Origin: a virus
Reading direction: 5' to 3' (one strand)
IMG/VR virus record: IMGVR_UViG_3300029309_000001
Coordinates: 55,027-119,026 of that record
DNA: 64,000 bases
Shown: piece after piece, positions 1 to 64,000 of the stretch
How the letters are laid out: the number at the start of each line of letters is the position of its first letter
How positions within the stretch are numbered: position 1 is the stretch's first letter
Program-made: the position numbers and the translations under genes
The notes under the pieces: generated by a model
Seen by the model: only the letters and a program-made list of their open reading frames with translations
Databases searched by the model: none
Told to the model about the DNA's origin: nothing

Positions 1-666
1 TAATATTTGTTTTTGTTCTTCAGGTGGTAACTGATCTATCATTTGCATCATAGCTTGTTCTTCATTAAGTTTATTTACTTTTTGAACAAACTGCATTGGA
101 TCTATTTTTTTAGACATTAAAAATGGATAAGCTGCTAAAGGCACACCATCTTCAAATTTCTTTTTACTTTCTGATACAAATGCTAATTCAGATAATTTCA
201 TTTTATTTTTTTCTAACATTAACTCTGCACTTCTTGTAGTTATATCATCTACAAATTCATCATTTAAAGCTGAATAGTATTTGTTTAATGGAAATTTTTT
301 AGATACAGCAGCAGGAGTCATTTTCTTTTTAGAATTAATATTAAATCTAGTAAGCTGATCTTTATTAAGTTTCATTTTAGCAGTATCTGAAAAAATAAAT
401 GATTGAGGAGGTAAACTTAATGCAGTTCCACCTTGTGGATGTCTTTTACCACCAATGTTATACAGCTCAAAGTTACCATCATTAGTTAAATCAGTTAATG
501 CTGTCTCACCTTTTTCTGCTTCTAAATTAGCAAAGGATCTTGGTATAGGTCCTAATGAATTACCATAAGGTGCTCCACCTGTAGCCATAACTTTTACAAT
601 TTTACCATTTTTAAATTTATATCCGTTTGGTAAATTTCCTATTTTTACTTTTACTTTTTTTCCCAT
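1..666 (-). CDS. Phage protein with SFIFSDT motif (N-terminal part, truncated by window edge)
   Basis: An open frame starts at ATG 666 and runs off the left edge of the window, so at least 222 residues are present and the C-terminus is missing. The N-terminus is basic (MGKKVKVKIG). A segment reading GGKRHPQGGTALSLPP is followed by SFIFSDTAKMK. I remember this kind of segment from large uncharacterised proteins of uncultured Bacteroidetes phages, but its function is unknown. The start lies 2 nt after the stop of the 1690-aa gene, so the two are co-transcribed. It is likely part of the virion or cargo block; no enzymatic motif is visible in the part seen. Confidence 0.6.
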   Translation of the reverse strand, partial: MGKKVKVKIGNLPNGYKFKNGKIVKVMATGGAPYGNSLGPIPRSFANLEAEKGETALTDLTNDGNFELYNIGGKRHPQGGTALSLPPQSFIFSDTAKMKLNKDQLTRFNINSKKKMTPAAVSKKFPLNKYYSALNDEFVDDITTRSAELMLEKNKMKLSELAFVSESKKKFEDGVPLAAYPFLMSKKIDPMQFVQKVNKLNEEQAMMQMIDQLPPEEQKQIL

Positions 667-668
667 AA

Positions 669-3600
669 TTATATAATTTCTATGTCTGCTCCTGCAGCTA
701 ATAATTCATAATACATATCTGTATCAATACTTACTGTTTTTTCTTTTTGTTCACCACCATCTTTAAAGAAGAATCCTAAACCTCCTGAATACTCCCAATT
801 ACTTGTTGAAGGATTATAAGTAACACCTGCATTTAATAATCCATATCTTGCTTCTGCTCCTATTTTTAATCCGTCATTGCTTTTATAATCTGCAAATAAA
901 TCTAATTGACCTTGAGGAACATAATCATGTTTATCTTTATACATAAATCCAAGACCAGATTTATAAATTGTTTGAGGAACTGGTGTTTTAAATTGTAAAC
1001 CTGCTCTTCCACCATAATAAGGACTAACCATTTCTTGATCATTAAAGTCAATACCACCATATCCTTCTAGCATTATACCAGCAGGTCCTGAAGTAGGTAA
1101 CCCATAAAAATCTTGATCAAGTCTTAATCTAGCTCCTATGTCACCTTTAGCTGTCAGTTTAGTAAAAGGATTTCCTTCATTATCCATTTCTGTAGTTTCA
1201 AAAGGGCTAAAGTTAGTATAAACACCTCTTTTAAATCTACCACCTCCTGCATCTCTGCAACTACCACCCCAACAATTTACCATATCTGCTCCAAAAAATA
1301 AATTTAACGGATGCTCACCACTTTGATATTCAACACCAAATCTTGGATTTGTTAATCTTGTTCCTCTAAAACCATATTGAGCATTAGGTAATTCACTACC
1401 ATATTGACTAAAACCATCTTGTCTTGAAATTACTTTACTATCTGTAAACATAAGTCCTGTGTTTTCATCTTCTTCTCCTCTAGATAATGTATCAGCTGCC
1501 ATTACATTGTATGCATCATCTGAAGATCTAGTAGCTAAATTATAAGCTTGTTCTTTTCCTTCATTTATTTGATCAAATATTTTATTACCAATACCTGCTG
1601 CTTCTTTTAAAAACTTTGCACCTTTTTCAAAACCTTGAACTACTTTACTATCTCTAACATAGTTAAGTTTATTTCTCATTCTTTCTCCAAAAGTATCACC
1701 CCATCTATCTCTTCTGTCTTGTCTTCTTTGTTTTCTTAAAGCTTTTTCTTCTTCTTTTGCTGCTTGCATATCTTCATAAGATTCAAAACCTGCTTCTATA
1801 GCTTTATCTTCTCTTCTTTTATCTCTACGTACACCTCTAAGTTGTCTTCTACTTAAAGTATTACCATCTCCTTCAAATGCAAAATCATCAGTAACATCAA
1901 ACTCTGGTGTAACATTTGCTTGATCAACAAACATATCTTGTTCTGTATTAAATACATCACCATAGGATCTATTGATAGAACCTTCTTTTGGTTTAAATGT
2001 ATTCATATCTATATCTCTTCTTCTAACATCATATGTATTAGCTGCAGATTTTTTCATTCCTTGATTAACTGCATTAGCTGTAAACATATCACCTACATTA
2101 CGGTTTATTGTACCAGTCTCATCTGAAAATGCATCACCTACTACATTAAATTGATCTGAATCAGGAGTGTTAAATCCTTGATTTTCTTCTGTTGCATCTA
2201 CCCATTGACCTCCTTGCCATACATCACCATATGAACTAATAGCTCCTTCTTTAGGCATACCAGCTTCATAATCAAATTGTTCTGGATTTACCATATACAT
2301 TGCTGCTGCATCTTGTGCACCATTTTGTGCTTTATATAATGATCCACCAGTTTGTTTAAAATTACTAAATGCATTATAATTTATACTAGGTGTAGTGGTT
2401 AATCTTTGTGGTGCATATAATGGATTTACAATTGCACTTGAAAAATCTTTATTTCTATAGTTTTTTAACATATCTAATTGTGTTGTTTGTTTGCTAAAAG
2501 GATTAACATTAAATAATGGTGTTTTAAAATTATCTGCTTGATTTAAACGAGTATTAATTAAATTAACACCTTTTTGATTTAATGCAGGAAAAGTTTTATT
2601 AAGTGTTTTTAATTGATTAAAGTTTTTAGGTAATACATTAACAAGACCTGTGTTACCTACACCACTTAACTCAAGAGCACCAAGTGCTAAATTACCAAAA
2701 CCTTCACCAGTTCTACCTTCAGAAAAATCTGTATAAGCTTCAGGTAATGTATTTCTTAAAGCTTCTTGTGACCAATATGCATTATTTAATTGACCAAATG
2801 TTACTGGTGCTCCTATAGTTGAACTACCTGGTACAGTTACACGTGCAAGTTTATTTGCAAGACCAAGACCTCCTCTAACTACACCTACACCACCAACTAA
2901 AGCAGGAATGTAACCCATTAAACTATTCATTTCATAATCAACTGGACCTTGATCAACAAACATTGGGTTTAATAAATTTTCGTTATCACCTATACTTAAA
3001 AACTCATTGCCTGTATTATAACCTATAGTAGGTCCACCATAACCTCCTTTTGATCCTTTAAAATATGGATTAAGACTAGTTAAAACTGCATCTTCATAAT
3101 TGTCTGGTGTTATTGTTTGATAATCTGATTTATAATTAGCTACAATTTGATTCCTAAAATCTTCATAAGACATAGGTTCTCCTTCTTTAAGAACTCCATC
3201 ATTTTGATTTAATATAGGTTTAGCTTTTACAATAGTTCCACCACTTAAATCACTATTATTAATTCTTTTAATATTACCATCTGCTGTCCATTGTTCTCCT
3301 GAAGCTAAGTTAGGATAATTTACACCAGGTGTACCAATTTGAGGTTTATAATCTCTTACTAATTCTTCATAGTCTTTAGCTATTATATTTTCATATAATG
3401 AAGATCTATTAGCATCATAAAAAGTATTTTCTAAATTTAAATTATTTTCATCACCCATTTCAGCATCTTTTCCAAAATTATATATGCTAGTTAAAGGTTC
3501 TCCATTTACAGTAAGTTTGCTTACATCTTGTAAATTTAAATTATATTGATTAGCAAAATTTATAACATCTTTTAAGTTAGAAAAATTTCCTGTTCTTACT

Positions 3601-5741
3601 TCTTTTTGTTCTACAGTTTCATTTCTATATGGATATACTTGTCCTTCATTATCAACAGTCCAAAATACATTTGGTGTTGTTTCATACTGTAAAAATGGAT
3701 CTCTTGATAAATTCCATTCTTGTGCTTGTTTATTTAAATTATATAATTGTGTTCTTCCTTCTCTTGTTGAAGGGTTAGGAAAATTTGGAAAGTCTCTTAT
3801 AATGTTTGAATAAAGATTAAATTCATCAGCTTGTGGCCATGTAGATTTATCTTTAATATTTATACTTCCAGCTCTATAATTAGAATTTCTAGCATCTCCA
3901 TATCCTGCTCCAAGAGCAAGTAAATCTTCTTGCATTTTTAACCACAATTCTAATTGTTGATCTGTCCAATCAGGAATTTCACTTTTATTTTGAAAATGCA
4001 TTAGATCACCACCATCACGTAAAAATGAAAAAGTAGGGATAGAACCACCGTATTTTAAATCAGGATCAAATTCCATATCATCAAGATTAGCATCTTCAGG
4101 TACACTTTCATTATTTTTTTCTTGTGATGTAGGTTCATTACATTTACAATTTGCTGCATCCCAATCTCCAGGTGGTGTTAGCTGTGCACATTTTTCCTGT
4201 AACTCAAAACAATCATTTGCAGTTTGTTGAGAACTTTTTTCATAAGTTATGTTAGTAGGATTTTCTGCATCAAAAGGAATATACTTATATTTTTTTTGTC
4301 CTCTTTCATCAACACCATCAAATACATAAGAACCTTGTATGCCTGTATTATCTTCATTATGAACAAGCATAACAGCATCAGGTACATATTCTGTTTCAAT
4401 CATATCACCTAATAGCTTATCTCCTTGATAAGTTATATTACCATCCATATCCATACTAGATATTTGATATAAATCAGGATACGCAGCAGTTCTATTGTTA
4501 ACATATTGATTATACTCATTCATTCTTTTCTCTTCGTATGTTATGAGTTTATCTGGTTGTGTTGGATCAAAGAATCTAGTTTCATCAAATGGATTTGTTA
4601 TTTTAAATTGTTGATAATTTTCTTTACCCCATCTATTATTACCTGCACTTGGAAATGCAAGCTTTGCCATTTGATTTATTTCTTTTTTAGAGGCATCAGG
4701 ATTTTGTTCTCTTAAAACCTTTTTAAAATTTCTAAATTCTTTTTTAGTTATTTTATTTGGATCAACATCAAAGTTTTGAAAATCTTTAATTCCACTTTGA
4801 AATAAATTTACTATATCACTTAATATGTTAGTATCTTCTCCTGCATTATACATCATAAAAGGTTTAGTATCTACTTTATTAGATCTATCACGTCTTCTTT
4901 TACCACGTTTAGTTTGCCAATCTGCAAATTTATTTAATATTTGATTTTCTTGATTATTTTTTGCATCAAATATATCTGTATTATTATCTAATCCTTCACA
5001 TACTCCTGTTAAAGAATTATAATTTCCACCTTTTGCAGCACACTCATCTGCTTTTGCAACCTCTGACTCAACTTCATTTATTATATCTTCTTCACTTTTA
5101 TTGTTATCTTCAGCTCCTGGATAATTAGTTTCTGCATCTTCCATTCCTTCAACATCATCATTATCTCCATCATCTTGGAATTTTTTTAAAGATCCTCCAT
5201 ATTCAAATGTAGGCATTTGTTGTTGAGGTATTATAGCTTGTTGAGGTTGCATAGATTGTTCTGGTGCTTGTTGTTGCATAACCATTTCTTCTTGTGGTGC
5301 AACAGCTGGTTCATTTAAACCAGGCATTTGTAAACCTTCTTGTATTTGTTCTACAGTTTCTTTTGATTCTTCATAATCAGAAACACTTTGATTTTGTTTA
5401 CTATAAGAACTGTCATTATTTTTTAATGGTCCCCCTTTTTCATAACTATCACAAACATTTTGTTCAGTGCATTTAAAATCATTACTCCAGCAATATCCAA
5501 TATTACCTGACTTATCATTTATACACTTTTTCATTCTATTTGATATGTCAAAAAATATACAAATACCACATTTATCTTCTGAACTTGCTTTACCATAATT
5601 AAATCTAGAAATAGCTCTTTCTCTATTATCTAAATTTAAATCTTGATCAATAGTAGCATCAGGACATGGCGTAACTTGTTGAGTATCACCACCTTCTTGA
5701 TAAACTTCTAAAGTTTGTATGTTAGGGTATTTTTTTGCCAT
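669..5741 (-). CDS. Giant modular phage protein, 1690 aa, probable virion or cargo protein
   Basis: No known enzyme motif was recognised. The protein is a chain of low-similarity modules punctuated by the junction motif shared with the upstream 2226-aa protein: GGSLKKFQ near residue 182, GGSI at 565 and GGDLMHFQ at 577, GGSLYKAQ at 1132, and a degenerate GSELPNAQ near 1448. The NYNAF tag shared with the 2226-aa protein is near 1119. The N-terminal region is Cys-, Gln- and acid-rich (about 1-290). A short hydrophobic, glycine-rich stretch lies near 945-975. Residues about 1325-1400 are highly charged and probably helical. From about 1450 to 1675 alternating glycine- and aromatic-rich strands resemble a beta-barrel or beta-sheet domain. 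It has its own promoter motif and sits last but one in the visible late block. A cargo or ejected protein is an inference. Confidence 0.7.
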   Translation of the reverse strand: MAKKYPNIQTLEVYQEGGDTQQVTPCPDATIDQDLNLDNRERAISRFNYGKASSEDKCGICIFFDISNRMKKCINDKSGNIGYCWSNDFKCTEQNVCDSYEKGGPLKNNDSSYSKQNQSVSDYEESKETVEQIQEGLQMPGLNEPAVAPQEEMVMQQQAPEQSMQPQQAIIPQQQMPTFEYGGSLKKFQDDGDNDDVEGMEDAETNYPGAEDNNKSEEDIINEVESEVAKADECAAKGGNYNSLTGVCEGLDNNTDIFDAKNNQENQILNKFADWQTKRGKRRRDRSNKVDTKPFMMYNAGEDTNILSDIVNLFQSGIKDFQNFDVDPNKITKKEFRNFKKVLREQNPDASKKEINQMAKLAFPSAGNNRWGKENYQQFKITNPFDETRFFDPTQPDKLITYEEKRMNEYNQYVNNRTAAYPDLYQISSMDMDGNITYQGDKLLGDMIETEYVPDAVMLVHNEDNTGIQGSYVFDGVDERGQKKYKYIPFDAENPTNITYEKSSQQTANDCFELQEKCAQLTPPGDWDAANCKCNEPTSQEKNNESVPEDANLDDMEFDPDLKYGGSIPTFSFLRDGGDLMHFQNKSEIPDWTDQQLELWLKMQEDLLALGAGYGDARNSNYRAGSINIKDKSTWPQADEFNLYSNIIRDFPNFPNPSTREGRTQLYNLNKQAQEWNLSRDPFLQYETTPNVFWTVDNEGQVYPYRNETVEQKEVRTGNFSNLKDVINFANQYNLNLQDVSKLTVNGEPLTSIYNFGKDAEMGDENNLNLENTFYDANRSSLYENIIAKDYEELVRDYKPQIGTPGVNYPNLASGEQWTADGNIKRINNSDLSGGTIVKAKPILNQNDGVLKEGEPMSYEDFRNQIVANYKSDYQTITPDNYEDAVLTSLNPYFKGSKGGYGGPTIGYNTGNEFLSIGDNENLLNPMFVDQGPVDYEMNSLMGYIPALVGGVGVVRGGLGLANKLARVTVPGSSTIGAPVTFGQLNNAYWSQEALRNTLPEAYTDFSEGRTGEGFGNLALGALELSGVGNTGLVNVLPKNFNQLKTLNKTFPALNQKGVNLINTRLNQADNFKTPLFNVNPFSKQTTQLDMLKNYRNKDFSSAIVNPLYAPQRLTTTPSINYNAFSNFKQTGGSLYKAQNGAQDAAAMYMVNPEQFDYEAGMPKEGAISSYGDVWQGGQWVDATEENQGFNTPDSDQFNVVGDAFSDETGTINRNVGDMFTANAVNQGMKKSAANTYDVRRRDIDMNTFKPKEGSINRSYGDVFNTEQDMFVDQANVTPEFDVTDDFAFEGDGNTLSRRQLRGVRRDKRREDKAIEAGFESYEDMQAAKEEEKALRKQRRQDRRDRWGDTFGERMRNKLNYVRDSKVVQGFEKGAKFLKEAAGIGNKIFDQINEGKEQAYNLATRSSDDAYNVMAADTLSRGEEDENTGLMFTDSKVISRQDGFSQYGSELPNAQYGFRGTRLTNPRFGVEYQSGEHPLNLFFGADMVNCWGGSCRDAGGGRFKRGVYTNFSPFETTEMDNEGNPFTKLTAKGDIGARLRLDQDFYGLPTSGPAGIMLEGYGGIDFNDQEMVSPYYGGRAGLQFKTPVPQTIYKSGLGFMYKDKHDYVPQGQLDLFADYKSNDGLKIGAEARYGLLNAGVTYNPSTSNWEYSGGLGFFFKDGGEQKEKTVSIDTDMYYELLAAGADIEII

Positions 5742-5759
5742 TTACTTAATTAATTAATT

Positions 5760-5824
5760 ATAAGCAGTATACATTTATAATATACTAAATAATTAGCACA
5801 TTTTCTAATTATATTACTGCTTAT
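5760..5824 (-). terminator. Nested hairpin at the end of the 2226-aa gene
   Basis: A 10-bp inverted repeat (ATAAGCAGTA at 5760-5769, its complement at 5815-5824) encloses an inner 8-bp hairpin (ATAATTAG 5789-5796, CTAATTAT 5805-5812). The outer right arm overlaps the stop codon of the 2226-aa gene. No clean U-tract follows, so this may be a weak terminator or an RNA-processing or stability element rather than a strong stop. Confidence 0.45.
5768..5789 (-). promoter_or_regulatory. Late promoter-like motif (variant) upstream of the 1690-aa gene
   Basis: On the minus strand the sequence reads TTTAGTATATTATAAATGTA, a variant of the recurring TTTTTGTATATTAT motif. It ends 26 nt before the ATG at 5741, a spacing like that of the other copies. 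It lies inside the long inverted repeat that follows the 2226-aa gene. Confidence 0.5.
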
Positions 5825-8800
5825 ATCATACCTAAAGACTTTAAATGTTTAGTTCCTGCAGGTGTAAGTTTATCTCCATTTTCATATTTTTTAATAAGTC
5901 TATCTGTTACTTTATCAACTTCACCTCCCATTTGCTTTTTAGTTATTCCTTCATTAAATTTTTCTATATATTCTTGAGGAGTTTTATTAGCTTGTCCTGC
6001 ATTAACTCCATATTTATCTGGAAATACAGATTCTAAACTATTACCATCTCTAAGTACATAACCTAAATATTCACGTGTTCCTTGTCTTCCTAAAAAGTTT
6101 ACTAATGCTGCAACTTCTGTTGTAGTATATGGAAAACTAGGTATTTGTTTGCTATAAATTTTATATAAATCTATACCACTTTCTCTTAGACCTTTTACAC
6201 CTTCTAACTTACCTCTATATCTATTTTCAAAATATTTATTCTGTGCTTCTATATCATTAGCAAAATCTTGTCTACTTCCATCATACATTGTAGAAATTTC
6301 ACTAAACCTTTGTCCATATAAACCTGTAGCAGTTGATTCTGGATTAATCATTAGTTCACCATTAAGACTTTCTGCATAAGCAACTCCTTGTTTTAATTTT
6401 TCAAAATCAACCCAATTTGCATCTAATTCACTTGGTGGTATTAATTCTTTAGTATCTGGATGATAATATATTCTTCCATATATATCAAATGGTTTTCCTA
6501 CAATACTTTCTCCTTCAATATTAAAACCTAAACCTGTTGGTATATCAAAATCATATTCATCATAATAAGCATAATAAGGAAGCTCTCTTTCATCATCCAT
6601 ACCTCTTGATATTTGATAATTACTAAGATTAAAACCTCCTGCTGCAGAATCATTTATTTGCCATTTATCTTTTGATGCATCTTTTGTAATACCCCTTTCT
6701 ATTATGTCATCCATAATATCATCAACATTATTAAAAGAATAATAAACAGACTTATCATCTTCTACTCCTAATGTAGGTTTAAATTTAGATTTAGAAACTG
6801 TATTATGTTTTTGATCAAAACCTAAATACATACCCCATAAATCTTCTGAAGCATTTTTAATATATTCTCCAGCATTAGGATTATCTTTAAATCTAGGATG
6901 ATTTTGAAAATCATCAAATGATGTTTCTACACCATCCCACATAAAAGGTTGTTTTTCTCCATAAAGCATTTCTACCATTGCTTGATCCATATTATAACCT
7001 ATAGGTGTTACAGATTTATATAATCTATTTGCTAACCATCCAGGATTATTTTGACCTTGCATTTGAAACTTAGGTAATCTTTTATTATATTTATCTTTTA
7101 TTGATCCACCTGTCTTTTTTTCTTCTAAATTATTTAACTCTAAACCTTCTAACGTAGCTGCTGTTATAGGTACACCAGTTAACATTTTATTTAAAAGATT
7201 TGCAATAAGTTTATTATTTTGTTTAGTATCTTTTGTTTGATCTAATATTCTCATAACATATCCATCATAATCTGTACCAGGTAGTAATTTAGCATTATCA
7301 GCACGTACCTTAGAAATTAAATCTCCTGTTATATTATCATAAGCATCTGATATATATTTATTATCTAATAGATATTGTTGTAACTCTGCAACATGAGCAG
7401 TAGGCTCTATATACAAAGTTCCTGGTGATTCAAAAGATGGTGAATTAGTTTTTTTTGGAGTAACTGTTTTTATTGGTTCGGTCATATAATCTTGAGTTTC
7501 TTTATTTCTTACTCCAAAACCTTTATCTGCATTACCCCATAGTGAATAACCATCATCAATTAACATTTGATTTTTTAATAATGCAGATGATGTAAGACCA
7601 CCATCATCAACAAATTTTAAATTTGGTGAAAACCAATTAGTATTTGCAGCTCCTAATCTTTGATCAAATATTTTTGTTGCATCATCTGTTATAGGTATAG
7701 TAGTAGATCCAAAACCAAAAACATTTTTTTCAGTATTGCCAGAATTTCTTATTAATTTTCCTACATAGTCCAGTGCATGTTGATCTTCATGTCTAAAAAT
7801 ATTTCTTAACCAATTTTCTGGCAATGCATTTGTATTCATACTTACAAAAGGTAATATACCTTTTTCTAATTGATTATAGTTTTCACCTGAAAAGAAATAC
7901 GGACTATCATCTGGACCATATGAATTAAAATTATTTATAATAGGTATTTGTTTATATGTTGCAATAAATTTATCTACATCTGTATCACTTGCATTTGGAC
8001 CTAAATAATTTTCTTTTATTCTTCTACGTCCTTCTGTAGTATTCATTCTTTCAAGAATATCATTTCTTATATTTAAATAAGATGTATTTCCTGTTAAACT
8101 TTTAGACATATCTTTAACGTCCATTGAATGACTACCTGCACCTAATACTGGTTTACCCATTTGAAGTGTACTTATATATTCAGGATTATATATAAGACTT
8201 TTTAAATCTAATGGTTGAACCATAGAAAAATCTTCAAATAAACTTGTTGTTGGTGTTCCTACCTCTCCTGTTCCATAAAGATCTTCAAATGCATTATAAT
8301 TAACATTTCCCCTAGCTTCTCTACCTATTGCTTCATTATGTATTCTTATTAAATCATCATCTAGATCATCTTTAAAAAATGCTAAATCTTTTTTACTTTG
8401 ATCAACTATATCTGTAAAAGTATTACCTGTTAAACCATGATAATTTTGAAAGTATCCTGGTTGTGCATTATAATAATCTTTTCCAACATTTGATATATTT
8501 TTTGATGTGCCACCTAACCAAGTTGGTAAATAACTACGAAGATAATCTTTTGTATCTTTTACTGTTTGTATTGTTTTTTTTATTTTTGCAGGATTAAACA
8601 AATCTTTATATTGTGCTTTTGGTAATGAACCACCAAGTTTATATAAATCTTTTCCTTTAATAGGTATTATTCCTGGAGATTCTATATCTAAATTATATTT
8701 AGATAAATAACTATCAGGCACTTTAACTCTTATATATTGATTTCCTTTTTGATCAGTAATAATTTCATAAGGATAATCTTTTCCAAAAACTTTATTAATA

Positions 8801-11800
8801 TCTTTTTTAAGTTGTTTTTCAGTATTTTTATTTAATATACTTTGATACCTTTTTGGATAAGCAGATGGATTACTAATAGCAGTTACATCATCAGGATTAT
8901 ATCCTTGATTTGTTAAAAAATTATTTCTAATTTCTTCTATTTTATTTTTTTGTTCTTGAAAACCTCCTGAAATTTCTATTGTGTTACCATCTGGTTGTTT
9001 ATAAGTAACAATCATTTTTTTAGGATTAGTTTTATCAAAAGTAAAAGGTCCTAAAGTTTCTTTACCTACAGCATCTGATTTAATTAAATTACCAAGTGTT
9101 TGATCTACTTCACTAAGAAAATCATTCCAACTATGACCAGTCCAATTATATTCTGTATATAAAGGATTGGGTGCTCCAAATTTATCTGCAGTATATCCTT
9201 GAGTTTTTGCAACTGTTGAAGATAATGGTAAATGTAAATAATCTTTACCACTTTTTGCTGAATAATCTGCAAGTTCAGATAATAATATTTGTTGAGGATT
9301 TTTTCTAAATTCTTTTAAATTTAATTCTACTTCAGATGGATTATTTAATTCATCTAATTCTTTTTTATTTTGTTCCTTTATTTCTTTATTTTGTTTTTTA
9401 CTTTTATTTATTAAATTTTCTTCATATTTTATTTTTGAGTCAACAAATGATTTAAATGCAGGATGTTGTGCTATTTCTAATTGTAATTCTTTTGATATAT
9501 TAGGTGCATTTACATTACTTCTCATAATTGAATTAAACTCTTCATTATTAAAAAAGTTATGATTAGATATATCTACAGATGTTTGATAATCTTTATCTGA
9601 TACATTTGGACCACGGTATTCTGCATTTGCACGTATTGAAGGTGATGATCGTATAAAGTCACGTATTGTTCCTATTAAGTGTTGATTTGTCCAATGCATG
9701 CCATCTTCTGTTTCTAACATAGCATCTATAAAATGATAAGCTTCTTCAGGATTTGTATCTACATCTTTGATATAATTTAAAACATAATTATAATTTTCTA
9801 TTTTTCTTAAATGTCCGTCATAATTTACTGGATTTTCTTTACTTAAATAATCTTTTCGGTTTTGAAGATTTTTATTATATTTTTGAGCATAATCAGATTG
9901 TTTTTCTACTGAAATAGTTGCATCAGGAAACTCATCACTAAAGGCAACTCTATTATGTCCTAATACAAGTTTATCTGTTAAATTTTTTCCAAAATGTGCA
10001 GAACCTGTAGTTTTACTATAATCAGTTACACCTGCATCATCTATAGTTGTTAATAAAAGATTTCCTCTTGCAGAATTGTCACCTTTAAAAATATTAGATT
10101 CATCTCCTTGCCAATAAGTTGTAAAGTTAGAAGTAGGAGATTGTAATGATGTATACATTGTTGGAAATAATAATGTAGGATTTAATGATTGTTGAACTTC
10201 ATCTGCAAATGCATTATAATTAATTGCACCTCTACCTCTATTATTTTGCATCATTGTTTCATAAACTCCTAACATTTTTCCTCTGTCATATCTTTCTTGA
10301 GGAGATAAACCTTTAATTTTTTGAAGATATTGTAAAAATAAATTATTGTTTATATCCCCTTTATTATCTATTATTTTAGTAAGTTCACTATCATTTATAA
10401 TTGTAGGTAATTGAATATTAGAAGATTGAAGTGGAATTTGCTGGCTTGCTATATAATCTTGCCAATTTGCATAAGGCCAATTTTGTCTTAACACTGTATT
10501 AAATTGTCCCATTGATCCTGTTGGTTTATTAGTAAATAATGATGGGTTTCTTGTTGATCTATAATTTAAATTAAGTGTATTTTTAGATGGTGAAAAAAAA
10601 CTTTTAACACCTTGATATAAAGTTTTATACTTTGGATCAAATGGATTATACCATTGAGCTTTTGGTAACTGACCACCGTCTCTAGACATAAAATTAGATT
10701 GTCCAAAATCATCTACTATTTCAAAAGGATTATCAGTCCCTTGAGGAGTTTGTTGTGCAACATTATCCATAAGCCATATAATATCTTCATCTGAAAAGTT
10801 TTTAAATAATCTATTATAACCATGCTTTTCTTTCATCTTTTTTAAATCCTCTTCTGTAAATTTTTTATAATCCCCTGAACTATCATATATACCTGATTTA
10901 TCTGCTTGGTATCTAAATTCTATTAAATCAGATCTAACTTCTGATGGATCTGCATTATGAAATCCTGGTGTTGTACTATAATTTCTATCTAACCACCGTT
11001 TAATTTCATTAGGGTTTTCTGTCATGTATTGTTGTTCATCTTCTGATAATTGATTCCATACATTTTGAAATGCTTTATTTCTTTTATTTATTTTAGCTTG
11101 TAAATTTTGATCTCCTACAAAAAATCCACCTTCAGTATGTCCTAATTCATGAGCCATAATATCTTTCTGTTGTTCCTCAGTAAAAGGACCAATATAATTA
11201 TTTATTGGATCTATAGTAATTGAACTTCTAGTTTTAGTAGAATATCCCTTCTTATGTTTATGTTGTCCAAGTGATCCAGTAAACTTTTCTTCTATAGAAG
11301 GTCCTAGAATAATTGGCTCATCTAATGGTTCAAGCCATATAGAATCTTCATGCTGCATTCTATAAGGATAATCATCTATATATTGTAGACCTTGTTTTGT
11401 TCCTGATTTAAAAAAACGATTAGTCCAGCCTGGTTTATCAGAATTATCAATTATTTTGTTTTTTAAATGATCAAAAGTATTACCTTTTAAATATGACCCA
11501 TACCAATCTACTACAGGTTGATATTTATTTGCTATTGCCATCTCTTCATCAGTAAGTGTATTTGGTAATACTTCTCCAGTAGATTGATAATTAGGTATAT
11601 TAAATTGTTCAGCTATTGAATTTTCAATTGAGTCAGCTTGATTAGCTAAAATTAACGCTTTACTAAATTCATCAAATTCTGGTGAGTTAAGTAACACTCC
11701 TTCTTTAGGAGGTTTTTTACCAAGTAATATTTCATATACTTGTATGTCATCTTTATTCATTTCTAGTATATCTGGTATATTAGAAAAATGTGTGCCACTT

Positions 11801-12501
11801 AAAGTAGAACCTCTACCAGTTTCTAATGGTGTAAACATGTTTACTAAAGGAAGGAATTTTGAAAGAGTTTTTCCTAAAAGTGGTTTTATAGCTTGCAATG
11901 CAGTTCTTATACCTAATTGATCAGTATTATCTTCAGAATCTTCTCCCCCATGTTTTTTCTTTTTTAAATTTGGAGTTTTATAACCTCCTTTAGCAAAAGC
12001 ATCAGCTTCTTCTTCAGAATTAAAATAATAAACCTCTCCTCTTTCTAACGCCATTTTAAAAGCATCTTGTTCTTGACCTTTTTGAAACTCTGTCCATGAT
12101 GTAGGATCTGGAGTTTCTTGTCCTTCTACAGTAGGATATAACATTGGTATAACCATATAAATAGGACTACCATCATCATCTGTCATTTCAATAGTAGTCA
12201 TAAGATGTGTAGATACATTTCCCATTTGTTTATTATAATTAGGAAGTAATTTATTATCTCTTTCTGTTCTTCTTTGTTTTACTTTATTTGTTGGTTTGTC
12301 TTGAACAGGTTGTTCAAATACCATGTTACCTGGAAACTTATAATTAAAACCAGGTTGCATTAATTGTTGATTACCAAAATTATCTGTACCCATAACTGGA
12401 AAGTCTACACCTTTCATAGTTATATCTCCAGATGGTATAATATTATAAGGATTATTTACATCCTTACTATTTCTTTTATATCCGTCTTTACTTAATTTCA
12501 T
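5821..12501 (-). CDS. Giant modular polyprotein: zinc metallopeptidase, second HExxH module and lysozyme-like domain
   Basis: This 2226-aa protein has four apparent modules. Module I (1 to about 605) begins with a segment recalled from phage proteins (STHLMTTIEM, then FNSEEEADAFAKGGYK) and carries HELGH at 451-455, a zinc metallopeptidase signature; SEVRSD further on may supply the third ligand. Module II (609-1288) has EKQSDYAQ, resembling the EIQSD-type motif of large phage proteins. Module III (1290-1797) carries HEDQH at 1571-1575. Module IV (1798-2226) has a candidate catalytic Glu near 2044 followed by TGLYGQ, as in transglycosylase-type lysozymes. Junctions read GGQLPKAQ (609), GGSLPKAQ (1290) and GGSI...RLPKFQ (1798-1813). 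Its ATG overlaps the upstream stop by 1 nt. It could be an ejected cargo protein that opens peptidoglycan and acts on host proteins (inference). Confidence 0.75.
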   Translation of the reverse strand: MKLSKDGYKRNSKDVNNPYNIIPSGDITMKGVDFPVMGTDNFGNQQLMQPGFNYKFPGNMVFEQPVQDKPTNKVKQRRTERDNKLLPNYNKQMGNVSTHLMTTIEMTDDDGSPIYMVIPMLYPTVEGQETPDPTSWTEFQKGQEQDAFKMALERGEVYYFNSEEEADAFAKGGYKTPNLKKKKHGGEDSEDNTDQLGIRTALQAIKPLLGKTLSKFLPLVNMFTPLETGRGSTLSGTHFSNIPDILEMNKDDIQVYEILLGKKPPKEGVLLNSPEFDEFSKALILANQADSIENSIAEQFNIPNYQSTGEVLPNTLTDEEMAIANKYQPVVDWYGSYLKGNTFDHLKNKIIDNSDKPGWTNRFFKSGTKQGLQYIDDYPYRMQHEDSIWLEPLDEPIILGPSIEEKFTGSLGQHKHKKGYSTKTRSSITIDPINNYIGPFTEEQQKDIMAHELGHTEGGFFVGDQNLQAKINKRNKAFQNVWNQLSEDEQQYMTENPNEIKRWLDRNYSTTPGFHNADPSEVRSDLIEFRYQADKSGIYDSSGDYKKFTEEDLKKMKEKHGYNRLFKNFSDEDIIWLMDNVAQQTPQGTDNPFEIVDDFGQSNFMSRDGGQLPKAQWYNPFDPKYKTLYQGVKSFFSPSKNTLNLNYRSTRNPSLFTNKPTGSMGQFNTVLRQNWPYANWQDYIASQQIPLQSSNIQLPTIINDSELTKIIDNKGDINNNLFLQYLQKIKGLSPQERYDRGKMLGVYETMMQNNRGRGAINYNAFADEVQQSLNPTLLFPTMYTSLQSPTSNFTTYWQGDESNIFKGDNSARGNLLLTTIDDAGVTDYSKTTGSAHFGKNLTDKLVLGHNRVAFSDEFPDATISVEKQSDYAQKYNKNLQNRKDYLSKENPVNYDGHLRKIENYNYVLNYIKDVDTNPEEAYHFIDAMLETEDGMHWTNQHLIGTIRDFIRSSPSIRANAEYRGPNVSDKDYQTSVDISNHNFFNNEEFNSIMRSNVNAPNISKELQLEIAQHPAFKSFVDSKIKYEENLINKSKKQNKEIKEQNKKELDELNNPSEVELNLKEFRKNPQQILLSELADYSAKSGKDYLHLPLSSTVAKTQGYTADKFGAPNPLYTEYNWTGHSWNDFLSEVDQTLGNLIKSDAVGKETLGPFTFDKTNPKKMIVTYKQPDGNTIEISGGFQEQKNKIEEIRNNFLTNQGYNPDDVTAISNPSAYPKRYQSILNKNTEKQLKKDINKVFGKDYPYEIITDQKGNQYIRVKVPDSYLSKYNLDIESPGIIPIKGKDLYKLGGSLPKAQYKDLFNPAKIKKTIQTVKDTKDYLRSYLPTWLGGTSKNISNVGKDYYNAQPGYFQNYHGLTGNTFTDIVDQSKKDLAFFKDDLDDDLIRIHNEAIGREARGNVNYNAFEDLYGTGEVGTPTTSLFEDFSMVQPLDLKSLIYNPEYISTLQMGKPVLGAGSHSMDVKDMSKSLTGNTSYLNIRNDILERMNTTEGRRRIKENYLGPNASDTDVDKFIATYKQIPIINNFNSYGPDDSPYFFSGENYNQLEKGILPFVSMNTNALPENWLRNIFRHEDQHALDYVGKLIRNSGNTEKNVFGFGSTTIPITDDATKIFDQRLGAANTNWFSPNLKFVDDGGLTSSALLKNQMLIDDGYSLWGNADKGFGVRNKETQDYMTEPIKTVTPKKTNSPSFESPGTLYIEPTAHVAELQQYLLDNKYISDAYDNITGDLISKVRADNAKLLPGTDYDGYVMRILDQTKDTKQNNKLIANLLNKMLTGVPITAATLEGLELNNLEEKKTGGSIKDKYNKRLPKFQMQGQNNPGWLANRLYKSVTPIGYNMDQAMVEMLYGEKQPFMWDGVETSFDDFQNHPRFKDNPNAGEYIKNASEDLWGMYLGFDQKHNTVSKSKFKPTLGVEDDKSVYYSFNNVDDIMDDIIERGITKDASKDKWQINDSAAGGFNLSNYQISRGMDDERELPYYAYYDEYDFDIPTGLGFNIEGESIVGKPFDIYGRIYYHPDTKELIPPSELDANWVDFEKLKQGVAYAESLNGELMINPESTATGLYGQRFSEISTMYDGSRQDFANDIEAQNKYFENRYRGKLEGVKGLRESGIDLYKIYSKQIPSFPYTTTEVAALVNFLGRQGTREYLGYVLRDGNSLESVFPDKYGVNAGQANKTPQEYIEKFNEGITKKQMGGEVDKVTDRLIKKYENGDKLTPAGTKHLKSLGMI

Positions 12502-15500
12502 TATCTAAAAGATATATTCATTTTACTGTTATTTAACTTAAGTAACATTTTTCTATCACCTGAAACATTCTTTCTTAGAACTAACATGTTATAGTAATGT
12601 CTAAACTTCTTTCTTTGTAACTCTGCTTTGTTATAATTAAGATTTGCTTGATTTAAATCTTTTATATAACCATTTAATCTTGTAATCCAAATAGATCTTT
12701 CTATACCACTAAACTCACCTCTATCATCTGTAATATCCCAGAATTGATTAAATCTATATTTTTGCTCTTCCTTAGAATATAAAATTTGTATATCAGTAGG
12801 AGGATTAATTATAGGATATTGATTTAACAAAGGTACATTATTTTTAGGAGATAGATCTAAAGTAAGTAGACCAGATACTTGTTCTGAATTAAATATAACT
12901 GCTTCATCAAAATTCCAATCTAAATCATGCCATTTATCTGTACCTATTAATTGTTGAGGTCTTGGTAAATTAAAGTTTTTATAAACATAAGATTCCATTT
13001 GATATTCAACACTTCTTAATGTATTTACTACTTGACCTGAGTTTTCAATTAATGTAATTTCCCATGGATAATCTTGACCATAGAAGTTTGCATATAAATC
13101 ATTTCTTGCATTATGTTTCCATATACCACCTACTTCATAATTTGCAGGTACACATTGTTGATATTCATAATTACATATTAAAGGATTTGGATTTATATAA
13201 CCTGGTGTTCCTGCTAAAAATAAATCATCACATTGAGTACCAGGCTCAAACCAAGTTGTTGCTTGAGATGGATCAGGCACAGGTATAGGAGGACACTCAC
13301 ATAAAACTCTTTTACATATTGGTGGATTAAATGAACTACAAACTTGACCTGCAGGTACTTCTGTATAACCAGGTGGACATTCACAAGATACACACTGTGG
13401 TAAAGGTGCACTTGGATCTGGATCACATGGTATAGTAGCAGGCGTATCAGGAACAGTATTAGGTGGACAATTACAACTTACTAATGAATCAACTATAAGC
13501 TGTGCTACATCACCATAATTACTTGCATCAACTGCAAAATGATTAACATTACAAACAGAAGGACCTTGATTACCATTAAATCCTCTTGGCGGCATACAAT
13601 TAATAGTATTTTCCCATGCATTACCACAAGCAGGAGCATTACCTGATGCAAATACAGCATATACTTCTACATTAGGAGGAAAATTAGCTGTATTTTGACA
13701 TGCAACATCAGCATCTGTAATAAAAATAGCAACTTGTCTAGTTGCAGTAGATGCACCTAACATACTAGCATCATTAAGTCTATTTAAAGCTGCTTGATAA
13801 GTTGTAGCTGCTCCATTTGCATTATTAGGAATAGCAGTAACATCAGCAGTTACAGTTGCTGCATTTCCGTTAAGAGGTGAAACAATATAATCTGAAGGAT
13901 TTCCACCTGCTGTATTATTATTAGACCAATTTGCTACACCAACTTGTACATTATTTGTACCTGCAGAACCACCATCCATTCCACCAGATAATAAAGTAAT
14001 GCAAGTATTTATAAATTGTTTTTGAAATACTTGTGTATTATTAGCTGCAGGTCTAGTTGATCCAGAATAATCATTTAAAAAGAATACATCTAAATCTTCA
14101 CTAAATGCAGATCTTTCTGTATCTACTGAAGTTACTATACTTTCTGTAAAATCTATTTCAACAAATGCTGGATCTGAGTCAGTAACAGTAATACAACATT
14201 CACCAACGCTAGGATCAAATGAATATCCTGGAGGACATTGTGGTATTTCAGTAGTTACAGTTTTAGATGTCATGAAATGATTAATACTATTGAATGTTAA
14301 TTCAGGGTGCCAATCATGGAATGAGATCCAAGCTTTTGCTTTTGGATCATAACTAACTGTCCAAGAAACATCTTGGAAATATGTTGGGTTATCTAATTGA
14401 AAAGGTATGTAAGTCAATACATCTTCATATATAGGATCTACTTGTTCAAAGCAATCACATTCTTCTGTTACAAAGTTATATGAACAATTAGGTCCACACT
14501 CAGGTGTTACACCTGGGCATATTGCTTCTGCTAGATCAGCAACAATACCTGGTATATTATCAAATTGAAAATTTCCAGCCATAAATGGATTTGGATCTCC
14601 TGTCATAAAATCATTACCTGCCATTGCTTGTGCATAATCTAATTGATCTTGTGTAGGTACATTATTATTTCTTAACCATCCTGGAATTATTTCTAATTGT
14701 CCAATAAAATTAGGATTTGCTGAATCTTGATATTGAGGATTTACATGAACATTAGCTTGTAACCATTGTATAATATCATCATCAAATCCTTGTGATGCAA
14801 ATGAAGCATGAGAGTTACCACCTAAATTTACCATAGGTGGAGTTACAGGCACAGCTACATGTGGAGCATTAATAGCTGATTGTGCGCCTGCTCCTGGTGG
14901 ACAAGTAGGACAACACATAGGAGGGCTTGTTAATTGGTTTGGTCTATTTACAAACCAAAATGGATTAGGTGCTGGAAAAGGATAACAAGTATTATTAACA
15001 TTTGCAACACTAGAAAAACCATCATATAAGAAAACAAGTTTTTTAGGAATACCAACTCTTGCATTTGCAGGATTAAATAATTCATTTATACCAGACCATA
15101 ATCCATCAGCTACATTTGTACCTTGTCGTATAGTTTGACCTGTTCCAACATTATAACTATTTATCCAACCTCCCATAATACCAGAAGGATTTGTTGGAGT
15201 AACAGCAGAAGGATCTGTTTGAGAAATTAAATTATCATTAAATGTTAATCCTTGCGGAGTAGCTAATGCATCATTTATATTACCTGGTTGTACATCTATT
15301 GGTAATTGACTATATACACCATCCCAAGCACGTGTACCAAAAGCCATAATCCCCATTTTTGTGAAACCTAGATCCATGCTATTTCTAAATGCATTAGTTA
15401 AACCTGTAACTAAATTTCTCATTGATGCTACATTATTTTGAGTATTTACAGAAGCAGAAGCATCTGTTACAATCATAATATCAAATTCACATGGTGGAGC

Positions 15501-18500
15501 AGGTGGACCAAATGGAACATCTGTATAAGATTTTTCACACATTTGTGTTGCTGGATTATATGTAAATCCATCAGGGCATGTTATGTTTTGTGCAACACCA
15601 CTACATGCTGTTTCATTATAATAGAATCCATCACATGGTACATACTCAATACATGGAGAGTTTGTATATTGTTCTGATACATTCCAATCTCTTTTAGAAA
15701 AATAAACTATGTCATTATTAGTATCATATACAGTTTGACAACCAGCTGCTGTTACAGGGTTATCAATTATTTGAGGGCAATCTTCTATCTCAGGAAATGC
15801 AGCTAATAATTGAGATGGTAAATATTTATTAAACCACCACTTCATTCCTGTATTAGTTATATTAATTAAACCTTGACCTGATGTTTGAAATATTTTTCCT
15901 TGTTCTTGAGATATATAAAATAATCCCATTGGTGTATTTAAAACTCCTCTTGAACTTTCAGATGAACCATATTCATGAGATACATCAGAGTTTACTACTT
16001 CTCTAAAGTTTCTATCTACAAATAAACCTCCGTCACCAACAGTTATTTTTGTTCCTGCATCTGTAGTTAATTGATCATTACCTGTAAATATTTTTGGTGA
16101 CATTCTAGGAAATAATACCATAGCACCATAACCACTTATAGGTTTAATAGTATTAATTGTATCTTTAAATTCTTTATAGTTTAATGGAAGGAACACTCTC
16201 CAAAAATCTTTCTTTGCTTCTTTTTTTGCTTGTAAAGAATATATTAAACGTTTTTCATATGTAGTATAACAAGTTTCTGCTACTAATGGATCATAATATC
16301 TAGGTTGTATATTACCAAAAGATGTTGTTCTAGTAATAAATTGATCTATACTTAATGCTTTGTCATACTTATAGAAGTTACCTTTTTTAATATGATCAAC
16401 GTGGAATAGACTTGTAAGATCAGAATACTCTAATCTATCATAATGTCTTTTTTCCATATCTTCACCCCAATCTCTAAAGGCTAAGTTTATTTCTGATTCT
16501 ACAAAAAAGTCATTTACACCATTACAATGTAAATACATAAAACCTTCAGTTATATGAAATAAATTACCTCTTCCTCCAGTAGCACCAAAAAATCCAAGAG
16601 TACCTAAAGCATTAAGATCTCTATCTAAATAATAATAATCATTAGGCATTGCATTTTGAAAAGTATTTGCACCACCAAATAACCAACCCATACCTCCAAT
16701 AGCTTTTGTTAATTCATCTAATCTATATTGTTCTGTATTCATCCAATACGTAGGAAATGGTACATTAGGATATTTTCTATAATCAAATACAAAACCATCT
16801 CTTTCATTATCATCTAAATAATCCCAGAAAAAAGGCATAATAGCTTTTTCTGTATATCTATTTATATATACATCACCTCCAAATAATGGTTGTTGTGTAT
16901 TAAATCTTGTTAATGTAGAAATAATAGGATTACCACTTGCATCAGTTGGTAGTTGATCAGCAAAAAATTCTACACATCCACGCATTGGTATTTGTCTTAT
17001 ACTATCTAATTGACCATATTGATTATCAATGTTAAATTTCATAGCACAATAATGTGCTGCAATATTTGTTGTACTAGGACTTCCAGGATTAGTATGATCT
17101 GCTATACCTGCTCCAGCTGGTACAGTTCCAATTGTAAACTTTGAATTATCATTAAAACCTAATTGTGCTGGATTTTGTAATCCTGCACCATCAAGATTTA
17201 CAGCTACAGTTGTAGGTCTATTTAAATTATTAATTCTAATATTAGCATTAAGTTGAGATATACTACCTTTTAAATATCTTGCAGTATCTATAGAATGTCT
17301 AAATACAGTACCTCCTGGTAATTGATTCATATTTCTATACCAACCATGACTGTTATATTTCATGGCAAAATCTTGAAAACTACAAAGATTATAAATTAAA
17401 TCTATAATTTCCTGACCACCAGTAGCAACATAATTTAAAAAAGTTTGAGCTCCTCCTAATAGACCAATAATTCCAGGTGTTTGAGTAAATCTACTTCCTT
17501 TATAAATTCTTTCTGCTTTTGGTCCTATTGTACCTGCTGTATTCCAACGTGTATTTTGTGCTAAATTTATTGCTCCTTGATCTGCTGCTTGAGCAGCACT
17601 ACCAAAAGCTCCTCCTCCTACTATTAAAGCTGCATCACCTAAAGTTCTACCAGTTCCCATACCAGGTGTTCCTCCTGTTGCATTAGTTCTATCAGTAATA
17701 GCACCACTTGTTAACCAATTACCATTACCCCCAGCCCAACCTGAAGCATGAGGAGCAGCTCCAGTTTGACCTCCACTTCTTGCAGTAGTAGTTTCATTAA
17801 AACTAGGACTTGTTGCATTAGCAGTAGCTGACCATCCATTAGCAAATGCATTACCTGGTGTCATAACTATATTAGTACTATTTCCAGTTTGTGCTTGCCC
17901 TCTTTCTTGACCCATATTATAAGACTGACCAGTTGTTATTTTTCTATCAATTGGTCCTCTCATTTCATACATTGCATATCCTATACCTATAAAAGCTGCT
18001 AAGATAGCTGTTGAATTACGTAATAATTTTTCACCTGGATGCTTTTCAGATTTTTGAAATCTTCCTTTAGCATTACCTGTTAATACACCATATGATTTTA
18101 ATTCATATGCATTTAAAAATGGTCTATTAAACATTAATTCAGGTGAATGAAATGTATGTACATTATTTGAAAATGTATTAATTTGACCACCAAAATTACC
18201 TGTATGAGGACCAAGATCTGTTCCTTGTAACCAGTTTTGCATACCAGTACCCCAGCTTTGAATTGAAACAGTTCCTGTTGGATCTGTAGGTGTTCCAAGA
18301 TTTCCAGGTGATCTTAAATATGGATCTGCTCCTAGATCATTAAATGGATAGTTAGGTATAAAGAATTGTGTTGTACCATCTCCTGATGCTGTTTCTGTAG
18401 GAGCATAAGCTTCCATATTTTTTAATATACCTTTTCCTAATATAGATTTATTACCTTCCCGTGTTCCTACTAAAAATTCATATCCAACTATATTAGTTAT

Positions 18501-20087
18501 AAGATTTCCATCATTATCTCTTGGCCATGGTATATTTGTAAATTCTACTGCAAGATTAAATATAGAAGCTCCTCCTGGTGAAGATGTAGCTGTTGTTCCA
18601 TCTGGTACACTATTATCATCTGGCATTTTATGATGTCTAATAGGTTGACCACATAAACCGCCATATCTTATTTGATCTTGAGGATATAATTCTGTTGACT
18701 CCCAATAAGCCATTGCACCTCTAGTTCTAATAATACCACCATCTGGTTGTGTTTGATTTATATTAACTGAAGTAGGAAATGCTGTATTATATACTTTAAA
18801 TACTGGATCTGTTGGATCTAATGCATTTGGATCACCACCTATAACTGTACGTTCATCTACAGCTATACCACCTGCATTAAAAGGTACAGATGCTCTACCT
18901 GGTATATGATATGAAGAAGAACGTTCACCTGTATTATATATAAATCTTATAAAGAATGTATATACTTCATCTCTTAAAAATGAAGGTTTATTACCGCCAT
19001 TATAATAATAATCTACAGGATATTCAACAGATACCCAATTAGTTTGTATTTGATTTGCTAATGGTTGATAGTTAAAATCAAATTGTTCTGTAGGTTGTGT
19101 TCTTACTAAATAATCATTTACAACAAACATTCCTTTTGACTTTTCATATGCTGGTCTTCTTAAAGGAAGAAAATCAAGAGGAAGTGATTTTAATGCTTGA
19201 TTTAAATAATCTAATTTAATAGTAGTTTGTTCTGTACTATAATTTCCAACAACATATGCTTTTACTTCTGATACAACATCTGTTAATAATACTAATTGAT
19301 ATTGATCAAATTCTGTATCTAAATTAGATAAAGTTAATATTAATGACCCTGAAGTATCATCATGATCAAACAATGGTTGTACATTAGATATACCTATATA
19401 ATCTCCATATACTTGATCATTAATTGTATATGCTATAAATGCTTGATATGATCCATTTCTTAATTGTCCTCCTTCAGGAGCCTTTTGTAAATCAAGACAT
19501 GGTGTATCAATTAATGGAGCTAATCTAATTCTTTCACAATCTAATGTTAATGGTTGTATGTTTTCTCTTACTACACAAGCAGCACCAGGAGCTGATGTTA
19601 TTATTTGTACATAAGGAGGTTCATCTAATATTATTGTTCTAGAAGGATTTAAACCGTCATCCCAATATAGTTGCCATTTACATTCAAAATTTTCTTTAGC
19701 AGCACCTATAATTAAATTATCAGTACTAAAATTTAAACAAGGATCATTTATTAATCTTGTATATTCACATTTACTATCATCAAACACCCCTATTTCTGAA
19801 GATATATTATCTGTTGAATAAACAGCCCACTGATCACCATAAATATGTATTGAACCAATTATTGTATATGGTATTTCTGCACATTCAAAATTTGCTGGCT
19901 CATTACCTATTACACCTGTATCTCCATCTATAGAATTATTTATAGCATTAACTGCATGCTCCCATACTTCTTTACTTGCTATAGATGCAAAGGTATCTTT
20001 TACCATACCTTTCATAAATAGATTAGATTCTACAGATGAGGTCTTTTGTGGTAACTGTGGATTTTGATTCTTTTTCTTTTTAGCCAT
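12501..20087 (-). CDS. crAss-like tail stabilisation/muzzle-type protein with two vWFA-like domains, 2528 aa
   Basis: The N-terminal third matches my memory of the conserved crAss-like tail stabilisation or muzzle protein: a region with SIDGDTGVIGNEPAN, then YSTDN and YWDDGLNPSR. It would sit at the distal tail end. The protein looks longer than usual because of an insert between about 1535 and 2300. The insert holds a von Willebrand A-like domain with a DASAS metal site near 1542, a second one with DYSGS near 1998 and FITDAD later, and cysteine-rich CPPGYTEV-type stretches around 2203-2300. The C-terminus (about 2380-2528) returns to structural-type sequence. A Gly/Ala/Thr-rich segment with hydrophobic runs lies near 700-870. 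The downstream gene overlaps by 1 nt (TAATG). The vWFA modules suggest metal-dependent surface adhesion (inference). Confidence 0.8.
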   Translation of the reverse strand: MAKKKKNQNPQLPQKTSSVESNLFMKGMVKDTFASIASKEVWEHAVNAINNSIDGDTGVIGNEPANFECAEIPYTIIGSIHIYGDQWAVYSTDNISSEIGVFDDSKCEYTRLINDPCLNFSTDNLIIGAAKENFECKWQLYWDDGLNPSRTIILDEPPYVQIITSAPGAACVVRENIQPLTLDCERIRLAPLIDTPCLDLQKAPEGGQLRNGSYQAFIAYTINDQVYGDYIGISNVQPLFDHDDTSGSLILTLSNLDTEFDQYQLVLLTDVVSEVKAYVVGNYSTEQTTIKLDYLNQALKSLPLDFLPLRRPAYEKSKGMFVVNDYLVRTQPTEQFDFNYQPLANQIQTNWVSVEYPVDYYYNGGNKPSFLRDEVYTFFIRFIYNTGERSSSYHIPGRASVPFNAGGIAVDERTVIGGDPNALDPTDPVFKVYNTAFPTSVNINQTQPDGGIIRTRGAMAYWESTELYPQDQIRYGGLCGQPIRHHKMPDDNSVPDGTTATSSPGGASIFNLAVEFTNIPWPRDNDGNLITNIVGYEFLVGTREGNKSILGKGILKNMEAYAPTETASGDGTTQFFIPNYPFNDLGADPYLRSPGNLGTPTDPTGTVSIQSWGTGMQNWLQGTDLGPHTGNFGGQINTFSNNVHTFHSPELMFNRPFLNAYELKSYGVLTGNAKGRFQKSEKHPGEKLLRNSTAILAAFIGIGYAMYEMRGPIDRKITTGQSYNMGQERGQAQTGNSTNIVMTPGNAFANGWSATANATSPSFNETTTARSGGQTGAAPHASGWAGGNGNWLTSGAITDRTNATGGTPGMGTGRTLGDAALIVGGGAFGSAAQAADQGAINLAQNTRWNTAGTIGPKAERIYKGSRFTQTPGIIGLLGGAQTFLNYVATGGQEIIDLIYNLCSFQDFAMKYNSHGWYRNMNQLPGGTVFRHSIDTARYLKGSISQLNANIRINNLNRPTTVAVNLDGAGLQNPAQLGFNDNSKFTIGTVPAGAGIADHTNPGSPSTTNIAAHYCAMKFNIDNQYGQLDSIRQIPMRGCVEFFADQLPTDASGNPIISTLTRFNTQQPLFGGDVYINRYTEKAIMPFFWDYLDDNERDGFVFDYRKYPNVPFPTYWMNTEQYRLDELTKAIGGMGWLFGGANTFQNAMPNDYYYLDRDLNALGTLGFFGATGGRGNLFHITEGFMYLHCNGVNDFFVESEINLAFRDWGEDMEKRHYDRLEYSDLTSLFHVDHIKKGNFYKYDKALSIDQFITRTTSFGNIQPRYYDPLVAETCYTTYEKRLIYSLQAKKEAKKDFWRVFLPLNYKEFKDTINTIKPISGYGAMVLFPRMSPKIFTGNDQLTTDAGTKITVGDGGLFVDRNFREVVNSDVSHEYGSSESSRGVLNTPMGLFYISQEQGKIFQTSGQGLINITNTGMKWWFNKYLPSQLLAAFPEIEDCPQIIDNPVTAAGCQTVYDTNNDIVYFSKRDWNVSEQYTNSPCIEYVPCDGFYYNETACSGVAQNITCPDGFTYNPATQMCEKSYTDVPFGPPAPPCEFDIMIVTDASASVNTQNNVASMRNLVTGLTNAFRNSMDLGFTKMGIMAFGTRAWDGVYSQLPIDVQPGNINDALATPQGLTFNDNLISQTDPSAVTPTNPSGIMGGWINSYNVGTGQTIRQGTNVADGLWSGINELFNPANARVGIPKKLVFLYDGFSSVANVNNTCYPFPAPNPFWFVNRPNQLTSPPMCCPTCPPGAGAQSAINAPHVAVPVTPPMVNLGGNSHASFASQGFDDDIIQWLQANVHVNPQYQDSANPNFIGQLEIIPGWLRNNNVPTQDQLDYAQAMAGNDFMTGDPNPFMAGNFQFDNIPGIVADLAEAICPGVTPECGPNCSYNFVTEECDCFEQVDPIYEDVLTYIPFQLDNPTYFQDVSWTVSYDPKAKAWISFHDWHPELTFNSINHFMTSKTVTTEIPQCPPGYSFDPSVGECCITVTDSDPAFVEIDFTESIVTSVDTERSAFSEDLDVFFLNDYSGSTRPAANNTQVFQKQFINTCITLLSGGMDGGSAGTNNVQVGVANWSNNNTAGGNPSDYIVSPLNGNAATVTADVTAIPNNANGAATTYQAALNRLNDASMLGASTATRQVAIFITDADVACQNTANFPPNVEVYAVFASGNAPACGNAWENTINCMPPRGFNGNQGPSVCNVNHFAVDASNYGDVAQLIVDSLVSCNCPPNTVPDTPATIPCDPDPSAPLPQCVSCECPPGYTEVPAGQVCSSFNPPICKRVLCECPPIPVPDPSQATTWFEPGTQCDDLFLAGTPGYINPNPLICNYEYQQCVPANYEVGGIWKHNARNDLYANFYGQDYPWEITLIENSGQVVNTLRSVEYQMESYVYKNFNLPRPQQLIGTDKWHDLDWNFDEAVIFNSEQVSGLLTLDLSPKNNVPLLNQYPIINPPTDIQILYSKEEQKYRFNQFWDITDDRGEFSGIERSIWITRLNGYIKDLNQANLNYNKAELQRKKFRHYYNMLVLRKNVSGDRKMLLKLNNSKMNISFR

Positions 20088-20098
20088 TGTTATCTAAA

Positions 20099-21016
20099 TT
20101 ATACTCTTCTTCTTGGTGCATGACTTGCAAACATATCATAATAATTATGATATTGTGCTTTTCTATTTACTTCCCAAATTTTTCTTACTTCTTCAAAATT
20201 TGGTGTATTTACAAAGCCAAGAGCATTATTTCTTGCAGCTCTTAATTTAACTTGAATTAATCCAAGTTGTTGTGCAACATTTTCTCCTTGGAAAATCATG
20301 TTTTCTAATATTCTTTCTTTTAGTGCATATTCATAATATTCATTACAATAAGGATGATCTAATACTAATAGTTCACCATCATTATTTTCTAATATACCTT
20401 GATAACTTAAATATACTTTACCTGTTGTAAATGTTGTTAATAAATACCCATCTTGTATTTCTGCTAGATTATGAGATTGTGTATTTAAATTTGGACATTC
20501 ACAACTTACATGAGATGTACTAGTTATACGTAAAGGAAAGAATGATGTATATTCTCTTACTGTAGATTCATTCATTCTTTGAAGAACTATATATTCTCCA
20601 CTAAATGTTGTAACACCTTTACCTCTATCTACTGGACATGTTTTAACAACACATACATTTTCACAATCTTCTGGTTTTGTACATACATGAGGTTGACTTG
20701 GATCTGGTGTCCACTTAGGTTGTGTTGTGTCAGTATGAGTTCCAGATGGTGCAGTATTTACTATTTGATATTCACTACAAACAAATGCATAATTAAGAGT
20801 TTTAAAATCTGAAGGCATTTGTGCTTTATTATGTTCAACATCAATAATTGATTCTTTACTTTGATGTATTCTTAAACCTAAATCATAATTAACTCTTGTT
20901 GCTACTTTAATTAATTGTTGAGGTTCAATCATACCTTCAAGATCATATGTAGAAAAATCTACTTTAACATCTTCTAGCAATTGATCAAATGTTCTATATT
21001 TATGTGATATGGCCAT
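20099..21016 (-). CDS. crAss-like tail tube/connector protein
   Basis: A 305-aa protein beginning MAISHKYRTFDQLLEDVKVDF, with the stretches YDLEGMIEPQQLIKVA and NYDLGLRI. I recall this protein as conserved in crAss-like phages, beside the tail tubular protein. It is expected to form a ring or tube layer in the short tail. A cysteine-rich middle (about 105-130) looks lineage-specific. It starts 2 nt after the preceding gene stops and is followed 11 nt later by the 2528-aa tail protein, so all are one operon. Family assignment is from memory; the exact structural position is inferred. Confidence 0.75.
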   Translation of the reverse strand: MAISHKYRTFDQLLEDVKVDFSTYDLEGMIEPQQLIKVATRVNYDLGLRIHQSKESIIDVEHNKAQMPSDFKTLNYAFVCSEYQIVNTAPSGTHTDTTQPKWTPDPSQPHVCTKPEDCENVCVVKTCPVDRGKGVTTFSGEYIVLQRMNESTVREYTSFFPLRITSTSHVSCECPNLNTQSHNLAEIQDGYLLTTFTTGKVYLSYQGILENNDGELLVLDHPYCNEYYEYALKERILENMIFQGENVAQQLGLIQVKLRAARNNALGFVNTPNFEEVRKIWEVNRKAQYHNYYDMFASHAPRRRV

Positions 21017-21018
21017 GT

Positions 21019-21693
21019 TTATTCTCTATTTAGATTTTTATTGTTTTGTGAATCTTCTTGAGGTATTTGTAATCTAGCAACTAATGTTTGCATTATTTGA
21101 GCTTCTATTTCAGTGTAAAGAAATTCAGGTATATTAATTTGTTGTTTATATCTAGGTCTACAATCATCTTCTATATCATCTGTAAACTTAGATATATCTT
21201 CTTCAAAAACACCTTCTAGTTTTATTGCATCCCAATCTACATTAGGTAAATAAATGTAATCATTTAAAAACCAAAAGTATTTATATTTATTATATCTAAA
21301 AGAAGTAGTTTTACTCATTGATGCAAAAGTACCTGGTTGTGTAGGATGACATTCTATTGATCCATCTATAGATGATATTGTTCTAATTAAAGGTCCCCAA
21401 TAACCTTCAAAAAATGTAGGCAATTTGTCTTTTGTTCTTTTTATAGTCATACCACTTTTTATACCTGCACATTCTGCTTCAACTTTATCTACATCTATTA
21501 ATTCTAAAAAAGGTAAAGTTTGCCACACACTATTAAATTTCATAAGTTTATTAGCATTATCCTGCCTTCTCATTAGTGTTTGTGCAAACTTTATTACCAT
21601 GCTATAAAGAAATCTATCTGTTACAAATGCATCTTGTACATTTCCTTTTATTTGATTTCTTACTCTTGATATAATATCTCCTATAGTTGTCAT
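21019..21693 (-). CDS. crAss-like tail tubular protein
   Basis: A 224-aa protein starting MTTIGDIISRVRNQIKG, with FVTDRFLYSMVIKFAQ and KSGMTIKRTKDKLP. These stretches match my memory of the tail tubular protein conserved across crAss-like phages, sometimes annotated as P22 gp4-like. It would form part of the head-to-tail tube. It follows the upstream gene by 1 nt and precedes the 305-aa tail protein by 2 nt, which implies tight translational coupling. No enzymatic motif is visible. Confidence 0.78.
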   Translation of the reverse strand: MTTIGDIISRVRNQIKGNVQDAFVTDRFLYSMVIKFAQTLMRRQDNANKLMKFNSVWQTLPFLELIDVDKVEAECAGIKSGMTIKRTKDKLPTFFEGYWGPLIRTISSIDGSIECHPTQPGTFASMSKTTSFRYNKYKYFWFLNDYIYLPNVDWDAIKLEGVFEEDISKFTDDIEDDCRPRYKQQINIPEFLYTEIEAQIMQTLVARLQIPQEDSQNNKNLNRE

Positions 21694-21694
21694 T

Positions 21695-22213
21695 TTATTC
21701 TTTTTTATACATGTCCGCTACTCTTTTTTTATTACCCATTACAATATATTTTTTCCATTGTTTTGGATATTTTTTTGCAACAGCTCTTTTAAATTGTCTT
21801 ATTGCGGTAAATTGCCAAAGCTCTCTATTTTTAAAACGGTATTTAGTTGAGTAGTTAGTATAAAAAATCTTACCTATATTTCCATTTGTTTCCCAGTTTT
21901 TATTTTGAATTACTTTACCGTATTCTTTTGAAACTGAATAATTAGTGTTTACACTTTTAGGAGGAGGGCAAGTTCCTATAAATAAATATCCTAAACTATC
22001 AGGTAGTTTAACACCGTTTCTATTATCTATTACATTATTCCATATTTTACCATTAAAAGATTTAATTATTTTTTTAAGTTTATCATCATCTATGTTTGAA
22101 TATATAGGAAACTTCTCTTTAAAATCAGTTAAAGTTTTTAAGTTTAGCAGCCCATATACTTTTTCTCTATACCTAGGTTTATTTAAATTAGGTTTTTTAA
22201 AATTGTTTAACAT
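21695..22213 (-). CDS. Conserved crAss-like hypothetical protein
   Basis: A basic 172-aa protein starting MLNNFKKPNLNKPRYREK. It contains FNGKIWNNVIDNRNGVKLP, YLFIGTCPPPK and YGKVIQNKNWETNG. I associate it with a conserved uncharacterised protein placed next to the tail tubular genes of crAss-like phages. There is no catalytic motif I can name. It is the first gene of the unit that runs through the tail tube genes to the 2226-aa gene, so a role in tail assembly is reasonable but not shown. Confidence 0.65.
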   Translation of the reverse strand: MLNNFKKPNLNKPRYREKVYGLLNLKTLTDFKEKFPIYSNIDDDKLKKIIKSFNGKIWNNVIDNRNGVKLPDSLGYLFIGTCPPPKSVNTNYSVSKEYGKVIQNKNWETNGNIGKIFYTNYSTKYRFKNRELWQFTAIRQFKRAVAKKYPKQWKKYIVMGNKKRVADMYKKE

Positions 22214-22219
22214 ACATTA

Positions 22220-22241
22220 TACAGTTATAATTTACAAAAAA
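22220..22241 (-). promoter_or_regulatory. Weak copy of the late promoter-like motif
   Basis: The minus strand reads TTTTTTGTAAATTATAACTG, followed by TATAATG. It resembles the late motif but ends only 6 nt before the ATG at 22213, much closer than other copies. If used, the transcript would be almost leaderless. Confidence 0.3.
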
Positions 22242-22259
22242 TAAGTGATTTATTCAAGT

Positions 22260-23441
22260 TTATTCTGGTGAATATGTGAGTTCACAAATCTCACCTTTAT
22301 CTGGTGTATGAAGAGATAATACTCCAGATCTTCTAGATCCTACAAATTTATTATGATAATGATAATAATCTGTTTTAGAAAGACTTGGTAAAATCTTTAA
22401 AGTAAATCCAGTATTTTCATGTTGTGTAATATATTCTATTTTCTTTTTATGATGGTAATGTCCTGTATATAAAGTTCTATATAATGTCTTACCCCATTCT
22501 CTAGGATATTCCATAGAATATAATAATAATGAATTTTTAGTATTTACATCACCATGCTCAAATGCAAAAAAGTTATCTCCATATGTAAACACTTTTCTTT
22601 CAAGATATACTACATCCCATAATATTTTTTTATCTTTAAAACATTTTGAAAGTGCATGTGCTAAATGAAATGATGAAAGTCTATCATGATTACCTGGTAT
22701 ATATACTATTTGTAACTTATCACAAAATTGTTTTAAATAATTTATACTCCATTGTAAAGCATCAAAAGCTTGCATATAAGCTTCAGTAGATGTCATACAA
22801 TTATCTAAAGGTGTACCACTTGTAGTAGTACCATTCCATGTATCCATATTTATTAAATCTCCACCTATTACATAATAAAGTTTTTCTATATAATGAGATT
22901 TACTTGCTCTTTCTGCAAGATCAATAATAGTTTCTTCAAAATCTTTATCTATAGTTTCATTACCTTCTTTACCAAAATGTATATCCTGTAAAGATAAAAC
23001 TCCAGCTGTTTTAGTTTTACCTGGAGTTTTTATTCTTTTAACTAATTTATGTTTTTTTGGTTTAAAATCTTTTAATAATTCTGCTACATTATCTACTTCA
23101 TTATCTTTTAATTTTGTAACCATTGCTGATACACGCCAATGATCACCCATTTGTTTATTCCAATAGCTAGATAATTTCCATTGTGTAGTATCTATATTTA
23201 ATATATCAATTATTTCTTCAGGAGATTTTGGTTCAGAAGAACTCATTGTTTCCATTTTTGCTTCTCCTTTTTCTATATTATATTCATATGATGTAGCTGA
23301 ATTTTCTAATAATTCTTGTGACTTAACATAATCTTTTAATTTGTCATAGTCTTCTATTGTGATGTTTAATTTATCAGCACAATAATCTGATGTTTTTTTC
23401 CATTTAAATGATGCTTTGATTTTGTCAAATAATGAATCCAT
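22260..23441 (-). CDS. Calcineurin-like metallophosphoesterase
   Basis: A 393-aa protein with the full set of metallophosphoesterase motifs in order: SLQDIHFG (D-x-H, near 150), GGDLIN, GNHD (near 249), FEHGD and GHYHH (near 326). These residues bind the two catalytic metals. The C-terminal half therefore is a phosphodiesterase or nuclease-type enzyme; the N-terminal 120 residues are a helical extension with no recognised domain. It has its own promoter-like element just upstream, and a terminator separates it from the adhesion genes. The substrate (nucleic acid, nucleotide or protein phosphate) cannot be told from sequence. Its placement among tail genes is odd for a DNA repair enzyme. Confidence 0.88.
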   Translation of the reverse strand: MDSLFDKIKASFKWKKTSDYCADKLNITIEDYDKLKDYVKSQELLENSATSYEYNIEKGEAKMETMSSSEPKSPEEIIDILNIDTTQWKLSSYWNKQMGDHWRVSAMVTKLKDNEVDNVAELLKDFKPKKHKLVKRIKTPGKTKTAGVLSLQDIHFGKEGNETIDKDFEETIIDLAERASKSHYIEKLYYVIGGDLINMDTWNGTTTSGTPLDNCMTSTEAYMQAFDALQWSINYLKQFCDKLQIVYIPGNHDRLSSFHLAHALSKCFKDKKILWDVVYLERKVFTYGDNFFAFEHGDVNTKNSLLLYSMEYPREWGKTLYRTLYTGHYHHKKKIEYITQHENTGFTLKILPSLSKTDYYHYHNKFVGSRRSGVLSLHTPDKGEICELTYSPE

Positions 23442-23469
23442 GTATTTTATTTTTTAGTTAATATGTTTG

Positions 23470-23486
23470 CAAAGATATAAAAAGTT
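23470..23486 (-). promoter_or_regulatory. Bacteroidetes-type promoter, AACTTTTT/TATCTTTG
   Basis: The minus strand reads AACTTTTTATATCTTTG. TATCTTTG fits the known Bacteroidetes -7 consensus TAnnTTTG. It lies 28 nt before the ATG of the metallophosphoesterase gene. Two other copies of the same composite motif occur at 49231-49249 and 59256-59275. Confidence 0.6.
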
Positions 23487-23498
23487 TAATATATAATA

Positions 23499-23528
23499 GA
23501 AAAGGTCCCATTTTCACAGGACCTTTTC
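23499..23528 (-). terminator. Strong hairpin terminator after the adhesion operon
   Basis: A perfect 10-bp stem: GAAAAGGTCC at 23499-23508 and GGACCTTTTC at 23519-23528, with a 10-nt loop. It lies between the 184-aa gene and the promoter of the metallophosphoesterase gene, and ends the transcription unit that reads leftward through 24145-27822 and 23572-24126. Confidence 0.75.
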
Positions 23529-23571
23529 GGCAAACAAGCAATGAAAACCAACAAAACACTACTTACTTTTG

Positions 23572-24126
23572 CTATATTGTTGTTGAACAGTATGTTTCTA
23601 CAGAACCATATAATGTACCACCTACACTTGCATCTACTTGAAATTTATAACTTGTATTAGGTGATAAACCAGTTACAGTAAATGAAGCTGTTGATGTTGC
23701 TATACCTGTTCCACTTGGAGCTGCAGAATATGCACCTGCCGTTGCTATTTTAAATTTTACATTTAATGATGCTGCTGATGTAGGTACACCTGCCCATCCT
23801 AATGTTACTGTTGTTGATGTTTTATTAATTACATATAAATATTGTACAGATTTAGTTGCTGTATTTGGATCTTTTAAGAATAATGCTACTCTTTGCATTA
23901 TAGCAGATAACCTTTCTCCTTTTGCAATAGTAAATATATTACCTGCACCATCTTGTGCTTCAATAGTATCTTGACACCAAGTTATACATTCCATACATAA
24001 ACATTCTGCACACTTTTCTACATTAACTCCTGTACATTGTGAGTATGCACAAGGTGTTGTTAATCCTGTGTCATTGCATGCACAAGGTGTTGATTTACAG
24101 TTACTAGAATTACAATTACAAGCCAT
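23572..24126 (-). CDS. Small tail-associated protein: Cys-rich N-terminus plus fibronectin type III domain
   Basis: A 184-aa protein. Residues 1-52 hold about a dozen cysteines (MACNCNSSNCKSTPCACN and onward), suggesting metal binding or disulfides outside the cell. Residues about 100-180 look like one fibronectin type III domain: VTLGWAG near its start and FTVTGLSPNTSYKFQV near its end. It follows the 1225-aa protein by 18 nt and is closed by the terminator at 23499-23528. FN3 domains are common on phage tail appendages. The likely role is a small fibre or decoration subunit, by inference. Confidence 0.7.
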   Translation of the reverse strand: MACNCNSSNCKSTPCACNDTGLTTPCAYSQCTGVNVEKCAECLCMECITWCQDTIEAQDGAGNIFTIAKGERLSAIMQRVALFLKDPNTATKSVQYLYVINKTSTTVTLGWAGVPTSAASLNVKFKIATAGAYSAAPSGTGIATSTASFTVTGLSPNTSYKFQVDASVGGTLYGSVETYCSTTI

Positions 24127-24144
24127 TTTATTTATTTTTTAATA

Positions 24145-27100
24145 TTATGAACATACAGTTTCATTTTTCCAATGTGGATATGTTCTAGAGTATTGAGCTA
24201 CTGCTTTACCTGCTGAACCATCACATCTAGCATAATATCTATTATGAATAAGTTCTACTCTATAATCTTTTCCAGTTGCTCCTGCTGTAGTTGTATAAAC
24301 TTTACATGTAGGGTCAAATTGTGTTCCTGTTTTATTATACATATTTATACAAGATCCGCCACCTTTTGCTGCTTCACCACAAGCACCTGCTACAGTATTA
24401 GTTCCAATTGGAGCAGTTCCATATTGAGCACCTGCACCTCCCATTTGAGAATATGCACCTGCAGTTGGTATTGCTGAAGCACCTACAACAGAATCTAAAC
24501 AAAGTAATTTTTTTAATTCTGCTGTATATGGATCATTTAGGTTAGCACCTGTTACAGGAATTTCAAAATAACCATCCATATAAGGAACAATAGTTATATT
24601 AAGATTTACTAATGGAGCTAATGCATTACTATTTGATGTAGTAACTGTAGCATTATATGGATTAGCATTAGTATCTAAATTAGCTTTCCAATTAGAAATA
24701 CCTTCTACATTAAAGTAATCTGATCCAAATCTATAAGCGTTATATTCATTTGCAGTAAGAGCTGCAGTAGTTCCATTAGCTGTTGCATTACAAGCTAATA
24801 TCATTTGTCTTATTAATGCTTTATCACTAGCATCTGCACCAGCATGTAATCCAGTTTGTTTAGGTATTACATAATGGCCATCACATCTATAAATTGCATT
24901 AGTAAGTATTGGATACTCTGAATTAAGAGCTACAGTTTCTGAAGCTGCCCATGTAGATGGACCTTTAAATGTTCCTGCATCTCCTGTAGTATTTCTATTA
25001 TTATCTACAAGAATATTCATTACATCATCATAATCATCTTTAAATCTTGCAGTTGGAGCACTAGGTGCTGCTGATGCATTTGTTGTAGTATATAATGATA
25101 CTGCTTCCTCAGATCCTTCAACTATAGATCTATAAGATTGTTGTACAAAAGAAAATAACATAAAGTTTGTTGAAAGTGAATTTGCAGTGTTACCCCACCA
25201 TCCTGTTGGTGTAGTACTAGATGTATATACTTGTTTAATAGTATTCCAGTCTCCTGTAGTATTTAATGCTACACCATCTCCTCTTAATGCTATAATTCTA
25301 TGATGTGATAAATATGCAGCTTCTGAACCTACTTTTTGTTTTGTTCCATCAAAACCACCAGCTTTTAAAGGAAGTATATATAGTTTACCTGTATAACCAG
25401 AATATCTATTTGTTATTTCTGTATGAACTGCAGTCATAGATGTTTTAATAGCTGCTCCTTCTGCTGAAGTATATTTATCTGTATCAATAAATACAACAAG
25501 ATCAGTTGTTAAATGTGTTGCCCAGAATCCTCTTGAGAAAGAAGATGTATAATCTCCACTGTTTTTAGATCCTATAGTTAATTTAGTTGTATTAGAATCT
25601 GTAGTTTTAAAACTTCCAGCTTGTATAGGTGCATAAGCAAATTGTTGTGTATTTGATGGTATTGGATTAGGAGTAAAACTATTTGTTCCAAATGATGCAG
25701 CACCTATATCATATATTAAATCTGAAGCCTGTACAGTATTACCATGCGCAATTTGATAATTATAACTAGTATTAAATGCATATTGTAAATCTGCATAAGG
25801 TACCCAATTTGTCCAAGCAGCTTGACTTATATTTACTTCATCACCTAAACATGAAAAATATGTTTGTGGTATAATTGGTGCTGCTGATGCATCTGTATTT
25901 ACTTCTGCATAAACATAATAATTTTTACCATTTGTTGATGTTATACCATCCATATATCTCCAACCATCACCTAATGTATTAGTTGTTGTATCTGTTCTTG
26001 CTGTAGTAACTCCATTTGTAACAAGTGATTTAACTGGATTATTATAATCTAAAGATACACCTGTTGAAGTAATTTTTCCTGCTGCACATGGTGTTAATGT
26101 TTCTGCCCATATTGTATTATTTTTTAATACACCAGCAACTTCACCATCAGCAGTTGTAAATCCAGCAATATAAATATCTCCCATATTTGTACCAGGATTT
26201 CTTACATCATCACAAGCCATTGCTATAAATGATCCTGCTGTTGAATATGCTAAATCTGTTGGAGTAGTTTTAAATACTGCTGCTAATATTGTACTATCTG
26301 CACAAGTTGTTCCTGTAGTTGTTATAAGTTCTTTATTACAACTGTGTTCAAAGTTTCCTCCTTGTGTTAAACCATAACTAACTTGTACTTGATATTGCTG
26401 ACCCTGTGTTAAACCTGTAAATGAACCAGTCCAAGGACCTCTATTAGATGGATTATCTCTTACTTGACTAGCTAGAGTAGAACCTTTAGAATTCATTAAT
26501 GTTATTCTAGCTGAATATTTACTTGGTAATTTTGAAGCATCTACAGTAAATGATATTGTAGTTGTTCCTGCTGTTAATGACATAGTTGGACATATATCAA
26601 CATTAGTAATTGTTTTAGTTGTTGTATTAGCACATTGTACTCCTGCACCATTTGTAAAACAATATTCTACTGTTACATCAAATGTTGCACTTGAACCATC
26701 TAAATTAGTTATACTTAAAGCTGTTCCTTCATTTGTATTTTGAAGTTGATGTATTTGTCTATTAAATACAGCTGAAGCTCCGTATGTATCTGTAACTGTT
26801 ATTTTAGATCCATTAGATTTATCACAATCATAAAAAGATGATGGAACAGTAGTTTGTGTAAAGTTTATGTTTATACTTGTTGATAAACCTGGATCACCTG
26901 TTGCATTTGCAAAGAAACCATATGTAATATCACTACATGCAGATGGTATTACATCTTTTTGTAATGTTTCTAATGCTTGTCTCATATCATTAATTACAAT
27001 CCATGCATTTGTAAATGATTGTGCTAATGTAGATGGAGAATTAACAAAACCTGTAACAGTACTTAATGTTCCTGTTCCATGTAATTTTTTTGCACTACCC

Positions 27101-27822
27101 ATAGATGCACCTTGATAACCTATTGATGCTGCTAAATCTGATTGTGGACCTGTACTAGATTGTAATCCACAAAATGCTCTTTCTACTTCTGATAATGCTG
27201 TACTTAAATTTGTTAGTCTTCCTGGATTTCCTACACAAGTTGTTACTATTTGTTTTTCTGTAGGATTAATTTTTCTTTTCTTTTCAGCATTTTCTAGCTG
27301 AACAATTCTTCCTTCATGATTTCCTACTTGTCCTTGTAATGTTGTAACTTCAGAAACTGTTTCTGTTATTCTGTTTCCTACTAATTCTGCGTATTGTTGT
27401 AAAGGTAATGCTCTAACAACAGATGCTGTATTAGGATCTGTATATTGCATTGATGTTGGTAATGTAACAGGAGTTGTTAAAACATCTCCTGAACCAAAAT
27501 CAGATTGATTAGCTTGACGTGCTTGTACAACATTTTCTATAATTAAATTTGTTAACTCTGTTTGATTTGTTGCAGGCTGTGCTTGTTGACCAGATCCATT
27601 TTCTAACCCTGATTGGTTTATTCTAGCCATTTCCATTGTTCCATGGTTGACTCCTGGAGCTTGTTTTAATTTTACTAATTCTTCACAAAACTTAGCCATT
27701 ACGTCACTAATAGTATCTCCGTGACAAAGATCAATACAAGGTAAATCTGGACCTTGCCAGACAACACAGTTGGATGAAACGTTGTTACATCCTCCAGATT
27801 TATTAGAGTTATAAGGAATCAT
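24145..27822 (-). CDS. Tail fibre/adhesion protein with FN3-like and vWFA-like modules, 1225 aa
   Basis: The N-terminus (CVVWQGPDLPCIDLCHGDTI) is a cysteine-bearing segment that I recall from virion-attached fibre proteins of Bacteroidetes phages. Residues 150-186 form a likely coiled coil (VTTLQGQVGNHEGRIVQLE). FN3-like beta domains follow at about 290-510. Around 765-985 a domain reads DLVVFIDTDKYTS, then HHRIIALRGDG, then ARFKDDYDDV. Its layout parallels the duplicated vWFA-like domain of the 1473-aa neighbour, though its metal site is less clear. The C-terminal 250 residues contain short DGHYVIP and DGYFEIP repeats and a Cys-bearing end (CDG...). It is probably a receptor-binding or side-fibre protein. 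Confidence 0.68.
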   Translation of the reverse strand: MIPYNSNKSGGCNNVSSNCVVWQGPDLPCIDLCHGDTISDVMAKFCEELVKLKQAPGVNHGTMEMARINQSGLENGSGQQAQPATNQTELTNLIIENVVQARQANQSDFGSGDVLTTPVTLPTSMQYTDPNTASVVRALPLQQYAELVGNRITETVSEVTTLQGQVGNHEGRIVQLENAEKKRKINPTEKQIVTTCVGNPGRLTNLSTALSEVERAFCGLQSSTGPQSDLAASIGYQGASMGSAKKLHGTGTLSTVTGFVNSPSTLAQSFTNAWIVINDMRQALETLQKDVIPSACSDITYGFFANATGDPGLSTSININFTQTTVPSSFYDCDKSNGSKITVTDTYGASAVFNRQIHQLQNTNEGTALSITNLDGSSATFDVTVEYCFTNGAGVQCANTTTKTITNVDICPTMSLTAGTTTISFTVDASKLPSKYSARITLMNSKGSTLASQVRDNPSNRGPWTGSFTGLTQGQQYQVQVSYGLTQGGNFEHSCNKELITTTGTTCADSTILAAVFKTTPTDLAYSTAGSFIAMACDDVRNPGTNMGDIYIAGFTTADGEVAGVLKNNTIWAETLTPCAAGKITSTGVSLDYNNPVKSLVTNGVTTARTDTTTNTLGDGWRYMDGITSTNGKNYYVYAEVNTDASAAPIIPQTYFSCLGDEVNISQAAWTNWVPYADLQYAFNTSYNYQIAHGNTVQASDLIYDIGAASFGTNSFTPNPIPSNTQQFAYAPIQAGSFKTTDSNTTKLTIGSKNSGDYTSSFSRGFWATHLTTDLVVFIDTDKYTSAEGAAIKTSMTAVHTEITNRYSGYTGKLYILPLKAGGFDGTKQKVGSEAAYLSHHRIIALRGDGVALNTTGDWNTIKQVYTSSTTPTGWWGNTANSLSTNFMLFSFVQQSYRSIVEGSEEAVSLYTTTNASAAPSAPTARFKDDYDDVMNILVDNNRNTTGDAGTFKGPSTWAASETVALNSEYPILTNAIYRCDGHYVIPKQTGLHAGADASDKALIRQMILACNATANGTTAALTANEYNAYRFGSDYFNVEGISNWKANLDTNANPYNATVTTSNSNALAPLVNLNITIVPYMDGYFEIPVTGANLNDPYTAELKKLLCLDSVVGASAIPTAGAYSQMGGAGAQYGTAPIGTNTVAGACGEAAKGGGSCINMYNKTGTQFDPTCKVYTTTAGATGKDYRVELIHNRYYARCDGSAGKAVAQYSRTYPHWKNETVCS

Positions 27823-27845
27823 AGTTTGTTTTTATTTTTTATCAC

Positions 27846-27866
27846 TATACATTATAATATACAAAA
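27846..27866 (-). promoter_or_regulatory. Late promoter-like motif
   Basis: The minus strand reads TTTTGTATATTATAATGTAT, ending 23 nt before the ATG at 27822. It is one of the best copies of the recurring minus-strand motif and would start the 1225-aa/184-aa adhesion unit. Confidence 0.6.
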
Positions 27867-27885
27867 GTTTTATTTATTAACCAAG

Positions 27886-30800
27886 TTAAGCAACAGTAAA
27901 TGATTTTATTTCAGTTTGTATTAAAGTACATCCTGCCATATCAATAAATCCTCTCCAGTAATAAGTTGTTCCTGATACTAAAGATCCTGTTGTAGTTTGA
28001 GTTATTATTGTATCTGCTACACCACCTCCTGGATAAGTATTTGCTGTTCCAGGAACCATTGTTGTTTCAATTACACCACCACCTGTTGGAGTTGCACCAC
28101 TTACATATGATATAGAAGAGCTAGTACCCCATACAACACCCCATTTACCAGTTGAGCCACCAACAGCAGCTGTACTTAAACTATTTGTTTCAGTTAATAT
28201 CCATCCTAATACATATGTAGTAGCACTATTACATAAAGATAATAATGCTTTAACTTCTGGACATAAACCTGTTGTTGTAAATTGTTGTAGAGCATTCCAA
28301 TCAGAAGTTTTTTTAATAATACCATCAGCATCTAAACATTCTGCTCTTACTTGGAATTCATATTTTATTTGTGTTCCTAATCCAGTTAATGCATAATATG
28401 TATTAGTTATATCATTTACTTCAATCCATGTATTTGGAGTAGTAGTATTAACAACCCTATATCTTACATCATATCTAACTGATGTTTCAGTAGTAGTAGA
28501 TGCAGACCAATTTAATGTAGCTGTTTCATGAGTTAAATTTGTAACCTGTAAATTACCAGGTGCATTACATGTGCATTGTGGATCTGGATCTGTACATACT
28601 GCATCAGGACATAATTCAGTTGCAGTTATTTTAATTCTTTGTTGTGCACAATCTCCTGATGTTTTAAAACATTCACATAATTGTACTGTATGATCAGTAT
28701 TAACAGATGCTTGTGGAATTATATGGGTATATCTTCCAAACTCATTTGTTTTACCTACATCTTTACCATCTAAATATATTTCAAAATCTTTTATTGCATC
28801 ACCATTTTGATTTACAACATCAAATACTAAACATTCATTATCATCACATTGATAAAGATTTAAATCAAAAAAGTCATCTAAATCTGATGTAAAACGTTCT
28901 GCTGTAAAAGAAACTTGAGCAACATTAACACCCCATCCAAATCTATCAAGACCTCCATAACCAGAAACTAAATTATTTGGATTAGGATATGACCAATATG
29001 GATTTGAAAGTTCTATTGCAGTCATTGGATTAGTACCACCAACTAATCCATTTACTGGTGCTGTTCCTGTAATAAATGTCCCATCTGGTGTAGGTTTATT
29101 ACCACTTGATATTGCTCCTAATGCATGTAGTGGAAACGGTCTATGAGTTGAATTTTCATTATCTGGTTTGGCTGGATATAAAAAACAATTTAATTTATGA
29201 TTACATGATCTTGATGTAAAATCATTATATATTTCTAAATATTTATCATAATCATTTCTAAAATTAAGAGAAGGATCTCCTTGTACTGTAGCAAGATTCC
29301 AATCTGTAGCAGTGCCATTTAAAGATCCTCTTACATGATAACACATAAAATCAGGATCATTGTTAACAGCACTTAATCTATTATCTGATTCATCTGCAAA
29401 TACTACTACTAATACTTGTTCTGTTGATGCTGCTGGAGGAGGTCCTGACCATGATACTGAAGTTCCTATAGGTGTATAAGCACCTGGTATTCCAGGATTT
29501 GTAGCCCATAAATTACAAGTTGTTCCTGGAACTGCTCCATCATACCATTTAGTAGCACAATCTCCGTTTTGTGCCCAATCTGCAACTTGTACTGCTAAAC
29601 CTACACCAAAATTAGTTTGTTGGTGACAACCACAACCACCTGTATGAAATTCTGAAAATGCGTAACATCCTCCTGCACATGCTCTTTCACTAGGAGCTTG
29701 ACATGCTGGATTATTAGATTGTTGAGCTAAAGGTGTACAACCTTTACCTGCATTATTAAGTTGACCTGTAACTGAAGATGTAGCCCAGTCTAGCCATCTT
29801 TCACCTTGTATGACAGTATGATAATGTTTACCATTAAAGCCTTTACCTTTTAATGTTTGTATCCATAATTCTGAAGCAGCATGAATATTTTTTACAGAAT
29901 TAATTCCTAAAGAAGTTCCATCATAATAAAAATAAACTGTTAATTCTCCTTTTTCTGTTAGGCCACATAAAGGATCTACCCAATTAGGATGTGTTCCTGC
30001 TTCTGGTGGAACACCAGGTTCTAATGGTTTAAATACTTCTCTTTCATATGCAAACCCTGTATATTCTTTTTCTTTTTTATCTTCCCAAAAACATAAATAT
30101 TTTTCTGCAGCTCTTCTATCTATACTATTTGCACAAGGACTTGTCATACCAAATCTCATTGCTTGAAAATGTTTATATACATCATCTGCAAATAAAGCTT
30201 CTGTTTCTATTCTTTTAACATCAACATCTGTTAAATGTTCTCCTGGATCATTTTGTCCATAAGCTATATCACAATCTGGTAAAGCTTCTTCACAACTTCC
30301 ATCATCACATCCTGCAGTTGCATTATAATTAGGAGCAGCTGGATCTGTACAACCTGGAAAAGTACAACTCCCATCATCAATTGTAGCTAATGGATTATAA
30401 TTACAAGCCGTTGGATCTGTACATCCTAATACATCATATCTACATGAACCATCATCACAAGCTGCATTTGGATCATAATTGATTGCTGTTGGATCTGTAC
30501 ATCCACATGCACATTGTTCACTTGGATTAATTATACATGTACCAACTTGTACTTGATATAAAAATTCAAGACATTGACCTTGAGTTGTAATTTGTTCTCC
30601 AAATAAATCATATGTTCCTGGTGCTATATTATTAAAAAATGCATATCCATTAGCATCTGTTATTTGTGAACCTAAAGTACCAAAATCAATTAAATATCCT
30701 GCAATTGGAACACAAGTATTAGCATTTGATACATCACATGCTTGTACTGTTATACAATCTATAGGTGGATTACATGTTGTAGTACTTACTCCAAAACCTA

Positions 30801-32307
30801 AATTTATTGTTTCTTGAAGTTGTATAGGAAATGTAGGTATAATATAACTATTATTAGGAGGATTAATTCCAGGTTGTGTTATAGTATCAGGACTAGTTGT
30901 ATTATTCCATTCAGTTCCTCCATAAAATTTAGGGAAGGTCCAACCATCTAATTCTAAATTACCTGCACCTGATGATGCATAAGGATTAACTGTTTCTAAA
31001 TATCTCATAGAAGGATTACCATCTGAAGATAAATTACCACCTGGTGGCAGGTTCCATTGTGGTATACCATCTAATCCCCATAAAGCAGTATTTTCAGTAG
31101 GATGGTATTTTCTAGAATTAGAATTAAATACACCTTGATTATTTCCTTGATTACCATTAGTTATACAACCTGTTACATGTAAAGCATATGAATAGTTTTT
31201 AGGTTGAGTCATATCACCAGATGGCATTGTTGGCCAGTTTACTCCATTATGAGTTCCTCCATTTCCTGTATGTTGACTAAGTGTTGCAATATGTGCTGCA
31301 TAATCATTTTTCCATACAAATACATTACCTTCATTTACTATATCTCCTCCAACTTGACATCCTGAATCAAAAGTTATTACGTTTTGATAAGTTGTAGCAT
31401 TCACTGTTGCAGTTTGTGGTGATTGTGAACCATGATAAGTACATGTTGATTCATCATTTAAAATGATAACTAAAACTTTATCACCATTATCTGCTACTGG
31501 AGGTAAACCAAGTGAAGTAATTTGTTGTCCTGTTGATGTTGCAGAAGTTGTTAAATTTTGTGCAGTACTAGAATAAAAATCATATATACCTGCTGTATTG
31601 TGTGACCATAAAAGAGTATCACCTAATGCACCTGCAGCAAATGGACCATTGTATTCATCCCATGAATTTGTATCACAATCTCCATTATATATATTTGCAA
31701 CGCCCATACCTAAACCTGTACCAGAATTATTTAATGCACCTGTATATGCTGAGGTTGCCCAATCTAACCAACGGTTACCACCACCACCAATTATTGTATG
31801 ATAAACTTCTCCTGCTAATGATGTATATTGATATGCAGGATCTACCCATCCATTATTTTGAAGCCACATCATTATTCCAAAATATTGATCTTGAATATCT
31901 GTTCCTTGATATTCTCTACCTCCTCTATAGTAAATATATACTTTATCATATGGTAATCCAGATGATCCTGAATTAGAACATCCTTGATGCCATGGTAATA
32001 AATCACCATCTCCATTAAATACTTCTTTTAATTGTGGTTGACCACAAACCCATTGAACTGTAACAGTTCCCCATACTATTGGATTTGATGATGTTTGTAT
32101 AGCTTGAAATAAATAATTAGCTTGCATTTGTGTTTGATCCACAAATTGAGAAGTATCCATAGTACCATTATTATCTATCAATACATGGTGCACAGAATTA
32201 TCATATTTTAAAGTAAGTTGATTACCTTGTGTAGTACAATTTTCTTTCCATTCAATATTGCATTTACCTGAAATGGTTGGATAACATGATGTAAAAATTG
32301 TTGGCAT
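27886..32307 (-). CDS. Tail adhesion protein with duplicated vWFA-like domain, GCTDPTA repeats and FN3 domain, 1473 aa
   Basis: A domain occurs twice, at about 115-380 and 785-1065. Both copies share a first strand (VYIYYRGG and VYFYYDGTS), the motif RWLDWATS followed by TG.LNN.G.G, a strand with ND/ADES, and a K/RNDY helix. DGTS in copy 2 resembles a vWFA metal site. Between them are Ig-like or carboxypeptidase-regulatory-like strands (DANGYAFFNNIAPGTYDLFG) and three tandem repeats of the type GCTDPTACNYNP..DDGSC (about 596-672). A second small Ig-like segment (about 1150-1200) and an FN3 domain (about 1245-1345) follow. The gene follows the 62-aa and 213-aa genes in one unit. It is a strong candidate for host recognition. 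Confidence 0.7.
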   Translation of the reverse strand: MPTIFTSCYPTISGKCNIEWKENCTTQGNQLTLKYDNSVHHVLIDNNGTMDTSQFVDQTQMQANYLFQAIQTSSNPIVWGTVTVQWVCGQPQLKEVFNGDGDLLPWHQGCSNSGSSGLPYDKVYIYYRGGREYQGTDIQDQYFGIMMWLQNNGWVDPAYQYTSLAGEVYHTIIGGGGNRWLDWATSAYTGALNNSGTGLGMGVANIYNGDCDTNSWDEYNGPFAAGALGDTLLWSHNTAGIYDFYSSTAQNLTTSATSTGQQITSLGLPPVADNGDKVLVIILNDESTCTYHGSQSPQTATVNATTYQNVITFDSGCQVGGDIVNEGNVFVWKNDYAAHIATLSQHTGNGGTHNGVNWPTMPSGDMTQPKNYSYALHVTGCITNGNQGNNQGVFNSNSRKYHPTENTALWGLDGIPQWNLPPGGNLSSDGNPSMRYLETVNPYASSGAGNLELDGWTFPKFYGGTEWNNTTSPDTITQPGINPPNNSYIIPTFPIQLQETINLGFGVSTTTCNPPIDCITVQACDVSNANTCVPIAGYLIDFGTLGSQITDANGYAFFNNIAPGTYDLFGEQITTQGQCLEFLYQVQVGTCIINPSEQCACGCTDPTAINYDPNAACDDGSCRYDVLGCTDPTACNYNPLATIDDGSCTFPGCTDPAAPNYNATAGCDDGSCEEALPDCDIAYGQNDPGEHLTDVDVKRIETEALFADDVYKHFQAMRFGMTSPCANSIDRRAAEKYLCFWEDKKEKEYTGFAYEREVFKPLEPGVPPEAGTHPNWVDPLCGLTEKGELTVYFYYDGTSLGINSVKNIHAASELWIQTLKGKGFNGKHYHTVIQGERWLDWATSSVTGQLNNAGKGCTPLAQQSNNPACQAPSERACAGGCYAFSEFHTGGCGCHQQTNFGVGLAVQVADWAQNGDCATKWYDGAVPGTTCNLWATNPGIPGAYTPIGTSVSWSGPPPAASTEQVLVVVFADESDNRLSAVNNDPDFMCYHVRGSLNGTATDWNLATVQGDPSLNFRNDYDKYLEIYNDFTSRSCNHKLNCFLYPAKPDNENSTHRPFPLHALGAISSGNKPTPDGTFITGTAPVNGLVGGTNPMTAIELSNPYWSYPNPNNLVSGYGGLDRFGWGVNVAQVSFTAERFTSDLDDFFDLNLYQCDDNECLVFDVVNQNGDAIKDFEIYLDGKDVGKTNEFGRYTHIIPQASVNTDHTVQLCECFKTSGDCAQQRIKITATELCPDAVCTDPDPQCTCNAPGNLQVTNLTHETATLNWSASTTTETSVRYDVRYRVVNTTTPNTWIEVNDITNTYYALTGLGTQIKYEFQVRAECLDADGIIKKTSDWNALQQFTTTGLCPEVKALLSLCNSATTYVLGWILTETNSLSTAAVGGSTGKWGVVWGTSSSISYVSGATPTGGGVIETTMVPGTANTYPGGGVADTIITQTTTGSLVSGTTYYWRGFIDMAGCTLIQTEIKSFTVA

Positions 32308-32318
32308 AAGTCCTAATT

Positions 32319-32507
32319 TTATCTTGCTGTTGTTGGTGGAATTACTACTTGTCCTGGATTAAATGGTGTTGCTACAGTACTTTTAGGTTTTGTTAATGAT
32401 TCATTATAAATATTTAAACATCCTTTATGTACATATTTACCATCTCCTGCAGTTGCTTGTTGACATCCACATCCTATTGCTTTATTACAGTGTGCACAAT
32501 TTGCCAT
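32319..32507 (-). CDS. Small Cys-rich zinc-finger-like protein
   Basis: A 62-aa protein with CAHCNKAIGCGCQ at the start and VHKGC at about 26-30, a spacing like a single treble-clef or LIM-type zinc site. The rest is Pro/Thr-rich. It lies between the 213-aa and 1473-aa tail genes with short gaps on both sides, so it is expressed with virion proteins. It may be a small tail or neck component; no function can be assigned. Confidence 0.6.
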   Translation of the reverse strand: MANCAHCNKAIGCGCQQATAGDGKYVHKGCLNIYNESLTKPKSTVATPFNPGQVVIPPTTAR

Positions 32508-32523
32508 TATTTTTTTGGTTTAA

Positions 32524-33165
32524 TTAACAACATTCACTACTACAAGTGATTTTTTCTAATTTCTTTTTTGCATAATTATATAATTGCATTCCTTCATTAG
32601 GACTTTGACAATATTCTACTTTTGCTTTTGCAGCATCTATCATTAGTCTAATAAAATTTAATTCTCTATATAAATCTTTTTGTTTGCTTTTTGGTTCACA
32701 AGGTGTTATATCCATATCACAAAGTTTCTTATAATAAGATTTCATAATAGCTGTAATTCTCAAATGATTATATTCAACATATGTTCTATCATTAGGAGCT
32801 ACACTATAACGTATAACATATATTCCATCTGGAATAGCTGCTCTACTACTTGACCCTGTTAATGCATTTGCTGCTACAGTAGTTACTGTATTACCACACG
32901 CATCTGTAGTTGATGTTAACTGACCTGATTGTGATGTCCCTGTACAACCTGATGTTTGAATTCCCAATGAACATGAGTTTATTGCAAGATCAAAACCTGG
33001 TTGAACTTTTATTAAATTACCTTGATTAAATCCAGGAGGAGTTATAAGTAACTCTCCGCAATCTACATACAAACTATCTGTATATTGACTAGTATCTTTT
33101 ACCCTAAAAATTTCACAATTTGCTACTGTAGGAACTTCTAGACTAAGTATATGTTTATTTGCCAT
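32524..33165 (-). CDS. Conserved crAss-like virion protein, 213 aa
   Basis: The start was set at ATG 33165 (MANKHILSLEVPTV). A longer frame would use a TTG that lies inside the promoter-like motif. The N-terminal half looks like a beta domain; the C-terminal half is helical, with YYKKLCDMDI, IRLMIDAAKAKVEYCQ and GMQLYNYAKKKLEK, and ends in CSSECC. I recall this arrangement from a conserved protein in the crAss-like tail-fibre region. It may link appendages to the tail, which is inference. A promoter motif lies 32 nt upstream. Confidence 0.65.
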   Translation of the reverse strand: MANKHILSLEVPTVANCEIFRVKDTSQYTDSLYVDCGELLITPPGFNQGNLIKVQPGFDLAINSCSLGIQTSGCTGTSQSGQLTSTTDACGNTVTTVAANALTGSSSRAAIPDGIYVIRYSVAPNDRTYVEYNHLRITAIMKSYYKKLCDMDITPCEPKSKQKDLYRELNFIRLMIDAAKAKVEYCQSPNEGMQLYNYAKKKLEKITCSSECC

Positions 33166-33197
33166 ATTAATATAATGTTTAAAATAGGACCACTCTT

Positions 33198-33216
33198 CAA
33201 TAATAATATACAAAAA
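33198..33216 (-). promoter_or_regulatory. Late promoter-like motif
   Basis: The minus strand reads TTTTTTGTATATTATTATTG, ending 32 nt before ATG 33165. It follows directly after the terminator at 33234-33259, as expected for the start of a new unit. Confidence 0.6.
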
Positions 33217-33233
33217 ATATATAAAATAAAAAA

Positions 33234-33259
33234 AGAGTGAGACGTTTAAATCTCACTCT
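33234..33259 (-). terminator. Rho-independent terminator after the abundant virion protein
   Basis: A 9-bp stem (AGAGTGAGA 33234-33242 with TCTCACTCT 33251-33259) has an 8-nt loop. On the minus strand it is followed by TTTTTTTATTTTAT. This is the clearest classical terminator in the window. Confidence 0.85.
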
Positions 33260-33286
33260 CTTTAAATAATATGATTTAACTAACTG

Positions 33287-34582
33287 TTAAACTGGAGGAT
33301 TTACACCAAATCCTTCACCTGGTAAGAATGTACCACCCATATCAGTCATTGCAGAACCTGCTCCAAATACTCCTTCAGCAAACTTGTTTAAAGTTGTTTC
33401 CCAAGCAGCAACTACACCATTTGTACAAATTTTGATTAAATATTGATCATTATCAAAAACGCCAGTAGGGTTGTTAAAACGTGGAACTGAATGTAAAATA
33501 TAGTAACAAGTATAATTAGCTGAACGTGTTATACCATAACCAGCATCATTTGGTCCAACTTTTTCTACTTCTCTGATTCTAGCTGAATCTAAGTTTCCTT
33601 GATTAGTAGGATGTTGTCTATATCTATCCATCATCATAACATCTCTAAGAACTAATTCACCTTTAGTTTCAGATGATTTACCTACAGTTCTTGTAGTAGT
33701 CATACAAGATGAAGTACATGGATCACCACTTTCATCTAATTGAGAACCAAAAATTTGCATTGGTTCAGTTGGATAAAAGTCTCTAGTATCAAAAGAACAG
33801 TCACCAAATACAGTCATAGAGCTAGTATCAGTAATAGTAAGTTCACCTTTATTACCAGCAACAACAGTTGTATCTGCAGTATAAGCTTGTAAAGCAGCTA
33901 TTGCAGTTTGTTGTTTTTCATATCTAGTATTACCAGCAGCAGTTGCTGAATCAGTAATAGGAGTATATGAACCAGCATTTTGATCTTCCTGAACTTTTAC
34001 ATCTATTAATTGACTAAGAATTGGATCCTTAAGTAATTGAATAGCCATGTCAGCTAAAACTTTAGCAGGATCTTTGTGTGTTTGTCCTGTTGGACAACAG
34101 TATCCATCTCCTCCTAAAATTTTGTAAGCATTTCTATTCATTGCTCTAAGCACTGGAGATCCTTTTAGATCTATTCTATACAATGCTTCATCAGAACATG
34201 GGAAACATGTACCAGTAGCTTCTACTACAATTTTAGCAGGTACAGCAGTAACAGCTGCTTGTTTTCCAATAAATCTTACATATCTTGGATTAATAATTTT
34301 TGATTTCCAAGACTCTGCATATCCTCCGTGGAATCTATTTCCACCTAGAATATCATTTGCCGCACCAGCAACACCTGTAGCACTTCCTAACGGTGAACCC
34401 ATTGCAAAAATCAGATTCGTTTTACCAGCAGCAAGAACAGTGTGGTTAGCAGTATTATAAGTATCTGCATGTATAAAAGCACCTTCATTTGCTACTAAAA
34501 CACTTGAATCTTCATCACCACTGTGAGCTGCAAATGAGCCTGGAGCAAATGTTTGCTGGAACGCGTGATTAAAATAAGCCAT
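33287..34582 (-). CDS. Probable abundant virion protein, 431 aa
   Basis: A 431-aa protein starting MAYFNHAFQQTFAPGSF and ending GTFLPGEGFGVNPPV. I could not place it in a named family. The expression signals are exceptional: its own promoter-like motif, a roughly 100-nt leader with an 8-bp hairpin, a perfect AAGGAGG ribosome site, and its own terminator. Together they suggest a very abundant structural protein, such as a capsid decoration, head fibre or tail component. Pairs of cysteines (TCFPC, GYCC, CTSSC) recur in the middle. It lies between the connector and the tail appendage genes. The major capsid protein is a different gene, at 36552-38192. Confidence 0.65.
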   Translation of the reverse strand: MAYFNHAFQQTFAPGSFAAHSGDEDSSVLVANEGAFIHADTYNTANHTVLAAGKTNLIFAMGSPLGSATGVAGAANDILGGNRFHGGYAESWKSKIINPRYVRFIGKQAAVTAVPAKIVVEATGTCFPCSDEALYRIDLKGSPVLRAMNRNAYKILGGDGYCCPTGQTHKDPAKVLADMAIQLLKDPILSQLIDVKVQEDQNAGSYTPITDSATAAGNTRYEKQQTAIAALQAYTADTTVVAGNKGELTITDTSSMTVFGDCSFDTRDFYPTEPMQIFGSQLDESGDPCTSSCMTTTRTVGKSSETKGELVLRDVMMMDRYRQHPTNQGNLDSARIREVEKVGPNDAGYGITRSANYTCYYILHSVPRFNNPTGVFDNDQYLIKICTNGVVAAWETTLNKFAEGVFGAGSAMTDMGGTFLPGEGFGVNPPV

Positions 34583-34592
34583 TTTCTTTATG

Positions 34593-34599
34593 CCTCCTT
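34593..34599 (-). promoter_or_regulatory. Unusually strong Shine-Dalgarno site
   Basis: AAGGAGG on the minus strand, 10 nt before ATG 34582. Most genes in this window have A-rich leaders without such a site, as is typical for Bacteroidetes. CCTC at 34610-34613 on the same strand could pair with the site, so a weak translational switch is possible. Confidence 0.7.
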
Positions 34600-34649
34600 A
34601 TGTATTCAGAGGACTTTTTTTAATTAATAATAATGTCCATTTTTTTAAT

Positions 34650-34682
34650 GTGTTATCTGGACTTAGTATTTAATGATAACAC
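34650..34682 (-). promoter_or_regulatory. Leader hairpin of the abundant virion gene
   Basis: A perfect 8-bp inverted repeat (GTGTTATC at 34650-34657, GATAACAC at 34675-34682) with a 17-nt loop lies in the leader. If transcription starts at the motif upstream, this hairpin would be at or near the 5' end of the mRNA, a position that often protects transcripts from decay. Confidence 0.55.
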
Positions 34683-34704
34683 ATATATAATAATATAACA
34701 TTTT
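34682..34704 (-). promoter_or_regulatory. Divergent copy of the late promoter-like motif
   Basis: The minus strand reads AAAATGTTATATTATTATAT, a variant of TTTTTGTATATTATTA with one extra base. It is about 100 nt before ATG 34582 and 20 nt downstream of the stop of the 235-aa gene. Confidence 0.4.
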
Positions 34705-34724
34705 TATTTGTTATATCATAATTT

Positions 34725-35432
34725 TTAATTGTTTCTTTCTGCTGCTTGCATTTCTCGTCCATAGTTGTTTACATCAGCTATGTCACCTGCTATTATTGCA
34801 ACAGCTTCATCAATAAATAATTCTACTAGATCATCTTTAAATTCACATTCAATATCTGCAGCAGAAGCTTGTCCTGTATAAGGATCTACACAACCTTGAA
34901 TTTCAATTAATCTTGGTTGTCTATAATATGTAAGTGTTGGATTAACAATATTAAATTCATCTTGATAAATGTTTATAACATTGTTAGCAATAGTACATAC
35001 TGTTTCACCCCAATCAAAATCAGGTTTTTTTAGTTGATCTCTTAATATTAAATCTATGTTTGCTTCTTCTACTAAATAACAAGTCATAGATCTTGGTTCT
35101 GGACAACATTCTGATGTAGCATCTAAACTAATTCTTTTAAACTCTAAAAATGTTTCATTGTCAGGAAAGTTAGTTGATACTACACGGTCTCCCATATCTA
35201 CAATATTTAAAGGTAAATCAGTTAATAATATTTGTAAATCATCAATACGTCTCTTTGACATTTCATCTCCTTCTTGAAACATATTGTTACCATGTAAATT
35301 TCTTCTGCACCATTCAACTTGTGCTTTATTAAAAGCTTCAACAATTTGCCAGCACTCTATATTATCATAGTCATTGCTTGCTATTTTATTAAGCCTTTGT
35401 CTAAATTTTATTTGAATAGTTTGATTTAACAT
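34725..35432 (-). CDS. crAss-like head-tail connector (ring) protein
   Basis: A 235-aa protein with NKIASNDYDNIECWQIVEAF, VEWCRRNLHG, RRIDDLQILL and CVDPYTGQ, ending in AAERNN. This matches my memory of a highly conserved crAss-like protein encoded shortly after the capsid gene, regarded as a connector or ring protein of the neck. It follows the 341-aa gene by 3 nt. The extended conserved stretches and position support a structural role; the exact ring is not known from sequence. Confidence 0.75.
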   Translation of the reverse strand: MLNQTIQIKFRQRLNKIASNDYDNIECWQIVEAFNKAQVEWCRRNLHGNNMFQEGDEMSKRRIDDLQILLTDLPLNIVDMGDRVVSTNFPDNETFLEFKRISLDATSECCPEPRSMTCYLVEEANIDLILRDQLKKPDFDWGETVCTIANNVINIYQDEFNIVNPTLTYYRQPRLIEIQGCVDPYTGQASAADIECEFKDDLVELFIDEAVAIIAGDIADVNNYGREMQAAERNN

Positions 35433-35435
35433 AAT

Positions 35436-36461
35436 TTATGATTCCCAATAATTTTTAACTTGTGATAACATTCTGTCTAATATCTCTTCATTTAAAGGAT
35501 TCTTAAAAAATTCTAAAATCTCTTCATTACTTTTACCTAATTTAACTTTAGTTTCAGATTCTATAATCCATCCTCTATTATCATTTGTCATAAACTGATA
35601 ATATGTTGAATCTTTAATTAATGTTCTTAATGTAAGATTTTCCATTGAATCATTTGCTACAGCTATAAATGTACTTGCAGCTGTAGTTGTAGATTTTTCA
35701 TCACCTAAACCATTAATGTAAGCATCCATATTTTCATATAATACATCAATAGGTGTACTTCTAACATATTCATAACTATGAGCATCAATCATTTTTGTTA
35801 CATAAAATAATTTATCTTGATTTTCATCATATAATTTTTGAAGCATAGCTAATGCTTTATTTTTAACTTTAGAAGTTTTAGTTCTTGTATTAACAGTTTT
35901 CTTAACCTGATCTAAATAAAATCTACAATTTGGTATTGATTGTGCAGTTTCATAATCTTTTGCTACAATAGAAAATCCTCCTGCTTTAATAGCATATAAT
36001 TTTATAAGATCATATGGATCTTTTTTTGGATCTAAAAAGTATGGATCATTTCCAACTTTAATATGTATTTTACCCCAAAATTTATGATTGTCTGGTCTTA
36101 ATACTTGAACTTTATTCCAAAACTCTGGATCTTTTTCATCTAATACATTAGCTGCTAGTTCTTTTTCTAATTGTATTATAACTTTTCTAATTTCTTTTAT
36201 TTTTGCTTTCTTTTCTGCATCTGGTAACATTTTTACATCAGGAGCAAATTCATTTAATCCTGTGACATATCTTTTGATACCATTTAATTCTAAACAAGCT
36301 AGGTCTTCTTGATGATATACTCCATCATGTAAAGTCATACCATATTTTTCTAAACCCATGTTTTCTTTTTGATCATCAAAGTAAGGACGGATAGCAATTG
36401 CTTGATCCTTACCTTGTTGATATTTTTCATTAATTGTAAAATCTTTTGTCATTGTGCTCAT
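35436..36461 (-). CDS. Conserved crAss-like protein encoded after the capsid gene
   Basis: A 341-aa protein starting MSTMTKDFTINEKYQQG, with DPYFLDPKKDPYDLIKLYAI, RFYLDQVKKTVNTR and NDNRGWIIESETKVKLG. The composition is mixed helical with no enzymatic motif. It lies between the major capsid protein terminator and the connector protein, a place that in crAss-like genomes holds conserved head-completion genes. I recall it as conserved but uncharacterised. MSTM gives two possible starts, residue 1 or 4; the first is used here. Confidence 0.65.
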   Translation of the reverse strand: MSTMTKDFTINEKYQQGKDQAIAIRPYFDDQKENMGLEKYGMTLHDGVYHQEDLACLELNGIKRYVTGLNEFAPDVKMLPDAEKKAKIKEIRKVIIQLEKELAANVLDEKDPEFWNKVQVLRPDNHKFWGKIHIKVGNDPYFLDPKKDPYDLIKLYAIKAGGFSIVAKDYETAQSIPNCRFYLDQVKKTVNTRTKTSKVKNKALAMLQKLYDENQDKLFYVTKMIDAHSYEYVRSTPIDVLYENMDAYINGLGDEKSTTTAASTFIAVANDSMENLTLRTLIKDSTYYQFMTNDNRGWIIESETKVKLGKSNEEILEFFKNPLNEEILDRMLSQVKNYWES

Positions 36462-36505
36462 AACTAATTTTTTTGGTTTTTTGTTATTATTGGTTTAAAA
36501 GAAAT

Positions 36506-36529
36506 AGGGAGGAGCACTAGGCTCCCCCT
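36506..36529 (-). terminator. Terminator after the major capsid gene
   Basis: The minus-strand transcript folds AGGGGGAGC with GCTCCTCCCT (one bulged base) around a short CTAGT loop and is followed by ATTTCTTTT. It lies directly after the capsid gene and should limit read-through into the 341-aa gene. Confidence 0.7.
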
Positions 36530-36551
36530 TCTTTCATATAATTAATTAAGA

Positions 36552-38192
36552 TTAGAATGATCCTCCTGTTACAGGATTTTTCATAACAATCTTAAGAACT
36601 TTAGTTGGGTCTTTAACCCATACAGCTGGCATGGTTTGAGTCATCATTACTCGGTATCCATTAAAGTTACCTGATGAAGCAAATCCTTGACTACGTCCCA
36701 TATAGTCCATAGTACCATTTTGGTAGAACCACTTAAGTTGATTATCCCAAGATAATTTTAATAAGAAAATATTATCTTGAACATTATCAGTTACATCAAA
36801 GATAATAAAGCTGTAAGAAGATAAAGGTCTTCCATCTACTAATGGATTCTCAATGTCATTAGTATGCAAGTTATCAAACGCTGGGTTTAATACAAACTGT
36901 ACATTAGCTAAGAATGGAATCACATAAGAAGTAAATGCATATCCAAAACCTAAATCCATTGGATTACCTTTAATAATTCCTAAGTTATCAGCATTTACAA
37001 CTGCACCTGTACCTAACGCACCAGTACCAGTTAATCCAGCTGCTTCAGCTCTAATAGCTTCATTAATAAGTTTCATACCACCAATTCCTGTTTGTACTAC
37101 TAAAGTACGTCCTGGATCTGGTCCTTCTAATTCAACTTTTCCTTGATAGAAGTTGTAAAGTTCATTTTTGAACATGTCAAGATCAAATGAAGCTTTGTTA
37201 TATACTCTCTTAAATGAGTTATCTAACTGCTTCCAAAGACCAACTGATAATCTAATATCATCTGGACCGTCTTGTCTAACTCTACCACCATGACCCCACA
37301 TTAAGTAAGTCTCAATGTCATTTGCTACTTTAGTAAGGTGTGCAGCTTCCATAGAAGTTAAGAATGTTCTAGAAAGAGATCCATTATCAAATGCTCTCTT
37401 AATATAATCTTTACCCATAGCTGTAACCATACCTTCTAATGTAGAAATGGATGGATCAATGTTTTTGTCAAAGTTTCTCCAAATCTCTGTAACAGGTACA
37501 GTACCATCAGCATTCATTCCACCTTTCATCATTAAATCTGCTCTTGATGAAATTGAATAATGAACGTGTGCTTCAGCTCCTCCTACAAAGTTGTAGAACT
37601 CACGGAAACCTGCTCCTGTTTCAATATCAGAAAATCTTTCACCATACTCACCTCTAGCAGAACCTTTTCTAAAGAACTTAGTTCCTGCTACAAGATATTT
37701 AGTTGCATCTAAACCTGTATTACTTGCATTGTTAACAAGTTGTACAGTATAGATAAATCCATTACCAGCTGGTAATATATCATCAGCTGTAATGTAAAGC
37801 TCAAGTCCATTATACTTATCATAAGTAATAATATCTCCGTGCCCAAATGTACGTTTAGAAAGTTTAATTCTAAACTTTTGACCATCCTTTCCTACAACAG
37901 TTTCACCTGCTATATTATCAGTAATGAAAGGTAAGTCAATTGCAATAGGTGTCTGCCATTTGTATTCACCTCTTGCATTATCCACCATAATTGTATTCTT
38001 ACCACCGAAAGATGCCATTTGATATAAAGGCATTTCTACCTTTTGCGTCATTGCCCACAGATCAACTGGACCCATGTCCATTGGTTCTGCGTTACCTAAC
38101 ATACTTGCTAAGTGATATGAATCAATATGTGAACTCGCTTTATAGCTTGTGTCTCTTAAGAACAAGCCATTGTTTAATACTGGAGTTGCCAT
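36552..38192 (-). CDS. Major capsid protein, crAss-like
   Basis: A 546-aa protein. Stretches such as MGPVDLWAMTQKVEMPLYQM, GEYKWQTPI, ITYDKYNGLELYITADDI and HYSISSRADLMMKGG match my memory of the crAss-like major capsid protein, which has an HK97-type fold and builds the icosahedral head. The length is in the usual range. It follows the scaffold-like and decoration-like genes and has its own terminator, consistent with high expression. Codon use looks richer in G and C than in neighbouring hypothetical genes, another sign of a highly expressed gene (by eye only). Confidence 0.85.
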   Translation of the reverse strand: MATPVLNNGLFLRDTSYKASSHIDSYHLASMLGNAEPMDMGPVDLWAMTQKVEMPLYQMASFGGKNTIMVDNARGEYKWQTPIAIDLPFITDNIAGETVVGKDGQKFRIKLSKRTFGHGDIITYDKYNGLELYITADDILPAGNGFIYTVQLVNNASNTGLDATKYLVAGTKFFRKGSARGEYGERFSDIETGAGFREFYNFVGGAEAHVHYSISSRADLMMKGGMNADGTVPVTEIWRNFDKNIDPSISTLEGMVTAMGKDYIKRAFDNGSLSRTFLTSMEAAHLTKVANDIETYLMWGHGGRVRQDGPDDIRLSVGLWKQLDNSFKRVYNKASFDLDMFKNELYNFYQGKVELEGPDPGRTLVVQTGIGGMKLINEAIRAEAAGLTGTGALGTGAVVNADNLGIIKGNPMDLGFGYAFTSYVIPFLANVQFVLNPAFDNLHTNDIENPLVDGRPLSSYSFIIFDVTDNVQDNIFLLKLSWDNQLKWFYQNGTMDYMGRSQGFASSGNFNGYRVMMTQTMPAVWVKDPTKVLKIVMKNPVTGGSF

Positions 38193-38252
38193 AATTTCAC
38201 TCTTTTTTAGTTAATAATTAATTGTTGTTGTTGTTTTTTTATTTTATATTTT

Positions 38253-38924
38253 TTAAGCTACTATTTCTACTAGATCTGCTACTGCTCCTCTACCTGCAGC
38301 TGCACCAGATTCTCTACCTTCTATTGCCCATCCTGCACCTGTCCATACTAATGATAAAGTTTGTCCTACCGCATTAAAACCTGCAGTTGTCCAAGCTCCA
38401 GCTGTTGATGTTGGAGTTAATGTTCCTGCTGGTGTATCTGCTGCAACAGTTACTATTATTAATATAGTAGCACCTAATTCAGTAGAATCAGCTAATGTAT
38501 AAGCTTTAGTTCCTGTTACATTTAAAATAACAACAGGAATTTTAGGATCTATTGCTCCTGTACTTACAGCTTGATTTCTATCTTTTTCTGGACAAAGACT
38601 ACATCCAGTTGTTACTTTTGATACAGCTTTACTAAGAATTGCTTGTTCTTTTACTATATCTTCTCTACTATTTAATTTCCACATTGCTTCCATTATTTCT
38701 GTTGGAATTGCTTTAGCTGCATCAGCTGAATGTAAAAGTTGTACAGTACTAGTATCTTTACCTGATTTATAGTATATATTTGTTTTTGTATTTGATGATT
38801 CATCTTGTTCAACTAATACAATATCTGTTGCTGAAATCCACATTAGATTTGAACGACCTTCAATTTCTATACCAAGCCATCTCTCACTATTGATAAGATT
38901 TGATGTGTTAACGTTTACTGCCAT
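38253..38924 (-). CDS. Probable capsid decoration or auxiliary head protein
   Basis: A 223-aa protein. The N-terminal half (WLGIEIEGRSNLMWIS, VLVEQDESSNTKT) looks like a small beta domain followed by a helix. The C-terminal 90 residues (about 130-220) have a Gly/Ala/Thr-rich repeating beta pattern, with KAYTLADSTELGATI and QTLSLVWTGAGWAIEG, like head-fibre or trimeric decoration domains. It lies between the scaffold-like protein and the major capsid protein, a typical place for an auxiliary capsid protein. CSLC in the linker may bind metal. Confidence 0.6.
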   Translation of the reverse strand: MAVNVNTSNLINSERWLGIEIEGRSNLMWISATDIVLVEQDESSNTKTNIYYKSGKDTSTVQLLHSADAAKAIPTEIMEAMWKLNSREDIVKEQAILSKAVSKVTTGCSLCPEKDRNQAVSTGAIDPKIPVVILNVTGTKAYTLADSTELGATILIIVTVAADTPAGTLTPTSTAGAWTTAGFNAVGQTLSLVWTGAGWAIEGRESGAAAGRGAVADLVEIVA

Positions 38925-38947
38925 TTTATTTTTGTTTTATTATGTTA

Positions 38948-40288
38948 TTAAAATCTTTTAAATATATTTCCTCTTGAAATCTTTCTTTTTGTAGCTGGTT
39001 TGCTAGAAGATGAAGATGTTGTTCTTCCTGTGTTTGATGCACTCTTGTCTGTTTGAGTTGTTTTTAATTTTCTTACAGTTTTTTCAACAGCTTTAGTTTC
39101 TCCTTTTTTCATTATCTGTGCTTTATAACCATTAGGATCAGCTAATAACCATAATGCTTCAGATACTAAATTATAATTTGGTTCAACAAATTGATACTTT
39201 TCTAATAAGTGTCCTAGTAGATTTGTATTTTCACCACTAATTGATGGGTATGCAGGATTAACTAATCCATTATAAATAAGTGATTGTATTTTTTTATCTA
39301 CTTTTAAATCACCTATTTTACCACCTTTTAATGTATCATATACGTTTTTCATATAATTTTGAGATGCTTGTTCTTGTTGTTTCTTTTTCATTTCTTGTTC
39401 TTGAAGTTTTGCAGCAACAACTTTTTCTTGCATCTTATCTAATTTTGGTTTAAACTTAGCTGCTTGTTGTTCAAGCTTACCAAGATCTTTCCAAATTTCT
39501 ATTTCTTCATCTATTTCTGAATCACTACCATAACCAGTTGCACCTAAATATTCTTTGATAATGTGCACTTGATCTTTTTCATTTTTAATATCACGTTGAT
39601 ATGATTCTTCTACATGAGATAAAGCTTTAAATAAACCTTTCATATCTTGCCCACCATCAGCAACATATTTTGCTGCTATTTGTAATTCTTGTGGTAAACT
39701 ATTAAAGAACTGTGCTGGTGTTTCTCTTCTTACTGCATTTGCTCTTTCTTCTAAATTAGCTGCAATTAGTTCTTCAAAATCTTTTGCAGAATATTCTTCT
39801 AATGGTTTTTCATCATCAAATCCTACTAATTTATCTTCTGATATTAATTTATTAAATACATCAGCCATTCCTGTTATAGGTTTTCTACCTCTTTTTTTAG
39901 GTTCTTCTTCTATAACTTCATCAGTTTCAGGAGCTAATAACTCATCTATTTCATCTTTTGCTATAGGTGTTTCAGTTTGTTTTACTTCTTCACCTTCTTT
40001 AGCTTCTGTAGCTTCTTCTGTAGCTTCAACTTTTTTTTCTGATTTTTCATTTAAATCAGTTGAATCATTTTTTGGTTCTTCAATAACTGGTTCTTCTTGT
40101 TTGCCTGTATCATTATCATTAAGGAAAGACATATCTACTTTTCCTTCTCTTGAAAATACATTTGGTTTTTTTTCTGTTTCTTCAGGTAATGTAACACTAC
40201 TTGCTCCTGGTGCTCCACTGAAGATTTCATCCAAGTTAATATCTACATCTTGGACTTTAGTTTCTACGGTTTTTTCTATATCTGCCAT
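38948..40288 (-). CDS. Scaffold-like capsid assembly protein
   Basis: A 446-aa protein with an acidic, disordered N-terminus (about 1-130, many Glu and Thr), a KKRGRKP AT-hook-like motif near 130, a predicted helical middle, a coiled coil near 270-310 (KLDKMQEKVVAAKLQEQEMKK), and a basic, Ser-rich tail ending NIFKRF. Acidic, coiled-coil composition and a place between portal and capsid are typical of scaffolding proteins. It has its own promoter motif. No protease motif was seen. The assignment rests on position and composition. Confidence 0.62.
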   Translation of the reverse strand: MADIEKTVETKVQDVDINLDEIFSGAPGASSVTLPEETEKKPNVFSREGKVDMSFLNDNDTGKQEEPVIEEPKNDSTDLNEKSEKKVEATEEATEAKEGEEVKQTETPIAKDEIDELLAPETDEVIEEEPKKRGRKPITGMADVFNKLISEDKLVGFDDEKPLEEYSAKDFEELIAANLEERANAVRRETPAQFFNSLPQELQIAAKYVADGGQDMKGLFKALSHVEESYQRDIKNEKDQVHIIKEYLGATGYGSDSEIDEEIEIWKDLGKLEQQAAKFKPKLDKMQEKVVAAKLQEQEMKKKQQEQASQNYMKNVYDTLKGGKIGDLKVDKKIQSLIYNGLVNPAYPSISGENTNLLGHLLEKYQFVEPNYNLVSEALWLLADPNGYKAQIMKKGETKAVEKTVRKLKTTQTDKSASNTGRTTSSSSSKPATKRKISRGNIFKRF

Positions 40289-40316
40289 AATTTTAAATTT
40301 GTTGGTTTCTAATTAT

Positions 40317-40338
40317 TACATTAATAATATACAAAAAA
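40317..40338 (-). promoter_or_regulatory. Late promoter-like motif
   Basis: The minus strand reads TTTTTTGTATATTATTAATG, ending 28 nt before ATG 40288 of the scaffold-like gene. It is one of the best matches to the recurring late motif and would start the scaffold-decoration-capsid unit. Confidence 0.6.
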
Positions 40339-40401
40339 TTCTACCATAAACCTTAAAAATTTTAAATGAAATTAATTTTTTAAGGAGTATATAGCTAAGT
40401 A

Positions 40402-43185
40402 TTATTTTTTATTATTATCAGTATCTTTTTTGTTTGCATTTTTTGCAGATTGTACATCATATTTGTTCTTATTTTCACGTGCAATTTCAAGATTTGTTTG
40501 TGCAATATCACGTTGTGCAGATATTTTTTCTCTTTCTACAGATAATTTATCTTGTGCTGTTGCTCTATTGTTAACTGCTTCTTCTCTTTTAAAGTCCATT
40601 TGATCTCTGTATTGATCTCTTTGTTGCATATCTTTCATTGCATCACGGAAATCACTCATTTGATTTTGATCAATATCTGTTTGTGCTCCGTAACCTGCTG
40701 CTCTGATTTCAGCAACCATAAGATCTTTTCTTCTATCTGCTTCTTTTTGTTGCGTTTCAAAGTCACGTTCAGCTTGTTTTTCAGCAGCTTGTGCTTCAAG
40801 TTGTTGTTGTTGCATTTGCTGTTGAGATTCTTGCTGTTGTCTTTGCATAGCTTCTTGTTTTGTTTCAGCATCTTTAAGAATGTCTGTAACTTCTGCAATG
40901 GAATCTGCTTTAACAATACTACCAAGATCATATATACTTGCACCAGAAGTATTATTTTGTAGTGCTAATTGTTTTAATTGATCAAGAGTAGCTCTATGAT
41001 TTGTTTTAGTTGTACAGAAAATATTAAAGTCTCTCATTAATAATTCTGTTCCATTTATTTGGAAATTAACTTTTTCTGCTTCTGAATTTATATATGTTAA
41101 TCTTACACTTGGATTTGTACTATTATAATATTGTGCAAGATCTGTTCTCATTTGATGTACACGTGGCATTAATTGATCTGAATGTTGTACAAAATATATT
41201 TCAGTTTGTGCATATGATTGATTCATTGCATTAATAACACCAGTTGCTGTTTCTTGTGATATAGGACTTCCTAATCTTTGAGGATTAATACCTATTGCAT
41301 CAAATGCTTGTTGTTTAAAATGATTAGCTAATTGTATTCTAGACATTAATCTTCCTGATTGTTCAAGATTTAATGTTTGATAATGATTAAAATTTGTAGC
41401 ATTTTCTGTGTTTGTAATAGAAGTATCTAATGGCATCATACCAAAATCTTTCATTGCTACATAAGCTTTAGCTAAATTATTTTTACCCCAGTCTTCACCC
41501 ATAGAATGACGTGGTAATGCATTTTGATCAAACATAATAACAGTACCTAGTTCATCTACTAAGATGTCTGCTATTTGATTATTAACCATATTATATCCAA
41601 TTTGATATGGTTTCATTAAATCTACTAATGATGTTGATCTTGTATTTCTATCAGAAAATACTCTACCTTCAACAGGAAGTTTACAACCATATAAGTTGTT
41701 ATCTCCTTTAAATTGAAATGGTAATCTTCCTGGTCTAGTTCTATTTATACCAAGATAAATAGGATTAAATTCATTACCTTGTATATTTTCTCTCCAATAC
41801 GTAGGTAAATTTGGACCAATTTTTACACCACCCCATACTTCATTAATCCATATCCAATCAATATGTTCACCTTGTATTAAATTATCTTTAGTTTTTTCTT
41901 TAAATAAATTTGTATTATAAATTGGTTTTTCAGTTATTTTATAAGTCTCATCTATTATTTCTTGTATTACATCTCCATTCTCATTAATTCTAAGAAGATG
42001 TCCTACTTTTCTTTGAGTTTTCCAATAACACGTTGTAACACGCATCATATCTCCATCACCCCAATTGTATATATCATCACCTTCTCTTAAAATCCAATTA
42101 ACAATATCTCCACCTGTTGTTGGATCAGAATCCCAATTACTTATAAATTGTCTGTATTGTAAAGATGGTGCGCCAACATTCCATTCATGAGATCTGCTTG
42201 TATCATAAAATGAACCATCATTTTGTACACCTGTTTGCATATATCTTGCAGAAATTGCAGGATATATTTTTTCTAAAGACATTAATTGATCTTCTGTCAT
42301 TAAGTATCCATACTTATCTATAACATCTGCAGGTGACATCATATCACATTTACCTACAAAATTAGAATCTGATATATATCTACTATCAGGAGATTTATGA
42401 TAAAATGTTAAAACAGGATTCCATAATTCTACATCATAGTCATCCTCCATCATTTTAAAATGCCAAAACTCTCTATCTGAAACAAGCATATCTCTAAATG
42501 CTCTTTCTTCAAGTTCATTCATATTAAATCTTTCTTCATCTACAGCAAGGCAATGAGAAGCCCATTCTTCTACTACACTTCTATAATCTTTAGAAAAGAA
42601 ATCTTCTATTTCTGGTAATGATTTTAAATTTTCTTTTGATAATTTTTCTTTTGCTTCATCAGAATTAGGATCTAATCCCATATCAAGCATTTTTATTAGC
42701 ATTTTATTTTCTGCATCAGCTAATAAATTTTCTTCTATTTGTAATCTTTTTGCTTCAAGCATTTCATTGTATGATAAATCATCAACTGCTCTAAACTGTA
42801 CTTTGTGAAATCTTTTAGTAAATTCTCCTGTTAGTACATTAATTACATTTGGTATAATAGGATAAAACTTTAACTCTAATGCTGATTCATCTTCTTGAGT
42901 TAAAATATCCATTAAATCTTTATACTCATTGTCTTCTTCAACAATATAATCTTTTTTATCAATAATACCTTTTGCTAATTTATAATTTTTTAAAAGCTTT
43001 CTTGCATTTTTTCTAAGGTAATCCATACCTCTCATTTCCATCCAATCAAGGTTCCATGCTGCCCACTCTTCATTTTTATCTTTAGCTTTTATAAACTGAA
43101 GAGGTTGTGTAAGACTGCTATTAGTTAGCTTGTCTCCATTTAATTTAGCACCATTCTTTATTTGTAAAGCATTATATAATTGCAT
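40402..43185 (-). CDS. Portal protein, crAss-like
   Basis: A 927-aa protein that I recognise as the crAss-like portal from stretches such as YPIIPNVINVLTGEFTKR, NRTRPGRLPFQFKG and SPISQETATGVINAMNQSYA. It forms the dodecameric DNA channel at one head vertex and docks the terminase. The C-terminal 150 residues (from about 770) are a long Gln- and Glu-rich coiled coil ending in a basic tail (NANKKDTDNNKK), which is plausible for a portal barrel or crown. It follows terL with one tiny ORF between. A codon-dense coiled-coil region produces spurious overlapping frames on both strands. Confidence 0.85.
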   Translation of the reverse strand: MQLYNALQIKNGAKLNGDKLTNSSLTQPLQFIKAKDKNEEWAAWNLDWMEMRGMDYLRKNARKLLKNYKLAKGIIDKKDYIVEEDNEYKDLMDILTQEDESALELKFYPIIPNVINVLTGEFTKRFHKVQFRAVDDLSYNEMLEAKRLQIEENLLADAENKMLIKMLDMGLDPNSDEAKEKLSKENLKSLPEIEDFFSKDYRSVVEEWASHCLAVDEERFNMNELEERAFRDMLVSDREFWHFKMMEDDYDVELWNPVLTFYHKSPDSRYISDSNFVGKCDMMSPADVIDKYGYLMTEDQLMSLEKIYPAISARYMQTGVQNDGSFYDTSRSHEWNVGAPSLQYRQFISNWDSDPTTGGDIVNWILREGDDIYNWGDGDMMRVTTCYWKTQRKVGHLLRINENGDVIQEIIDETYKITEKPIYNTNLFKEKTKDNLIQGEHIDWIWINEVWGGVKIGPNLPTYWRENIQGNEFNPIYLGINRTRPGRLPFQFKGDNNLYGCKLPVEGRVFSDRNTRSTSLVDLMKPYQIGYNMVNNQIADILVDELGTVIMFDQNALPRHSMGEDWGKNNLAKAYVAMKDFGMMPLDTSITNTENATNFNHYQTLNLEQSGRLMSRIQLANHFKQQAFDAIGINPQRLGSPISQETATGVINAMNQSYAQTEIYFVQHSDQLMPRVHQMRTDLAQYYNSTNPSVRLTYINSEAEKVNFQINGTELLMRDFNIFCTTKTNHRATLDQLKQLALQNNTSGASIYDLGSIVKADSIAEVTDILKDAETKQEAMQRQQQESQQQMQQQQLEAQAAEKQAERDFETQQKEADRRKDLMVAEIRAAGYGAQTDIDQNQMSDFRDAMKDMQQRDQYRDQMDFKREEAVNNRATAQDKLSVEREKISAQRDIAQTNLEIARENKNKYDVQSAKNANKKDTDNNKK

Positions 43186-43188
43186 TTT

Positions 43189-43281
43189 CTAATATTTTAT
43201 TTTGATAACATTTTCATCTTGAATATATAAATAAACAAAATGCATATCTCCCATTGTTGTAGTTGTAAACCAATTTTCCAT
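43189..43281 (-). CDS. Tiny ORF between terL and portal
   Basis: A 30-aa frame (MENWFTTTTMGDMHFVYLY...) fills the gap between terL and the portal gene. It begins 2 nt after the terL stop and ends 3 nt before the portal ATG, the tight packing expected of a real gene in this operon. No function is known; it could also serve only to couple translation. Confidence 0.4.
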   Translation of the reverse strand: MENWFTTTTMGDMHFVYLYIQDENVIKIKY

Positions 43282-43283
43282 AT

Positions 43284-45473
43284 TTATTTTAAATTTTTAT
43301 AAGCTGATTTTTTTATTTTATTTTTATGCAAAGCATTTCTCTTACCAATATTTCTAAAAGGTCTCATATTTAATTTATACAAATTTTGTGACTTATCCAA
43401 GTTATTTGAGTCTTGATTCTCTCTTCTTTTGGTATATCCTCTGTTTGATTGCTGTATTCTAACAAATGCTACTAATGCTGAAAATGCTACAAGTCTATCC
43501 ACGTTAAGTCCTGGATAATATTGCATCATTTCAGTTAATAACATTTTATCAGGTATTCTTTGTACTCCAAATGTTTGTGATAATACTTCACCATCACTAT
43601 TTAATTCTTCATCTATAGCTTCTCTAATATATTCTATTGCATATGAAATTAAATGACTTTTAAATAATGTTCCTGTATTTTTCCAACCATATTCTTGAAA
43701 TACATTTTGATTAGATCCTAAATCTTTTAAAAATAATATTTGTTGTTTAGGCACTAAATATTTTTGTTTACGTTTAGCAATCATATGCTGTATAAATAAT
43801 GATATATTATTTTCAACTAATGTCCAAGCTTTATACCATTCTATAATAAGTTCTAGTTGTTCATGTGTTTTGTTTATATCATCATATCTACCACACCAAG
43901 ATGCAACTATTTTTTCTCTTTCAATAAATGTTTCTGTCTTACCATCTTTATCTGTTCTTGTAACTTCACAAGCATTTTTATATACAAATATACTACACAA
44001 TGAATCTGATGTAGTAGTTTTACCTTCTGACACAGGGTCAATAGATGCATAATAAGTTCCAAACTCAGGATTAGAAATAGGTCTTTCCCATACAACTAAA
44101 ACACCTGTTTTATCTTCTAATTTCTTTTTAACAGGAAAATCCATTATAGGTAACTTTCTACTTCTTTTAGCTTCTATTCCATCTTCTGTTCTTTCTAATT
44201 CAATATGTTCATACCCATATTCTTTATCTTCAATTCTTTTTAATTGTTTAGATATTAATGCTTGTGGAAATATAGCTGCTTGTCTATATGCAAAAGCTTC
44301 TGCAATATTAATTGGTTTCTGTGATATACGTAATTGATATTGTTCAGGAGCTAAATCTTTTTGCCAAGTTGATCTTTCTTCTTTAATTGCACTTAAAGCT
44401 TCTTCAATTAATGAATTACCATATTTATCAATATAAGGAGGCATAGACCATTGTTCAGGTATAAATAAACCTGCAACACCAATAGTACCTTTATCATCCA
44501 TTAAATTGGTTTCTACAGCATATATATCATTTGATTGTGGATTAAGTATCATTTCTTTTAATGGATTACACTGATCAAGATCACCCACAGATCCTGCAGC
44601 TATAAACATACCAGTAGTAATCATACCTGATGACATTGCAGGTCTAATATATTCATATGTCTGATCCATCTTAGGAGCAATACCAGCCTCTTCATGAAAG
44701 AAATAAGTACAAGGTCCACCTACACCTGTTGTTGCATTTTTTTCAAAAGATGCACCTTGTATTTTTGACATAAGTCCTTTATTAGTTTTTCTATTATTTA
44801 TTCTAACTTCAATTTTCTGTTCCCATAATAATACTTTTTCTGGTGTACAAGGTCTATACCATGCAGTATGTTCATTAAGAAATGTTTTATATTCATCTAA
44901 AAATTTCCATGAACCTTTATCATTTATATAATCTTTAAGTGATGCACCCATTTTACATATAGATCCTTCTTCAAACCAAAATTGATTTATAATTTTTCCC
45001 ATATGAAAATAAGAAGAAGCTATCTGTCTTTTCTTTAATATTGCTGCATGTTTGTAATGTAATTCTGCTAGTATTTCATATAATGCCATATGATACTGTG
45101 CATCTCTTACTTTAGCAAAACCATATTTTTTTTCTTCTTTATCAAAGATTGGTAAAAAATTTAACCACATATAATAGTCTCTACTTAAATACCATGTATT
45201 TTTTTTACCTATAAATAATACACCTTCTCTACATTTTTCTTTTTCAAAATTCCAATAATTAATATAGTCTTTAGATCTAAATGGTTTATCACAATAAAAT
45301 CCTTGTGAATTAAATGAGACTGCTTGTTCATTAAACAACAAAGCAGTCTCATCAAAATCATATTCACCTGGTTCTTTAAAAAGATTTAAAAGATATTTAG
45401 TATACTCTTCTTTAGTTTTAAATTCTTTATAACCCCATTTACCATCTTGATATTTTGGAATTTTTTTATACAT
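43284..45473 (-). CDS. terL: Terminase large subunit (crAss-like)
   Basis: A 729-aa packaging motor with an ATPase and nuclease layout. Walker B is clear (YFFHEEAGI near 255). The nuclease domain begins with YYASIDPV near 477 and has further acidic residues downstream (RYDDINKTHEQL). The Walker A region reads KKRQIASSYFHMGK near 146-159, without a standard GxxGxGKT; TerL proteins often deviate here, and I recall a similar form in crAss-like phages. The C-terminus is basic. The gene overlaps the GroES-like gene by 8 nt and is followed by the portal gene, the usual packaging order. Confidence 0.88.
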   Translation of the reverse strand: MYKKIPKYQDGKWGYKEFKTKEEYTKYLLNLFKEPGEYDFDETALLFNEQAVSFNSQGFYCDKPFRSKDYINYWNFEKEKCREGVLFIGKKNTWYLSRDYYMWLNFLPIFDKEEKKYGFAKVRDAQYHMALYEILAELHYKHAAILKKRQIASSYFHMGKIINQFWFEEGSICKMGASLKDYINDKGSWKFLDEYKTFLNEHTAWYRPCTPEKVLLWEQKIEVRINNRKTNKGLMSKIQGASFEKNATTGVGGPCTYFFHEEAGIAPKMDQTYEYIRPAMSSGMITTGMFIAAGSVGDLDQCNPLKEMILNPQSNDIYAVETNLMDDKGTIGVAGLFIPEQWSMPPYIDKYGNSLIEEALSAIKEERSTWQKDLAPEQYQLRISQKPINIAEAFAYRQAAIFPQALISKQLKRIEDKEYGYEHIELERTEDGIEAKRSRKLPIMDFPVKKKLEDKTGVLVVWERPISNPEFGTYYASIDPVSEGKTTTSDSLCSIFVYKNACEVTRTDKDGKTETFIEREKIVASWCGRYDDINKTHEQLELIIEWYKAWTLVENNISLFIQHMIAKRKQKYLVPKQQILFLKDLGSNQNVFQEYGWKNTGTLFKSHLISYAIEYIREAIDEELNSDGEVLSQTFGVQRIPDKMLLTEMMQYYPGLNVDRLVAFSALVAFVRIQQSNRGYTKRRENQDSNNLDKSQNLYKLNMRPFRNIGKRNALHKNKIKKSAYKNLK

Positions 45474-45741
45474 CTTTTATAATAGCAATAATAGCAGCTT
45501 CATCAATAATAATATGCTCTTCACCATTATGCATCATTTCTACAGTGTTTATCATTTCAGGCCATTGAATATAATCACCTTCTTTAGCTTGTTCACATTT
45601 AGGTCCTGCTGAAATAATAGTTCCTAAAGGTGGTTGATGTTGTTGTGTTTCTGGTACATAGATTAATCCATTTTGAATTGTTTCTACTTTTGGATCTTGT
45701 TTAACTAAAACCCTTTTACCCATTGGAATAACTTTTTTCAT
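45466..45741 (-). CDS. GroES-like co-chaperonin
   Basis: A 91-aa protein, close to the usual GroES length. It starts KKVIPMGKRVLVKQDPKVET and continues with NGLIYVP, LGTIISAGP, KEGDYIQWP and EEHIIIDEAAIIAII. These are the expected GroES strands, including the GxVxAxGP and GDxV positions. The mobile loop region (about 20-34) carries QNGLIYVP in place of the usual GGIVLT. It would work with the host GroEL to fold a phage protein, as T4 gp31 does for its capsid protein (known for T4, inferred here). It overlaps terL by 8 nt. Confidence 0.82.
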   Translation of the reverse strand: MKKVIPMGKRVLVKQDPKVETIQNGLIYVPETQQHQPPLGTIISAGPKCEQAKEGDYIQWPEMINTVEMMHNGEEHIIIDEAAIIAIIKDV

Positions 45742-45759
45742 TTTTGTTGATTTTTAAAA

Positions 45760-45852
45760 TTAATAATTATTGTTATTGTGATCTGTAAACATACTCCAGA
45801 TTAATAATGTTATTAATAAAAGACAAGCAAATATTTCTTCTATACTATACAT
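45760..45852 (-). CDS. Single-span membrane micro-protein
   Basis: A 30-aa frame: MYSIEEIFACLLLITLLIW followed by SMFTDHNNNNY. It has one hydrophobic segment of about 14 residues. It lies 2 nt after the 172-aa gene and 18 nt before the GroES-like gene, filling an otherwise empty gap. It may be real given the tight spacing; role unknown. Confidence 0.4.
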   Translation of the reverse strand: MYSIEEIFACLLLITLLIWSMFTDHNNNNY

Positions 45853-45854
45853 AT

Positions 45855-46373
45855 TTACATTTGATCATAAGCAAGTCCTTGTCCTCCACGTACTTGACTT
45901 TTTTGTTCATCTTTCATATCATTATATGCACCTTTAAATGATTGTCTTATCTGTTCAAATTTAGCTGCAGTGTTTACTAATGATGTTAAATTACCATCTC
46001 TACCATGTTCTATAGATGTAGTTTCCATATATCTTGCTAATCTATCTAACATTGTTTTAATACCTTTATAAGCTCTATAAGTTGGTGTATGATAAAGATC
46101 TTCACAAAGTTTTATAGCATTTCTTATAGCTTCATCTTCTGGTGATTCTTCTAATTCTATTTCTTCTATAATTAAATCTTCTTTTTCATGTTCAGGCATA
46201 TTAAAAAAAGGATTCATATCTGGATCTGGACATGTCATATAAAATACAAATAAATATACTTGCATATATGTATCAGGATATTTATCCATAATACCTTTTA
46301 ATGATTTAATAGAATAACAATGTTCTGATGGTATTACTTTACCATTTTGTACGTCAAATAGTTTTACTAGCAT
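45855..46373 (-). CDS. Conserved crAss-like hypothetical protein near terL
   Basis: A 172-aa acidic, mostly helical protein: MLVKLFDVQNGKVIPSEHC, YMTCPDPDMNPFFN and TYRAYKGIKTMLDRLARYM. I recall similar proteins beside the crAss-like terminase gene. Small size and a place just upstream of terL would fit a terminase small subunit or packaging accessory, but no DNA-binding motif is obvious, so I do not assign it. It overlaps the nuclease gene by 7 nt. Confidence 0.6.
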   Translation of the reverse strand: MLVKLFDVQNGKVIPSEHCYSIKSLKGIMDKYPDTYMQVYLFVFYMTCPDPDMNPFFNMPEHEKEDLIIEEIELEESPEDEAIRNAIKLCEDLYHTPTYRAYKGIKTMLDRLARYMETTSIEHGRDGNLTSLVNTAAKFEQIRQSFKGAYNDMKDEQKSQVRGGQGLAYDQM

Positions 46374-47200
46374 TGTGAATTATCTTTTAACCACATTACA
46401 AGACTAGTTATTTCATCTTTTAAATATGGTAGGTCATACATTTTAATTTCTTTAATTATTGGTTCTCCTTGATTATTGTATTTAGTAATAGGATAACCAT
46501 ATTTATTTTCACTTTCTTTTTCAAATGATACATGTTGGATTTGTAACTTTCCTATTTTTAATTTAGGATTATGTTTTTTTATTATATATGCATATAAACT
46601 TAATTGTAAATTATAATGTTTTAGATTACAATCATCAAGATGAGAAACTGGGTTATACATTTTAGATGTAATACCTTCCCAATTTGTAAATCCAGTTTCT
46701 TTAATTTCTTTATTTGTTTTAAAATCAAGTATATTTATTTTACCATTAACAATAGTAACTAAATCTGCTTGTCCACATAAACCTAATGATTTAAGATATA
46801 CAAAATGTTCAGGATATACACCATCTTTAATTTTTTGATTTGGTGCAATTTTAATACCATTATCATCTGTTATAGGTCTTATAATAGGAACTTCTACACC
46901 ATCTCTTTCTATAGTATTAAACTCACAAATATTTTCTTCTCTTTGATTATGATACCAATTACCTAATTTAATAGCTCTTTCAGTTTCACTATTCCATGCA
47001 TTTAGTATTTCTTTTTCAGTCATACCATACCATTTAGATCTTTTATTTTTACTAGATTTTTTTGCTTGAACTTTTGCATTAAATTTTGGTTTAAATTTAC
47101 CTACAAAACTTGTAACACTAGTCCAGTTAATTTTATCTTTTTCAAGATTTTCATCTAAACTTTCATATATGTGTCCTTCTTCTTTAAATATTACAGCCAT
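46367..47200 (-). CDS. PD-(D/E)XK family nuclease
   Basis: A 277-aa protein with the core of the Cas4/RecB-type nuclease fold: KLGNWYHNQREE near the start of the domain, LGLCGQADLVTI (GxxD, near 146), INILDFKTNK (DxK, near 160) and YNLQLSLYAYII (QxxxY). These supply the metal ligands and catalytic lysine. It probably trims or repairs phage DNA or degrades host DNA. It sits in the packaging operon rather than the replication module, so a role in processing DNA before or during packaging is possible (inference). Confidence 0.85.
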   Translation of the reverse strand: MAVIFKEEGHIYESLDENLEKDKINWTSVTSFVGKFKPKFNAKVQAKKSSKNKRSKWYGMTEKEILNAWNSETERAIKLGNWYHNQREENICEFNTIERDGVEVPIIRPITDDNGIKIAPNQKIKDGVYPEHFVYLKSLGLCGQADLVTIVNGKINILDFKTNKEIKETGFTNWEGITSKMYNPVSHLDDCNLKHYNLQLSLYAYIIKKHNPKLKIGKLQIQHVSFEKESENKYGYPITKYNNQGEPIIKEIKMYDLPYLKDEITSLVMWLKDNSQC

Positions 47201-47206
47201 AACTTT

Positions 47207-47524
47207 TTATTTATATCCTGTTTCATTTTTAAATTTATTTTCAAGATCTTCAGATAATACTGCATCCCATTTACCTCTTGGGCAAGATGAAGATAATGCT
47301 CTAAGTTTAAATCCTAACGAACAACCACAATCTGCACAACATGGTTGTGTTCCTGGTGCTGCACAATTTAAACCAACATTATCTAACATATCACATTCTT
47401 TACATAATAACCATCTTTCATCAGCAACAGCTTCTACAGTTTCAGATTTAAAAATTTTATTTTTAACTCCTTCTAATATTTGATCTGCATTTTTTATGCC
47501 TTTTAATAATTTACCTATTCTCAT
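47207..47524 (-). CDS. Cys-rich zinc-binding protein
   Basis: A 105-aa protein with C41, C44, C54, C62, C63, C66, C68 and C81 in the pattern CKEC, later CCADCGCSL, then CPRGKW. This suggests a two-site zinc ribbon. I recall small proteins with GCSL...CPxGKW endings from crAss-like phages. The first 30 residues are helical and basic. It overlaps the IHF-like gene by 14 nt. A role in DNA or RNA binding, for example as a transcription factor, is plausible but unproven. Confidence 0.65.
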   Translation of the reverse strand: MRIGKLLKGIKNADQILEGVKNKIFKSETVEAVADERWLLCKECDMLDNVGLNCAAPGTQPCCADCGCSLGFKLRALSSSCPRGKWDAVLSEDLENKFKNETGYK

Positions 47525-47870
47525 CTTTAAATTCTTTTTTTATCTTTATCTCTTCATTTAATTTATCTAAAGCTTTTTCCATAGATTCTAATTTTTCTTT
47601 AATTGGCAAATGCTTACCATAGCCTTTGTAAGTATTTTTTTGAATATTACCTAAAATATCTTTATTTCTTTTTATACTTTTTTCAAGTCTTTGTTTTCTT
47701 AATGAAAATGTTCCTAAATTTGGAAGATATATTTTGTTTCCTTTTAGTTCTGATAATGCATTTCTAACTCTACCATAATAAAAAGCTACTAAATCACTAA
47801 CTAAATCTATATGAGCATTACATTCTTCAGCAATTTCAGGATAAAAATCTTTATAATTTTTTGGTTTCAA
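47511..47870 (-). CDS. IHF/HU-like DNA-binding protein
   Basis: A 119-aa protein. VSDLVAFYYGRVRNALSE is followed by KIYLPNLGTFSLRKQRLEK, which aligns by eye with the helix-turn and GFGTFxVR strand of HU/IHF proteins. crAss-like genomes are known to carry IHF-like genes in this area. The tail (about 75-119) is lysine-rich and helical. The only usable start is TTG at 47870, because a stop lies two codons upstream and no ATG occurs until far inside the domain; it overlaps the upstream gene by 20 nt. It may bend DNA during packaging or in the capsid. Confidence 0.7.
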   Translation of the reverse strand: MKPKNYKDFYPEIAEECNAHIDLVSDLVAFYYGRVRNALSELKGNKIYLPNLGTFSLRKQRLEKSIKRNKDILGNIQKNTYKGYGKHLPIKEKLESMEKALDKLNEEIKIKKEFKDENR

Positions 47871-48219
47871 TTCCTAATAATTTATAATCCAATAATATAG
47901 TACCTTCTGTTTGAATTTCTATTTTAGGATTTAATTCAATAATTTTTTTATTTACACCTGTTTTTATTATAAGTTCTTTTTTGCTTGCTTTTGTAATTGC
48001 ATTTCTACAAGATTGTGGACTTTTAAATATTTCTTTTTTAGAAATAAAAGAACAAAATTTTGTAAGTTCAGATTTTTCTAATTTAGCTAATTCAGTTAAA
48101 CATAATAAATCAGACAAACTTATTTGTATATCATTAAGAAAGCAGTAAGTAAGGATTTGATATTTAATAACCTCATCCTTACTTGTTTTAACTTTTTTTT
48201 CTACTTTCTTTACTTTCAT
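47851..48219 (-). CDS. Putative winged-helix DNA-binding protein
   Basis: A 122-aa basic protein. A lysine-rich start (MKVKKVEKKVKTSKDEV) precedes helices with QISLSDLLCLTELAKLEKSE and SPQSCRNAITKASKKELIIK. The latter looks like a recognition helix followed by a wing of a winged helix. It lies between the L,D-transpeptidase-like and IHF-like genes and overlaps both. It may control late transcription or packaging; this is inferred from fold impression and position only. Confidence 0.5.
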   Translation of the reverse strand: MKVKKVEKKVKTSKDEVIKYQILTYCFLNDIQISLSDLLCLTELAKLEKSELTKFCSFISKKEIFKSPQSCRNAITKASKKELIIKTGVNKKIIELNPKIEIQTEGTILLDYKLLGIETKKL

Positions 48220-48845
48220 TATATATAAGTTTTTAATTTGTCAGTATCTTTACTTTCTATTAGAGTATAAGTAAAACTATTTCCCCATACTTCTCTAGCA
48301 TGTTGACATATATCTAAAAATTCATGCCAGTCATCATTATCTGCAATTACTTGACAACCTGCTGACCACTTATCTACTTGTGTAGATTTTTTACCAGCAT
48401 ATTTAGTTGCTCTATGAATATTAATTCCAAATAATCCTGTATCTAAATTTTCAGTATTAAGATTATATATATCATCTCTGTTATTATCTCTGTAAACTGT
48501 TACTGGTTTACATTGACCTAAAGCTAAGTATTTACCTTGATGCAATCTTAATTTATGAGAACCTCTGTATTGTCCTTCTTTTAGAATTGCTGTACCTTTT
48601 TCATCAACAATAGGATCTTCCATGTAAAATTTACCTGGATCTGTTGTACAATCAAACTCATGATATTTCCATTCTCCATCTTGTTTATATGATAATGTAA
48701 TTGTATCATCAAATCTGTTTGTAACTTGTCCTGCTGTTTTTGAATTTCTAATTCCAATAATGTTTAAATTAAGATCTCCATTTTCAAAATACTTGTAACC
48801 TTTAGAGTCTATTACTTTTTTTAATAATTCTCTTCCGTATTTCAT
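48219..48845 (-). CDS. L,D-transpeptidase (YkuD)-like cell-wall enzyme
   Basis: A 208-aa protein with GINIHRATKY near 143 and KWSAGCQVI near 159-167. A histidine followed by SxGC is the catalytic signature of the YkuD/L,D-transpeptidase fold, with Cys164 as probable nucleophile. There is no signal peptide. In phages such proteins are usually taken as peptidoglycan-cleaving enzymes for lysis. A holin-like membrane protein is encoded about 1 kb upstream. It overlaps the preceding gene by 4 nt (ATGA). Peptidase versus transpeptidase activity cannot be told from sequence. Confidence 0.72.
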   Translation of the reverse strand: MKYGRELLKKVIDSKGYKYFENGDLNLNIIGIRNSKTAGQVTNRFDDTITLSYKQDGEWKYHEFDCTTDPGKFYMEDPIVDEKGTAILKEGQYRGSHKLRLHQGKYLALGQCKPVTVYRDNNRDDIYNLNTENLDTGLFGINIHRATKYAGKKSTQVDKWSAGCQVIADNDDWHEFLDICQHAREVWGNSFTYTLIESKDTDKLKTYI

Positions 48846-49192
48846 GATTCTGTTCTTTTTAAAGTTCTTTTTCTAGGGGGTGCAGTATTTTGGTCTGCAT
48901 TCCAATCATTTGCTGCTTGTTGAACTGCTGCTGATCTTGCAGCATTAATTTCTTCTGGTGTACCTTCTTGAGGTCCTGCCATAGTTTGAGCAATAAACAT
49001 TTGTGCTTGAATTCTTTCAGCACGTAGTTTTTCAATATCTCTTAAAAGTTCTTCATATTCTTTTTGAACTTTTAAATCTTTAATATTTTCTTTGTAATAA
49101 GCTGTAATTTCAGCTCTTCTTTGTTTTAGTTCTTCTTTTGAAAGTTGAACTTCTTCCTCAGTATGTTCTGAGTTGTTAACTTTTGTTGCCAT
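48842..49192 (-). CDS. Small coiled-coil protein
   Basis: A 116-aa protein dominated by a charged coiled coil (about 10-70: KEELKQRRAEITAYYKENI, then YEELLRDIEKLRAERIQ), followed by an Ala/Asn-rich segment and a basic tail PPRKRTLKRTES. It is the first gene after the TATCTTTG promoter and heads the long packaging operon. I recall similar short coiled-coil proteins in crAss-like phages but no function. Confidence 0.55.
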   Translation of the reverse strand: MATKVNNSEHTEEEVQLSKEELKQRRAEITAYYKENIKDLKVQKEYEELLRDIEKLRAERIQAQMFIAQTMAGPQEGTPEEINAARSAAVQQAANDWNADQNTAPPRKRTLKRTES

Positions 49193-49230
49193 AAATTTGG
49201 TTTTAAATTAATATTAAGTTAATTATATGA

Positions 49231-49249
49231 CAAAGATACAAAAAAAGTT
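49231..49249 (-). promoter_or_regulatory. Bacteroidetes-type promoter of the packaging operon
   Basis: The minus strand reads AACTTTTTTTGTATCTTTG. TATCTTTG fits the TAnnTTTG -7 consensus. It is preceded by a second TTTAAACTTTTTTT copy and lies 38 nt before ATG 49192. It also shares TTTTTTTGTAT with the other late motif. Confidence 0.6.
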
Positions 49250-49283
49250 TAAATAAAAAAAGTTTAAATTAAAATTTTATTTA

Positions 49284-49305
49284 AATACGTCATGGGTGAC
49301 GTTTT
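49284..49305 (-). terminator. Terminator after phoH, with ACGTCA/TGACGT stem
   Basis: ACGTCA at 49287-49292 pairs with TGACGT at 49297-49302 around a TGGG loop. On the minus strand the stem is flanked by A and T runs and followed by AAATAAAATTTT. It lies 7 nt after the phoH stop and just before the next promoter. The same stem recurs at 52916-52931. Confidence 0.55.
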
Positions 49306-49309
49306 ATAT

Positions 49310-49969
49310 TTAATGATAACCATTTAACAGTTCTAATAGATCATCTATAGCATCATGTCTATGAGAATCTTCTAATACTGTTTTAAATACGTAGTTTGAA
49401 TTAGTTAATTTAGCCATATCATGATAGGCAGACCAGTTTTTATCTTTAAGATCTATTTGATATGAGTCTCCACAGAATATCATTTTAGAATCTTTACCTA
49501 ATCTACCTATACACATTGCTAGTTGAGATCTACTTAAATTTTGAAACTCATCTACAATAACTACAGCATTATCAAATGTACGTCCTCTAAAATGTGCTAA
49601 TGATACAAGTTCTATACTTTCTTCTTTTTCCATCTTTTCTAAGATGTTAGCTTTATTATATACTTTACGCATATTAGAACGTATAGGAACTAACCACGGT
49701 TCCATTTTTTCACGTTCAGATCCAGGTAAAAATCCATTGTCTTCTGTTGATATTGTAGGTCTAGTTATAATTATTTTATTATACTGACGTTTAAAAAATT
49801 GATCTAACGCAATTTGTACTGCCAATAAGGTTTTACCACTTCCTGCTTTACCTACAATAAAATTAAAAGGATGTTTTAATATTTCAGTTTTAGCTTTCTT
49901 TTGTTCTGCAGATAAACTTATAGAAAATCTTACTGCCCCTTTTGGAGGAGTTTTTTCTTTATTTGTCAT
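49310..49969 (-). CDS. phoH: PhoH-like ATPase
   Basis: The start is placed at ATG 49969 (MTNKEKTPPKGAV), 4 nt after the upstream stop; a longer frame would begin inside the holin-like gene. The 219-aa product has Walker A GKAGSGKT, a conserved TRPTISTEDNGFLPG segment, Walker B VVIVDEFQN and the GDSYQID sensor motif, all typical of PhoH. PhoH-like proteins are RNA-helicase-like ATPases common in marine phages; their role in infection is unsettled. It is the last gene of the unit that starts at the strand switch. Confidence 0.9.
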   Translation of the reverse strand: MTNKEKTPPKGAVRFSISLSAEQKKAKTEILKHPFNFIVGKAGSGKTLLAVQIALDQFFKRQYNKIIITRPTISTEDNGFLPGSEREKMEPWLVPIRSNMRKVYNKANILEKMEKEESIELVSLAHFRGRTFDNAVVIVDEFQNLSRSQLAMCIGRLGKDSKMIFCGDSYQIDLKDKNWSAYHDMAKLTNSNYVFKTVLEDSHRHDAIDDLLELLNGYH

Positions 49970-49973
49970 ATGA

Positions 49974-50192
49974 TTACTTTTGTTTAGCAAATTTTTCTGC
50001 ACCAGCTATACCAAAACAACCTAGTACTACCCATGTAAAAGAATCATAAATAGTTTCATTGATTACTAAATCTTTGCCTAAATAGCCTGTCATTAAATCT
50101 AGAAGTGCAAAAAGTACCATTACTAAGAATGCTATAAATCCTACAACATTCTTTTCATTCCAGTCATTATTATCTTTAAATATTCCCCACAT
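49974..50192 (-). CDS. Holin-like two-span membrane protein
   Basis: A 72-aa protein: MWGIFKDNNDWNEKNVVGF leads into a hydrophobic segment (FIAFLVMVLFALLDLMTGYL), followed by a short loop and a second segment (FTWVVLGCFGIAGAEKF) with a basic end. Two membrane spans, small size and the basic tail fit a holin. I recall closely similar proteins in crAss-like phages. It overlaps the SNase gene by 1 nt. The L,D-transpeptidase-like enzyme about 1 kb downstream could be its lysis partner. Confidence 0.6.
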   Translation of the reverse strand: MWGIFKDNNDWNEKNVVGFIAFLVMVLFALLDLMTGYLGKDLVINETIYDSFTWVVLGCFGIAGAEKFAKQK

Positions 50193-50563
50193 TATCTTTT
50201 ACCTCCATTATATATTACGGCATGGCCGTCTTTGACTAATTGATCATTAATACAACAACTTGGATCAGTTTCATCATTTATTTCTATATGTAATTTACCT
50301 AATACTCTACCAAACTTACCTACACTTTCACTTTCTAAAATAAAATAGTCATTTATATTATCAGTGGTTAACATATCTATTAACGCTTGTTTTGCAGCTA
50401 GGCCACGTTTTTTTTCTTCCAAGTCTCTTGTTCTAGATTCAGGAGTATTGATTCCTACTAGTCTGATTCTTTTACGAACTGTTACGTCAAATCCAAGATC
50501 AATACTAGCATCAAGAGTATCTCCATCAACTACTCTTTCTAATTTTGCTTTATATGTATACAT
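50192..50563 (-). CDS. Staphylococcal-nuclease-like thermonuclease
   Basis: A 123-aa single SNase domain without signal peptide. RVVDGDTLDASID gives the metal-binding Asp residues (D13, D15). IRLVGINTPE gives catalytic Arg34 and Glu42, and KFGRVLGK gives Arg86, which together form the classical triad. It should cleave DNA or RNA with calcium. Its place at the head of the leftward unit suggests host DNA breakdown or DNA processing. It ends by overlapping the holin-like gene by 1 nt and follows the UVR-like gene by 4 nt. Confidence 0.88.
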   Translation of the reverse strand: MYTYKAKLERVVDGDTLDASIDLGFDVTVRKRIRLVGINTPESRTRDLEEKKRGLAAKQALIDMLTTDNINDYFILESESVGKFGRVLGKLHIEINDETDPSCCINDQLVKDGHAVIYNGGKR

Positions 50564-50567
50564 TGTT

Positions 50568-50942
50568 TTATGATTTAAATAATTTAGGATTTAGATCCCT
50601 TAATACTGCACACTTTTCATATTCTTCTTCATCAATGAAATGTTGCATCATATTTTCAAGTTCATAGTCCGTTATACCTTCATCAGGGTTATGTGCTAAT
50701 AAAGCACCATTCTTTGACTGCATTACTTGATCAAAGGTTTTCTTTTTAGTTACGATCATAAAGGAATTTCTAAACGCTCTATCCATTATTATTTGTTCAG
50801 CCTCCCATTGTTGTGCCTCAGTCAGCTTATCATAATTTTCTAGTGGGTCATTTACGGACATATGCTCTATTTTTTTTGTGTCAAAATTAATAAAAAAAAA
50901 TCTAAATATTGGGGATAGTTTTAATGAATTATTTTTTGCCAT
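50568..50942 (-). CDS. Small protein with UVR-like motif
   Basis: A 124-aa protein, first gene of the leftward block. The C-terminal part (about 95-118) reads MQHFIDEEEYEKCAVLRDLN, which resembles the UVR motif of UvrB/UvrC (EEDYExAAxLRD). The middle part is helical and acidic. An alternative start at M28 (MSVNDPLENYDKL) would remove a basic, aromatic N-terminus. I recall similar short proteins in crAss-like phages. The UVR resemblance is weak and no repair role is claimed. Confidence 0.55.
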   Translation of the reverse strand: MAKNNSLKLSPIFRFFFINFDTKKIEHMSVNDPLENYDKLTEAQQWEAEQIIMDRAFRNSFMIVTKKKTFDQVMQSKNGALLAHNPDEGITDYELENMMQHFIDEEEYEKCAVLRDLNPKLFKS

Positions 50943-50987
50943 ACAATCTTTCTTTTAAAAAAGAGGGCTTGTTTAGGGTATCCCCCC

Positions 50988-51008
50988 TATATACTTAATA
51001 TACAAAAA
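50988..51008 (-). promoter_or_regulatory. Late promoter-like motif at the strand switch
   Basis: The minus strand reads TTTTTGTATATTAAGTATAT, ending 45 nt before ATG 50942. C-runs flank it on the plus strand (TATCCCCCC before, AATCCCCCC after), giving a short direct repeat. It would drive the leftward unit up to the phoH terminator. Confidence 0.5.
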
Positions 51009-51143
51009 TCCCCCCACATATGAAAGTCCGTGAATTGAAAAGTTGTATATATGGCATGTGCGTTACCTCCTACTGTACTGCTCCCCAGCTTACAAAAGAC
51101 GGAAGTGTACCCCCATTGGGTCCACAGTCTAAAAAATTATATT

Positions 51144-51452
51144 ATGTCAGTATTTTTTCACAAAATCCCAGAGGGATCTAACACTATCGTGTGTAAATCA
51201 TCAGTTGAAAACATCCAAGAGGTAACCATCCAAACACCAGACGGTCCTAAAGTGGTTCAATCCAGAACACAACAAAACATCCAATTTGGATTGTTGTGTC
51301 TTGTGGATATTAACCCAAGGTCTTTAAAACTTAAACCTAATCAAGAACTAAAAGGTTTTAAAATGTCTGGTATCTTTGTAAAAGACCGTAATGAAAAGAA
51401 TGAAGACGGTTCTTTCAAAGACACAACCTTACAATGGGTAACACCTAAGTAA
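51144..51452 (+). CDS. First rightward gene, unknown early protein
   Basis: The start was set at ATG 51144 (MSVFFHKIPEGSN). A longer frame from 51051 runs through what looks like promoter and leader sequence. The 102-aa product has VTIQTPDGPKVVQSRTQQN and LKLKPNQELKGFKMSG, a small beta-rich domain with no recognised family. It is followed by a good hairpin terminator, so it forms a one-gene unit next to the strand switch and is probably an immediate-early protein. Its base composition is slightly richer in G and C than neighbouring DNA. Confidence 0.6.
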   Translation: MSVFFHKIPEGSNTIVCKSSVENIQEVTIQTPDGPKVVQSRTQQNIQFGLLCLVDINPRSLKLKPNQELKGFKMSGIFVKDRNEKNEDGSFKDTTLQWVTPK

Positions 51453-52062
51453 TAGTGTTTAAGGGTACTAGTGTATCCTTAACCTTTCTTAAGGCATTAC
51501 GCAATTTAACTCACTCAAATGTAGTCACTCAGTTTTACCTTGACTGGTTTACAAACTCAAACTATTCTCAATGTGAGTAAACATAAGACAATGTAACGCA
51601 ATCTAACAAGATTGTAGTTACTTGTCCTATATGTTACCAAGTTCTTGTCCTTAACAAAAAGAATTGACATAAAAACAATTTATTTGTTACAAAAAAAATT
51701 AATTGTGTGTATTAAGTTGTGTGTGATAGTCTTATTTCCCACATATAACCACCTTTTACCACATCATAACAACTGATTGGTACATAATAAATAATATAGC
51801 TATCATAACTTGTTTGTTGATGATTGTATCTTACAAGGGTACATAATGACTCTGGTTATGATGGCTATTACTATATGTCTCTTCTCTCTCTATAGAATGA
51901 GCATATTAGTATCCGCAATATTAAAAAATCACAAAGAGAGTTAGCTAGTGCACATAGCTACCATCCTGATACTACTATAGGCAGTGAAATACAGAAATAA
52001 GACTAGGATCTGTACTCTCTTTTATATTCAACTCAAATCATTAATCACTTAAAATAATAATT
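51453..52062 (+). other. Roughly 600-bp non-coding, structured region
   Basis: No convincing gene is present in this stretch. It holds the terminator at 51459-51482 and a long inverted repeat: ATAGCTATCATAAC at 51796-51809 against its complement at 51855-51868, 13 of 14 matching, with a 45-nt loop that itself contains TTGTA-TCT-TACAA. GTGTGT runs and CTCTCTT runs follow. A 28-aa hydrophobic frame (ATG 51858 to 51944) overlaps the right arm and is not called as a gene. The region could be a structured RNA, a regulatory leader or an origin; I see no tRNA. Confidence 0.5.
51459..51482 (+). terminator. Terminator after the first rightward gene
   Basis: TTAAGGGTAC at 51459-51468 pairs with GTATCCTTAA at 51473-51482 (one G-U pair) around a TAGT loop, 6 nt after the stop codon. 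It is followed by CCTTTCTTAAGG. Confidence 0.65.
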
Positions 52063-52386
52063 ATGAAAGTTACTATTAAAAAACTATTATCAGGCATTAT
52101 AGTGCCATTATCAATCTTATACCTTAACTACTTACATGTAGATGTATTCTTTACTACTGTGTTAGGATCTATAGCAACCGTTATAGTAAATTTAGCAGCA
52201 TTATCTTGTTGCTTTATATTATTTCATCATCACCCAGCATATAAGTTTAGAATACGGGGTGAGTATGTACCAATGTGCACAATAGGAATTGGAGCACAAG
52301 CTGGTATGATAGGAATTGTATTACCATTCTATGTTATAGCATTTGGATGGGAAGATGTATCACCAACTAAAGATCCATGGATATGA
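52063..52386 (+). CDS. Predicted inner-membrane protein with three hydrophobic segments
   Basis: A 107-aa protein: LLSGIIVPLSILYLNYL, VLGSIATVIVNLAALSCCFILF and IGAQAGMIGIVLPFYVIAFGW are strongly hydrophobic, with HHHPAYKFRIR between the second and third. No family recognised. It overlaps the next gene by the classical ATGA. Early membrane proteins of phages often act on host physiology or superinfection, but nothing here shows that. Confidence 0.6.
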   Translation: MKVTIKKLLSGIIVPLSILYLNYLHVDVFFTTVLGSIATVIVNLAALSCCFILFHHHPAYKFRIRGEYVPMCTIGIGAQAGMIGIVLPFYVIAFGWEDVSPTKDPWI

Positions 52387-52928
52387 AAAAGTTTAGAGCA
52401 AGTAGCATTGTTAACTTACAGATAAAACAACCATCAAACATAATGGTATCAGTATTATCTGAGACAGATAGATTAATAGTTAACAAAGGGTTTTATAATA
52501 TGCATGTAAGTGAAACATTAAATTATGTAGATCAAAAAGTATCTACAGAGTACACTGGTTATTATGATGCACCTAAATGGTTAAGATACAAATTAGGAAA
52601 TACTCATTTTACTATTAAAGGAAATGATACTGCAGATTTTACTTTCTGTACAGGAATATATAACTTTAATATACGTACTGAAACAGATAATTTAAAACTG
52701 AAAGATAGTTATGATCATTTAAATATCCTTAAAGAACATCAAAAAACAATTCGTGATCTAAGAAATAGAATAAAATCTATCAAAGACATTAGGCAATTGT
52801 ATTTAGATTGTGAAGCTAATGAACCATTTCATGAAGACTTTGAATTTTATGATGTTCAACAACTCTCAACAAACTTTGTTATATCATATGATAAGTTTAT
52901 GAAAGGTACAGATTTACGTCAATGGTGA
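52383..52928 (+). CDS. Unknown early protein, 181 aa
   Basis: The second Met (52383) is chosen because it gives an ATGA overlap with the stop of the membrane protein gene; a start at 52377 is also possible. The N-terminal half looks beta-rich (QIKQPSNIMVSVLSETDRLI), the middle (about 115-140) is a charged helix (LNILKEHQKTIRDLRNRIKS). No family recognised. The stop codon lies within the right arm of the ACGTCA hairpin, and a strong terminator follows about 100 nt later. Confidence 0.55.
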   Translation: MKKFRASSIVNLQIKQPSNIMVSVLSETDRLIVNKGFYNMHVSETLNYVDQKVSTEYTGYYDAPKWLRYKLGNTHFTIKGNDTADFTFCTGIYNFNIRTETDNLKLKDSYDHLNILKEHQKTIRDLRNRIKSIKDIRQLYLDCEANEPFHEDFEFYDVQQLSTNFVISYDKFMKGTDLRQW

Positions 52929-52931
52929 CGT
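52916..52931 (+). repeat. ACGTCA/TGACGT hairpin, second copy
   Basis: ACGTCA-ATGG-TGACGT, with the same stem as the hairpin at 49287-49302 (loop TGGG there). The stop codon of the 181-aa gene lies in the right arm. It may be a protein-binding site, an RNA processing site or coincidence. Confidence 0.4.
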
Positions 52932-52987
52932 ACTAACAGTACCATTATTGTAATACTATATTATTACATACAGTTTAAGTGAGAGTA

Positions 52988-53009
52988 GTTAGGTGGGAAA
53001 CCACGTAAC
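52988..53009 (+). other. RNA hairpin with GNRA tetraloop
   Basis: GTTA-G-GTGG-GAAA-CCAC-G-TAAC forms two stacked 4-bp helices around a single G-G mismatch, capped by a GAAA tetraloop. This is a well-formed RNA structure between the 181-aa gene and its terminator. It may stabilise the 3' end of the mRNA or be part of a small RNA. Confidence 0.45.
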
Positions 53010-53024
53010 TGCATTTGAGTGGGA

Positions 53025-53054
53025 AAAAGAGGGGATGTAAAAGTCTCCTCTTTT
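53025..53054 (+). terminator. Strong rightward terminator
   Basis: AAAAGAGGGGA at 53025-53035 pairs with TCTCCTCTTTT at 53044-53054 (one G-U pair) around an 8-nt loop; the U-rich arm continues as CTT. It ends the 52063-52928 unit. Confidence 0.75.
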
Positions 53055-53080
53055 CTTAAAACCAAAACAAGTATTACGGC

Positions 53081-53233
53081 ATGGAAGAAATTAAAAAACA
53101 TTATAGACAAAAAGAATTAGATACAGTTGGTGAACCACATATACCAAGATGGTTTAGTGGACCAAAGTATCCTAAACCAAGAATATGGGTATCTAAGGAT
53201 ACATTAAAAAAGAAAAGAAAATGCAAAAAATAA
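53081..53233 (+). CDS. Small basic protein, 50 aa
   Basis: MEEIKKHYRQKELDTVGEP leads to RWFSGPKYPKPRIWVSKD and a Lys-rich end. It is the first frame after the terminator at 53025-53054 and overlaps the lipoprotein gene by 13 nt. The composition (Trp, Pro, many Lys) suggests nucleic-acid or protein binding, but no family is known. Confidence 0.45.
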   Translation: MEEIKKHYRQKELDTVGEPHIPRWFSGPKYPKPRIWVSKDTLKKKRKCKK

Positions 53234-53394
53234 TTATAATAATAGCATCACTACTATTTACATCTTGTAGTATACTATCTCCAATAACAGATAAAGAAAG
53301 AGAACTAAACTATCAAATAGATAAATTATATCTAGATTATCAGTATAAAAAAGATTCATTAATAATAGAATATTACCATGAAAAAGATAGGTAA
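53221..53394 (+). CDS. Small lipoprotein
   Basis: A 57-aa protein with a lipoprotein signal: MQKIIIIIASLLFTSC, with the lipobox cysteine at residue 16. The mature part (about 41 residues) is charged and helical (SPITDKERELNYQIDKLY). It would be anchored in a cell membrane. Size and type resemble Rz1-like spanins, but those normally lie with lysis genes, and this one is in the early module. A host-surface or exclusion role is equally possible. Confidence 0.6.
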   Translation: MQKIIIIIASLLFTSCSILSPITDKERELNYQIDKLYLDYQYKKDSLIIEYYHEKDR

Positions 53395-53500
53395 AGAAAA
53401 TAGTAGAGTACCAGCAGTAATAGAAAGAGTACTTGGTACTATAACAGCAATTTTAATATTATATTCATTTATTCAAATAATAATACATTTTATATCATGA
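53378..53500 (+). CDS. Single-span membrane micro-protein, 40 aa
   Basis: MKKIGKENSRVPAVIERVLG is followed by a hydrophobic segment (TITAILILYSFIQIIIHFIS) that reaches the C-terminus. It overlaps the lipoprotein gene by 17 nt and the next gene by ATGA. This chain of overlaps supports a real gene. Possibly a membrane partner of the lipoprotein. Confidence 0.5.
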   Translation: MKKIGKENSRVPAVIERVLGTITAILILYSFIQIIIHFIS

Positions 53501-54036
53501 GAGACATGTCCAAAATTAATATAACAAAAGATGTAGGTGCACATATTATGCTAAGTGCATTTAAAGAAGATACAATTAATAGAAAATATTTAGTAGATCT
53601 ATTATTTAAATCACTAGATGAACACAGTATAACTACGTTTCTACAGATTATGACTGATAAAGAACCACCTGTTTTACCTAAAGTAGGTGATGTTATAATA
53701 TATACTGAAGATAAATATGATCCAATTTCATGTGAAGCAGATGTATTAAAAGATAATAATGTATATTGTGACGAAAAATGTATGTTATATCCTGATAGAA
53801 AAACGTTTTATGCTATTATTACTAGTGATACTGGATATAATGACACATTTAATCCATGGCATTACAAGTTTAAAGTATCTGTAATTAGCAATGATTCTGA
53901 AGGTGAGCTAGTACTTGTTAAAAAAGAAGTAAGATGGGAAGATCTTAATATATTAACTAAGAATAATACTATTCGTAAAAAATGTAAAAATGTTTATGAA
54001 ACACTCATACAAGGGACACCAAAACTACCGTTCTAG
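53497..54036 (+). CDS. Unknown early protein, 179 aa
   Basis: MRDMSKINITKDVGAHIM starts a helical N-terminus; PPVLPKVGDVIIYTEDKYDP begins a beta-rich middle that looks like a small barrel (about 60-150) with two Cys (VYCDEKC). The C-terminus is basic (KNNTIRKKCKNVYETL). No family recognised. It is coupled by ATGA overlap to the upstream micro-protein. Confidence 0.55.
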   Translation: MRDMSKINITKDVGAHIMLSAFKEDTINRKYLVDLLFKSLDEHSITTFLQIMTDKEPPVLPKVGDVIIYTEDKYDPISCEADVLKDNNVYCDEKCMLYPDRKTFYAIITSDTGYNDTFNPWHYKFKVSVISNDSEGELVLVKKEVRWEDLNILTKNNTIRKKCKNVYETLIQGTPKLPF

Positions 54037-54037
54037 T

Positions 54038-54112
54038 ATGTTTGGTGCAGCAATTGGTTTTATAGGTATATTTTTTACCGTTATAATAATATTAATTACA
54101 AAATGGATATAG
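54038..54112 (+). CDS. Membrane micro-protein, 24 aa
   Basis: MFGAAIGFIGIFFTVIIILI followed by TKWI: almost entirely one membrane span. It starts 1 nt after the stop of the 179-aa gene and overlaps the winged-helix gene by 10 nt. It is called because of the tight packing; it may be fortuitous. Confidence 0.35.
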   Translation: MFGAAIGFIGIFFTVIIILITKWI

Positions 54113-54348
54113 ATAAATTTGGTATTGTAAATGATAAAGTTATAGGTGATCCTGAACTTAGTTTACAAGCCAAAGGTATCTATAGCATTTTATGCACTTA
54201 CGCAAACAAAAATAGGAAATGTTTTCCATCTATAGCTACTATAGCTGACACAGCAAATGTTAGCCAAAGAACTGTAGATAGAAAAATAAAAGAGTTAAAA
54301 AATAAAAATTATGTAAAAAGATCAGGAAAATTTCTAATTATTTTATAG
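54103..54348 (+). CDS. Winged-helix DNA-binding protein (HTH_36-like)
   Basis: An 81-aa protein, almost entirely one winged-helix domain: DKVIGDPELSLQAKGIYSIL, then CFPSIATIADTANVSQRTVDRKIKEL, where SIATIADTANVSQRTVD is the helix-turn-helix, and a short wing (NYVKRSGKF). This resembles the N-terminal domain of replication initiators and HTH_36 proteins, but the C-terminal domain of such initiators is missing. It may be a transcription regulator of the early module. A near-palindrome overlaps its 3' end. Confidence 0.75.
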   Translation: MDIDKFGIVNDKVIGDPELSLQAKGIYSILCTYANKNRKCFPSIATIADTANVSQRTVDRKIKELKNKNYVKRSGKFLIIL

Positions 54349-54366
54349 TTAGATAGCTATATAACT
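54347..54366 (+). promoter_or_regulatory. 20-bp near-palindrome, candidate operator
   Basis: AGTTAGATAGCTATATAACT is symmetric about TAGCTA except for one mismatched pair. It begins in the stop codon of the winged-helix gene and lies about 55 bp upstream of the promoter-like element at 54422. It could bind the winged-helix protein as a dimer. Confidence 0.35.
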
Positions 54367-54421
54367 CCTGAAAAGTTTGCATAGTTCAAATTTTTTATGT
54401 ATATCACATGGTTTAATTACG

Positions 54422-54429
54422 TAGATTTG
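54422..54429 (+). promoter_or_regulatory. Bacteroidetes-type -7 element
   Basis: TAGATTTG fits TAnnTTTG and lies 21 nt before ATG 54451. No clear TTTG is seen at the expected -33 distance, so it is a partial promoter. TTACGTA occurs on both sides (54417 and 54442). Confidence 0.4.
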
Positions 54430-54450
54430 TATAATTAATTTACGTATAAA

Positions 54451-54708
54451 ATGTTATATCAATTACCTAGTGGAAGAACTATAGAGATACCAATAGACAC
54501 GTATCTAGACATGACTGATGAGGAATTATCTGAATTAGATTGTCTTAGTGATTCATATACTATGGAAATGAATGATCCATTTTATAAACCTTATTCTAAA
54601 GGTAAAACTCCAAGACAAAAACAAAAAGAAGATGTCAAATATGGAGTTGACAATGCATCTAATGAAGAAAAACTCAGTGATGAGTACTTTCATAGAGATG
54701 ACATCTAA
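54451..54708 (+). CDS. Small acidic hypothetical protein
   Basis: An 85-aa protein: MLYQLPSGRTIEIPIDTYLD, then MTDEELSELDC and YKPYSKGKTPRQKQKED. The N-terminal strand-helix pattern is compact and the C-terminus is charged and probably disordered. It follows a promoter-like element. No function recognised. Confidence 0.55.
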   Translation: MLYQLPSGRTIEIPIDTYLDMTDEELSELDCLSDSYTMEMNDPFYKPYSKGKTPRQKQKEDVKYGVDNASNEEKLSDEYFHRDDI

Positions 54709-54745
54709 CAATTAATCAATCAATTTTATTAACTAAATTTTATTA

Positions 54746-55378
54746 ATGCTTATGGCAAAACAGGGTAAAGTATGCATTGTTCCAGATGAAATGGGCAATG
54801 TAATTAGAGTATCTAAAACTAATCCAGAATATGGACATGTTAGACTAACACAAGACGGAACAACATTTACACAGACTGGTTGGATAAAAAAAGTAACTAA
54901 AAGTACATTATTACATGGTACTGTAGAAGATTTAAAAGATTACAACATTCAAAAGAAGAAAACATTACCAGGTAATATATATGTTGTAGAATCATTTGAC
55001 CCATTTTCAACTAACAATCCTGACATTGATTTAAAAATGGCAGGTAAAACAAATGTTATATGTAAAGGTACAAATACTGAAACAGGTGAAATAGATGCAC
55101 CTATATATAGAAAATCATTTTATGATCCAATGGGAACAAAAGATGATGTATTAATTTCTCATACTAATGCAAAAGAAATTAAAGAAGCAAACTCTTCTGA
55201 AATTTATAACAAATTAAAAGAAGAAACTACAGAGACTGAAGAAGTAGATCCTAATCAAATAGATCTTGAAAAAGCTATTGAGGAGGTTACTAATGAAGAA
55301 ACTGTAGTAGAAGATGCAGTTGAAGAGACAGTTGAAGAAGAATTAGAAGTGGAAGAAGAAGTCAACTTTGATCTGTAA
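54746..55378 (+). CDS. Protein with acidic tail and SSB-like C-terminal tip, 210 aa
   Basis: Starts are possible at 54746 or 54752 (MLMAKQGK). Residues 1-150 look beta-rich (KVCIVPDEMGNVIRVSKTN, TLPGNIYVVESFDPF) and could be an OB-like or related barrel. Residues about 155-210 are extremely acidic (VEDAVEETVEEELEVEEEV) and end NFDL. An acidic, disordered tail with a hydrophobic tip is a hallmark of single-stranded DNA-binding proteins. The later SSB-like protein ends DFEL. An SSB-like or accessory replication role is an inference. A hairpin follows the gene. Confidence 0.55.
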   Translation: MLMAKQGKVCIVPDEMGNVIRVSKTNPEYGHVRLTQDGTTFTQTGWIKKVTKSTLLHGTVEDLKDYNIQKKKTLPGNIYVVESFDPFSTNNPDIDLKMAGKTNVICKGTNTETGEIDAPIYRKSFYDPMGTKDDVLISHTNAKEIKEANSSEIYNKLKEETTETEEVDPNQIDLEKAIEEVTNEETVVEDAVEETVEEELEVEEEVNFDL

Positions 55379-55400
55379 TACTTGTTTTTAAAACATTGAT

Positions 55401-55448
55401 GAGGGAGTTTTGGGATAATTTTAAATTTTTCAACCCATGTTCTCCCTC
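55401..55448 (+). terminator. Long hairpin after the acidic-tail gene
   Basis: GAGGGAG at 55401-55407 pairs with CTCCCTC at 55442-55448; inside, TGGG and CCCA can extend the structure across an AT-rich loop. No U-tract follows, so it may act as an RNA stabiliser or weak terminator. Confidence 0.45.
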
Positions 55449-55500
55449 TGATATGTTTATTAATTAAATTAATAACCTCACTCAAATACACTTAAATAAA

Positions 55501-56001
55501 ATGCTTAATGAACAACAATTAAAAGAACTTAAATTAAAACTCAGAGAAGATAGATACATGTACTTAGGTATGTTATCTGAATATCAAACAATTACTAAAA
55601 ATTATACTCAACATATAAATTATTCTAAATTAAATCAACATCAACACTTTTTATTTAAAAGAGTGTTACATGGTTTTAATATGTATAGCAAAGATGAACT
55701 AGCTAATATGCATAGAGATAAAAAGAAAAGAATATCAAAGGTATGGAAAAGAGGCCAATCTGTATTAAACTGTTGGAAACAAGAGATCTGTAATAGACAA
55801 GCTAACAAAATTTTTGCTATATTTACACACAGTAAAGATGCAAAAAAATTGGTAGCAATAGATCCTAAAGAGACTGATCCAACATTTATTAACAAAATGT
55901 CACTCAAACAACTCAGAATAACATATGAAGATGTTATTATAAAATTTATAGCAGAAGGCTTACTACCTAAGAATTTCTTAACTTTAAAAAATGCTACATG
56001 A
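55501..56001 (+). CDS. Basic helical hypothetical protein
   Basis: A 166-aa protein rich in Lys, His and Gln: MLNEQQLKELKLKLREDRYM, then HRDKKKRISKVWKRGQSVL with NCWKQEICNRQANKIF. It is predicted to be largely helical and positively charged, so nucleic-acid binding is plausible. I recall similar proteins in crAss-like early regions but no function. It overlaps the HNH gene by ATGA. Confidence 0.55.
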   Translation: MLNEQQLKELKLKLREDRYMYLGMLSEYQTITKNYTQHINYSKLNQHQHFLFKRVLHGFNMYSKDELANMHRDKKKRISKVWKRGQSVLNCWKQEICNRQANKIFAIFTHSKDAKKLVAIDPKETDPTFINKMSLKQLRITYEDVIIKFIAEGLLPKNFLTLKNAT

Positions 56002-56261
56002 ATAGTCAATCTAAAAAGATGGCAAAAATTAATAGGGAGTATTCTAAACTTAGAGTACAATTCCTTACAGACAAACCTAATTGTATGGCCAGTTTACCTG
56101 GTTGTACATTAAGGGCGTCTGAAATACATCATAAGAAAGGTCGTGGTAAGTATCATAATGATACAACAACCTGGCTTTCTGTATGTAGATCTTGTCATAC
56201 ATGGATAGAACTTAATGAACCAGAAGCAATAGAATTAGGATTTTCAATTAAAAGAACATAA
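55998..56261 (+). CDS. HNH endonuclease
   Basis: An 87-aa protein with a complete small HNH domain: C29 and C36, EIHHKKGRG (H44, H45), H53-N54 (KYHNDTTTWLS), and CRSCH (C63, C66, H67). The cysteines bind a structural zinc and the HH/N/H set holds the catalytic metal. Such free-standing domains are homing-type or DNA-processing nucleases. It lies within a chain of overlapping genes, so it looks like a resident gene rather than a recent insert. Start at 55998; M8 is an alternative. Confidence 0.85.
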   Translation: MNSQSKKMAKINREYSKLRVQFLTDKPNCMASLPGCTLRASEIHHKKGRGKYHNDTTTWLSVCRSCHTWIELNEPEAIELGFSIKRT

Positions 56262-56263
56262 TT

Positions 56264-56461
56264 ATGAATAAAGCAATAGAAACTTGTAAAAATTTAAAAA
56301 GAACTATAGATAATATGGAAAAACCTCCAGCAGCTTTAGGTAATTCTACATTACGTGATAATAATATATTTGCTACACATAGACCATCTAAAGATCTATT
56401 AAAGAGTAAGTTAAAAAGTATAATGAAAAAAAATAATATAACAGATGAACAAATTAGATAA
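56264..56461 (+). CDS. Small hypothetical protein, 65 aa
   Basis: MNKAIETCKNLKRTIDNMEK begins a helix; PPAALGNSTLRDNNIF and a basic helix (KDLLKSKLKSIMKKNN) follow. It lies 2 nt after the HNH gene and overlaps the next gene by 17 nt. No family recognised. Confidence 0.5.
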   Translation: MNKAIETCKNLKRTIDNMEKPPAALGNSTLRDNNIFATHRPSKDLLKSKLKSIMKKNNITDEQIR

Positions 56462-56702
56462 CGCAGCACAAGGCCTTGAAGGCAAACAATATAAAGAAGC
56501 TAATGAGTTTATGAAGCAGATACAATATAAAGAAGTATTAAACAAAGAGATAGCTGACGCTAGAGATTATACTAATATAGATAAATATGGTAGTATAAAT
56601 GTACATCAGTTAATGAAAACTGATAAGCAACATATCATTGAAGTATTAATACATGCAATGGGCACTATAAGGTATTTAAAAGAGAACAATGGGAAGAAAT
56701 GA
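56445..56702 (+). CDS. Small helical hypothetical protein, 85 aa
   Basis: MNKLDNAAQGLEGKQYKEAN leads a mostly helical protein with SINVHQLMKTDKQHIIEVLIH and a basic end. It overlaps the helicase gene by 14 nt, so it is probably translated with it and might be a helicase partner; this rests on position alone. Confidence 0.5.
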   Translation: MNKLDNAAQGLEGKQYKEANEFMKQIQYKEVLNKEIADARDYTNIDKYGSINVHQLMKTDKQHIIEVLIHAMGTIRYLKENNGKK

Positions 56703-57798
56703 TGTTCAAGAAAAAGCATTAGATCTTGCTATAAAAAATAAAAGATGTGGGTTAGGTATTAGTATGGGTGTTGGTAAAACTAGAATTGGTATACAACATT
56801 TGTTAGCTAATTACAATCCTTTTATAAAAGCATTAGTTGTTGTTCCTAAGTTATCTGTTACAGATGCTTGGAAAGATGAATTAAACAAAATGGATTTAAC
56901 AGATAAATTATCTGATCATATAACATTTAGTACATATTTATCTATAAACAAACAAAATCCTAATGAATATGATATAGTATATCTTGATGAATGTCATAGT
57001 TTATTAGATAATCATGAAAGTTTTTTGTCTGCATATAAAGGAAAAATACTAGGTCTTACTGGTACACCTCCTAAAAGACGTGGTACAGAAAAATTTAGAA
57101 TGGTACAAAAATATTGTCCAATGGTATATAATTTTACTGTTGATCAAGCAACTGATAGTAATATTCTTAATGATTATAAAATTATAGTACATAAATTAAA
57201 TCTTAGTGGTTTATCTACACTTGCAAAAGTTAATAAAACAACAGGAGGTAAGTGGTTTACATCAGAGAAAAAAGATTATGAATACTTTACATCTAGAGTA
57301 GTAGAAGCACAAACAGCAAAACAAAAACAGTTTGCTTCTATTATGAGGATGAAAGCTATGATGGAATATCCTACTAAAGAACAATATGCTAAAGGTATAA
57401 TTAAAAATATAGGAGAAAAATGTATTATATTTGCTAACACACAAAAACAAGCAGATAGAATGTGTAAACATAGTTATCATTCTAAAAATAATGAATCAGA
57501 AGAAAATTTAGAATTGTTTCGTGATGGTAGAATAGATAAATTATCATGTGTGTTACAATTATCAGAAGGTGTTACAATACCAGGATTAAAACAAGGTATA
57601 ATAATGCATGCTTATGGTAATGAAAGAAAAACAGCACAGCGTATTGGTAGATTATTAAGACTTAATCCTAATGAAACAGCTATTTGTCATATACTTTGTT
57701 ATGAAAACACTGTAGATGAAAAATGGGTTGATTCAGCATTAAGTAGTTTTGACTCAACTAAAATAAGCAGATATAATCCTTTAAAATCACAAGCATGA
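56689..57798 (+). CDS. SF2 DNA/RNA helicase
   Basis: A 369-aa protein with superfamily 2 motifs in order: SMGVGKT at 25-31 (Walker A), VVVPKLSV (motif Ia), YLDECHSL near 100 (DECH box), LTGTPP near 124 (motif III), IIFANTQKQADRM (motif IV), and QRIGRLLR near 316 (motif VI). The length is minimal for a two-lobed helicase, without accessory domains. crAss-like phages carry an SNF2- or DEAD-type helicase in this module. It may act in replication, recombination or transcription. The next gene begins with an ATGA overlap. Confidence 0.88.
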   Translation: MGRNDVQEKALDLAIKNKRCGLGISMGVGKTRIGIQHLLANYNPFIKALVVVPKLSVTDAWKDELNKMDLTDKLSDHITFSTYLSINKQNPNEYDIVYLDECHSLLDNHESFLSAYKGKILGLTGTPPKRRGTEKFRMVQKYCPMVYNFTVDQATDSNILNDYKIIVHKLNLSGLSTLAKVNKTTGGKWFTSEKKDYEYFTSRVVEAQTAKQKQFASIMRMKAMMEYPTKEQYAKGIIKNIGEKCIIFANTQKQADRMCKHSYHSKNNESEENLELFRDGRIDKLSCVLQLSEGVTIPGLKQGIIMHAYGNERKTAQRIGRLLRLNPNETAICHILCYENTVDEKWVDSALSSFDSTKISRYNPLKSQA

Positions 57799-57944
57799 GT
57801 AAAATGAAATCAGTATATCAAGCAATGAAGGAGTCCAATTGGAAAGGTACTCCTGAAGAATATTTAAAATGGTGGATAGAAAATGAAGCCAAAAAAATTG
57901 ATAAAAAAAAGAAGAAAAATGGCCTTACCACAAAGAAGTTATAA
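57795..57944 (+). CDS. Small basic protein, 49 aa
   Basis: MSKMKSVYQAMKESNWKG, then TPEEYLKWWIENEAKK and a Lys-rich end. The ATG overlaps the helicase stop (ATGA), which supports translation. It overlaps the next gene by about 26 nt in a different frame. Function unknown. Confidence 0.45.
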   Translation: MSKMKSVYQAMKESNWKGTPEEYLKWWIENEAKKIDKKKKKNGLTTKKL

Positions 57945-58185
57945 AGACACTAAAGAAATAGAAATAGATGGTGTAGATTTTGAAGTAGAATTTACATTTG
58001 AAGCAGCTGAAAGACAAACTTATTTAGATCCAGGTAGTGATGCTTTTGTTGTAATAAATAAAATGTTTGTTACAACAGAAGATGAAAATGGTAATAATGT
58101 TAAAATTGACATTGCACCATATCTACATGTTGAAGTAGATGAAGAGTTTTTAGCTGAAAATATATTAGAAGATTTAAAAGATTAA
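57919..58185 (+). CDS. Small acidic hypothetical protein, 88 aa
   Basis: The start is placed at ATG 57919 (MALPQRSYKDTKEIEIDG); a longer frame from 57883 would add a Lys-rich stretch overlapping the upstream gene further. The protein is acidic and beta-rich (VDFEVEFTFEAAERQ, VDEEFLAENILEDL). No family recognised. It is followed 2 nt later by a membrane micro-protein. Confidence 0.5.
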   Translation: MALPQRSYKDTKEIEIDGVDFEVEFTFEAAERQTYLDPGSDAFVVINKMFVTTEDENGNNVKIDIAPYLHVEVDEEFLAENILEDLKD

Positions 58186-58187
58186 TT

Positions 58188-58304
58188 ATGAATGGTATTT
58201 ATGTAATAACACATATAGTAATTTATGTTTTAGGTGTTGTAACAGGTTTATATATGGCATCACAAGTAGAAAAAGACATAAAAAGAAGAATAAAAAGAAA
58301 ATGA
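58188..58304 (+). CDS. Single-span membrane micro-protein, 38 aa
   Basis: MNGIYVITHIVIYVLGVVTG starts with a membrane span and the protein ends with a basic tail (KDIKRRIKRK). It lies 2 nt after the upstream stop and overlaps the next gene by ATGA. It is the fifth membrane-type micro-protein or lipoprotein in the window and the fourth in the early module. Confidence 0.5.
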   Translation: MNGIYVITHIVIYVLGVVTGLYMASQVEKDIKRRIKRK

Positions 58305-58687
58305 GTAAGCAAAATTTTTTCTCTAATCTTATTAAAAAAGATGGAGAGTTAAAGCATACCATTAAAGCCAGGGAAACTATCTATAATAAATTTGTAGATA
58401 GTTTACCAGAAGGCACTAAAGTAGAAATTTTTGTAAGTGTAACTGGTCCAAAAGGATCTAATGCACAAATAGCAAAAATTTATGTAATGCTAAGAGAATT
58501 AGCAGGAGAGATAGGTTATAGTTTAGAAGAAATGAAACTTATAGTAAAAAGAAAATCAGGTTTATGTTTTAACAGAGATGGTCAAGAATATTGTAAATCA
58601 TTTGGTGACTGTGATAAAACTGAATTAAACAGTGTGATCCAAAACATTATTGAAATAGGAGACAATGTAGGATCTAATCTTCGCTAG
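58301..58687 (+). CDS. Possible NinB-like recombination protein
   Basis: A 128-aa protein. VTGPKGSNAQIAKIYVMLR, GYSLEEMKLIVKRKSGLC and KSFGDCDKTELNSVIQNII resemble, from memory, NinB-type phage recombination proteins, which bind single-stranded DNA and act with recombinases. The similarity is weak, mainly the YSxEEMKxxxKxxxGL and KSFxDxxKxEL patterns. Its 3' end overlaps by 14 bp the 3' end of a minus-strand gene, an unusual convergent overlap. Confidence 0.45.
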   Translation: MSKQNFFSNLIKKDGELKHTIKARETIYNKFVDSLPEGTKVEIFVSVTGPKGSNAQIAKIYVMLRELAGEIGYSLEEMKLIVKRKSGLCFNRDGQEYCKSFGDCDKTELNSVIQNIIEIGDNVGSNLR

Positions 58688-59150
58688 GTTGTATTACTAT
58701 AGGACCTGATGAAGTTTTTTCATTTTCTTCTTCTTCTTTATTTAATGTATCATTTACATACTCAGCAACATTTTCACTAATAGCCTCAACTTTTTGATAT
58801 TCTACATCATCTTGATTTGCAGCATAAAATCTAACTAAATGATATAATTCCATTAAAGGTGCTAAAGCCATTTCAGCTGGACTTATAGTTAAAGTACCAT
58901 CTTTAATTTGCTTATTAAATTCATTTGGGTTAACTTCAGATAATTTAAACTTAGTAAAAAATTTAAATTGTTCTTCTTCAGACATATCTTTAAGTATAAA
59001 ACTTATTGTTTCATCTAACTGATCCATATAGTTAGAACTTATAGGTGTCCAGATTACAGAATTTTTATTTATTTTAATAAAACTATCTTCAGGAATCTTA
59101 TCTAAAAGTTCTTTACCTTTAACTAATTTTGGTTTTTTGTTCTCTTCCAT
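58674..59150 (-). CDS. Acidic hypothetical protein in a reversed cassette
   Basis: A 158-aa acidic, helical protein: MEENKKPKLVKGKELLDKIP, LDETISFILKDMSEEEQFKF, ISPAEMALAPLMELYHLVRF, and an acidic tail ending SGPIVIQPSED. It is encoded against the direction of the rest of the early module, behind its own TATCTTTG promoter. Function unknown. The orientation suggests it follows a different expression schedule, perhaps that of the late leftward genes. Confidence 0.6.
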   Translation of the reverse strand: MEENKKPKLVKGKELLDKIPEDSFIKINKNSVIWTPISSNYMDQLDETISFILKDMSEEEQFKFFTKFKLSEVNPNEFNKQIKDGTLTISPAEMALAPLMELYHLVRFYAANQDDVEYQKVEAISENVAEYVNDTLNKEEEENEKTSSGPIVIQPSED

Positions 59151-59251
59151 GATTTTAATAATTTATTAAGGTTAGTATCAGGCTTAGTTCTAAGCATTTT
59201 AATATGGCTGGATTGTTCCAGTAATTTTATGTCATTTAATGTAAAATTCAT
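59123..59251 (-). CDS. Micro-protein, first ORF of the reversed cassette
   Basis: A 42-aa frame, MNFTLNDIKLLEQSSHIKML..., ending in a basic stretch. It begins 5 nt downstream of the TATCTTTG element and overlaps the 158-aa gene by 28 nt. With so short a leader the transcript would be almost leaderless, so translation is uncertain. Confidence 0.35.
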   Translation of the reverse strand: MNFTLNDIKLLEQSSHIKMLRTKPDTNLNKLLKSWKRTKNQN

Positions 59252-59255
59252 ACTA

Positions 59256-59275
59256 CAAAGATAGGAAAAAAAGTT
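59256..59275 (-). promoter_or_regulatory. Bacteroidetes-type promoter of the reversed cassette
   Basis: The minus strand reads AACTTTTTTTCCTATCTTTG, the third copy of the AACTTTTT/TATCTTTG composite. It lies back to back with the plus-strand element at 59285-59292. Confidence 0.6.
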
Positions 59276-59284
59276 ATTAATCAG

Positions 59285-59292
59285 TATATTTG
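59285..59292 (+). promoter_or_regulatory. Bacteroidetes-type -7 element for the helicase operon
   Basis: TATATTTG fits TAnnTTTG, 25 nt before ATG 59318. It would start the DnaB-Sak4-SSB operon. No clear -33 TTTG is seen at the standard distance. Confidence 0.45.
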
Positions 59293-59317
59293 CAAAACAA
59301 AATATTTAAACCAACAT

Positions 59318-59923
59318 ATGTGGGAATTATTACAAAAAGTCCTTAAAGATAACATAACACCAAATCAGTTATTATTACTGTATTCTATACATGAACGTAT
59401 ATCTGTGCCACAAATAAAACCTTTACTTGAAGTAGGTTATTTAGTTAAAGCAGGATATGTAGTTCAACATAAAAAAGATAACAAAACAACTTATAGTATT
59501 ACTAAGGATGGCAAAGCAATAATTAGAAAATATGATAACTATTTTGTTAAAGCAAAAAAGAAAACCAATATTCAGTTAATGGGTAAAAACTTTGTAGATA
59601 AGTTAAATTTATACAGAGAAGTATTTCCTGCAGGTAAACTACCTAGTGGAAAACCAGCAAGACAAAACATTAGAAGTCTTGAGACTGCATTTAGATGGTT
59701 CTTTGAAACATATGATTTTGATTGGAATGATATAATTAAAGCAACAAAAATGTATGTTAATGAATTTAGAGATAAAGAATATTTATATATGAAAAACAGT
59801 CAATATTTTATATCAAAACAAGATAAAAATAAAGTAAAGCACTCAGAATTAGCAGATTACTGTGATATGATTAAAGATGGAGTAGTAGATAGACCTAATC
59901 ATTTTAAAGATAAAGTAGTATGA
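59318..59923 (+). CDS. Winged-helix protein upstream of the DnaB-like helicase, possible helicase loader
   Basis: A 201-aa protein. The first 75 residues look like a winged helix (NQLLLLYSIHERISVPQIKP, AGYVVQHKKDNKTTYSIT). The remainder is helical with SLETAFRWFFETYDFDWNDI and YLYMKNSQYFISKQDK. It ends by ATGA overlap with the DnaB-like gene. Pairing with a helicase that lacks its own N-terminal domain suggests a loader or initiator; this is inferred from position. I recall similar proteins at this place in crAss-like genomes. Confidence 0.55.
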   Translation: MWELLQKVLKDNITPNQLLLLYSIHERISVPQIKPLLEVGYLVKAGYVVQHKKDNKTTYSITKDGKAIIRKYDNYFVKAKKKTNIQLMGKNFVDKLNLYREVFPAGKLPSGKPARQNIRSLETAFRWFFETYDFDWNDIIKATKMYVNEFRDKEYLYMKNSQYFISKQDKNKVKHSELADYCDMIKDGVVDRPNHFKDKVV

Positions 59924-60864
59924 AAGCTTGGAATGGACAATATCAATCATTTAATGAAGCACTTAAATATATGCTTGATAGACAGAGTGGTAAGGAGAAA
60001 TCCATACAAACTCCGTGGCCTAAATTTAATGATGCAGTTACAGATGGATTAGAATGGAATACTTTAACAGTAATTGGTGGTAGACCTGGTTCAGGTAAAA
60101 CATTAATTAAAGATCAAATAATAAGAGAATCATTTATACTTAATCCAGAAGAAAAATACAGAGTATTAGAGTTTCAGTTTGAAATGGTAGGTAGAACTTC
60201 AGCAATTAGAGAGTTTAGTTCTATTACAGGTAAAACATATAAAGAATTATGTAGTGCTGGATCTATATTAGAAACAGAAATTTTTGATAGATGTCATGAA
60301 TATGCTAAACAAAGATTAAAAAATCCAGTAGATGTTATATCTACACCTATGACTGTAAATCAAATGCGTGAACAAATAGACATGTATATGAATGAACATA
60401 AAGGTGAAAAGACTATTATAACTCTTGATCATACTCTTCTAGTAAAAAGAGCACCATATCAAAACAATAGATTAGATATGTTATTTGAACTAGGAGAATT
60501 TTTTACACAGGTTAAGCGTGAATATCCCGTGATGTTTATAACATTATCACAATTAAATAGGAATATAGATAATCCTGACAGAGCAATAGATGGTAAATAT
60601 GGTAATTATGTACTTGAATCAGATATATTTGGTTCAGATGCAATGTTACAACATGCTGATACTTTAATAGGTATTAACCGTCCAGCTAAACAAAAGATTA
60701 GAAACTATGGTCCTGATAGATTTATCATTGAAGATGATAAAACATTAGTATTACACTTTCTTAAAGCAAGAAATGGTGATGCACGTATGTCATTCTTTAA
60801 AGCAGCATTTGAAAGAATGGAAATAGAAGAAATGAATACTCCACCACAACAACAAAGAAGATAA
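59920..60864 (+). CDS. DnaB-type replicative helicase (RecA-fold domain only)
   Basis: A 314-aa protein with the DnaB C-terminal ATPase: Walker A GGRPGSGKT at 53-61, the DnaB-like FEMVGRTSAIREFSSITG segment, a Walker B-like IITLDHTLLV, and ITLSQLNRNID followed by SDAMLQHAD. The N-terminal primase-interacting domain of bacterial DnaB is absent, as in many phage helicases. It should form a hexamer that unwinds the fork together with the primase encoded 2 kb downstream. The C-terminal tail is Gln-rich. Confidence 0.9.
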   Translation: MKAWNGQYQSFNEALKYMLDRQSGKEKSIQTPWPKFNDAVTDGLEWNTLTVIGGRPGSGKTLIKDQIIRESFILNPEEKYRVLEFQFEMVGRTSAIREFSSITGKTYKELCSAGSILETEIFDRCHEYAKQRLKNPVDVISTPMTVNQMREQIDMYMNEHKGEKTIITLDHTLLVKRAPYQNNRLDMLFELGEFFTQVKREYPVMFITLSQLNRNIDNPDRAIDGKYGNYVLESDIFGSDAMLQHADTLIGINRPAKQKIRNYGPDRFIIEDDKTLVLHFLKARNGDARMSFFKAAFERMEIEEMNTPPQQQRR

Positions 60865-60867
60865 TAT

Positions 60868-61371
60868 ATGACCCCAGCAGAACGTAAAGCAAAAGTATTA
60901 GAATTAAGAAAAGAGCATCAGCCCTATTTTGATAAATCAAATAAGAACAATGCTCTATATATACCAAAGATGGCTTATAGGCCAACTGGAAAAGATGATT
61001 TACATGTCTCATTCTTTCCTAGTGAACTAGAAAAAGGAGCAGATATATACACTGAATTTGTAAGTATTCAGTATGAATCAGAAGATCCTAAAAGAACTTT
61101 GTATTTAATTAAACATAATCCACATTGGAAAGAAGAATATGAATTAATTACAAGTAGCTCAGGATTTCAAAGACATATAGTTCCAGTATCTGAATTAAAA
61201 GTAATCAATGATGTTACTAGTAGGAATTTACCATTAAACAGTGGTGATCCTGAAGTAGAACAAAAAGCATTTGATGCATTACCAAATCCAGAGACTGAAA
61301 GAGATATAGTTGACGTATTAAAAGGAATAGAAAAAGCATTATTAAGTATTAATCAAAAATTAAGTAAATAA
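60868..61371 (+). CDS. Hypothetical protein in the replication operon
   Basis: A 167-aa protein: MTPAERKAKVLELRKEHQPY, a beta-rich middle with DLHVSFFPSELEKGADIY and LYLIKHNPHWKEEYELI, and an acidic helical end (DIVDVLKGIEKALLSIN). No family recognised. It lies 3 nt after the helicase gene and directly abuts the Sak4-like gene, so it is probably a replication or recombination accessory factor. Confidence 0.5.
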   Translation: MTPAERKAKVLELRKEHQPYFDKSNKNNALYIPKMAYRPTGKDDLHVSFFPSELEKGADIYTEFVSIQYESEDPKRTLYLIKHNPHWKEEYELITSSSGFQRHIVPVSELKVINDVTSRNLPLNSGDPEVEQKAFDALPNPETERDIVDVLKGIEKALLSINQKLSK

Positions 61372-62052
61372 ATGGCACAAAGCGTATTAATTATTGCAGA
61401 CTCAGGTACAGGTAAATCAACTAGTATGAGAAACCTAGATCCAAAAGAAACTTTTATTATTAACATTGCTAATAAACCACTACCGTTTAAAGGTTGGAAA
61501 AAAAATTATACAAATATTAGTAAAGATAATCCTAAAGGTAATATGACTTCAGCTTCTTCAGCTGCTGGTATAGTAAAAGCTATACAACATGTAAATGATA
61601 AAATGCCAAATGTAAAAAATCTAATTATAGATGATTGGCAGTATATGAGTTCATTTGAATATTTTGATAGAGCTAATGAAAAAGGTTATGATAAGTTTAC
61701 ACAGATTGCAGCTAACTTAGCACAAGTTGCTAAAATGCCAAAAGATCTGAGAGAAGACTTATACGTATTTTTTCTAACTCATTCAGAAGAATCAACAGAT
61801 GTAAATGGACATAGAAAAGTTAAAGCTAAAACTATTGGTAAAATGATAGACAATACTTTAACACTAGAAGGTTTGTTTTCAATAGTTCTATTTGGTAGAG
61901 TAAAGAAAACAGAAGACAGTTTAGAATATGGGTTTGATACAGTAAACAATGGTGAAAACACATGTAAATCACCAATGGGAATGTTTGATGAACCCTTTAT
62001 AGAAAATGACTTACAGTTAGTAAAAGACTGTATAACAAAGTATGAATCTTAA
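61372..62052 (+). CDS. Sak4-like RecA-fold ATPase
   Basis: A 226-aa single-domain ATPase: VLIIADSGTGKSTSMRNL (Walker A at about 9-17), NLIIDDWQYM (Walker B), VFFLTHSEES (sensor) and VLFGRVKKTEDSLEYGF. This layout matches the Sak4 family of phage recombinases, which assist annealing of DNA strands together with an SSB. The next gene encodes an SSB-like protein, which fits the known Sak4-SSB partnership. It could also be another small AAA-type phage ATPase. Confidence 0.8.
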   Translation: MAQSVLIIADSGTGKSTSMRNLDPKETFIINIANKPLPFKGWKKNYTNISKDNPKGNMTSASSAAGIVKAIQHVNDKMPNVKNLIIDDWQYMSSFEYFDRANEKGYDKFTQIAANLAQVAKMPKDLREDLYVFFLTHSEESTDVNGHRKVKAKTIGKMIDNTLTLEGLFSIVLFGRVKKTEDSLEYGFDTVNNGENTCKSPMGMFDEPFIENDLQLVKDCITKYES

Positions 62053-62062
62053 AAAGAGTAAA

Positions 62063-62776
62063 ATGAGTGAATTAAATTTAAAAACAAAAGTTATGTTAAA
62101 CACTAAAGACATGCAAGTAGGATCTGGTAAAGCTAGACCAGTTCTTGGACCAGGTAATCATGAAATCAAAATTAATAAAATTACTTATGATGTAACACCA
62201 TATGACAAAGATGCTCATAATATTATGTTACATGTAGAAACTAAACCTCTTGGAGGTGAGTTTGAAGGATTTCTAATTGATCAAAATAATCCATCATTAG
62301 GTAGATATGAAGGTCAGGTAGGAAGAATTAGAATGACACCATATCCATATAAAGATGCTACTTTACCTAGTGGTAGAGAAATAAATAAGGATCAAGAAGT
62401 TCTTAAGTCAATGATTTTCCTTGGTGAAGTACTTGAAATGAGAGATGATTTAGATTCTATTGAGGCAGAAACAATAGAGGATTTTGTAAGTCAATGTAAT
62501 TCATTATTTACTAGCAATGAAAAAGGTAGTAAATTTATGAACTCTTGTTTAGCTAGCCGTGAATGGGAAAATAAAGAAGGTTATGTAAATAATGATTTAT
62601 ATATTCCTAGAATATCTAAAGACGGTGTAGGTTTAGAAAAAACTGATGTAGAAAACAGTAGATTATTAAAGTTTGATGTATCTGTTCATGTTAGACCAGT
62701 GGTTAAAAAAGATAATGCTAATCAATCTTTTGAACCAAAACAAAATGGTTCAACAGGATCTGATTTTGAACTTTAG
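62063..62776 (+). CDS. SSB-like single-stranded DNA-binding protein
   Basis: The start at ATG 62063 (MSELNLKTKVML) avoids overlapping the Sak4-like gene; 62042 is an alternative. The 237-aa product has GPGNHEIKINKITYDVTPYD and FEGFLIDQNNPSLGRYEGQ, a beta-rich OB-like core, and a Ser/Gly/Gln-rich linker ending GSTGSDFEL. An acidic-aromatic tip after a flexible linker is typical of SSB proteins. crAss-like phages encode such a protein beside the recombinase. A terminator hairpin follows 54 nt later. Confidence 0.7.
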   Translation: MSELNLKTKVMLNTKDMQVGSGKARPVLGPGNHEIKINKITYDVTPYDKDAHNIMLHVETKPLGGEFEGFLIDQNNPSLGRYEGQVGRIRMTPYPYKDATLPSGREINKDQEVLKSMIFLGEVLEMRDDLDSIEAETIEDFVSQCNSLFTSNEKGSKFMNSCLASREWENKEGYVNNDLYIPRISKDGVGLEKTDVENSRLLKFDVSVHVRPVVKKDNANQSFEPKQNGSTGSDFEL

Positions 62777-62830
62777 GTATCTTAGGCATAAGCCAATAAC
62801 CGTTAATACATTTACCTAAATTATAGTAAG

Positions 62831-62849
62831 GGGTGCTCTAGTAGCACCC
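62831..62849 (+). terminator. Terminator or attenuator after the SSB-like gene
   Basis: GGGTGCT at 62831-62837 pairs with AGCACCC at 62843-62849 around a CTAGT loop, followed by TAAACTATTTATTATT. It lies between the SSB-like and primase genes and would lower primase expression relative to SSB. Confidence 0.65.
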
Positions 62850-62865
62850 TAAACTATTTATTATT

Positions 62866-63846
62866 ATGATAAGCACAAAAAATTTTATATCAGATCAAAA
62901 AGATGTTGACAGTGCTTGGGTATTTGAATTTTATTTAGACCTGCCAGAAAGATTATTTGGACAAGATTTACAAGTTAAATCTATTTTTAATCCTACTGAG
63001 AGAACACCAAGTATGTTTATATACTTTGCAAAAAATGTGGGTCAATACAAATTTAAAGACTTTAGTTCTGGTAAACAGGGCAGTGCTATTGATTTAGTTA
63101 AAGAAATATTTAATTTAAATTTTTCACAAGCATTGTTTCATATAATAGAAGATTATAATAAATATATTCTTAAGCACGGAGAACATGATAGAATAGAATG
63201 TACACCTGCTGCAAGATATAAAGTTGACTTTATTAAGAAAAGAAATTGGTATCAAACAGATGTTGATTTTTGGTTATCATTTAATATAGGATCATCTATA
63301 CTAAAAGAATATAATGTTTACCCAATTGAATATTATAATATGATTAAAGAAGGTGAAAATACATTTGATAAAATTACTATAAAAAATAAACAAATGTATG
63401 GTTACTTTAATAAATACGGAGATATATATAAAATATATCAACCTGCTCAAAAAAATTATAAATTCATAAAAGTAACACCATATACACAAGGTATAGATCA
63501 ACTTAAATATCAAAAACCAAATCTTATAATATGTTCATCATTAAAAGATGCAATGTGTTTAAGACACTTTAACTTTAATGTTGAAGTAATAGCACCAGAT
63601 AGTGAAAATACATTAATAAAACCCTATGTAATAAATAACTTAAAAGAAAAATATTCTAAAGTTATTACTTTATTTGATAATGATCAAGCAGGTCATAATG
63701 CAATAAAGAAATATAAGGAAGCTTATAATATTCATGGGACATTTTTAGAAATAGAAAAAGATTTATCTGATGCTGTAAAATTACACGGTATAAATAAAAT
63801 AAAAGAAATCATAGCACCATTGCTATCTAAAACATTAAAACTATGA
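62866..63846 (+). CDS. DnaG-type primase with TOPRIM domain
   Basis: A 326-aa protein. The N-terminal half (FNPTERTPSMFIYF, YKFKDFSSGKQGSAIDLV) matches the primase core before the TOPRIM domain. The TOPRIM domain has LIICSSLKDAMCL near 224 and LFDNDQAGHNAIKKY near 269, where DND is the metal-binding DxD. The usual TEGxKD glutamate region reads SSLKD, so the first metal ligand appears changed. No N-terminal zinc-binding domain is present. It should make RNA primers for the DnaB-like helicase fork. It overlaps the next gene by ATGA. Confidence 0.85.
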   Translation: MISTKNFISDQKDVDSAWVFEFYLDLPERLFGQDLQVKSIFNPTERTPSMFIYFAKNVGQYKFKDFSSGKQGSAIDLVKEIFNLNFSQALFHIIEDYNKYILKHGEHDRIECTPAARYKVDFIKKRNWYQTDVDFWLSFNIGSSILKEYNVYPIEYYNMIKEGENTFDKITIKNKQMYGYFNKYGDIYKIYQPAQKNYKFIKVTPYTQGIDQLKYQKPNLIICSSLKDAMCLRHFNFNVEVIAPDSENTLIKPYVINNLKEKYSKVITLFDNDQAGHNAIKKYKEAYNIHGTFLEIEKDLSDAVKLHGINKIKEIIAPLLSKTLKL

Positions 63847-64000
63847 AATGGTTTATTCCAGGGAGTGTACCTAGTTCAAAAAATAGCAGAAGATGGACAG
63901 GTAAATTTTTTATAGCAAGTAAAACTACTATGAAGTATAGAAAAGATACAGATAGTATTTACAAAAAGCATGCAGCTTCTTTTGCAAAAGAATTTGCTAA
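63843..64000 (+). CDS. Possible RusA-like Holliday junction resolvase (truncated at window end)
   Basis: The frame starts with an ATGA overlap at 63843 and runs off the window after 52 codons. The visible part, MKWFIPGSVPSSKNSRRWTG and YRKDTDSIYKKHAASFAK, resembles the N-terminus of RusA-type resolvases, with a first strand, a PSSKNS loop and a helix. The catalytic aspartates of the family would lie beyond the window edge. A resolvase would fit after Sak4, SSB and primase. Confidence 0.55.
   Translation, partial: MKWFIPGSVPSSKNSRRWTGKFFIASKTTMKYRKDTDSIYKKHAASFAKEFA

Follow-up and report, generated by a model that had tools for sequence, protein, structure and literature searches.

The window, our name for the whole 64-kb stretch of DNA analysed, is the right-hand part of a 119,026-base phage contig, and its gap at positions 51453-52062 looks like a composite control element that is conserved among relatives. 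Its most surprising feature is a single site resembling the operator of the bacterial regulator MraZ, through which, judging from sequence, the element may act. From left to right the gap holds a terminator (51459-51482), a GT-rich box, three CCAC repeats, an AT-rich TATAAT-like stretch with ATAGCTA, a hairpin (P1) and a CTCTCTATAGRATRAG block, beyond which a new rightward unit begins. Our best reading, to which we give about an even chance, is an early rightward promoter under host MraZ with a swappable hairpin leader. We propose that the gap controls a second early operon running rightward: the terminator would end the transcript of the first gene and a new transcript would start near ATAGCTA, at the AT-rich, TATAAT-like promoter. 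The host cell-division regulator MraZ would bind the phased CCAC/GTGG repeats ~35-60 bp upstream of this start and set promoter activity. The transcript would carry at its 5′ end the stem-loop P1, closed by the conserved ATAGCTAT, with a body that would be swapped between phages through recombination in the conserved flanks, and it would cross the CTCTCTATAG block before reaching accessory early genes. An earlier sequence-only reading of the gap had offered a replication origin, a structured early RNA or a long leader with regulatory function. This reading is supported in part. The long leader fits best, since the terminator is followed by a single-copy block that resembles an operator and promoter, and then by the conserved hairpin and the start of another operon.

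The gap, its neighbours and its relatives

Genes run leftward to the left of ~50.9 kb and rightward to the right of 51.1 kb. The first rightward gene (51144..51452, + strand) is the conserved upstream neighbour of the element and encodes a 102-aa protein with an all-beta prediction; a start at 51051 was rejected, the start at 51144 (MSVFFHK...) being the one conserved in relatives. A profile built from this gene matches 42 of 59 upstream ORFs, that of the window included. AlphaFold2 models the protein with a mean pLDDT of 92.5, and a fold search with it returned SSB/OB-like rows that were frequent but weak, none reaching an E value of 0.001 and with Z values of at most 5.2. The gap opens directly 3′ of this gene with a feature that the sequence-only reading had not mentioned, a terminator-like hairpin (TTAAGGGTAC/GTATCCTTAA; 51459..51492, + strand) whose G-C stem and T-rich tail are those of an intrinsic terminator and which would close the first gene's transcript. 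In most relatives a stem likewise lies directly 3′ of the homologous upstream gene, several with canonical T-runs. Given this hairpin, the genes that follow would need a new start. The gap had been described as lacking a convincing gene, and this is borne out, its longest ORFs being 37-44 aa. The first gene of the next rightward unit (52063..52386, + strand) encodes a hydrophobic protein of 107 aa; the gene at this position varies among relatives. Leftward genes on the left and rightward genes on the right were seen at 25 of the 37 loci with enough flank, some of which are stretches of one record; of the 12 that deviate, eight lack any ORF of at least 90 aa on the left side and the remaining four (L083, L087, L124 and L127) have rightward ORFs on that side.

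Close relatives were recruited with the upstream protein, with a 23-mer that is conserved, and with the block 3′ of the hairpin in two forms. Nine distinct contigs, window included, have the same parts in one order, namely a GT-rich stretch, the phased CCAC repeats, the AT-rich part containing ATAGCTA, a stretch that varies, and CTCTCTATAGRATRAG, in some with one letter changed. No second close copy of the repeats or of the 3′ block was found in the stretches examined. The GT-rich box (AATTGTGTGTATTAAGTTGTGTGTG; 51701..51725, + strand) is conserved in the close relatives and shows moderate G/T information across 49 distinct blocks. Widening the pattern to three CCAC spaced by 10 bp and followed by ATAGCTA retrieved 61 stretches from IMG/VR, which together with L013, L021 and the window make 64 elements. 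Being part of the search pattern, ATAGCTA is invariant in the 61 by selection; recruitment through the 3′ block alone did not select for it, and the contigs so obtained have it too. The 3′ block lies 32-176 nt past ATAGCTA in 56 of the 64 elements. As for the other eight, L049, L076, L078 and L085 end at most 82 nt from ATAGCTA, L046, L080 and L082 are without the block, and L086 is unrelated; having neither portal nor 3′ block, it was removed from the block-information, gene-layout and promoter counts. Two loci found with a looser 3′-block pattern (L031 and L032) were without the repeats and were dropped as chance, and blastn against INPHARED gave chance-level short matches only.

The portal protein of the window is 21-33% identical to portals in the best 20 of 127 records; the matches listed include crAss-like phages and Cellulophaga phage phi17:2, and the best is Leptolyngbya phage Lbo-JY46. 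Named portal relatives among the matches listed have mainly Bacteroidota as hosts, and the bacterial genomes that bear the box carry mraZ. The large virion protein family phrog_37948 is common to the window, phi17:2 and Lbo-JY46 and was not found in phi14:2 or crAss001; on this distribution we regard this lineage of large, uncultured phages as a relative of both phi17:2 and the crAss-like phages but do not count it among the Crassvirales. The product of 12501-20087 in the window, 2528 aa long, contains a von Willebrand A domain (Pfam, E 3.9e-08) and is a distant relative of a large phi17:2 virion protein. The window portal, searched in 37 records, matched 31, of which 30 are at 66-89% identity and one (G016) at 29%; five of the six without a match are fragments or partial contigs and the sixth is the contig of L086. 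Judged by portal sequence, the elements with a shared portal are one lineage.

Phased CCAC repeats and the mraZ operator

MraZ heads the division gene cluster in most bacteria, and its operator is strongly conserved. In the window, the triple repeat CCAC-N6-CCAC-N6-CCAC (51739..51762) reads GTGG on the minus strand with a 10-bp period. Exactly one copy is present in each of 15 phage records, own contig included (reversed control, 0/15); the repeat was found in none of six named outgroup phages and in none of 200 shuffles of the window. When genomes of bacteria and archaea were scanned with the same pattern, 14 stretches were found, all of them bacterial contigs. In each, Pfam identifies the gene that faces away from the box as MraZ, with the box directly upstream of mraZ. 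The next frame in most of these contigs reads like RsmH/MraW. Furthermore, the bare triple repeat occurs exactly once in each of nine whole bacterial genomes, and its reversed control never. The literature describes MraZ sites as series of 7-nt GTG-cored repeats separated by 3-nt spacers (PMC7761207), and E. coli MraZ as a repressor of its own cluster (PMC8475190). The stretch at 51739-51762 thus has the GTG-cored direct repeats, at least three at a 10-bp period, that define such an operator, and the pattern is specific to mraZ in bacteria (14/14 contigs; once in 9/9 genomes). The position directly upstream of mraZ is not shared, because none of 14 phage records has a MraZ by Pfam, the control genome being positive; we therefore call the box operator-like and do not assign it to the mraZ promoter family. 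The orientation also differs, bacterial mraZ lying on the GTGG-reading side and the rightward unit of the phages on the opposite side of the repeats. A strict triple-ACCAC version of the pattern, run over all of IMG/VR, gave 14 stretches, six already in the set and eight others (L110-L117) in which neither a portal match nor any visible element next to the box was seen; L115 and L117 are alike around the strict box.

We consider it unlikely that the repeats merely resemble an MraZ operator and are bound by a regulator that the phages encode. These phages do have many uncharacterised genes, and the 102-aa neighbour is conserved beside the element; such a regulator would nevertheless have to bind a site that agrees with mraZ operators in its core, its 10-bp period and its flanking A/T letters and whose pattern is found nowhere else in the nine whole bacterial genomes. 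The phage records being without a match to MraZ also weighed, in our assessment, against this alternative.

Past the repeats lies a TATAAT-like stretch ending in ATAGCTA (AATAATATAGCTA; 51790..51802, + strand), the proposed promoter and RNA start. At least five of the six TATAAT letters are present in 55 of 63 elements, whereas mononucleotide shuffles reach this in a fraction of 0.45, and the distance from the repeats to ATAGCTA is ~30-33 nt in nearly all elements. An ORF begins directly behind ATAGCTA in L030, L046 and L082, which points to rightward transcription. In L030 a small ORF (8671-8832; MKTMFEAFKLNGIEYYYHKGKCFVDNG...) replaces the hairpin, and its ATG overlaps ATAGCTATG. The Bacteroidota-type promoter element is TAnnTTTG. 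It occurs 11-12 nt past the last GTGG repeat in seven of the 14 bacterial mraZ regions (L089, L090, L091, L092, L094, L095 and L096), a spacing at which the box would cover the -33 region in those seven. Beside the phage box it was seen in 0/50 cases on the right and in 1/50 on the left. We counted against an MraZ-controlled promoter that TAnnTTTG is missing, that no phage RNA polymerase was found and that the rightward unit is across the repeats from where mraZ sits in bacteria.

The polymerase searches covered two types. On the minus strand of the 3′ block, close relatives have a T7 promoter look-alike (TAATAY...CTATAGAGAGA), which was rejected as a T7-type promoter when its -17 part was lost in the wider set; a family search for T7-type polymerases gave no match in the own contig, but none in the controls either, which makes that search uninformative. 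The motif of the crAss-like virion RNA polymerase is D[FYLIVM][DN]GD. It is absent from the own contig's open frames of at least 250 codons, and the largest proteins of the contig match neither solved polymerase structures nor Pfam polymerases; this enzyme was set aside, though the contig may still encode one.

An operator without an MraZ gene in the phage records, and with no host-type promoter element beside it, is also what would be seen if the box drove no phage promoter and instead served as a decoy, the multiplying phage DNA titrating host MraZ and deregulating the division gene cluster. We hold this to be very unlikely, because the near-constant repeats-to-ATAGCTA distance and the fixed place before a new operon suggest a promoter, and because a pure decoy would benefit from several copies, yet there is one.

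The replication origin offered by the sequence-only reading, in which the repeats would be iterons for a phage initiator, the AT-rich stretch would melt and the hairpin would serve priming or strand choice, seems to us quite unlikely. Direct repeats, AT-rich DNA and a hairpin do adjoin one another, the repeats are single-copy in each record, helicase- and primase-like genes lie rightward of the element, and cumulative GC skew is lowest at 51-52 kb. However, the skew changes sign exactly where the genes change strand and so says little about an origin, the repeats equal the mraZ operator that is unique in bacterial genomes, and the hairpin is hypervariable in sequence and absent in three members.

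Hairpin P1 and the exchange of its sequence

Hairpin P1 (51796..51868, + strand) is an exchangeable cassette whose arms, at 51796-51809 and 51855-51868, form the 14-bp inverted repeat that had been pointed out before; it is present with 13 of 14 matches, the odd position being a G.U wobble on the + strand. By itself such a repeat (arms of 14, at most one mismatch, gap 3-60) is at chance, with 2 in 64 kb against 3, 2, 7, 3, 2 and 0 in six dinucleotide shuffles. As + strand RNA, the 130 nt at 51796-51925 fold better than 200 of 200 shuffles (z -4.69); as - strand RNA they give z -2.55. It is the comparison with relatives, not the repeat itself, that settles the structure, because the place of the stem is kept while its sequence changes: the stem is closed at the same ATAGCTAT, and a variable stretch, mostly a hairpin, lies at the same place in 56 elements. 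Compensatory changes in the arms had been named as a check; across unrelated inserts the pairing is conserved. Own arms gave -15.9 kcal/mol and swapped arms -10.1, a difference matched by 0 of 20000 permutations (32 of 34 clusters of unrelated inserts; the two shortest were left out). The sequence-only reading had staked its hairpin on conservation of the arms; the right arm is not conserved in sequence, but its pairing is. The smaller hairpin that it saw between the arms is variable. In about a third of the clusters, mostly with short inserts, the own arm fell outside the best five, and several members with short inserts, such as L034, L035 and L065, have no good closing stem; L046, L080 and L082 have neither P1 nor the 3′ block.

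The pairing of P1 is real, with near-equal fold scores on the two strands (mean z -2.1 on the + strand and -1.9 on the - strand, against -0.55 in random windows). Wobbles in P1 stand at 42 G.T to 18 A.C; this polarity was set aside as proof of RNA, since it differs from 1:1 (p 0.003) but is not clearly above the 1479:882 of the swapped-arm control. A structured early RNA, the second of the earlier proposals, is thus possible, with pairing conserved across unrelated sequences but with an excess of G.T over A.C near background. Rfam 15 at gathering score gave no hit in the window and three tRNAs only in 20 relatives' loci. Neither an antisense target of the window's hairpin in its own contig nor a shared motif inside the cassettes rose above shuffles.

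The 3′ block (51869..51921, + strand) can be folded as a second hairpin, P2. Its core, CTCTCTATAGAATGAG (51886-51901), is found within 5 errors in 56 elements. The P2 pairing is weakly supported, 211 of 20000 permutations reaching the observed value, and P2 was rejected as a covarying hairpin. A small protein in the 3′ block was likewise rejected as a general explanation, the frame shifting among relatives through 2-nt insertions (alignment A1). We counted against a leader RNA the weak strand evidence, the stemless short inserts, the weak P2 covariation and the three members without P1.

Among 45 pairs with 5′ flanks at least 85% alike, which are not independent, inserts are less than 55% alike in 20 and at least 70% alike in 18. 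Conversely, L054 and L079 have an identical insert with 68% flanks, and L059 and L062 a 97% insert with 65% flanks. By these sequence comparisons, the hairpin sequences are exchanged between backbones like a cassette. Such exchange might mean that P1 acts as DNA, as a cruciform or recombination site, and marks a hotspot of cargo exchange rather than an RNA leader. The structure does score alike on both strands among the relatives, and the flanks are conserved while the inserts swap, once for an ORF (L030). We nevertheless doubt it: the window folds more strongly as the + strand, and most clusters pair onward from the conserved ATAGCTAT, after the TATAAT-like stretch. A more speculative extension of the leader, which we think improbable as a whole, is that a virulent phage lineage senses the division state of its host via MraZ at one early promoter, and that this promoter is coupled to a set of 5′ hairpin RNA cassettes that can be exchanged; these would serve as modules that set specificity, in superinfection exclusion or in countering RNA-sensing defences, and recombination at the conserved boxes would shuffle them among phages that circulate together.

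Relation to known systems

Phages of Alphaproteobacteria carry CtrA-binding sites, for which binding and regulation have been demonstrated and which are associated with 'lytic deferment' (PMC9437464). As described there, a large intergenic region of these phages, too, holds an operator for a regulator of the host cell cycle, once between divergent gene blocks; our element differs in that, by sequence, it concerns MraZ and the division cluster in other hosts, with a single triple site per genome rather than dense clusters and with a swappable hairpin behind the site. The same text names Spo0A, in Bacillus phage phi29, and LexA, in temperate phages, as further host master regulators co-opted via operators in phage promoters (PMC9437464), whereas here the regulator and the architecture are different and no dormancy or lysogeny signal is known. 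Like the CtrA, Spo0A and LexA sites, the phage box is a host operator-like site in an intergenic, promoter-like region of phages without the regulator gene. With the bacterial mraZ (dcw) operator the box shares GTG-cored direct repeats, a 10-bp period and one site per genome in the nine tested (PMC7761207, PMC8475190), but there the operator precedes mraZ, and the phage box has no mraZ nearby and the rightward unit on its other side. Among the literature matches listed, most subscription journals lying outside the search, we found no report of MraZ operators in phages; nor, among these matches and with the same scope, was there a report of a hypervariable phage hairpin or promoter of this kind.

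If the element works as it looks, these phages would read or tap the cell-division regulator of the host, which would add MraZ to CtrA, Spo0A and LexA among the host factors read by phages, and a phage lineage that keeps a single mraZ-type operator where its early genes are controlled would offer a natural means to probe MraZ. A different puzzle is posed by the swappable hairpin, in that relatives exchange it and keep its pairing but not its sequence. P4 CI RNA and similar phage leader RNAs are structured RNAs in an early leader that differ among relatives. As a putative RNA, P1 would be alike in this respect, and unlike that type it yielded no antisense target in its own contig.

Two further non-coding stretches lie near the element. 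One, at 50979-51130 between the divergent genes, is also strongly conserved, contains ATACAAAAATCCCCCCACATA and GTTASSTCCTACTGTTCTGCTCCCCAGCTTAAAAA and is common to the close relatives. The other, at 52987-53060 between small genes, consists of AGTTAGGTGGGAAACCACGTAACT and then a hairpin-like, GC-rich stretch with a T-rich tail; its first part, on the AGTTAGGTGGGAAACCACGTAACT side, is also present in L013.
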